DNA of 22,114 nucleotides, from the IMG/VR virus record IMGVR_UViG_3300044911_001153, positions 1 through 22,114 of that record, one strand, 5' to 3'. The notes below the pieces were generated by a model, which worked only from the letters and a program-made list of their open reading frames with translations, made no database searches and had not been told where the DNA came from. The position numbers were made by a program, and so were the translations under genes. Of the stretch, positions 1-22,114 are shown one piece after another. Position 1 is the first letter of the stretch, and the number at the start of each line of letters is the position of its first letter. The stretch comes from a virus.

Positions 1-408
1 GGCAAGTTGTGTAGTATCACTTACAGGATCGTTCCAGGGACCAACAAAGACTGTTGGTTTATGAACTTTCTCATCATACTCAACATATAAGACACCACTG
101 TAACCGTGACTACGATGGTTGTGTACAGTCTGATAGTCTTCTTTCTTATATTTGATGGTCCAGATGTTGGTGATTTGATATTCAGAAACACCAGACTCTT
201 CACAGAACTTTTTCAGTTCATCATTGAAGAGCATATCAAAGTCCAGAGCATAACTTCTACCGTCCTTCTGGCGGTCTGTATAAAAGTGTTGAAGACCTTT
301 CTTTTCAAAGTTCTTTCTTTCCATCTTTTTATACAGTGCCGCCTTTTTTCTGGACCAGTCTTCTACCTCATAACGGTAGATGGGTACAAAGAATAGGGGA
401 TGTATCAT
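1..408 (-). CDS. Putative 2OG-Fe(II) oxygenase, partial (runs off the left edge)
   Basis: Open frame of 136 codons from an ATG at 408 with no stop before base 1, so the C-terminus lies outside the window. The start abuts the stop of the upstream gene exactly (TGA then ATG), which implies translational coupling. The protein begins MIHPLFFVPIYRYEVEDW. Around residues 93-118 it has TVHNHRSHGYSGVLYVEYDE followed by a KPTVF strand, which resembles the core of the putative 2OG-Fe(II) oxygenase family common in cyanophages (histidine-rich iron-binding segment, then SGVxYV). If that is right it would use Fe(II), O2 and 2-oxoglutarate to hydroxylate an unknown substrate in the host cytoplasm. The distal histidine and the arginine that binds 2-oxoglutarate would be in the missing part, so family membership is inferred from one half only. 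Confidence 0.65.
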   Translation of the reverse strand, partial: MIHPLFFVPIYRYEVEDWSRKKAALYKKMERKNFEKKGLQHFYTDRQKDGRSYALDFDMLFNDELKKFCEESGVSEYQITNIWTIKYKKEDYQTVHNHRSHGYSGVLYVEYDEKVHKPTVFVGPWNDPVSDTTQLA

Positions 409-1116
409 TCAGCGAACTGCGTCAAAAGCACAGTGACAGAAAGGACCATTGGCGTTTACATAATGTAAAAATATCTGATGGTGATAAGTATCGTCAGGCA
501 ACTTTCTCACCTTTCTCCATAACCTCTGTGCTTTATTGTATCTTGAAGGAAGTGGGTCACGCCAGTGTTCTCTTTCACACCCCTTATAAACCGCTGCGTC
601 ACCATCGTTCATCAGCACATAACTTTCAGAACCATCAGGACGCTCAAACCAAATGGGCCAAGGATCATTAGGATGATTAGAACTGATTTGAAGAGTCACA
701 CTGACCTCACAAGCAGGACGGTCACTATGACGCTTCAACTGTTGATTTACGAAATAGAAGCGATCGTAAAAATAAGTTGGGTGAAGGTCCATTTCAAGAC
801 GCTTCTCAATTTCTTTCTTAACTAGAAAGTGTAGTTCACGATAGGTCGGAATATTATAACGGGCAAGTGAACCATTGACTTGCTTCTCATCAGGACAGTA
901 ATCATACTTGTCCATTCGGTTATTGTAATAAGTTATCTGCCCCCTTTCAGTCGGCACATCAACCTTTAAGTTTTGTGGGTCGGCAATGAGACCTGGAATG
1001 AATAAGTATCCATTCTTCTCAAAGGACTCATTCTTGGACATCTTACGAGTGGGCATCGCACAACGCTGATACCCTTCCTCATAGACACCGCCTGTGGACT
1101 TATATTCTTTACTCAT
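409..1116 (-). CDS. Putative 2OG-Fe(II) oxygenase, 235 aa, cyanophage type
   Basis: Complete ORF with a good Shine-Dalgarno (GGAGGTGAG) just before the ATG. The protein has an HSD triplet (LKRHSDRPACEVSVTLQ, about residue 132) fitting the HxD iron-binding motif, then a PWPIWFERPDG strand, GDAAVYKGCEREHWRDPLP and HHQIFLHYV. The histidine in EHWRDP and the following HHQIFLHY strand fit the distal part of a double-stranded beta-helix oxygenase fold. I recognise the general pattern from cyanophage genomes but cannot name the substrate. It starts 14 nt after the stop of another oxygenase gene and is followed directly by a third candidate, so the three probably form one transcript. Catalytic activity is inferred. 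Confidence 0.7.
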   Translation of the reverse strand: MSKEYKSTGGVYEEGYQRCAMPTRKMSKNESFEKNGYLFIPGLIADPQNLKVDVPTERGQITYYNNRMDKYDYCPDEKQVNGSLARYNIPTYRELHFLVKKEIEKRLEMDLHPTYFYDRFYFVNQQLKRHSDRPACEVSVTLQISSNHPNDPWPIWFERPDGSESYVLMNDGDAAVYKGCEREHWRDPLPSRYNKAQRLWRKVRKLPDDTYHHQIFLHYVNANGPFCHCAFDAVR

Positions 1117-1130
1117 AACTCACCTCCAAA

Positions 1131-1748
1131 TTATTTGAACCTGGGACCAACTACCCAGCCGACTAAACTTTTTCTGAGGCCAGACTTGACTTTACGAACT
1201 CGGTGAGGAGTGCGTGAGTCAAACATAATCAAAGTGCCTCTCTGCTTGGGAGCAAAATACGTCTTACGTCCGTTATCCATAAACTGAACTTCGCCACCAG
1301 TGTAGTCTTCTGGGTCTGAGAGTTGAAGTGAGAAGGAAAGTTTTCTTACATACTCACCCTGAACCGTCATCAGGTCTTGTGCGATGTTTGTACCAGAGCT
1401 GACGATTTGTTGAGGTTTATAAGCAGTATCAATACCAGCGTCAATGTGCCAGTCATAAAACTGTCCAGCACCATATTGAGTGTATTGAATACTTTCACCA
1501 TCAATCGCAGTCAGGTCATACAAAAAGTTTTCTCTGTTGGTTCTCTGAATATAATGCCAGATAAAACCACCAACCCAGTGAGAAGTTGGAATCCAAGCGT
1601 TCTTGCTATCACGGATGACCTTATCTACTGCGTCTCCGTGAAGTCTGGACTCTTGTGCGATGGGATCGAACTTCTTAATATCTTCTTCAAGAATTTCTAC
1701 AATATCTTTGGGTAAGTCAGTCGCGTACCACGTCGTAAGAAATGACAT
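1131..1748 (-). CDS. 2OG-Fe(II) oxygenase, PKHD-type hydroxylase-like, 205 aa
   Basis: The clearest oxygenase in the window. It has QYGAGQFYDWHIDA at about residues 90-103 (HxD iron ligands), KLSFSLQLSDPEDYTGGEVQF, then GTLIMFDSRTPHRVRKV with the distal iron-ligand histidine, and GLRKSLVGWVVGP with the arginine expected to bind 2-oxoglutarate. This order and the GGE-x-F strand match the PKHD-type / prolyl 4-hydroxylase alpha-like family, and the length (about 200-225 aa) is normal. The substrate is unknown. It is the first gene of the three-gene oxygenase run and sits about 110 nt after the fibre gene upstream. No Shine-Dalgarno is visible before the ATG; a possible extended -10 promoter lies 32 nt upstream. 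Confidence 0.88.
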   Translation of the reverse strand: MSFLTTWYATDLPKDIVEILEEDIKKFDPIAQESRLHGDAVDKVIRDSKNAWIPTSHWVGGFIWHYIQRTNRENFLYDLTAIDGESIQYTQYGAGQFYDWHIDAGIDTAYKPQQIVSSGTNIAQDLMTVQGEYVRKLSFSLQLSDPEDYTGGEVQFMDNGRKTYFAPKQRGTLIMFDSRTPHRVRKVKSGLRKSLVGWVVGPRFK

Positions 1749-1779
1749 AAAGGAATAATATGTTTCAGTTTTATTATAT

Positions 1780-1788
1780 ATTATACCA
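1780..1788 (-). promoter_or_regulatory. Candidate extended -10 promoter for the oxygenase operon
   Basis: On the minus strand TGGTATAAT (TGN plus a perfect TATAAT) lies 32 nt before the ATG at 1748, in an AT-rich leader. No convincing -35 box is visible, which is common for extended -10 promoters. This gene run lacks the ATAAATA late motif found in front of most fibre operons, so it may be expressed by the host-type polymerase at another time. Confidence 0.4.
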
Positions 1789-1802
1789 CAAGAAGTGGGG
1801 TT

Positions 1803-1849
1803 TTAGGATGGGTAAGCGATAATTAAAATTATTATGGATAGGCAATAAT
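1803..1849 (-). pseudogene. Two tandem relics of a glycine-rich fibre gene 3' end
   Basis: Downstream of the stop of the 400-aa fibre gene the minus strand still reads as gene ends in two successive short frames: one gives IIIAYP then TAA (stop at 1832-1834), the next gives ILIIAYPS then TAA (stop at 1803-1805). The intact 768-aa glycine-rich protein in this window ends IVIIAYPS then TAA, with similar codons (ATC GCC TAC CCT TCA there, ATC GCT TAC CCA TCC here). The simplest reading is leftover 3' ends from replacement of the C-terminal cassette of the neighbouring fibre gene. The matches are short (6-9 codons each). Confidence 0.5.
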
Positions 1850-1858
1850 ATATTAAAT

Positions 1859-3061
1859 CTATCGCGCAAAATATCTGAGTATTACTATTCCAGATCCGCC
1901 CGATCCACCAGGTCCATAATTTGCTCCTCCTCCTCCCCCACCAGTATTTACAGTTCCAGGATTACCCCCAATAGATCCAGAGTTTGATCCTGCGCCGGCG
2001 CCACCTCCACCTGGACCTCCGTTACCACCAGTTCCATTTCCACCGTTGAAATCTCCACCACCACCTCCTCCGCCGCCGGCATAAGTTACGGATGAACCAC
2101 TAATTGATGATGCTGTTCCTGAACCACCAGGTCCACCAGGTCCACTACCAGGAGACCCAGCAGAACTTGCTCCACCACCTCCACCTGCTCCATAAGCATT
2201 TCCACTCTGCCCCTGATTTCCTCCAGGATTTCCTTGTGGTGGTGACGTTGGCGGTGTGTTTCCTGTCCCGCCAACCCCTTCTCCAGGGACACCAGATGTC
2301 CCACCACCTGATCCACCAGATTGACCAGAACCACCACCACTTCCAGCACCACCACCAGTAGAAGTGCAAACAGGAATAGAAGAAGGACTTCCATTACCAC
2401 CGCCGCCGGCACCGACAACAACAGGATAAGAATTACCAGCATTTACTCTAAAATCATTTCCTGTTCTAAAACCACCGGCACCGCCGCCTCCACCGCCGCG
2501 ATTATTTCGTGTAGATCCACTACCACCACCAGCTACTACAAGATATTCAACAAGTCCTGGACCTGTGTTAGTAACTACAAAAGAACCAGATGCTGAGAAT
2601 GTATGAACTTTATATTTATTTCCGTCCGAATCTGTATAGGTAGATATAGTTCCACCAGTTGCTTGAATAAAAGATCTATTAGTATCATACCATCCAGTTC
2701 CATCGTAAAATTGTAAGGTGCCAGTATCATCATTATAAATGATAGTGCCTTTGGCAGTTCCAACACCAGCGTTACGTCCTGTTGTCGTTGTAGCACCTAG
2801 ACCAATCTGATTATTTCTTATAAAACTGTCACCGACATTAATACCACCAGAAAACGTAGAGACTCCAGAAGTATTTACCGTTCCAGTTACATTGCCAGAT
2901 ACATTTCCAGTTACATTTCCAGTTAAGTTTCCAGTGATACTCGTCGCACTCAAAATACCGACCGTTGTGATACCTGAAAGAACCACACCAGTATCACTGA
3001 ATGTTACGGTGCTTAATCCACTTCGGTTTTGTATTTGATTGACACGAATTTCAGAAGCCAT
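1859..3061 (-). CDS. Glycine-rich tail fibre/adhesin-like protein, 400 aa
   Basis: Begins MASEIRVNQIQNRSGLSTVTF, an N-terminus I recognise from cyanophage tail fibres, then T-G-N-V repeats (about residues 45-65) and a shared block RNNQIGLGATTTTGRNAGVGTA. From about residue 165 a glycine-rich domain starts with EYLVVAGGGSGS and continues as runs of G with S, N and P, ending GGSGIVILRYFAR. The EYLVV...GIVILRY frame is typical of the Gly_rich_2-type domain, thought to pack polyglycine-II helices as in some phage receptor-binding adhesins. Probably the distal receptor-contacting part of a fibre. The C-terminal RYFAR differs from the IIAYPS ending of its paralogue, and relics of that ending lie just downstream. 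Transcribed from an ATAAATA motif 14 nt before the ATG; no Shine-Dalgarno seen. Confidence 0.75.
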   Translation of the reverse strand: MASEIRVNQIQNRSGLSTVTFSDTGVVLSGITTVGILSATSITGNLTGNVTGNVSGNVTGTVNTSGVSTFSGGINVGDSFIRNNQIGLGATTTTGRNAGVGTAKGTIIYNDDTGTLQFYDGTGWYDTNRSFIQATGGTISTYTDSDGNKYKVHTFSASGSFVVTNTGPGLVEYLVVAGGGSGSTRNNRGGGGGGAGGFRTGNDFRVNAGNSYPVVVGAGGGGNGSPSSIPVCTSTGGGAGSGGGSGQSGGSGGGTSGVPGEGVGGTGNTPPTSPPQGNPGGNQGQSGNAYGAGGGGGASSAGSPGSGPGGPGGSGTASSISGSSVTYAGGGGGGGGDFNGGNGTGGNGGPGGGGAGAGSNSGSIGGNPGTVNTGGGGGGANYGPGGSGGSGIVILRYFAR

Positions 3062-3075
3062 TATGGTTTTTTAGG

Positions 3076-3082
3076 TATTTAT
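3076..3082 (-). promoter_or_regulatory. T4-type late promoter motif ATAAATA
   Basis: ATAAATA on the minus strand, 14 nt before the ATG at 3061. The TAA stop of the upstream chaperone frame (3079-3081) lies inside the motif. The sequence from motif to start codon (3057-3082) is identical to that at 5749-5774. Confidence 0.6.
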
Positions 3083-3450
3083 TGTGGTTTAACTGGCCAA
3101 TCAACACCAGAAATACCCAGACGATTTGTAAAATCTAAAATCGGACTTGCAATGTCTGGAAGGTCTCTCAATTCTTGACGATAACTTAACTGTTCTGGTG
3201 TTGGAGTTCTATCAGGAAGAACCCACCAATCAGTTTCCGAAATGAGACGGTCTCTTTCTATACGAAGAAGTCTCATTGGTTCTGCTGCTTTGAGTTCTTC
3301 TATCTTTGATTCTACTTCTGCTTTTGTTGGTTTCTTTTGCCCACCTTCCTATACTGGCGGTTCATTCCATTCAATCCCATCATAACAATTTCCACTTACA
3401 GCAAATCTTGCTCCAGGTCTTATATTTAAAATTGCCTTAAAAATATCCAT
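3079..3450 (-). pseudogene. Tail assembly chaperone gene interrupted by an in-frame amber codon
   Basis: One continuous minus-strand frame of 124 codons, from the ATG at 3450 to the TAA at 3079, is broken only by a TAG at 3349-3351. The first part reads MDIFKAILNIRPGARFAV... to IEWNEPPV; after the TAG it continues EGGQKKPTKAEVESKIEELK, then RLLRIERDRLISETDWW...YRQELRDLPDI and ends DWPVKPQ. The second half matches the phage tail assembly chaperone family (RD-x-L-x-x-x-DW ... YRQxLRDLP), and the intact paralogue at 9151-9621 ends with the similar SWPIKPE. The start overlaps the stop of the upstream fibre gene (TAATG) with GGAGG 10 nt upstream, as at 9621. Downstream of the TAG, translation could restart only at an internal ATG (3276, giving 65 aa). 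A point mutation, a sequencing error or stop-codon readthrough are all possible. Confidence 0.8.
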
Positions 3451-4460
3451 TATGCAGAAACCTCCATCAAAGTAATAGTAGATGCTGGTTGACCATAGTA
3501 ATCTGCAGTATCGTAATCAAACCCTGTTCTATTAAAAAATAAAGAATATGTACTATACCCATTTAATTGAACACCATAAGTTGTTGCCGATGTTGTAGTT
3601 GGAGAATCCAAGTAATCATAACCAATAGTAATCCAGTTATAACCGTATGTTGATTGCCCATCATAATTCATAGCAGCAAAGGAACATCTTGTTCTCGATC
3701 CCCTAGCATCTCCATAACTTTCAACTATTGGAGATCCATTTCTAGTTATTCTTCCTTGAATCTCCCAATACCCAAATCCTATATGCATTTGCATCATAAC
3801 TAAAATTTTACTAGTAGAAGAACTAGGAGTTATAGTGGCCGTATATGGAGTGACTTGATAAAAAGATGTTCCATCAGAAGAAGATGACCAAGTAGTTTTA
3901 CAAATTGATTGAACAACCTGTAAAATACTTCCAGTTTGTTGAAGAATTGGATTACCAGAACTATTTAATATCTTTGTTCCTGCTGTAGAAAGTTTAAAGT
4001 TTCCAGAACTATCAAGTCTTGCTCTTTCCGTTCCAAAAGTTTTAAATATTAAATTATTGTTAGTTGCCGCATTTAGTTCAACATCTCCAGAAGAGTTAAG
4101 TCCATAATATGAAGTTGCGGAAGAACCATTATCTAGTCTAATAAAATTTGTTGACGTAGGACTATAAAAATGAACTCTTTCTTGTGGATTTGCGGTTCCT
4201 ATACCCAAATTACCACTCACATAGACACCACCAGTGACCTGAAGTGGTTGTGATGCGGTTCCTGTGCTTGTTCCACTTCCTATAAGAACAGGACCACTTG
4301 TAAAAGTAGAAACACCAGTTATATTAATATTTGTACCGCTACTTATATTAACTCCACTTACATTTATATTTCCCCCAGAAACATTGTGAAAGGATAAAGT
4401 ACTTCCACTTGAAGTAATGCTATTAATACCAGTAATACCTGTTGGGGTAATAATCGTCAT
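3450..4460 (-). CDS. Tail fibre-like protein, 336 aa
   Basis: N-terminal half is built of short beta-strand repeats rich in G, S, T, N and V (NINVSGVNISSG, ITGVSTFTSG) with a VSGNLGIGTANPQERVHF segment typical of cyanophage fibres. From about residue 180 the composition changes to a more globular domain (ILQVVQSICKTTWSSS ... SKILVMMQMHIGFGYWEIQG ... TITLMEVSA), similar in style to C-terminal fibre domains of marine phages. Likely a short side or tail fibre with a C-terminal binding or trimerisation domain. Its stop overlaps the ATG of the chaperone gene by one base, pairing a fibre with a dedicated assembly chaperone. The ATG at 4460 has a GGGAGA ribosome site and an ATAAATA motif 21 nt upstream. 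Confidence 0.72.
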   Translation of the reverse strand: MTIITPTGITGINSITSSGSTLSFHNVSGGNINVSGVNISSGTNINITGVSTFTSGPVLIGSGTSTGTASQPLQVTGGVYVSGNLGIGTANPQERVHFYSPTSTNFIRLDNGSSATSYYGLNSSGDVELNAATNNNLIFKTFGTERARLDSSGNFKLSTAGTKILNSSGNPILQQTGSILQVVQSICKTTWSSSSDGTSFYQVTPYTATITPSSSTSKILVMMQMHIGFGYWEIQGRITRNGSPIVESYGDARGSRTRCSFAAMNYDGQSTYGYNWITIGYDYLDSPTTTSATTYGVQLNGYSTYSLFFNRTGFDYDTADYYGQPASTITLMEVSA

Positions 4461-4481
4461 TTTATCTTTCTCCCATTCTCA

Positions 4482-4488
4482 TATTTAT
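4482..4488 (-). promoter_or_regulatory. T4-type late promoter motif ATAAATA
   Basis: Minus-strand ATAAATA, 21 nt before the ATG at 4460, with a GGGAGA ribosome site between. The TGA stop of the upstream fibre gene (4488-4490) runs into the motif (TGATAAATA). Confidence 0.55.
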
Positions 4489-5753
4489 CAGACCACAACA
4501 TAATTACCATCAATCGTCAAAACTCCATTAATGTTTACAGGTCCTGCCATCAGACCATTAAAGTTTGTTCCAATGTAATGATTACCATTCAGAGTATTAT
4601 CATAGATAACCATTCCATTTGAAACATAAAGTCCATTGAACGAGTTACCAACACCAGTAAGTCCTGATACATCAACGCTTGCGGTATTGACTCCAACAGA
4701 ACTTTGAGTCGTGATACCAGCAGTGTTTGCTCTCCACTTGGAAGAAACAACACCCGTCAACATTGAACCATCACCAACGAACTTGGATGCCGTAACGATT
4801 CCTGCTCCAACGTTACCCATCGAAACAGCAGCACCAGTCGTGTTGATGCCACCAACTACTATAAAGTCATCACGTTTTAATACTACGTTTCCAGTGCGCC
4901 CATAGAATCCTGTAACATTACTTGTGACAGCACCAGCAAAACCAATGTGTCTTGCCTGAATGACTGTACCGTTTCCAGGAGCAGAAGTGAAGACTAACTC
5001 ATTTGACAGAGCACTATAAGCACGAGTAGTGTCTTGATCGCTAGGATACTGAACGACACCATCAATCGTGACTAGAAGACTCTCACTGTTTGGAACTTCT
5101 TGTGAGAGATTGAAGACTGTTTGAGAACCAGTGCCCGTGAAGTTATCTACCTTATTATCGGTAATATCAAAGGTTGGAAAGTTGTTCGCTACCAGATTTC
5201 CCCAGAAGACATCAGTGTTGACTGGTGGTGTTGAGAAGATAATAACCGAATCAATATCAAAACCAAAACCATTTGCTGGTGTTGTGGTATCGTTTGGTTG
5301 CTGAATGACACCATTGATTGAAATTGTTAGTTGAGCAGCACGGGACATTGCTGCTTTAGTTCCGCTGTCGTAGGTTGCTTTGAACTTTGTGTTAATGCTG
5401 TCAAAAGCAACGTTGAGTGTATGAGTCGTTCCAGTTCCTAGCGCATTGAAATTGATTGCGTTATTGTTGTTTGCGTCTGATAGTGTAAGAGCAAGTTTAA
5501 CGGTGTTCTGATCGTTCTTAATGATATAGTAAGCAGTTCCAGAGGTCAGACCACCAATTGCTGTTCCAGTGGTACTATAAGTGACTCTCTGCCCTGTGAT
5601 GAAGCGGTGATTATTTGAAGTAATTGTATCATCGGTAAGAGATACAACGGACGCTGACGACCCATTAAACGTCAGCGTGTATGATGAGATATCATCTAGT
5701 ATCTTGAAACTATTGTTTTCGCCTGCCGCAGGTCTGTTACCAAGATATGCCAT
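4488..5753 (-). CDS. Tail fibre-like virion protein, 421 aa (MAYLGNRPA type)
   Basis: Starts MAYLGNRPAAGENNSFKILDD, an N-terminus I recognise from many cyanophage structural proteins. Residues 30-130 carry a beta-rich domain (TLTFNGSSASVVSLTDDTI ... NHRFITGQRVTYS ... GLTSGTAYYIIKND), residues 130-260 two copies of an NGV-type strand domain (LTISINGVIQQPNDTT and LLVTIDGVVQYPSDQDTT), then a linker with GFYGRTGNVVL and AGIVTASKFVGDGSMLTGV, and a C-terminus with GLYVSNGMVIYDN and ...INGVLTIDGNYVVV. The modular layout fits a fibre or baseplate-attached spike. It is a single-gene unit with its own ATAAATA motif. Exact attachment point on the virion cannot be told from sequence. Confidence 0.75.
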   Translation of the reverse strand: MAYLGNRPAAGENNSFKILDDISSYTLTFNGSSASVVSLTDDTITSNNHRFITGQRVTYSTTGTAIGGLTSGTAYYIIKNDQNTVKLALTLSDANNNNAINFNALGTGTTHTLNVAFDSINTKFKATYDSGTKAAMSRAAQLTISINGVIQQPNDTTTPANGFGFDIDSVIIFSTPPVNTDVFWGNLVANNFPTFDITDNKVDNFTGTGSQTVFNLSQEVPNSESLLVTIDGVVQYPSDQDTTRAYSALSNELVFTSAPGNGTVIQARHIGFAGAVTSNVTGFYGRTGNVVLKRDDFIVVGGINTTGAAVSMGNVGAGIVTASKFVGDGSMLTGVVSSKWRANTAGITTQSSVGVNTASVDVSGLTGVGNSFNGLYVSNGMVIYDNTLNGNHYIGTNFNGLMAGPVNINGVLTIDGNYVVV

Positions 5754-5767
5754 TATGGTTTTTTAGG

Positions 5768-5774
5768 TATTTAT
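5768..5774 (-). promoter_or_regulatory. T4-type late promoter motif ATAAATA
   Basis: Minus-strand ATAAATA, 14 nt before the ATG at 5753; the TAA stop of the 768-aa gene (5771-5773) lies inside it. The whole 26-bp stretch from motif to first codon equals that before the 400-aa fibre gene. Confidence 0.6.
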
Positions 5775-8077
5775 GAAGGGTAGGCGATGATGACGATACC
5801 GGAACCACCAGCACCGCTAGGTGCGTCTGATCCACCACCACCACCACCAGTATTAACTATTCCAGAAGAACCAGAGTTAGCGAGACCAGCTCCGTTACCC
5901 CCACCAGCATAAGGACCTCCACCGCCAGGTCCAGATCCACCAGTTCCAAATAATGGTGCTGGATCGGAAGATCCTCCTCCACCACCCGCCACCCAATATC
6001 CACCACCACCTGGACCGGGTGCTCCTACGGATGACTGTGGATTTCTAAACGTTGTGGGAAGTTGAACTCCAATTCCACCATGACCACCAGTTGCAGGGGT
6101 TCCCGACATTCCAGCACCACCAGCACCTCCACCTCCACCAGCTCCATACGCAGGTGTTGTTGATGGTCCCCCACCACCTACAAATCCTTGTCCAGGAACT
6201 GCTGATCCTCCACCAGATGAAGGAGATGAATAACCGCCGCCGCCTCCAGAACCACCATTATTACCTGGTGCTGAACCAGCACCTCCACCTCCTCCACCCC
6301 CAGTAGCGGGATATGATGGACCAAAAGAGGAAGGAGAACCTTGATTCCCATTAGAAGTTTTTGCAACACTGGCGCCGCCGCCGCCGACAGTTACAGTGAT
6401 TGGAGTTGGTGATACTGGTGCAGAATTTCCTGTAATATATCCACCTGCTCCGCCTCCGCCACCATTATCTCCAGCACCGCCACTACCACCTCCCGCAACA
6501 ACAACATATTCAACAGAAGTCAAACTAGGATTAGTGACCGTAAATGTTCCTGATGATAAGAAGGTATGGATAGTCTTACCACCAGAATAAGATATCAAAC
6601 CACCAGTTGCTTTTGCGGTTGCCGATAAGTTTCCAATTGGATATCGAACAACTACAATACCAGATCCCCCATTACCGCCAATAGTATCTGCGGCGCCACC
6701 GCCTCCACCAGTAGCAAAAGTTCCACCAATTCCACTTGTTCCACCACCAGGAGCTCCGCCACCAAGACCACCAGCACCAGAATCTCCTGGAAATACTGAT
6801 GGAGCTGGTCCACCACCACCACCACCGCCAGCATAATGTGTTGATATTCCAGTAATAGAGTATTGTAAACCAGCGCCCCCAGCACCACCAGAAGTTGGAG
6901 TTGCATTGCTACCACTAGATCCAGCACCTCCACCACCACCACAATGTCCACCTCCACCAGTGGTTGATGTTCCACCATCATTACCCCAACCATTAGCAGG
7001 AGAAACACTTTCATTAGTTCCTCCACCATTAGCGCCGCCGCCGCCAACACTTCCAGTAGTAACAGAGTCAGCAGCAGCGCCACCACCAGAACCGCCAGGT
7101 CCACCATTAAATGAACCATCTCTACCACCAAACCCTCCTCCAGGAGAAGTTATAGTAAGGGGAGAACTTGGATGAGTTAAAACACTACTACTACCTTGAA
7201 CTGCGGATGTAGGAGCACTAGATCCGTTACCACCAGCGCCAACAGTAATTGGATAACTTGTGCTTGATGCTACGGGAAAATTTGTATTATATTTTAAAGC
7301 ACCTGCTCCTCCACCACCACCTCTATTAGTTCCCGCGCCGCCGCCACCACCAACTACAAGATACTCAACAGTATTGCTGATAGCAGGAACACTAGTAACA
7401 CTAAAAGTTCCTGATGATGTGAAGATGTGTGCTCTATAAATTGTAGAACCAGAAGTATAGTCACTTATCGTTCCACCAGTTGCTTCAATAAATGTTTCTC
7501 CAGCATTTGTCCATCTATTTCCATTATATACTTGAATTGTATTAGTCGTTGAATTGAATACAATAGTTCCAGTTGCAGTTCCTACACCAGCATTACGTCC
7601 AGTGGTCGTCGTAGCACCTAAACCAATTTGATTATTTCTTATAAACGCACTTCCTACTGTAATACTTGTCGTAGCACCAACTTGAATACCACCAGAAAAT
7701 GTGGAGAGTCCAACAACGGAGGCACCAGCACCAACTACAAGACCACTTCTTGCGGTAATAACACCAACAGAATCAACGTTAGTTACATCTTCATAGGTCA
7801 CTGTTCCAGCAACACTGATGTTTCCACTGAAAGTTGCGCTTGCTGCTGTGATAGAACCCACAGTAATGTTGGGTGTTCCGGTCAGACCTTGTGCGTTTGT
7901 TGCCAGTGTTGCGGAAGTTGCGTTTCCAGAAAAAGTTGTAGCGGTAACAACTCCGGTGACATTAATACCAGAAGAATTAATAGTAACAGCAGATCCAACA
8001 TTTACAGAAGTGGCTGTTGCTACTCCAAGAGTAACCGATGACTGTATAACGTCTCCACTAATCTTTGTTAAAGCCAT
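5771..8077 (-). CDS. Glycine-rich fibre/adhesin-like protein with two Gly-rich domains, 768 aa
   Basis: Begins MALTKISGDVIQSSVTLGVAT, then fibre-type strands including VTYEDVTNVDSVGVITARSG and the block IRNNQIGLGATTTTGRNAGVG shared with the 400-aa protein. Two glycine-rich domains follow: the first from EYLVVGGGGGAG (about residue 238) to GGSGIVVVRYP (about 478), the second from EYVVVAGGGSGG (about 525) to GGSGIVIIAYPS at the end. Each is framed by the same VEYxVVxGGG and GSGIVxxxYP strands, so this is a domain duplication. Polyglycine-II adhesin folds of this kind are known in phage receptor-binding proteins; receptor binding here is inferred. The ATG lies one base after the stop of the small 108-aa gene, so translation is probably coupled. 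The glycine codons make the opposite strand proline/histidine-rich and open over long stretches, which is an artefact. Confidence 0.77.
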   Translation of the reverse strand: MALTKISGDVIQSSVTLGVATATSVNVGSAVTINSSGINVTGVVTATTFSGNATSATLATNAQGLTGTPNITVGSITAASATFSGNISVAGTVTYEDVTNVDSVGVITARSGLVVGAGASVVGLSTFSGGIQVGATTSITVGSAFIRNNQIGLGATTTTGRNAGVGTATGTIVFNSTTNTIQVYNGNRWTNAGETFIEATGGTISDYTSGSTIYRAHIFTSSGTFSVTSVPAISNTVEYLVVGGGGGAGTNRGGGGGAGALKYNTNFPVASSTSYPITVGAGGNGSSAPTSAVQGSSSVLTHPSSPLTITSPGGGFGGRDGSFNGGPGGSGGGAAADSVTTGSVGGGGANGGGTNESVSPANGWGNDGGTSTTGGGGHCGGGGGAGSSGSNATPTSGGAGGAGLQYSITGISTHYAGGGGGGGPAPSVFPGDSGAGGLGGGAPGGGTSGIGGTFATGGGGGAADTIGGNGGSGIVVVRYPIGNLSATAKATGGLISYSGGKTIHTFLSSGTFTVTNPSLTSVEYVVVAGGGSGGAGDNGGGGGAGGYITGNSAPVSPTPITVTVGGGGASVAKTSNGNQGSPSSFGPSYPATGGGGGGGAGSAPGNNGGSGGGGGYSSPSSGGGSAVPGQGFVGGGGPSTTPAYGAGGGGGAGGAGMSGTPATGGHGGIGVQLPTTFRNPQSSVGAPGPGGGGYWVAGGGGGSSDPAPLFGTGGSGPGGGGPYAGGGNGAGLANSGSSGIVNTGGGGGGSDAPSGAGGSGIVIIAYPS

Positions 8078-8078
8078 A

Positions 8079-8405
8079 TCAGGTTATTTCTAACAGGGTG
8101 ACAGCAACATCTAAACTTCCAGCAACATCACTCTTTGCGGTTAGAGTATCTGTTGCTTCTAATACGATCTTATTTCCTTGCATAAATTCTAATGTAGATC
8201 CTTGTGGAATCGGAACATTTCTCAAAAGACTGATACTATCTCCGACTGCTCTTGTAATACCAATACCAACATTAATACTCGTCCCTGATATGTTTGCGAG
8301 TGTAATGCCGATAATAGTTGTTATAGTAGCGGATGGAGCAGTATAAATCCCAACGGTCGTTACACCTACACTTGCTTTGGTTTTCAACTTGAAAGTGTTC
8401 GCCAT
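8079..8405 (-). CDS. Small conserved virion-associated protein, 108 aa (paralogue of 15730-16071)
   Basis: Reads MANTFKLKTKASVGVTTVGIYTAPSATITTIIG ... SLLRNVPIPQGSTLEFMQGNKIVLEATDTL ... GSLDVAVTLLEIT. It aligns by eye over its length with the 113-aa protein at 15730-16071: GVNTVGIYTAP against GVTTVGIYTAP, KDLPLPANDSANLLFGKLILETGDSL against RNVPIPQGSTLEFMQGNKIVLEATDTL, and both end in a VxxxASILE/TLLE-type strand. All-beta prediction by inspection and position between fibre genes suggest a small structural or adaptor protein. It lies 5 nt after the 240-aa fibre gene and 1 nt before the 768-aa gene, so the three form one operon. Function unknown. Confidence 0.7.
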   Translation of the reverse strand: MANTFKLKTKASVGVTTVGIYTAPSATITTIIGITLANISGTSINVGIGITRAVGDSISLLRNVPIPQGSTLEFMQGNKIVLEATDTLTAKSDVAGSLDVAVTLLEIT

Positions 8406-8410
8406 TTATA

Positions 8411-9133
8411 CTATCCGAATACAATTGAATAAATCAAAGCGTTTTCCAAAACGCTATTACCATTAACTTTATAATCTCCTGTGATATTTATATCTCCTAC
8501 TGCGTCTATCTTATAAGCAGGTTGAGTGCTCCCCAAACCAACGTTGCCTGTTGATGGTTGGAATACAAAACTGGATGTTCCAGTCGTTGCGATACCGACC
8601 GTACTTACACCAGAATTATTCGCAAGCGTTGGATAAACATATGATGAAGATAGGTCCTGGTTGATGACCGCAAACGCACTGACTCCAAAAAGATTTGAAC
8701 CATCACCATAGTAAACAACGGTAGTTACACCAGGATTTGTTGAGGTAACAATGCCAGTATTGGTGATTTTAAGACCACCTTTTACATAAAGTTCATTACC
8801 AACATAGAGATCACCACCAGTCGTTGTAATACCACCAGCAGAAGCAAGTGTTGTGACTCCAACGACTGATAAGTTACCACCAACTCTTACGTCACTTCTG
8901 GCAGTAATAACACCGACAGAATCAATGTTTGTTACGTCTTCGTAAGATAGTGTTCCACCGATAGAAATATTTCCACTTACAATGGCATCACCAATAACAT
9001 GCAGTTTTGCCTGTGGATTTGTGGTGCCGATGCCAACATAGGGAGTCGCAGTCGTAGCGATTCCAATGTTCTTTGTGGAATCATCTACTACTATAAAAGA
9101 ACCTAGTTGTGATAACTCCCTATTATTAGCCAT
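8411..9133 (-). CDS. Tail fibre-like protein, 240 aa
   Basis: Begins MANNRELSQLGSFIVVDDST, a common cyanophage fibre N-terminus, followed by the phage-fibre signature VGIGTTNPQAKLHVIGDA, the block LSYEDVTNIDSVGVITARSD (also in the 768-aa protein), a GGDLYVGNELYVKGGL strand pair, YYGDGSNLFGVSAFAV, and a second VGLGSTQPAYKIDAVGDI near the C-terminus. The repeats of 10-15 residues fit a fibrous trimeric beta-structure. It leads a three-gene operon with the 108-aa and 768-aa genes. The ATG has an ATAAATA motif 14 nt upstream and no clear Shine-Dalgarno. Confidence 0.75.
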   Translation of the reverse strand: MANNRELSQLGSFIVVDDSTKNIGIATTATPYVGIGTTNPQAKLHVIGDAIVSGNISIGGTLSYEDVTNIDSVGVITARSDVRVGGNLSVVGVTTLASAGGITTTGGDLYVGNELYVKGGLKITNTGIVTSTNPGVTTVVYYGDGSNLFGVSAFAVINQDLSSSYVYPTLANNSGVSTVGIATTGTSSFVFQPSTGNVGLGSTQPAYKIDAVGDINITGDYKVNGNSVLENALIYSIVFG

Positions 9134-9147
9134 TATGCTTTTTTAGT

Positions 9148-9154
9148 TATTTAT
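9148..9154 (-). promoter_or_regulatory. T4-type late promoter motif ATAAATA
   Basis: Minus-strand ATAAATA, 14 nt before the ATG at 9133; the TAA stop of the chaperone gene (9151-9153) lies inside it. The 26-bp stretch 9129-9154 differs from those at 3057-3082 and 5749-5774 at only two positions. Confidence 0.6.
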
Positions 9155-9621
9155 TCTGGTTTGATTGGCCAACTAGAATGAGTCAGATCCAATACTAATG
9201 GTTTGGGGTCAGTAATATTTTCGGGCAGATCTCTCAATTCTTGACGATATAAAGTCCACTCTGCTTTTTTAGCGTCAGACAACTGAACATCTGCAACTTG
9301 TGTCCAATCACATTTAGATAATTTTATATTCCTCAAATCTCTTAACTCTCCCCAATAATCTCTTGCTGCTTCAATAGCATCAAGTTCATCTTGAAGAATT
9401 TTCTTTTGGGTATTAAAGTCTGTAACTGCTTGTTCAAAAATTCCAATATCTTCTATTCTTTCATTTGGAATTTCATCATTATATTCTATCTCACCCCAAG
9501 TATCATACCATTGAATGGCGTGAATATTTGATGGAATCCAACTTAAATCTTGCTGAATATTGAGTAGTCCATTATTATCAATCGCTATATATTTGTCTTT
9601 AGGAATAATTGTAAGTCTCAT
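9151..9621 (-). CDS. Phage tail assembly chaperone-like protein, 156 aa
   Basis: N-terminal part (MRLTIIPKDKYIAIDNNG ... IHAIQWYDTWGEIEYNDE) resembles fibre-chaperone N-domains that contain a Q-W-Y-D/G-x-GEIEY motif. A helical centre follows (FEQAVTDFNTQKKILQDELDAIEAARD, likely coiled coil), then the typical chaperone tail RNIKLSKCDWTQVADVQLSD ... AEWTLYRQELRDLPENI. That last pattern (R-x-x-x-L-x-x-CDWTQ, LS/TDAxKxxW, YRQxLRDLP) is the phage tail assembly chaperone family signature. Such proteins help fold or attach tail fibres and are normally not part of the mature virion. The ATG overlaps the stop of the 112-aa gene (TAATG), with AAGGAG six bases upstream. A paralogous but amber-interrupted copy lies at 3079-3450. 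Confidence 0.82.
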   Translation of the reverse strand: MRLTIIPKDKYIAIDNNGLLNIQQDLSWIPSNIHAIQWYDTWGEIEYNDEIPNERIEDIGIFEQAVTDFNTQKKILQDELDAIEAARDYWGELRDLRNIKLSKCDWTQVADVQLSDAKKAEWTLYRQELRDLPENITDPKPLVLDLTHSSWPIKPE

Positions 9622-9959
9622 TATTCTCCTTCAGGTAATGTATTTATTGGTTGATTTAGAGGCACTACCATCGTCGGTAAAACACCTTGCTGAATTGCTG
9701 AAATATAAAGTTGTTGATTTGATTCATTTGCTCGTACAACTTCATTACGAAAAGATTCGACTGCTGCTCCAGTTTGATTTGATTTTTGAGCAATCTCTAC
9801 TGCCATAAAAGGCATCCAGGTCACAGCACAACCCCACTCATCCACTGGTTCTCCAGTATTTGGATTAGTACCTCGCATTTGAGTGTACCAAGAACATTTG
9901 AGTCCAATACAATCTTTTTTGATTAGAGGGCAGAAGTTTCCTGGTTTGATTTTTGCCAT
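9621..9959 (-). CDS. Conserved marine-phage protein with cysteine cluster, 112 aa
   Basis: Starts MAKIKPGNFCPLIKKDCIGLKCSWYTQMRG and continues EPVDEWGCAVTWMPFMAVEIAQKSNQTGAAVESFRNE, a sequence type I recognise as widespread in cyanophages and other marine phages, always hypothetical. Four cysteines lie in the first 45 residues (FC-P-x5-C-x4-C ... GCA), which could bind a metal or an iron-sulphur cluster; that is inference. The C-terminal half is helical and ends in a short Pro-rich tail. It sits between the collar-domain fibre and the chaperone gene and overlaps the latter by one base, so it probably serves fibre assembly. The leader has a TATAAT box (9974-9979) but no ATAAATA and no clear Shine-Dalgarno. 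Confidence 0.8.
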   Translation of the reverse strand: MAKIKPGNFCPLIKKDCIGLKCSWYTQMRGTNPNTGEPVDEWGCAVTWMPFMAVEIAQKSNQTGAAVESFRNEVVRANESNQQLYISAIQQGVLPTMVVPLNQPINTLPEGE

Positions 9960-9983
9960 ATTTAAAATATCATTATAGCATTA

Positions 9984-11159
9984 TTAGTCTTTAGAGGCAA
10001 TAATCAAATCAACATATTGGACATTAAAGTCCATTGATGATCCAGTGAAAGAACCACTCCAGCTTGGGTTTGTAAATGAGTGGTTGTGTGCTCCCGATCC
10101 CCCAGTGGAACTTACAGTACATGATCCGTTTATACCAGCATCTGCGTTAGCTGCTGAATTATTCGCATTACCAGAGTGATTATTATCATCACCTTCAGTT
10201 AGAGAAAGTGTATGGTCGTGTGAGGGTATTTGTGTTGTTGATAGCGTTGTGTTCGCAACTGATCCACCACTGTTACTACCAGAAACGGAACCAGAAGGAG
10301 TTCTAGAAGCAAATACACTTGTAAAAGCAGTTGTACCTCCAGAACTCGCATTACCACTTACAACTCTTAATGTTTTATCATTATGAGTAGTCTGTTTTGT
10401 CCATCCTGTTGGTGCTGTTGTTTGTTGAAACAACATCAAGGTTCCAGATGGGAATGGTTGAACTCCTGTAAGGTTTGCACCATTTCCACGAAACTCTGTT
10501 GCGCTTATAATACCAGTATTCCCAAAAATGGTTACCCCCGTTCCGATAGTAACACTATCATTACTACCATTAAACGTAATACTTGAAGTTCCTATGGTAA
10601 GAATACCCGTAATTCTAGCATTACCATTAACAATAAGTTGCGTCGTTGCCCCACCAACAACAGTGTTTCCTAAGGTAGAGATGCCAGAAACATTTAATTG
10701 ATTTGTAAATGAAGTTCCTGTGATAGTTGTACCAGATCCAATAGTTTCAAATTTTTTAACATTATCATACCATAACTCTGCAGCACCATCCTGATTAAAA
10801 ACTGCATAAGTCTCAATACCAGTCGGGCTGGTCATCTTGATTCTGTTGCCACCCTCAATGTAAAGATCACCAGTACCATTATCACGAATGATACTATCTG
10901 TGCTATTATGAAAGATTAAAAGATCTTGCCCATCACCGAAATAAGCAACGTCTCCATCACCCCAGAAAGACGATGCCTGGAATGTGGAGACGCCTGATAC
11001 ATTTAGTGTTGTGGAATTTATGTTTCCATAACTAGTCGCGGTAATAGTGCTAGCATTAACCGCACCACTAAATGTTGTTGCGGTTATAATACCCGCACTT
11101 ATTGTTACACCAGTTCCTACTTCAAGTCCGTTTTTGACTCTAAAATTCTGACTAGGCAA
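9984..11159 (-). CDS. Tail fibre with C-terminal collar/tip-type domain, 391 aa (TTG start)
   Basis: N-terminal two-thirds are short fibre strands (MPSQNFRVKNGLEVGTGVTIS, SGVSTFQASSFWGDGDVAYF, GDGQDLLIFHNSTDSIIRDN, TEFRGNGANLTGV). From about residue 230 comes PFPSGTLMLFQQTTAPTGWT, the hallmark start of tail collar-type domains, followed by PSHDH, GAHNHSF and the end NVQYVDLIIASKD. HxH motifs of this kind bind metal in the tips of T4 short and long fibres, so metal-bound trimerisation is plausible. The first codon is TTG at 11159; no nearby in-frame ATG gives the conserved PSQNFRVKNGL start, and AGGGG lies 11 nt upstream. It heads the operon containing the 112-aa and chaperone genes, suggesting those two assist this fibre. 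Confidence 0.8.
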   Translation of the reverse strand: MPSQNFRVKNGLEVGTGVTISAGIITATTFSGAVNASTITATSYGNINSTTLNVSGVSTFQASSFWGDGDVAYFGDGQDLLIFHNSTDSIIRDNGTGDLYIEGGNRIKMTSPTGIETYAVFNQDGAAELWYDNVKKFETIGSGTTITGTSFTNQLNVSGISTLGNTVVGGATTQLIVNGNARITGILTIGTSSITFNGSNDSVTIGTGVTIFGNTGIISATEFRGNGANLTGVQPFPSGTLMLFQQTTAPTGWTKQTTHNDKTLRVVSGNASSGGTTAFTSVFASRTPSGSVSGSNSGGSVANTTLSTTQIPSHDHTLSLTEGDDNNHSGNANNSAANADAGINGSCTVSSTGGSGAHNHSFTNPSWSGSFTGSSMDFNVQYVDLIIASKD

Positions 11160-11185
11160 GGTTCACTATCCCCTTACTTTTTAGA

Positions 11186-11192
11186 TATTTAT
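11186..11192 (-). promoter_or_regulatory. T4-type late promoter motif ATAAATA
   Basis: Minus-strand ATAAATA, 26 nt before the TTG start at 11159, followed by CTAAAAA as in the other copies and by an AGGGG ribosome site. The TGA stop of the 1509-aa gene (11192-11194) runs into it (TGATAAATA). Confidence 0.55.
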
Positions 11193-14100
11193 CAAACCTT
11201 AAATGCCGTAAACTTAACCTTATAATTTGTAGTTGTTGCTGCTGCAGGGGTAACAAGCAAACGAATGTTTCCACCAAAAACATCTACATCAAATGTTCCG
11301 AGTGAGTCAATTGTATAAACTGTACCATACTCAGTTGGATAAGCAAGCAGTCCATCGTGAACTACAAGTACTTTTGTTAAGTGATATTTAAGTCCTTGTG
11401 TTGCTTGAATCGTATATTCAACCGAACGGTAAGTTGATGATGATAATGTATGAATTACAGTTTGAGATGTTGTTGATGTAGATGCCGTTACATTATAATC
11501 ATTGACCCATTGAGATCCATCGTAAACAAGTGTTTCACCAGCAGCAGGAGATGTGAGTGTAACATCTGTAAGATCATTAAGTGAAGTTGCCCCACCACCT
11601 CCACCGCTTCCAGAGGTACTTACCGTATTATATCCAATTAATTCAACAATGTCATTTTGATATGCTGGTGAATTTAAAACAACAGAAGAACCGTTGGAAG
11701 CAATAAATTCACTTGGAATTAATTTAACGCCGTTAACATAAACATCAATAAATCCAACACTATAAGAGAATGAGAATGTTGTTTGACCTTCGGTTGCTGT
11801 GGTAATTCCAGTTGTTCTTAACGTTGGGAAATCTGCCCAAGTGACTCCAACACCTGTTGATCTAAGGTATTGTCCACTATTACCCGTAGTGGTTCCAATA
11901 CCAATTGTACCAGAAAGTTGTAAATTGGTAATTGAAGTAAGACCACTAATTCTTGCGTCACCAACAACTTCAAATTTATATGCTGGATTTGTGGTGCCGA
12001 TTCCAACGTCACCATTTAAACGATAGATATCATCTCCAAGTCCAGCAGACCAACGAGAAGCAATGAATGGACTATTGTTTTGATATAGAGTTCCATTGAA
12101 ATTGATATCACCATTGACATCCAATGTGAAGTTTGGTGAAATCGAATTAATACCAACTCTAGTTGTATTAGTTGTGGTAATAATAGTTCCACCAACACCA
12201 ACATTTAATAATGCAGTTGTGGTAATACCAGTGACATTTAATGTCGTCGCACTTGCGATTCCAAGATTTGACCTTTCATTAACGGTGATTTCTCTTGCAG
12301 TAAATGAGTCGAAGACGATATCATCATTGACATATAAGTCACCACCAACATAGAGATCGCTGCCAGTCGTAACGATACCAGTGAATGTAGAAAGTCCAGA
12401 GACGTTGATAGACTGTGCAGTAAGATTAGTGGTGGTGGTAACTCCAAGTGTGGAAATGCCAGGAGTAACTGTGAGATTTAAGAATGATGGAGTATCAGAA
12501 ACTGTAATTGTTGCGATTGCATTTGGTTGAGGATCCGCAATAACAACAATATTATTCCCTCTAAAATCAAGTGTTGTAATACTTCCAGCAGTTCCTACTG
12601 TACCGCCTTCGTCTTGAACGATGATACCATTTAAAGTACCAGCACCAACAGATGTAACAGGTTGCCAGGACCAGTTACCAGATGGACCACCAGATGTAAG
12701 TACAAAATTAGTGGTTCCTGGATTATCTCCAGAATCGTGAATGCGAGTACGAAGTCTGGTCTTACCATAGACATCTAAAGTTTGTGCTGTTGTAACTCCA
12801 AGAGTTGCGATACCTGCATTTACATCACCAACAAATTGGCGAGCAGTGATTACTCCACTAATATTTGCATCACCAGAAACAGTAAGAGTTGCCGTTAATG
12901 TGGAAGTTCCAATACCAACATTGGAGAGTCTGTAAATATCTCCACCTGTTGTTGTGGCAGTCCAACGAGAAGCAATGAATGGTTGATTGTCTTGGAATAG
13001 ATCACCATTAAAGTTGATGTTGCCATTAACATCCAAACTTCCAGCAACAGAAACATTGTTCGTGAATGTTACGAATCCCGCAATGGGACCACCAAAAGTT
13101 GATACTCCAGAAACATTCAGTTGCTTGGTTTGTAAAGTATCATATACGCTGACACCATATCCAGTTGTCTCAAGTCTCTTAATGCTATCGTAATAAAGTT
13201 CTACCGCACCATTATTACCAAATCTTGCCTGATATTCTCCTTGAGTGATATTGTAAATATCAACACCAACACCATCGGACCCAAGAATTAAACTACCAAC
13301 ACCAATATCCCTTACAACACTATTAGTTCCGTCGTGATAGATTTGTAAGTCATTACCATCACCAAAGTTTAGAACATCACTATCACCAAAGTAAGCATTA
13401 GAACCAAATGTAGCGACACCAGAAATATTCAGTTGTTTAGTAAACAGTGTCGTTCCAGTAACTGTGGTGATACCAGCAAACGTTGATAATCCAGTGACAT
13501 TAATTTGCCCAAATGTATTACTGCCAGTGCTGTTTACGTTACCAGTGAGATTTGCAAAGAGAGATCCTGGAACTGTTAAATTTTGAATACTTGCCGTTGA
13601 AGTAACCGTTAGATTTGTAGATGTTGTTACTCCAGATACAAAGAGTGAATTTGCTGTTACAATTCCTAGAGTTGTAATTCCAGCGGAATTAATATTTGTT
13701 AGAGTAGCATTTGTGCTGGTAAGTGTGGTAACGACACCAGTAACAATGTTACCAGTCGTAAGGTTACCTGTGGTATAAGTTAAATTACTACCAGCAATGG
13801 TTGTAACAATACCACTAGTCGCAAAAAGATTAGTGGTTGTGGCATCAGTGGATTGAATGGTAGTGACAATACCTGACGTAATATAAGCAGTATCAACATC
13901 AGCAGTTGCATAGGTTAAATTGCTACCAGCAATGGTTGTAACAATACCTGCTGTTATGAACGCAGTGTCTATATCAGCAGTCGTATAAGTTAAGTTAGAT
14001 CCCGCTAATGTTGTAACAATACCTGCTGTGACATAAGCATTATCAATGTCGGCAGTTGTATAAGTTAAATTACTACCAGCAATAGTTGTGACAATACCTG

Positions 14101-15721
14101 TTGTGACATAAGCAGTATCAATATCAGCGGTTCCAAAATTACCATTCGTATAAAATACATTAGAACCAGATAAAGTTGTAACGATACCTGTCGTAATATA
14201 AGCGGTATCAATATCAGCAGTCGTGTAAGTAAGATTACTACCTGCTATGGTTGTGACAATACCTGCTGTAATATAAGCGGTATCAATATCAGCAGTCGTG
14301 TAAGTAAGATTACTACCTGCTATGGTTGTGACAATACCTGCTGTAATGAAAGCGTTGTCAACGTCGGCAGTCGTGTAAGTAAGATTACTACCTGCTATGG
14401 TTGTGACAATACCTGCTGTAATGAAAGCGTTGTCAACGTCGGCAGTATTATAAGTTAAACTAGTTCCATAAGCATTTGTAAAGTTACCATTTAATGCTTC
14501 AACAGTGGTATCAGTAATATGAACACCACCAACAGCAAGTCTTGTACCATTAGGAACTTGAGTAGATCCAATACCGACCGCATAGTTAAACAACCAAGCA
14601 TCGGTTGTTCCAACTCCATAAGTTCCTGCCCTAGCCCATAAAAATTTTTTGTGTGTATTTGGAAGTGAATTCACTCCAACAGCTTGAAGTGAAACTAATG
14701 GATTTCCTTCGGTAGAAGCAATTGAAATACCACCACCGTTTGCTGTATCATCATTCGCAATATCAACATTCAGAGAATCTGTTGTGATGCCAAGAACAAT
14801 AGTTTTATCAATAATAAATAAGTCTTCTGCAATAAGAACAGTTGTTGTTCCACCAATACTCAGATTTCCAGCAACGAAAAGATCATTATGGAAAGTTGCT
14901 GTGGAATCAAAAACATCAAAATTAGTAGAAACACTCAGACTTGTAGCAGTAATTAAACCAGTCGCTATAATATTATCAGTAGTAATCTGATCTTGAACTG
15001 TTAGGTCATCTTTTACATAAAGATCGCCACCAACATAAAGATCACTTCCAAAAGTTCCAATACCAACAAAAGTGGATACTCCAGAAACATATAAAGTTGT
15101 TGCTGAAGAAATACCTAGAGTACTTACACCAGTTACATTAATATTACGAGAATTAATCTCATCAACGGTGAGATCATCAGTTACATATAGATCTCCACCA
15201 ACATACAGATCATTATTAAAAGTTCCGACTCCAACAAAAGTGGATACTCCAGAAACATATAAACTTGTTGCTGAAGAAATACCTAGAGTGCTTACACCAG
15301 TTACATTAATATTACGAGCATTAATCTCATCAACGGTCAGATCATCCTTTACATATAAGTCGGCATTAATATATACATCATTTCCAAATGTACTTACACC
15401 AACGAATGTAGAAACACCTGTAGCAAGTAAATGTCTGGTCGTAATGTCTTGACCAATGGTTGCTCCACCACTGACATAAAGTTGATTTGCTACATATAAA
15501 TCGTTTCCGAAGGTTCCGACACCAACAAATGTAGAAACACCACCTACATTAATATCTCCAGTGATGTTTGTGGAACCAACAACAAACAACGAATGATTTT
15601 GAGCGTTGGTTGTCCCGATACCAACTTTACCAATCGTTTGTAAGACCGTGCTATTCTCGGTAATTGATGAGATACCAAGATTAAGATTCTGTTGTCTGCC
15701 GCTCTTATATGGTTGGGACAT
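11192..15721 (-). CDS. Very long repeat-built tail fibre protein, 1509 aa
   Basis: Starts MSQPYKSGRQQNLNLGISSI with KVGIGTTNAQNHSLFVVGS. Residues about 60-245 hold three copies of a 56-aa unit (FVGVGTFNNDLYVGGDLY ... LTVDEINSRNINVTGVSTLG). Residues about 425-640 hold about eight copies of a 25-aa unit (TTADIDTAYITAGIVTTI, then AGSNLTY). Later come FGDGNDLQIYHDGTNSVVRD, two copies of INFNG-DLFQ-x-N-x-PFIASRW with VGIGT segments, and near the C-terminus GFIDVYVNGVKLIPSEFI, SLNDLTDVTLTSPAAGETLV and a terminal beta domain ending YKVKFTAFKV. Layout and size fit a long distal or whisker-type fibre. It is third in an operon after the 626-aa and 113-aa genes, 8 nt from the latter. Repeat number may vary between isolates. 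Receptor binding is inferred. Confidence 0.82.
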   Translation of the reverse strand: MSQPYKSGRQQNLNLGISSITENSTVLQTIGKVGIGTTNAQNHSLFVVGSTNITGDINVGGVSTFVGVGTFGNDLYVANQLYVSGGATIGQDITTRHLLATGVSTFVGVSTFGNDVYINADLYVKDDLTVDEINARNINVTGVSTLGISSATSLYVSGVSTFVGVGTFNNDLYVGGDLYVTDDLTVDEINSRNINVTGVSTLGISSATTLYVSGVSTFVGIGTFGSDLYVGGDLYVKDDLTVQDQITTDNIIATGLITATSLSVSTNFDVFDSTATFHNDLFVAGNLSIGGTTTVLIAEDLFIIDKTIVLGITTDSLNVDIANDDTANGGGISIASTEGNPLVSLQAVGVNSLPNTHKKFLWARAGTYGVGTTDAWLFNYAVGIGSTQVPNGTRLAVGGVHITDTTVEALNGNFTNAYGTSLTYNTADVDNAFITAGIVTTIAGSNLTYTTADVDNAFITAGIVTTIAGSNLTYTTADIDTAYITAGIVTTIAGSNLTYTTADIDTAYITTGIVTTLSGSNVFYTNGNFGTADIDTAYVTTGIVTTIAGSNLTYTTADIDNAYVTAGIVTTLAGSNLTYTTADIDTAFITAGIVTTIAGSNLTYATADVDTAYITSGIVTTIQSTDATTTNLFATSGIVTTIAGSNLTYTTGNLTTGNIVTGVVTTLTSTNATLTNINSAGITTLGIVTANSLFVSGVTTSTNLTVTSTASIQNLTVPGSLFANLTGNVNSTGSNTFGQINVTGLSTFAGITTVTGTTLFTKQLNISGVATFGSNAYFGDSDVLNFGDGNDLQIYHDGTNSVVRDIGVGSLILGSDGVGVDIYNITQGEYQARFGNNGAVELYYDSIKRLETTGYGVSVYDTLQTKQLNVSGVSTFGGPIAGFVTFTNNVSVAGSLDVNGNINFNGDLFQDNQPFIASRWTATTTGGDIYRLSNVGIGTSTLTATLTVSGDANISGVITARQFVGDVNAGIATLGVTTAQTLDVYGKTRLRTRIHDSGDNPGTTNFVLTSGGPSGNWSWQPVTSVGAGTLNGIIVQDEGGTVGTAGSITTLDFRGNNIVVIADPQPNAIATITVSDTPSFLNLTVTPGISTLGVTTTTNLTAQSINVSGLSTFTGIVTTGSDLYVGGDLYVNDDIVFDSFTAREITVNERSNLGIASATTLNVTGITTTALLNVGVGGTIITTTNTTRVGINSISPNFTLDVNGDINFNGTLYQNNSPFIASRWSAGLGDDIYRLNGDVGIGTTNPAYKFEVVGDARISGLTSITNLQLSGTIGIGTTTGNSGQYLRSTGVGVTWADFPTLRTTGITTATEGQTTFSFSYSVGFIDVYVNGVKLIPSEFIASNGSSVVLNSPAYQNDIVELIGYNTVSTSGSGGGGGATSLNDLTDVTLTSPAAGETLVYDGSQWVNDYNVTASTSTTSQTVIHTLSSSTYRSVEYTIQATQGLKYHLTKVLVVHDGLLAYPTEYGTVYTIDSLGTFDVDVFGGNIRLLVTPAAATTTNYKVKFTAFKV
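13830..14450 (-). repeat. Tandem 75-bp coding repeat (25-aa unit), about eight copies
   Basis: Within the 1509-aa fibre gene. Anchors fall at 13905, 13980, 14055, then after one unit with a 15-bp insertion at 14221, 14296, 14371 and 14446, i.e. a period of 75 bp. The copies between about 14190 and 14440 are nearly identical at DNA level, including synonymous sites, which suggests recent expansion. The unit encodes TADIDTAYITAGIVTTIAG and SNLTY. Confidence 0.85.
15000..15480 (-). repeat. 168-bp coding repeat (56-aa unit), about three copies
   Basis: In the 5' part of the 1509-aa fibre gene. The same CCAGAAACATATAAA-containing stretch recurs at 15081 and 15249, exactly 168 bp apart, with only scattered changes in between; a third, more diverged copy adjoins on the right. 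Protein units contain DLYVxxDLTVDEINxRNI and NVTGVSTLGISSAT. Confidence 0.75.
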
Positions 15722-15729
15722 TTCTAATA

Positions 15730-16071
15730 TTAGTTAAGAGTTTCTAGGATGCTTGCGATAAATTTAACATCAATTCCATTATCAGCACGAATCTGAAGAG
15801 AATCTCCAGTTTCAAGAATCAATTTACCAAACAAAAGATTTGCCGAATCATTTGCTGGTAATGGTAAATCTTTTACAATTTCAGTCGTCACGGCAATGCC
15901 AGCGGATGATCTTTTATGTGAGAGAGAGACTGTGCGAGTATTGCTGCCGATGTTTGCTGCTTGTGCTAAAAGAACAACACCACTATATCCAGTTGGTGCC
16001 GTATAGATTCCGACCGTATTTACACCAACAACGCTTGTGACTGTTTGATATATGTTTAAGGGTAATGGCAT
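15730..16071 (-). CDS. Small conserved virion-associated protein, 113 aa (paralogue of 8079-8405)
   Basis: Reads MPLPLNIYQTVTSVVGVNTVGIYTAPTGYSGVV ... SLSHKRSSAGIAVTTEIV ... NLLFGKLILETGDSLQIRAD ... IASILETLN. It has a very strong ribosome site (AGGAGGA) inside the end of the upstream 626-aa gene and starts 1 nt after that gene's stop, so it is translationally coupled. It resembles the 108-aa protein at 8079-8405, and in both places the small gene directly precedes a long fibre gene. This suggests an adaptor, cap or assembly role for the following fibre, which is inference. No enzymatic motif is visible. Confidence 0.72.
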   Translation of the reverse strand: MPLPLNIYQTVTSVVGVNTVGIYTAPTGYSGVVLLAQAANIGSNTRTVSLSHKRSSAGIAVTTEIVKDLPLPANDSANLLFGKLILETGDSLQIRADNGIDVKFIASILETLN

Positions 16072-16072
16072 T

Positions 16073-17953
16073 TTAATTTCCTCCTAATGCTAGAATAAAT
16101 GGTGTCATTGTCGCAAACAAACTCTTGGAATAGAAAGTACCAGAAATAGTTCCAGTGACTTGGTTGATCTGAACACCGTCACCAATTCGGAAGTTGCCTG
16201 CCTGATCAGTGCTTGTATAAACCACGAGTCCACCATTTCTTGCGTCGGTTTCATTTTCTTGAATTGGAACTCCACCTTGTGCGGGAAGAGCAGCATTGAT
16301 ATTTGTTCCAGAACCAATGTATTCAAACGAGTGACCAGAAGCTAGGACTCTACTTTGTTTAAAGAAAGGAACCGTCGTGCCAACACCAACAGCATATGGA
16401 ACGTTTTCATTTAAAGTAATTGTACAAATTCCAGCGGATATTGGAGTGGAACTAATGATTGAATAATATGTTGGAAGTAATTCTGCCGTCCCTGTTGCTG
16501 TATTTATTCCAACATCAGGAGCAGAGAAAGTGACTGTTGGGACTGATGTATATCCTCTACCATTTGATACCATCTCAACATTTGAGACTGAACCATTGGA
16601 GATTTCAGGAACACCAGTTGCGGCAACACCCCAATCATTACCAGTGCTTGGATCACCAATCGTAACTGTAGGAGGATTGATATAACCAGTTCCAACACCA
16701 GTGACATTGATTCTCTTAACGGTATAATATAAGTCTTCAAAATATACAACCTGACCATCAAAGGGTCTTTGAATATCTATTGCTACCGTTCCACCACTGA
16801 CATAAGTATGTGGTAAAGTTGATGTACCAACGTAGGCAGAGAAACTATTCGCGGCACCTACAGAATCAATGTTAAAAACATATCCAAAATTTCCACTTGG
16901 ATATGTTACAATACCTGGACCTGATGGGCAAGTAAAACCAAGACCAGCAATCGTGACTCCCATTCCAACAGTCAGATTGTGATTTGTTGCTGTGGTAATT
17001 GTTAAAAGACCCGTCGTATTATTATAAGTTGCAGTCTGAACTCCAAGAGTCGGCGCCGTTATACTGACAACGAATTCGTCAGAATTTAAACCAGCAGAAG
17101 AAGTGACAATTCCAGTATATCTGACTGGACTTACACCATCGGCAACCAGAGCATAATTACCAAATGAGGCATTAGAGTTGGTTAGATCGCAAGCAGCACC
17201 CGATCCACAGTAAACGGCAATATCATCACAGATTGTAAACAGTGAAACCAACTGAGCATATCCACTGTTGGTGATTGAAACTCCAATACCACCCTGATTG
17301 TACTGAGTATAAGAGTCAACGACCATTGACTTTAGTGGTCCAATCGCATTATTACCATCAATTTTCATTCCGATACTATCTGGAATGAAATTAGTACAGT
17401 TCTGAACGTATGGTGACTGAGCAAAATATTTAATGTTGTTTGGGTCAAACGCAAAGATTGCCTTTCCTGGATTCAGCGTTCCAGTAAAAGACATTTCTGC
17501 GACATAGTTTCCTGGTGAAACATAAAACAAGTCCTGGTTCGCGTTACTAGGAACAACAGTGACTTCTCTTAAACTATCACCAACAACACTGATTTGTGAT
17601 GGTAAAGCAATTGGATTATCTTCTACGTATGTACCAGCAGAAACTTTAATAACTGCTCCTGGGATTGTCGTAGCGATTCCGACCGCTGCTTTGATGGTCG
17701 CTTTTGCGTCACCAATTTTTCTTCCTGTATTATTGTCGTTTCCGTCTTGTGTGACATATAAAATATTTGTAACAGTTGTTCCAGCAGATACTCGAACGAC
17801 TTCTGTGGCAATTCCTGTTTGAGAAAATCTATCTCTTAATGTATAAAGTTCCGCATCATACGTGTTAAGAGCCAATTCTCCAAGTTGTAGATCTGTCACT
17901 CCTGGTTTCTTTCCAGGTATAGCAGATCGCTTAATCCTAAACGGTGTTGCCAT
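16073..17953 (-). CDS. Beta-helix-type virion structural protein, 626 aa
   Basis: Starts MATPFRIKRSAIPGKKPGVTDL followed by GELALNTYDAELYTLRD, an N-terminus typical of cyanophage and marine-phage structural proteins. Residues 65-165 (LYVTQDGNDNNTGRKIGDAK, ATIKAAVGIA ... VIKVSAGTYVEDNPIALP, VSVVGDS-like turns, YVAEMSFTG) have the look of a pectin-lyase-like right-handed beta-helix (DUF1565-type start). Residues 215-275 contain a conserved cysteine-bearing block (FTICDDIAVYCGSGAACDLTN). The C-terminal half has GTGYINPPTVTIGDP and GRGYTSVPTVTFSAP repeats and ends SLFATMTPFILALGGN. Probably part of the baseplate or fibre-attachment apparatus; the exact role is unknown. A GTAAATA variant of the late motif sits 14 nt before the ATG and a perfect ATAAATA further upstream. 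Confidence 0.78.
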   Translation of the reverse strand: MATPFRIKRSAIPGKKPGVTDLQLGELALNTYDAELYTLRDRFSQTGIATEVVRVSAGTTVTNILYVTQDGNDNNTGRKIGDAKATIKAAVGIATTIPGAVIKVSAGTYVEDNPIALPSQISVVGDSLREVTVVPSNANQDLFYVSPGNYVAEMSFTGTLNPGKAIFAFDPNNIKYFAQSPYVQNCTNFIPDSIGMKIDGNNAIGPLKSMVVDSYTQYNQGGIGVSITNSGYAQLVSLFTICDDIAVYCGSGAACDLTNSNASFGNYALVADGVSPVRYTGIVTSSAGLNSDEFVVSITAPTLGVQTATYNNTTGLLTITTATNHNLTVGMGVTIAGLGFTCPSGPGIVTYPSGNFGYVFNIDSVGAANSFSAYVGTSTLPHTYVSGGTVAIDIQRPFDGQVVYFEDLYYTVKRINVTGVGTGYINPPTVTIGDPSTGNDWGVAATGVPEISNGSVSNVEMVSNGRGYTSVPTVTFSAPDVGINTATGTAELLPTYYSIISSTPISAGICTITLNENVPYAVGVGTTVPFFKQSRVLASGHSFEYIGSGTNINAALPAQGGVPIQENETDARNGGLVVYTSTDQAGNFRIGDGVQINQVTGTISGTFYSKSLFATMTPFILALGGN

Positions 17954-17967
17954 TTATTTTCATTCGG

Positions 17968-17974
17968 TATTTAC
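17968..17974 (-). promoter_or_regulatory. Variant late promoter motif GTAAATA
   Basis: Minus-strand GTAAATA, exactly 14 nt before the ATG at 17953, the same distance as the perfect motifs before three other fibre genes. Confidence 0.4.
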
Positions 17975-18004
17975 CAGAAGAAGCAGTATGTACTGCCTTT
18001 CATT

Positions 18005-18011
18005 TATTTAT
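18005..18011 (-). promoter_or_regulatory. T4-type late promoter motif ATAAATA
   Basis: Minus-strand ATAAATA directly after the TGA stop (18012-18014) of the HNH gene, 51 nt before the ATG at 17953. Either this or the GTAAATA variant at 17968-17974 could drive the 626-aa gene. Confidence 0.5.
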
Positions 18012-18383
18012 TCAACTTGCGTTATTCCTTCTCGGGCGATAAGCAAACAAGTTCGTCGGAGGATCTGGTTTCATCCATTCTTCAATCTTATCAAATCTTT
18101 CTTCGCTATAAAAGTCTTGCTGAACATACCACAACTTCCAGTGCTCGTGTCCCTTTGACTGGTTACAATCGTGGCAGCAACAGACTACATTTTTTGTAAC
18201 GTCTAATCCACCTTTTGATTGAGGAAGAATATGATCAATTGTGAGTCTGTCTTCTGATCCACAATAAGCACATTGATGACCCCATTCTTCTTTTATCTTT
18301 TGCCTCCACATTCGTTTCGCTTCTCCTGGACTTGTTGTTTGTAGATGAAACAAGTACTCTGAAGGCGAACGGAGGAGATCCAT
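18012..18383 (-). CDS. HNH endonuclease, free-standing, 123 aa
   Basis: Contains CAYCGSEDRLTIDHILPQSK with the zinc pair CxxC and the catalytic DH, then GGLDVTKNVVCCCHDCNQSK with the second CxxC and the asparagine/histidine positions of the HNH (beta-beta-alpha metal) motif. A basic N-terminal helix (EAKRMWRQKIKEEW) precedes it. Family members nick or cut DNA and, in T4-like phages, are usually homing endonucleases or carry out packaging-related cuts; a homing role is inferred from its free-standing place between the photosynthesis block and the structural operons. No Shine-Dalgarno is visible before the ATG; an ATAAATA motif lies 19 nt upstream. Confidence 0.88.
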   Translation of the reverse strand: MDLLRSPSEYLFHLQTTSPGEAKRMWRQKIKEEWGHQCAYCGSEDRLTIDHILPQSKGGLDVTKNVVCCCHDCNQSKGHEHWKLWYVQQDFYSEERFDKIEEWMKPDPPTNLFAYRPRRNNAS

Positions 18384-18402
18384 AAGCGATTGCGGTTTGA
18401 AT

Positions 18403-18409
18403 TATTTAT
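18403..18409 (-). promoter_or_regulatory. T4-type late promoter motif ATAAATA
   Basis: Minus-strand ATAAATA, 19 nt before the ATG of the HNH gene, running on from the TGA stop (18409-18411) of the hypothetical gene upstream (TGATAAATA). Confidence 0.5.
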
Positions 18410-18705
18410 CAAACAACCACTGGTTCTCCTTGACCTTCTGGCAGTTTGATTTGTGGCAGTTCTTTCACTTCCCAAGAACCACCAACACCACCATCCATAT
18501 TCACAACAATCTCATTAGTCGGCAGTGCTTTAGGAATCTCAACATCCACAACGGGTCCCATCAAAAACTTATTACGAGTATAAGTTCTGTTCTGTGGATC
18601 AAAAGCAACCATATTCAGAGCATCCATCTCATCTCCACAGTCTAGAATCTTTCTTCCAGTTCTCTTATCAATCACCGAAAAATACTCATCGTGATATTTG
18701 TTCAT
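18409..18705 (-). CDS. Hypothetical cyanophage protein, 98 aa
   Basis: I place the start at the ATG at 18705 (MNKYHDEYFSVIDKRTGRKI), which has AAGGA nine bases upstream. The frame stays open to a GTG at 18771 (120 aa), but the extra 22 residues overlap another likely reading frame. The protein continues LDCGDEMDALNMVAFDPQNR, then KFLMGPVVDVEIPKALPTNE and a C-terminus WEVKELPQIKLPEGQGEPVVV. It is soluble and acidic, without recognisable motifs. I have seen similar hypothetical proteins in cyanophage genomes but know no function. It precedes the HNH gene by 25 nt. Confidence 0.65.
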   Translation of the reverse strand: MNKYHDEYFSVIDKRTGRKILDCGDEMDALNMVAFDPQNRTYTRNKFLMGPVVDVEIPKALPTNEIVVNMDGGVGGSWEVKELPQIKLPEGQGEPVVV

Positions 18706-18814
18706 CTTCTGATTCCTTTTCTTCATTATAAGATGGTTCTGGTTTTCTGTAAAGACCTGGCCAAGTGTCACGAATAATCTCTGCGAGTTTATAAGGAGTT
18801 GTGGACGATATCAT
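18686..18814 (-). CDS. Small hypothetical ORF, 42 aa
   Basis: ATG at 18814, TGA at 18686-18688. Reads MISSTTPYKLAEIIRDTWPG, LYRKPEPSYNEEKESEDEQI, SR: an amphipathic N-terminal helix and a charged, glutamate-rich tail. It overlaps the first 20 bases of the downstream 98-aa gene in another frame, an arrangement usual in compact phage operons. No strong Shine-Dalgarno. It is protein-like in composition but too short to be sure; nothing else explains the interval 18706-18814. Confidence 0.4.
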   Translation of the reverse strand: MISSTTPYKLAEIIRDTWPGLYRKPEPSYNEEKESEDEQISR

Positions 18815-18885
18815 AAGTCTTGTGTAAGAGACATTAGAAAAAGGAACACTCCGAAGAGTTGGAAGATTATGAGTATGAGAAGCAT

Positions 18886-18911
18886 AAAAAAAGGAGTTCT
18901 TATGGAACTCC
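18886..18911 (-). terminator. Rho-independent terminator after the psbD unit
   Basis: On the minus strand a perfect 7-bp stem GGAGTTC/GAACTCC (18905-18911 with 18893-18899) and 5-nt loop is followed by a run of T (18886-18892). It lies 21 nt after the stop of the 44-aa gene. Confidence 0.85.
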
Positions 18912-18913
18912 CT

Positions 18914-18920
18914 TATTTAT
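18914..18920 (-). promoter_or_regulatory. ATAAATA motif abutting the terminator
   Basis: Minus-strand ATAAATA, two bases before the terminator stem. If used, transcripts would begin within the hairpin and serve the small ORFs and the 98-aa gene downstream. May be fortuitous in AT-rich DNA. Confidence 0.35.
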
Positions 18921-18932
18921 TTTTATAGGAGA

Positions 18933-19067
18933 TTAAGATCCTCCCTGCGAATAAACAGGTTGCAAAATTCCTCCATCTTGGTCATCGTCATCATCGTGAT
19001 TCTCAGTGAAAATAACGATAGCAGCGAATACAAAGATAACCAAGTATAGAAGGTATTGTGTGGTCAC
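18933..19067 (-). CDS. Single-span membrane protein coupled to psbD, 44 aa (GTG start)
   Basis: GTG at 19067 overlaps the psbD stop by four bases (GTGA). The sequence is (M)[20 protein letters not shown], then [20 protein letters not shown] and GGS before TAA. One hydrophobic helix (about residues 4-21) and an acidic tail with five aspartates give a small single-pass membrane protein, probably in the thylakoid if it works with D2. The exact frame, coupling and following terminator support a real gene. Its size and shape resemble small photosystem or cytochrome subunits, but I do not recognise any of them (PsbI, PsbT, PsbM, PetN and similar) in the sequence, so no function is claimed. Confidence 0.72.
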
Positions 19068-20125
19068 AGTGCGTTGCCCCTTGGAAGAACTTCCTCTGGG
19101 AACACAAAGTTCTCATGAGGTTGGTCTACTGGAGCCATCCAAGCACGAAGACCTTCATTCAGAAGAATGTTCTTAGTATAGAAGGTTTCAAACTCAGGAT
19201 CCTCTGCTGCACGAATCTCCTGACTTACGAAATCATAAGCCCTCAAATTCAATGCTAAACCGATGATGCCGATAGAAGAAGTCCAGAGACCCATAACTGG
19301 AACAAAAAGCATAAAGAAATGAAGCCAACGCTTGTTACTAAAAGCAATACCGAAGATCTGAGACCAGAATCTGTTAGCCGTAACCATAGAATACGTCTCT
19401 TCCTCTTGAGTCGGTTCAAATGCTTTGAAAGTGTTTGCCTGATCACTATCTTCAAATAGAGTGTTTTCTACAGTAGCTCCGTGAATCGCACAGAGTAGTG
19501 CTCCTCCCAATATACCAGCAACTCCCATCATATGGAAGGGATTGAGGGTCCAGTTGTGGAAACCCTGAAGGAACAGCAGAAACCTGAAGATAGCAGCAAC
19601 ACCAAATGAAGGTGCGAAAAACCAACTGGATTGTCCCAGTGGATACATCAGGAATACAGAAACGAATACTGCGATGGGACCAGAGAATGCGATTGCGTTA
19701 TAAGGACGAATGCCCACCAGGCGAGCAATCTCAAACTGGCGCAACATAAATCCGATCAGACTAAAGGCCCCGTGGAGTGCCACAAAAGTCCAGAGTCCCC
19801 CAAGTTGGAACCACCTGACGATATCCCCTTGAGCCTCAGGACCCCAGAGCAGAAGAAGAGAATGACCCATAGAATCTGCTGGAGTACTAACTGCCGCAGT
19901 AAGAAAGTTTGCACCCTCAAGATAGGAACTTGCCAACCCGTGAGTATACCAACTCGTAACGAAAGTTGTCCCAGTAAGCCAACCACCAAGAGCAAGGTAA
20001 GCAGTGGGAAAAAGAAGAAGTCCAGACCAGCCAACAAAAACGAAACGATCTCTCTTAAGCCAATCATCCAGGACATCGAACCACCCCCTTTGTGAAATAG
20101 GTCGTGAAAGTGTAGAAGAAGTCAT
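19064..20125 (-). CDS. psbD: Photosystem II D2 protein, 353 aa
   Basis: Full-length D2 (family length about 352-353). Seen: the N-terminus [20 protein letters not shown], five hydrophobic spans, the redox-tyrosine region [16 protein letters not shown], the chlorophyll- and iron-ligand histidines in [17 protein letters not shown] and [10 protein letters not shown], the conserved [20 protein letters not shown] loop at the QA site, and the C-terminus [13 protein letters not shown]2 pairs with D1 in the photosystem II reaction centre in the thylakoid membrane and carries QA. Phage copies are thought to keep photosynthesis running during infection. It has a very strong ribosome site (AAGGAGG, 3 nt before the ATG) and an ATAAATA motif 22 nt upstream. 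The 44-aa gene overlaps its stop. Confidence 0.98.
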
Positions 20126-20147
20126 AGCCTCCTTTTGTTATTTCTCA

Positions 20148-20154
20148 TATTTAT
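20148..20154 (-). promoter_or_regulatory. T4-type late promoter motif ATAAATA before psbD
   Basis: Minus-strand ATAAATA, 22 nt before the psbD ATG, with AAGGAGG in between. It lies in the short gap after the homing endonuclease gene and would allow psbD to be transcribed separately from psbA. Confidence 0.5.
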
Positions 20155-20177
20155 CTTAACATTTTTTAACAAAGAGG

Positions 20178-20549
20178 TCAATGAGTATTAGTGCTTAAAT
20201 ACTCAATCATTGCTTGGAGAGTGCTTACATTATCTCCAACAAGACCAAGAGCAGTGTTGCAATTATTACAAAGAACACCACGAACCTTATTTGTAGAGTG
20301 GCAGTGGTCTATACATTTCTTTGTTAGTTCTACATTACATATCTGACAGTTCTCATTCTTCATCAAGTCATTATATTGGTCCTCCGTGAGTTTAAACTTG
20401 CGTCTGGCATATTCGTGAGTTTTATAATACTGTCTGCGAACTTCTCTTTCGCAGTCCTTACATTTTGATTGAACACCAGAAGGTCTACTGCTTCTTTTAG
20501 AGAACCCATCAAGTTCTTTTATTTGTCCACATCTGCTACAAGTTTTCAT
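20178..20549 (-). CDS. Free-standing endonuclease VII-like homing endonuclease, 123 aa
   Basis: Seen: an N-terminal zinc-finger-like part (MKTCSRCGQIKELDGFSKRS and SKCKDCERE), then the nuclease core ENCQICNVELTKKCIDHCHS and TNKVRGVLCNNCNTALGLVG. The pattern CxxC - DHCH - x - T - x - x - VRG - x - LC - x - x - CN - x - x - LG is that of recombination endonuclease VII (His-Me finger; T4 gp49 nuclease domain). It lies between psbA and psbD. From memory, S-PM2 encodes a free-standing homing endonuclease, F-CphI, at this place, which cuts intronless psbA near the intron site; I infer the same role here. The leader holds an ATAAATA motif and a TATAAT-like box but no Shine-Dalgarno. Confidence 0.87.
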   Translation of the reverse strand: MKTCSRCGQIKELDGFSKRSSRPSGVQSKCKDCEREVRRQYYKTHEYARRKFKLTEDQYNDLMKNENCQICNVELTKKCIDHCHSTNKVRGVLCNNCNTALGLVGDNVSTLQAMIEYLSTNTH

Positions 20550-20575
20550 TATGGTATGGAAGTTTGGTATGGAAA

Positions 20576-20582
20576 TATTTAT
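20576..20582 (-). promoter_or_regulatory. Late-type motif ATAAATA before the homing endonuclease
   Basis: Minus-strand ATAAATA, 26 nt before the ATG at 20549, just downstream of the psbA terminator; a TATAAT box (20586-20591 region) overlaps this same short interval, so either type of polymerase could start here. Confidence 0.45.
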
Positions 20583-20593
20583 ACATTATAGCA

Positions 20594-20620
20594 TAAAAAA
20601 AGAGACCCGTGAGGGTCTCT
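20594..20620 (-). terminator. Rho-independent terminator of psbA
   Basis: Perfect 8-bp stem AGAGACCC/GGGTCTCT with a 4-nt loop (20601-20620) followed on the minus strand by a T run (20594-20600). It lies eight bases after the psbA stop codon. Confidence 0.92.
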
Positions 20621-20627
20621 AATTTTA

Positions 20628-20699
20628 TTAACCGATTGCGGGAGCAGTAAGAGCAACTGGGGTTGCTTCTGCTGCTGCAAGGTCAAGTGGGAAGTTGTG
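20628..20699 (-). CDS. psbA: psbA exon 2
   Basis: On its own this 24-codon stretch has no start codon. It encodes the conserved D1 C-terminus from His-337 (canonical numbering), including the carboxy-terminal extension after LDLA that is removed during D1 maturation, and ends with TAA at 20628-20630. Easily missed because it is out of frame with exon 1 in the genomic sequence. Confidence 0.95.
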   Translation of the reverse strand, partial: HNFPLDLAAAEATPVALTAPAIG

Positions 20700-21919
20700 C
20701 TTCCAGTTTGGACTATATCTTCACCATACTCTTTATGAGGTTAGGTGTCGGACGCTATTGGTGTATTACATCCCACGCTTGGGAAACCACCTAGTCTCTG
20801 AACCTTCCCTAGAAGCGTCTAGGGCTTGGCTGCTGATTGCCCGTTAGGGTTTCCAGCAATTCATCCGAAGTTTACCTTGTCTTTTCAGGCAAGGGCGCCC
20901 ACAAATCGAGCGTTGCGTTCGTGCATCACCTCTAATCCGAGTCCAGCACGGTTGAGAACATCAGCCCAAGTGTTGATTACCTTGCCCTGACTATCAACGA
21001 TAGACTGGTTGAAATTAAAGCCATTTAAGTTAAAGGCCATCGTAGAAACACCAAGAGCGGTGAACCAGATACCTACAACAGGCCAGGCAGCAAGGAAGAA
21101 GTGCAGCGAACGGGAGTTATTGAACGAAGCATATTGGAAAATAAGGCGTCCGAAATAACCGTGAGCAGCAACGATGTTATAAGTCTCTTCTTCTTGACCA
21201 AACTTGTAACCATAGTTCTGCGACTCAGACTCAGTGGTTTCACGAACCAGTGAGGAAGTCACAAGAGAACCGTGCATTGCACTAAACAGAGAACCACCGA
21301 AGACACCAGCAACTCCAAGCATATGGAATGGGTGCATCAGGATGTTGTGCTCTGCCTGGAACACAAGCATGTAGTTGAACGTACCAGAGATACCCAAAGG
21401 CATCGCATCAGAGAAAGAACCTTGACCGAAAGGATAGACCAGGAACACTGCGCTAGCAGCAGCAACAGGTGCGCTGTAAGCAACACAGATCCAAGGACGC
21501 ATACCCAGGCGGTAGGAAAGTTCCCACTCACGACCCATGTAGGCGTAGATACCGATCAGGAAGTGGAAGACTACCAGTTGGAAAGGTCCACCGTTGTAAA
21601 GCCACTCATCTAGGGAAGCAGCTTCCCAGATGGGGTAAAAGTGTAGTCCAATAGCGTTGGACGAAGGAATCACAGCACCAGAGATGATGTTGTTTCCGTA
21701 CATGAGTGAACCAGCGACAGGTTCACGGATACCATCGATATCCACAGGAGGCGCGGCAATGAAGGCGACAATGAAGCAGATAGTAGCAGCAAGCAGGCAA
21801 GGAATCATCAGGACTCCGAACCAACCGACATAAAGACGATTATCGGTTGAAGTAACCCAGTTGCAGAACTGTTCCCAAGTATTCGATTGTGATTTTTGAC
21901 GTGAAAGAGTAGCAGTCAT
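20628..21919 (-). CDS. psbA: Photosystem II D1 protein, split by an intron (exon 1 20909-21919, exon 2 20628-20699), 360 aa when spliced
   Basis: Exon 1 encodes 337 residues and exon 2 the last 23 ([23 protein letters not shown]), together the normal D1 length. Seen: the redox-tyrosine and manganese region [32 protein letters not shown] with chlorophyll and manganese ligands, [10 protein letters not shown], the QB pocket [20 protein letters not shown], and the C-terminal [15 protein letters not shown]. Without splicing the frame runs into the intron, adds RFVGALA and stops at 20885 (344 aa). The intron falls after HERNA, so an unspliced product would lack the His-337, Asp-342 and Ala-344 type manganese ligands (canonical numbering). 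D1 turns over fast in light; phage copies replace it during infection. A long 5' leader with a hairpin precedes the ATG, and a terminator follows exon 2. Confidence 0.97.
20700..20908 (-). ncRNA. Group I self-splicing intron in psbA, 209 nt
   Basis: Boundaries follow from D1 homology and from base pairing. Exon 1 ends ...CGCU, which pairs with intron GGCG (20896-20899), giving the standard U-G wobble at the 5' splice site (P1). The adjacent intron UUGUG pairs with CACAA at the start of exon 2 (P10). The last intron base is G. The core is typical: P4-P6 region at 20821-20860 (ATTGCTGGAAACCC and GGGCAATCAGCAGCC), a 7-bp P6 hairpin at 20807-20824, and P7 strands at 20791-20804 (CAGAGACTAG) and 20710-20719 (GATATAGTCC). 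No ORF is inside it. From memory the S-PM2 psbA intron is of similar size (about 212 nt). The nearby endonuclease probably mobilises it. Confidence 0.94.
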
Positions 21920-21970
21920 TTGTTTAAAAAAGTAGTAAGACCATCAGGGAAATGGTGGTGATACTATGCT

Positions 21971-21989
21971 CCCGCCACCCTCAGGCGGG
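21971..21989 (-). promoter_or_regulatory. Hairpin in the psbA leader
   Basis: CCCGCC and GGCGGG can pair as a 6-bp all-GC stem with a 7-nt loop, about 50 nt before the psbA ATG. There is no T run, so it is not a standard terminator in this direction. It could stabilise the mRNA or affect translation; no function is shown. Confidence 0.45.
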
Positions 21990-22081
21990 ATATGAGAGAC
22001 GTAATTTATACACCCATAGGTCTCGGTTAGCGGGTGTGGACAATGTTAAAGAATCTTTACACTCGTTAACATTTGTTTACC

Positions 22082-22088
22082 TATTTAT
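22082..22088 (-). promoter_or_regulatory. ATAAATA motif upstream of psbA
   Basis: Minus-strand ATAAATA about 160 nt before the psbA ATG. It would give a long leader containing the hairpin at 21971-21989. A second AT-rich box (GTATAAATT, near 21998) lies closer; which one is used cannot be told. The interval 21920-22114 otherwise shows no gene I can support. Confidence 0.4.
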
Positions 22089-22114
22089 CATACTACGGTC
22101 TGGTTCTGGTGTCA

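Follow-up and report, generated by a model that had tools for sequence, protein, structure and literature searches.

What does a single in-frame amber codon in a tail-fibre chaperone gene of a cyanomyovirus represent: a gene that has just been lost, a mistake in the assembled sequence, a stop codon that is read through or the border between two genes? The codon lies in a linear virus record of 22,114 bases (the whole stretch of DNA analysed, hereafter the window), assigned to a cyanomyovirus; it carries psbA and psbD, both on the minus strand, along with a series of tail-fibre genes. When the window was used for a DNA search of a phage collection, the closest matches were the psbA/psbD regions of cyanophages (~80–83% identity), and the best match for the chaperone locus was the freshwater Synechococcus phage S-SRM01, across the border with the next gene. 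The chaperone gene (3079–3450, minus strand) comprises 123 codons, sense codons and amber together, plus a TAA, and is interrupted at codon 34 by the TAG at 3349–3351 (minus strand), where the aligned codon of relatives is a sense codon. Most likely, either an ordinary mutation knocked the gene out recently or the sequence is wrong at a single base, with no new mechanism involved.

Translation of the minus strand from 3450 to 3079 gives MDIFKAILNIRPGARFAVSGNCYDGIEWNEPPV, the amber, EGGQKKPTKAEVESKIEELKAAEPMRLL and further residues up to WPVKPQ and the terminal stop. The amber is the sole internal stop, which confirms the original prediction of a frame that is intact on both sides. The start codon overlaps the TAA of the upstream tail fibre gene (3450–4460, minus strand, 336 aa; its C-terminal part resembles the tail fiber protein phrog_6942) in the motif TAATG, and a GGAGG is found ten bases upstream of the ATG. 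A 40-member profile matches the residues before the stop with its positions 1–30 (E 3e-5) and those after the stop with its positions 31–116 (E 2e-37), placing the two halves in register. The family profile PF16778 (Phage_tail_APC) matches residues 60–123 of the protein when the stop is read through (38.8 bits, E 8.6e-10) and also the ORF that begins at the first ATG after the stop (41 bits, E 1.7e-10). Both scores exceed the curated cut-off of 26.6 bits, in agreement with the chaperone signature that had been noticed in the second half, and residues 60–123 also match PHROG families of tail-fibre assembly. A fold search against the PDB yielded no more than a weak resemblance to 2kz6, a bacterial protein that is itself uncharacterised.

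Relatives of the gene are uninterrupted. In IMG/VR, the read-through protein aligns with 14 loci, all without a stop, in alignments that span the junction or lie within the C-terminal part, and an alignment-based search yielded 80 further loci with equally open frames, so that an in-frame stop was seen in none of these 94 related loci, with a few contigs recurring in both lists. In the annotated isolates HMO-2011, Mosig, CRP-804, Melnitz, ACG-2014j, S-B05 and RB11-B, the chaperone is likewise a single gene that follows another tail gene. Chance adjacency of two frames is ruled out because homology covers both halves, and the idea that two neighbouring genes have been mistaken for one was rejected, since the gene is continuous in every relative; two separate genes at this place were looked for and none were seen. 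Some isolates have two features under one search match, and these proved to be adjacent overlapping genes and not a split chaperone. Judged by sequence and position, the window gene is a member of the PF16778 family and a predicted chaperone: it reaches the profile score and occupies a translationally coupled site just downstream of a tail-fibre gene, and the family feature that this copy lacks is an uninterrupted frame across the N-terminal module and the domain.

The closest contig, IMGVR_UViG_3300035126_000115 (L004/L018, hereafter L018), carries the same fibre tip, chaperone, overlap and next gene. Across window positions 3042–4191, exactly one difference was found in 1,150 bp, at base 3350 within codon 34. 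The remaining aligned columns contain 252 differences in about 5,140 (~5%; block identity 92–97%), a divergence that predicts about 56 differences for a stretch of 1,150 bp. The near-identical segment runs from the fibre tip, which amounts to the final 246 residues of the fibre, through the complete chaperone into the opening codons of the gene that follows. Because of this contrast between one difference in 1,150 bp and ~5% elsewhere, fibre tip and chaperone are taken to have been exchanged very recently, with the amber as the only change since. A search for matching fibre tips revealed no contig besides L018 that carries this one. L018 differs from the window in having a sense codon at position 34 and in missing, from the syntenic place, the 156-aa paralogue discussed below. 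With 94 of 94 relatives open and a near-identical cassette that differs at one base, the proposal of an interrupted chaperone-family gene is well supported. The aligned codon in related phages, which the original prediction had named as a check, specifies Ser in L018 and Trp in the looser relatives L005 and the second copy in L012; no TAG was seen. The amber is one base away from both of these codons, and either may have preceded it. A degenerate pattern across codon 34 matched three other places in IMG/VR, none of them with TAG, and had no match in the genome_contigs collection.

Two explanations account for this picture about equally well. It is close to an even chance that codon 34 has truly undergone a single-base nonsense mutation, making the chaperone allele null or nearly null. 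This reading agrees with the single change to L018 in 1,150 bp against 252 in about 5,140 other columns, with the lack of an in-frame stop in 94 related loci and with the lack of a TAG at the three other IMG/VR places that match across the codon; it also gains from the poor restart site, the lack of a suppressor tRNA in the scanned genomes and the experimentally demonstrated need for a comparable fibre chaperone, all described below. The part of the gene after the stop has not decayed, which speaks against a real mutation, though the allele is too young for any decay to be expected. A somewhat smaller probability, still a substantial one, falls to a consensus or base-calling error, or to a minority variant that ended up in the consensus, in which case the population would have a sense codon and a working chaperone. 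Here, the lone difference to L018 in 1,150 bp would happen to make a stop, TAG occurs at this place in no other contig found, and these genomes contain repeated, mosaic cassettes of fibre and chaperone genes, a setting that favours consensus mistakes. A lone nonsense difference is relatively likelier to come from an error, because errors escape selection and natural mutations do not; yet differences that arise naturally between samples outnumber the errors in contigs. Arguing against an error, the other main genes of the window are open and, in a set of 77 sequences, its psbD shows no private change at the amino-acid level, which sets a loose bound only; as a test of the error rate, the private changes in psbD were uninformative beyond that bound. 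Of the options raised originally, recent loss of function therefore fits the evidence, as does the base-calling error, and neither displaces the other.

If base 3350 is real, as we infer, the events would be as follows. In a cyanomyovirus of the freshwater type, the fibre-coupled chaperone for tail assembly would have arrived on a recently transferred cassette of fibre tip and chaperone, and a single-base change at codon 34 would have created the amber, leaving the allele null or nearly so. Translation would start normally, from a strong ribosome-binding site and the overlap with the fibre gene, and would end after 33 residues, leaving the helical and PF16778 part absent or present in traces. 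The sole product of an obeyed stop would be the N-terminal module (3352–3450, minus strand, 33 codons), which is delimited by translation, profile and structure model. In an AlphaFold model of an intact relative (mean pLDDT 90, 40 sequences), residues 1–28 form a small module (helix 3–10, strands 16–18 and 26–28), residues 29–42 form a loop and residues 43–72 form a long helix running into the conserved domain. Codon 34 is placed in the loop between the two modules, inside an insertion that is missing from most relatives. Loss of the chaperone is the expected outcome of an obeyed stop, and the fibre encoded at 3450–4460 would then mature poorly or not at all.

A parallel is provided by Alteromonas phage V22, in which cell binding by the fibre gp26 requires co-expression of the downstream chaperone gp27 (PMC7289586); by analogy, the fibre encoded at 3450–4460 may fail to mature. 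Like the window gene, gp27 is encoded by a small gene directly downstream of a receptor-binding fibre and is needed experimentally for fibre function (PMC7289586). It is described as similar only to DUF4376 proteins (PMC7289586), and the likeness is one of function and not of family membership. If the mutation is real, this fibre chaperone was inactivated only lately, on a receptor-binding cassette that had itself just been transferred, and the locus captures these phages in the course of gaining and losing host-recognition modules. The amber leaves the picture of known mechanisms unchanged and does not point to a new kind of system; a literature search found no paper on an amber codon in such a chaperone gene.

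Could the two halves be made separately? The ORF that follows the stop (3079–3276, minus strand, 65 aa) contains the entire PF16778 domain, the structure matches include short proteins (about 80 aa) from viruses, and the N-terminal module is joined to another C-terminal part in L209 and probably in L012, showing that the modules are separable in evolution. A two-part gene, with the 33-residue module as one product and a 65-residue domain translated from its own start as the other, is nonetheless very unlikely: the ATG at 3276 lies 72 nt past the stop and has no ribosome-binding site by duplex energy (Shine-Dalgarno duplex of −0.5 kcal/mol, compared with −10.0 at the true start), a restart there would remove the first half of the modelled helix 43–72, and none of the relatives is split here.

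It is also unlikely, if slightly less so, that the amber is read through or suppressed, whether as a leaky stop, by a suppressor tRNA of phage or host or as a recoded TAG, to give a lowered amount of full-length chaperone. The undecayed second half would suit this idea, as would the predicted loop position of the stop, since a loop should accept the residue inserted there. However, no tRNA with a CUA anticodon was detected in the window, S-SRM01, the two large relatives G003 and G011 or the nearest contigs L018, L209 and L210-L211; the whole S-SRM01 genome was scanned with ARAGORN, and its published tRNA list likewise has no CUA anticodon (PMC8557907). The search for an amber suppressor, proposed originally, thus came out negative in the window and the relatives scanned. 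TAG ends the genes 1859–3061 and 8411–9133, where the next stops follow within 1 and 8 residues, and the tail genes (about 17 kb) contain exactly one in-frame TAG. Downstream of the stop, the RNA has less structure than its shuffled versions (z +1.36); no folded readthrough element follows the codon, and the window's only Rfam matches are elsewhere. Taken together, the lack of a CUA tRNA, the use of TAG as a normal stop and the absence of structure after the codon speak against the readthrough or suppression that had been suggested. TAG-recoded phages (genetic code 15, e.g. PMC9523058) share with the window an in-frame TAG in a gene of the late structural module. In contrast to these phages, the window has one such TAG only, and neither many in-frame TAGs in late genes nor disuse of TAG as a terminator is seen; a recoded TAG was rejected, as TAG terminates other genes and a CUA tRNA was not found in the genomes scanned. 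It is highly improbable that the amber acts as a functional switch, in which a leaky stop in the loop between the two modules would allow little full-length chaperone, tune the maturation of one fibre type and thereby select among the several fibre cassettes of the phage, depending on how well the host reads UAG.

The original prediction had further suggested that an intact PF16778 paralogue of 156 aa (9151–9621, minus strand) may compensate for the loss, and that the start of the interrupted gene is coupled to the fibre gene exactly as in this paralogue. The same TAATG is indeed present at both starts, but the gene overlapped by the paralogue (9621–9959, 112 aa) is not a fibre gene, and its product has no PHROG or Pfam match. 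The paralogue shares about 32% identity with the chaperone, limited to its C-terminal 80 residues, and its N-terminal part differs. Compensation is only weakly supported, because the paralogue has no counterpart of the N-terminal module and the gene ahead of it does not encode a fibre. L018, with an intact chaperone and no paralogue, is compatible with compensation, as a single comparison. Around 17820–17856 of L018, which corresponds to 9151–9641 of the window, the paralogue is missing and the flanking genes are joined directly in an otherwise syntenic region.

The locus also informs on how fibre modules are exchanged. The repeat TAAATA(A/C)CTAAAAA is found shortly before the ATGs of fibre genes and often overlaps the preceding stop codon (3081, 5773 and 9153 on the minus strand of the window; 11251, 13943 and 17811 in L018; 3051 and 8375 in S-SRM01). 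The copy next to the chaperone, ATAAATACCTAAAAAACCATA (3062–3083, minus strand), stands before the gene 1859–3061 and overlaps the chaperone stop codon, and such an element is also found upstream of the genes that start at 5753 and 9133. Judged by the late-promoter consensus of the T4 type, elements of the ATAAATACCTAAAAAACCATA type are putative late promoters. These late-promoter-like repeats bound the exchanged fibre cassettes and may offer shared homology for recombination; that fibre tip and chaperone travel as one unit between them is a useful by-product of the analysis. The N-terminal module of the chaperone can be joined to different C-terminal parts. L209 encodes a window-type N-terminal module with a different, YPDxKDQLDA-like C-terminal part at 216–563 and 4645–4989 (both minus strand), and L012 encodes such a module at 5914–6159 (plus strand), where the contig end truncates the C-terminal part. 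At the DNA level, the window chaperone is nearly identical to L005 in its C-terminal half, and modules appear to have been swapped near codon 45.

At the same locus, the freshwater cyanomyovirus isolate S-SRM01 resembles the window in the N-terminus of the fibre, in a small overlapping downstream gene and in the next gene (88% identity over 83 bp). It differs in the fibre tip and in the downstream protein, an unrelated product of 76 aa without a PF16778 match. This protein (MW015081, 2823–3053), the gene for which overlaps the fibre gene, belongs to phrog_20370, of unknown function, and is a candidate for an alternative fibre chaperone.

Elsewhere in the window, psbA (20885–21919, minus strand) is split near its 3' end by a Group I intron (RF00028, 80.6 bits; 20688–20918, minus strand). 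The first exon ends at about MHERNA and the second starts near 20699; the psbA end given by the mechanical ORF call is false. An endonuclease-VII/HNH-like ORF (20178–20549) follows, and a PhotoRC-II RNA element (RF01717, 81 bits; 21956–22048, minus strand) is located just upstream of psbA.

What the first reader, a model, noticed from the sequence alone, without database searches (positions are those of the whole stretch)
20700..20908. psbA carries a compact group I intron whose splice sites can be predicted to the base
Seen: D1 reading frame stops early and resumes 209 nt later with the missing 23 residues; exon 1 end pairs with the intron guide (CGCU with GGCG, U-G at the splice site) and exon 2 start pairs with the adjacent intron bases (CACAA with UUGUG). 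Core elements P4-P7 are recognisable. The intron separates manganese-cluster ligands in HERNA from the H-x-x-x-x-D-x-A ligands, so only spliced mRNA can give an active D1. Known: group I introns occur in cyanophage psbA (S-PM2). Inference: splicing efficiency controls how much functional D1 the phage makes.
Basis: partly seen in the sequence, partly recalled or inferred. Interest (0 to 1): 0.72.

Follow-up and report, generated by a model that had tools for sequence, protein, structure and literature searches.

The report
Mobile intron in phage photosynthesis gene
A virus of photosynthetic bacteria carries a small, probably self-removing RNA insert in its photosynthesis gene psbA next to a probable DNA-cutting gene, and relatives suggest that viruses with this cutter shield the same short stretch of psbA either by such an insert or by rewriting its codons.

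Summary
P1, P3, P7 and P10 form; P2 and P3 covary in 12 site-A introns.

S-PM2's psbA intron sits 6 nt upstream. Relatives add sites at codons 331 and 337|338, and tandem introns around 16-19-nt micro-exons.

The ORF 3' of psbA (20178-20549) is an Endonuclease VII-family, probable homing endonuclease, 36% identical to F-CphI. A second contig with the same intron and endonuclease is 85% identical upstream, then matches at 923 of 926 positions from just before the intron into psbD: a footprint of joint transfer.

Relatives of this endonuclease mostly sit beside intronless psbA (17 of 27 distinct loci). There Arg334 is AGA/AGG in 16 of 17 (controls 38 of 112; upstream Arg codons of the same genes 0 of 152). 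So two kinds of target protection are likely: an intron, or a recoded site.

Known for S-PM2: psbA intron, F-CphI collaborative homing, light-dependent splicing. Not found in my searches: this site, the cluster, micro-exons, recoding. Splicing and cleavage are untested.

The parts
20909..21919 (-). psbA exon 1 (D1 residues 1-337 of the phage protein, canonical 1-336)
   Evidence: Photo_RC PF00124 E 4.3e-90
20700..20908 (-). group I intron, 209 nt, insertion site A (canonical 336|337); too short for an endonuclease ORF
   Evidence: RF00028 80.6 bits; site assignment
20628..20699 (-). psbA exon 2 with stop codon (23 residues, D342/A344 side)
20896..20899 (-). internal guide GGCG, pairs with exon 1 CGCU (20909-20912) as P1 with U.G at the splice site
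20900..20904 (-). UUGUG, pairs with exon 2 CACAA (20695-20699) as P10
20178..20549 (-). free-standing Endonuclease VII-family (DHHRN-type) probable homing endonuclease, 123 aa
   Evidence: PF02945 E 2.6e-17; catalytic residues of F-CphI conserved; 36% identity to F-CphI
20909..20938 (-). 5' half of the inferred endonuclease target (codons 327-336), interrupted by the intron
   Evidence: codon-choice and divergence profiles of endonuclease-bearing intronless relatives
20685..20699 (-). 3' half of the inferred endonuclease target (codons 337-341)
20028..20976 (-). tract nearly identical to contig IMGVR_UViG_3300044641_006011 (3 mismatches in 20028-20953, one at 20954, dense mismatches from 20977 up): footprint of joint transfer of intron and endonuclease gene
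20593..20620 (-). terminator-like hairpin (AGAGACCC/GGGTCTCT followed by a run of T) between psbA and the endonuclease gene
   Evidence: by eye; no terminator scan was run
21956..22048 (-). PhotoRC-II RNA in the psbA 5' leader
   Evidence: RF01717 81 bits, E 6.1e-13

Best explanation
A splicing group I intron sits in psbA of a cyanophage, inside the inferred recognition site of an Endonuclease VII-family homing endonuclease encoded just 3' of psbA. The endonuclease is inferred to cut unprotected intronless psbA of co-infecting phages around codons 327-341. Repair from this genome then copies intron plus endonuclease together (collaborative homing, as described for S-PM2/F-CphI). The intron protects the carrier's own psbA and is removed from the RNA, so D1 is still made. 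In this endonuclease lineage most carriers lack an intron and instead have a synonymously recoded target, so intron and recoding are alternative routes to self-protection. Shown: group I intron, predicted splice sites, endonuclease family and intact catalytic residues, joint transfer tract, recoding association. Inferred: splicing, cleavage, and that recoding blocks cleavage.
For: Intron. Endonuclease: PF02945; F-CphI residues C84, D101, H102, H104, R110, N118 align with C68, D81, H82, H84, R90, N98 here. Joint transfer: against contig IMGVR_UViG_3300044641_006011, 970 of 1140 positions (85%) are identical upstream of 20975, then 923 of 926 from 20953 through intron, exon 2 and endonuclease gene into psbD. 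L028 has the same endonuclease (377 of 380 nt) with a different intron at codon 331; L027 has a 99%-identical protein (347 of 362 nt) beside an intronless recoded psbA. Intron prevalence: F-CphI-type 40 of 43 distinct loci (38 at S-PM2's site), window-type 10 of 27, endonuclease-less strict control 6 of 118. Recoding: R334 AGA/AGG in 16 of 17 window-type intronless loci vs 38 of 112 strict controls (Fisher 2.3e-6), 0 of 152 at upstream Arg codons of those genes. Identity to the nearest endonuclease-less allele at codons 327-341 falls 0.150 below that at codons 149-318 (n 14), vs 0.009 in controls (n 109; p 4e-7). The endonuclease label needs at least 5 changes on the psbA tree by well-supported branches, 11 by parsimony, so it is not one clade (bootstrap not settled). 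Both F-CphI-type intronless loci have altered target residues.
Against: No splicing or cleavage data for this phage. One of 17 window-type intronless loci (L049) keeps CGA at 334, and one of eight single-intron window-type loci (L028) has AGA. 38 of 112 strict endonuclease-less controls also have AGR. For the five window-type loci with the site-B intron, CGT at 334 is expected anyway from P1 pairing. Excess divergence is not confined to the target: codons 293-304 also dip (p 6.6e-5). Site-A introns also occur without this endonuclease: of 16 distinct single site-A loci, 2 are window-type, 1 F-CphI-type, 5 another EndoVII-type, 8 none.
Confidence: 0.8

Rival explanations
1. The intron is kept mainly as a regulator: splicing efficiency, for example with light, sets how much D1 is made; mobility is secondary.
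For: [quoted passage not shown] unspliced mRNA cannot encode complete D1; a PhotoRC-II leader RNA is also present.
Against: Presence is patchy: 6 of 118 strict endonuclease-less loci have an intron at the 3' end, and near relatives with the same endonuclease type lack it. Intron presence tracks endonuclease type.
Confidence: 0.2
2. The recoded target is hitch-hiking: a donor allele with odd codons spread with the endonuclease by co-conversion, and the codon changes do not themselves block cutting.
For: Homing must co-convert flanks, and such a tract is seen at this very locus; excess divergence extends to about codon 293.
Against: Codons 341-358, between target and endonuclease gene, are not more divergent than in controls (this region is variable, so power is low). 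Codons differ among carriers (AGA/AGG, GCA/GCC). Even under this reading a self-cutting phage needs some protected target.
Confidence: 0.25
3. The gene 3' of psbA is a Holliday-junction resolvase (T4 gp49-like), not a homing endonuclease, and its place beside psbA is incidental.
For: Same Pfam family; PMC6083498 (passages) describes a resolvase clade and an endonuclease clade within one motif family.
Against: Close relatives sit beside psbA in different phage backgrounds and track its 3' sequence state; F-CphI at the same place cuts intronless psbA of S-BM4 (PMC6083498, passages).
Confidence: 0.07
4. The intron no longer splices and psbA is a dead gene here.
For: None seen; splicing was not measured.
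Against: Full-model Rfam match, P1 and P10, full-length spliced D1 frame, covariation in relatives.
Confidence: 0.03

Closest known systems
psbA group I intron + F-CphI of Synechococcus phage S-PM2 (collaborative homing)
   Same: Group I intron of 212 nt in the same psbA stretch; free-standing EndoVII-motif endonuclease 3' of psbA (PMC6083498, passages)
   Different: Insertion site 6 nt apart (336|337 vs 334|335) with a different guide and P10; endonuclease only 36% identical; the window-type endonuclease is mostly beside intronless, recoded psbA (17 of 27), F-CphI-type nearly always beside an intron (40 of 43)
Synechococcus phage S-SKS1 psbA locus (HQ633071)
   Same: Endonuclease 86% identical to this one, at the same place 3' of psbA
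   Different: psbA intronless, target recoded: ATT CAC GAA AGG AAC GCC CAT AAT TTT CCA TTG, with M331I
psbA introns of S-CBWM1 and S-SRM01
   Same: Group I introns near the psbA 3' end in cultured cyanophages; introns in these genes are mentioned in PMC8557907 (passages)
   Different: The 3'-most intron is at 337|338 in S-CBWM1 and at 334|335 in S-SRM01; both psbA genes have at least one more interruption
Collaborative homing in T7-like phages (Bonocora and Shub 2009; not read, cited in PMC10448857 and PMC6083498, passages)
   Same: Free-standing endonuclease targets the insertion site of an intron
   Different: DNA polymerase gene; no series of closely spaced insertion sites or recoded target was mentioned in the passages seen

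Membership tests
Group I introns (RF00028) | Conserved catalytic core recognised by covariance model | tested here: met
   80.6 bits, gathering 50, full model
Group I introns (RF00028) | P1 with U.G at the 5' splice site, G as last intron base, P10 | tested here: met
Group I introns (RF00028) | Compensatory changes in helices across relatives | tested here: met
   P2, P3 two-sided changes in 12 distinct rows; one non-pair in P2; P1, P7, P10 invariant and so uninformative; no shuffled control
Group I introns (RF00028) | GTP-dependent self-splicing | not testable with these tools
   needs RNA
S-PM2-type psbA intron | Same insertion site as S-PM2 | tested here: not met
   336|337 against 334|335
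DHHRN / EndoVII-type homing endonucleases (F-CphI family) | EndoVII family with the C, D, H, H, R, N residues | tested here: met
   PF02945 E 2.6e-17; residues aligned
F-CphI orthologues | High identity to F-CphI | tested here: not met
   36%; the loci classed as F-CphI-type are 59-100%
Collaborative homing pair | Intron without its own endonuclease ORF plus neighbouring free-standing endonuclease moving together | tested here: met
   sharp identity tract covering both, in one pair of contigs
Collaborative homing pair | Endonuclease cuts at the intron insertion site of intronless alleles | not testable with these tools
   only indirect: recoded block at codons 327-341

The most novel reading that the evidence does not exclude
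A family of psbA-targeting endonucleases has made a 45-bp stretch coding for oxygen-evolving-cluster ligands a battleground. Carriers must shield it, and have done so repeatedly by two interchangeable means: synonymous recoding, or any one (sometimes two) of several group I introns inserted at 4-5 points within about 23 nt, to the point of micro-exons of 16-19 nt.
Probability: 0.6. Interest if true: 0.72.

Novelty: new variant of a known kind. Interest (0 to 1): 0.55.

Why it matters
The intron alone would be one more example of a known thing. Its surroundings offer natural near-matched alleles with almost the same endonuclease and three protection states (intron at 336, intron at 331, recoded and intronless), which makes the collaborative-homing idea directly testable. 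They also suggest that selfish endonucleases shape codon choice in a photosynthesis gene that many cyanophages carry. A cultured phage (S-SKS1) has the recoded state, so the assay is practical.

Tried and rejected
Tried: treating the S-PM2 intron as the same intron (rejected, different site). First control for Arg334 codons was unusable because its search pattern forced CGN codons; replaced by patterns lying upstream of the target. I then found that my automatic 'unbiased' flag had let 52 older loci into the 164 controls, and recomputed with newly fetched loci only (112; leaving out older loci that these scans also listed tilts this set against my reading). The report uses the strict figures where they exist. 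The profiles use the 164 set, and the tree a random 70 of it. L256 was dropped from the intron counts (misparsed; it is intronless). L020 is a tandem by Rfam but its second intron has no clean 3' splice site. L024's first intron was misplaced by the script (forced to codon 331) and by eye lies at codon 330; Rfam scores it 39.2 bits, under the gathering score of 50 (E 5.9e-7). L049, L028 and the 38 AGR controls are kept as counter-examples. Considered and dropped: that the unspliced product (ending RFVGALA) mimics mature D1; by eye the S-PM2 read-through does not.

Sampling limits: the pattern scans stopped at 120 rows; one search kept the best 80 of 90 loci. Distinct-locus counts are after removing identical 3' regions (335 of 384). 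63 of 220 sources gave no usable psbA 3' end and 103 of 487. Splice sites were computed from translation match; the U/G rule chose among ties at sites A and B, so it is not independent evidence there. Micro-exons were read partly by eye. D1 canonical numbering and Mn-ligand roles are recalled, not from a call. Zeng et al. 2009, Millard et al. 2004 and 2010, Bonocora and Shub 2009 and Xu et al. 2018 were not read, only seen cited. Papers searched for psbA introns, collaborative homing, multiple introns, micro-exons and silent or recoded targets: (46 and 60 returned nothing); I opened seven of the listed papers (PMC5931967, PMC6083498, PMC10448857, PMC2988022, PMC3984707, PMC8557907, PMC3653736), and saw section 6 of the first and passages of all; the rest were seen as listings. 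The library lacks most subscription papers.

Full report
What is there. The window is a 22,114-base virus record of the IMG/VR kind with psbA and psbD on the minus strand, as in cyanophages. psbA is split: exon 1 at 20909-21919, a 209-nt intron at 20700-20908, exon 2 at 20628-20699. Rfam's group I model matches over its full length at 80.6 bits, E 2.4e-19. Among 12 distinct site-A introns of this type, P2 and P3 change on both sides, with one non-pair in P2; P1, P7 and P10 never vary.

Not the S-PM2 site. S-PM2's psbA intron lies after codon 334 (canonical numbering, recalled), 6 nt upstream of this one, with its own guide. Among psbA 3' ends from phage records and viral contigs I find four main insertion points: inside codon 331, 334|335, 336|337 (this window) and 337|338; L024's first intron lies at codon 330 by eye. 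Six loci carry two introns in tandem at this place. In L019, L020, L023, L057 and L061 both introns of the pair match RF00028 above the gathering score; in L024 the second does and the first reaches 39.2 bits. The exon between them is 16 nt in L019 and L023, 19 nt in L057 and L061 and about 18 nt in L024 by eye; in L020 the last 3' splice site is unclear. L057 has seven group I matches along psbA. In a tree of 69 distinct introns, rows cluster by site; sites A, B and D each need two label changes and C one, so several separate invasions of one short stretch are likely; bootstrap had not settled.

The neighbour. The ORF at 20178-20549 belongs to the Endonuclease VII family (PF02945). It is 36% identical to F-CphI of S-PM2 and 86% to a gene of S-SKS1 at the same place. 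The F-CphI residues tested by mutation (C84, D101, H102, R110, N118; PMC6083498, passages) have identical counterparts here.

They moved together. Compared with contig IMGVR_UViG_3300044641_006011 (L016/L026), which has the same intron and endonuclease, 970 of 1140 positions (85%) are identical from the window's end to 20975. Mismatches are dense up to 20977, then comes one at 20954, then only 3 in the 926 positions from 20953 to 20028, spanning intron, exon 2, endonuclease gene and start of psbD. The break lies about 45-69 nt 5' of the insertion site, as expected of repair copied outward from a cut near there. L028 shares the endonuclease (377 of 380 nt) and the psbD side but has another intron, at codon 331.

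Two ways to protect a target. Of 335 distinct loci (384 before removing duplicates), 43 have an F-CphI-type endonuclease (at least 59% identity): 40 have an intron, 38 of them at S-PM2's site; 2 are intronless, both with changed target residues; 1 is frameshifted. Of 27 with a window-type endonuclease (at least 60%), 10 have introns at mixed sites and 17 none. Endonuclease-less strict controls have an intron in 6 of 118. In the 17 intronless window-type loci, Arg334 is AGA/AGG in 16, against 38 of 112 strict controls (Fisher 2.3e-6), while none of 152 upstream Arg codons in those genes is. Other codons in the block shift too, relative to codons 60-325 of the same genes: Phe TTT 17% to 72%, His CAT 13% to 53%, Ala GCA 28% to 82%, Leu TTA/TTG 10% to 50%, Asn AAT 28% to 56%. 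Identity to the nearest endonuclease-less allele drops 0.150 in codons 327-341 relative to codons 149-318 (14 loci), against 0.009 in controls (109; p 4e-7). On a psbA tree of 94 rows (24 window-type, 70 sampled from 164 controls) the endonuclease label needs at least 5 changes.

Against. L049 keeps CGA; L028 is recoded at Arg334 and has an intron; a third of strict controls have AGR anyway; CGT in the site-B intron loci is expected from P1 pairing; codons 293-304 also diverge (p 6.6e-5), so the tract is wider than one target or there is a second one. Co-conversion of an odd donor allele could give the same linkage without the codons themselves blocking cutting. Site-A introns also exist beside other endonucleases or none. 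Other EndoVII-type carriers show a weaker dip (-0.082, p 6e-4 against the 164 set).

What is known. PMC5931967 (section 6 read) reports efficient, light-responsive splicing of the S-PM2 intron, says psbA introns are widespread in marine metagenomic libraries, and that the intron interrupts the F-CphI site. PMC6083498 (passages) describes F-CphI and collaborative homing. PMC10448857, PMC2988022 and PMC3984707 (passages) discuss collaborative homing in general. PMC8557907 (passages) mentions introns in S-SRM01 and S-CBWM1. In blastn of the phage collection with this intron, 29 records matched, none over 80% of it; the cyanophage ones are S-PM2, S-RSM88, S-SRM01 and S-CBWM1, whose introns at this end of psbA are at other sites. 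I found no account of the 336|337 site, the cluster of sites, micro-exons, or recoded targets, of whose listed papers I opened only seven.

Verdict. The intron is real and, as an intron, a new member of a known kind. The locus as a whole looks like a new variant of collaborative homing in which intron insertion and target recoding are interchangeable protections. Splicing, cleavage and protection remain to be shown at the bench.

Noticed in passing
window 18012-18383 (-): A second nuclease ORF, HNH type (PF14279, E 5.1e-13), lies downstream of psbD; its target is unknown.
   Followed up: no
window 21956-22048 (-): PhotoRC-II RNA (81 bits) in the psbA leader; also found in L019, L023, L028 and L061.
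   Followed up: no
L057 405-3826: A phage psbA with seven Rfam group I intron matches, including a tandem pair around a 19-nt exon.
   Followed up: partly
L010, L012, L013, L021, L022, L063: A further recurrent psbA insertion point near phage codon 299, close to the second divergence dip at codons 293-304 of endonuclease-bearing alleles.
   Followed up: no
L065, L187: EndoVII-family genes just 3' of psbA but on the opposite strand, beside intronless psbA.
   Followed up: no
L004 (S-SRM01): psbA is annotated as partial D1 genes; the D1 pieces look like exons split by several interruptions, the last an intron at 334|335 with an F-CphI-type gene (83%) downstream.
   Followed up: partly
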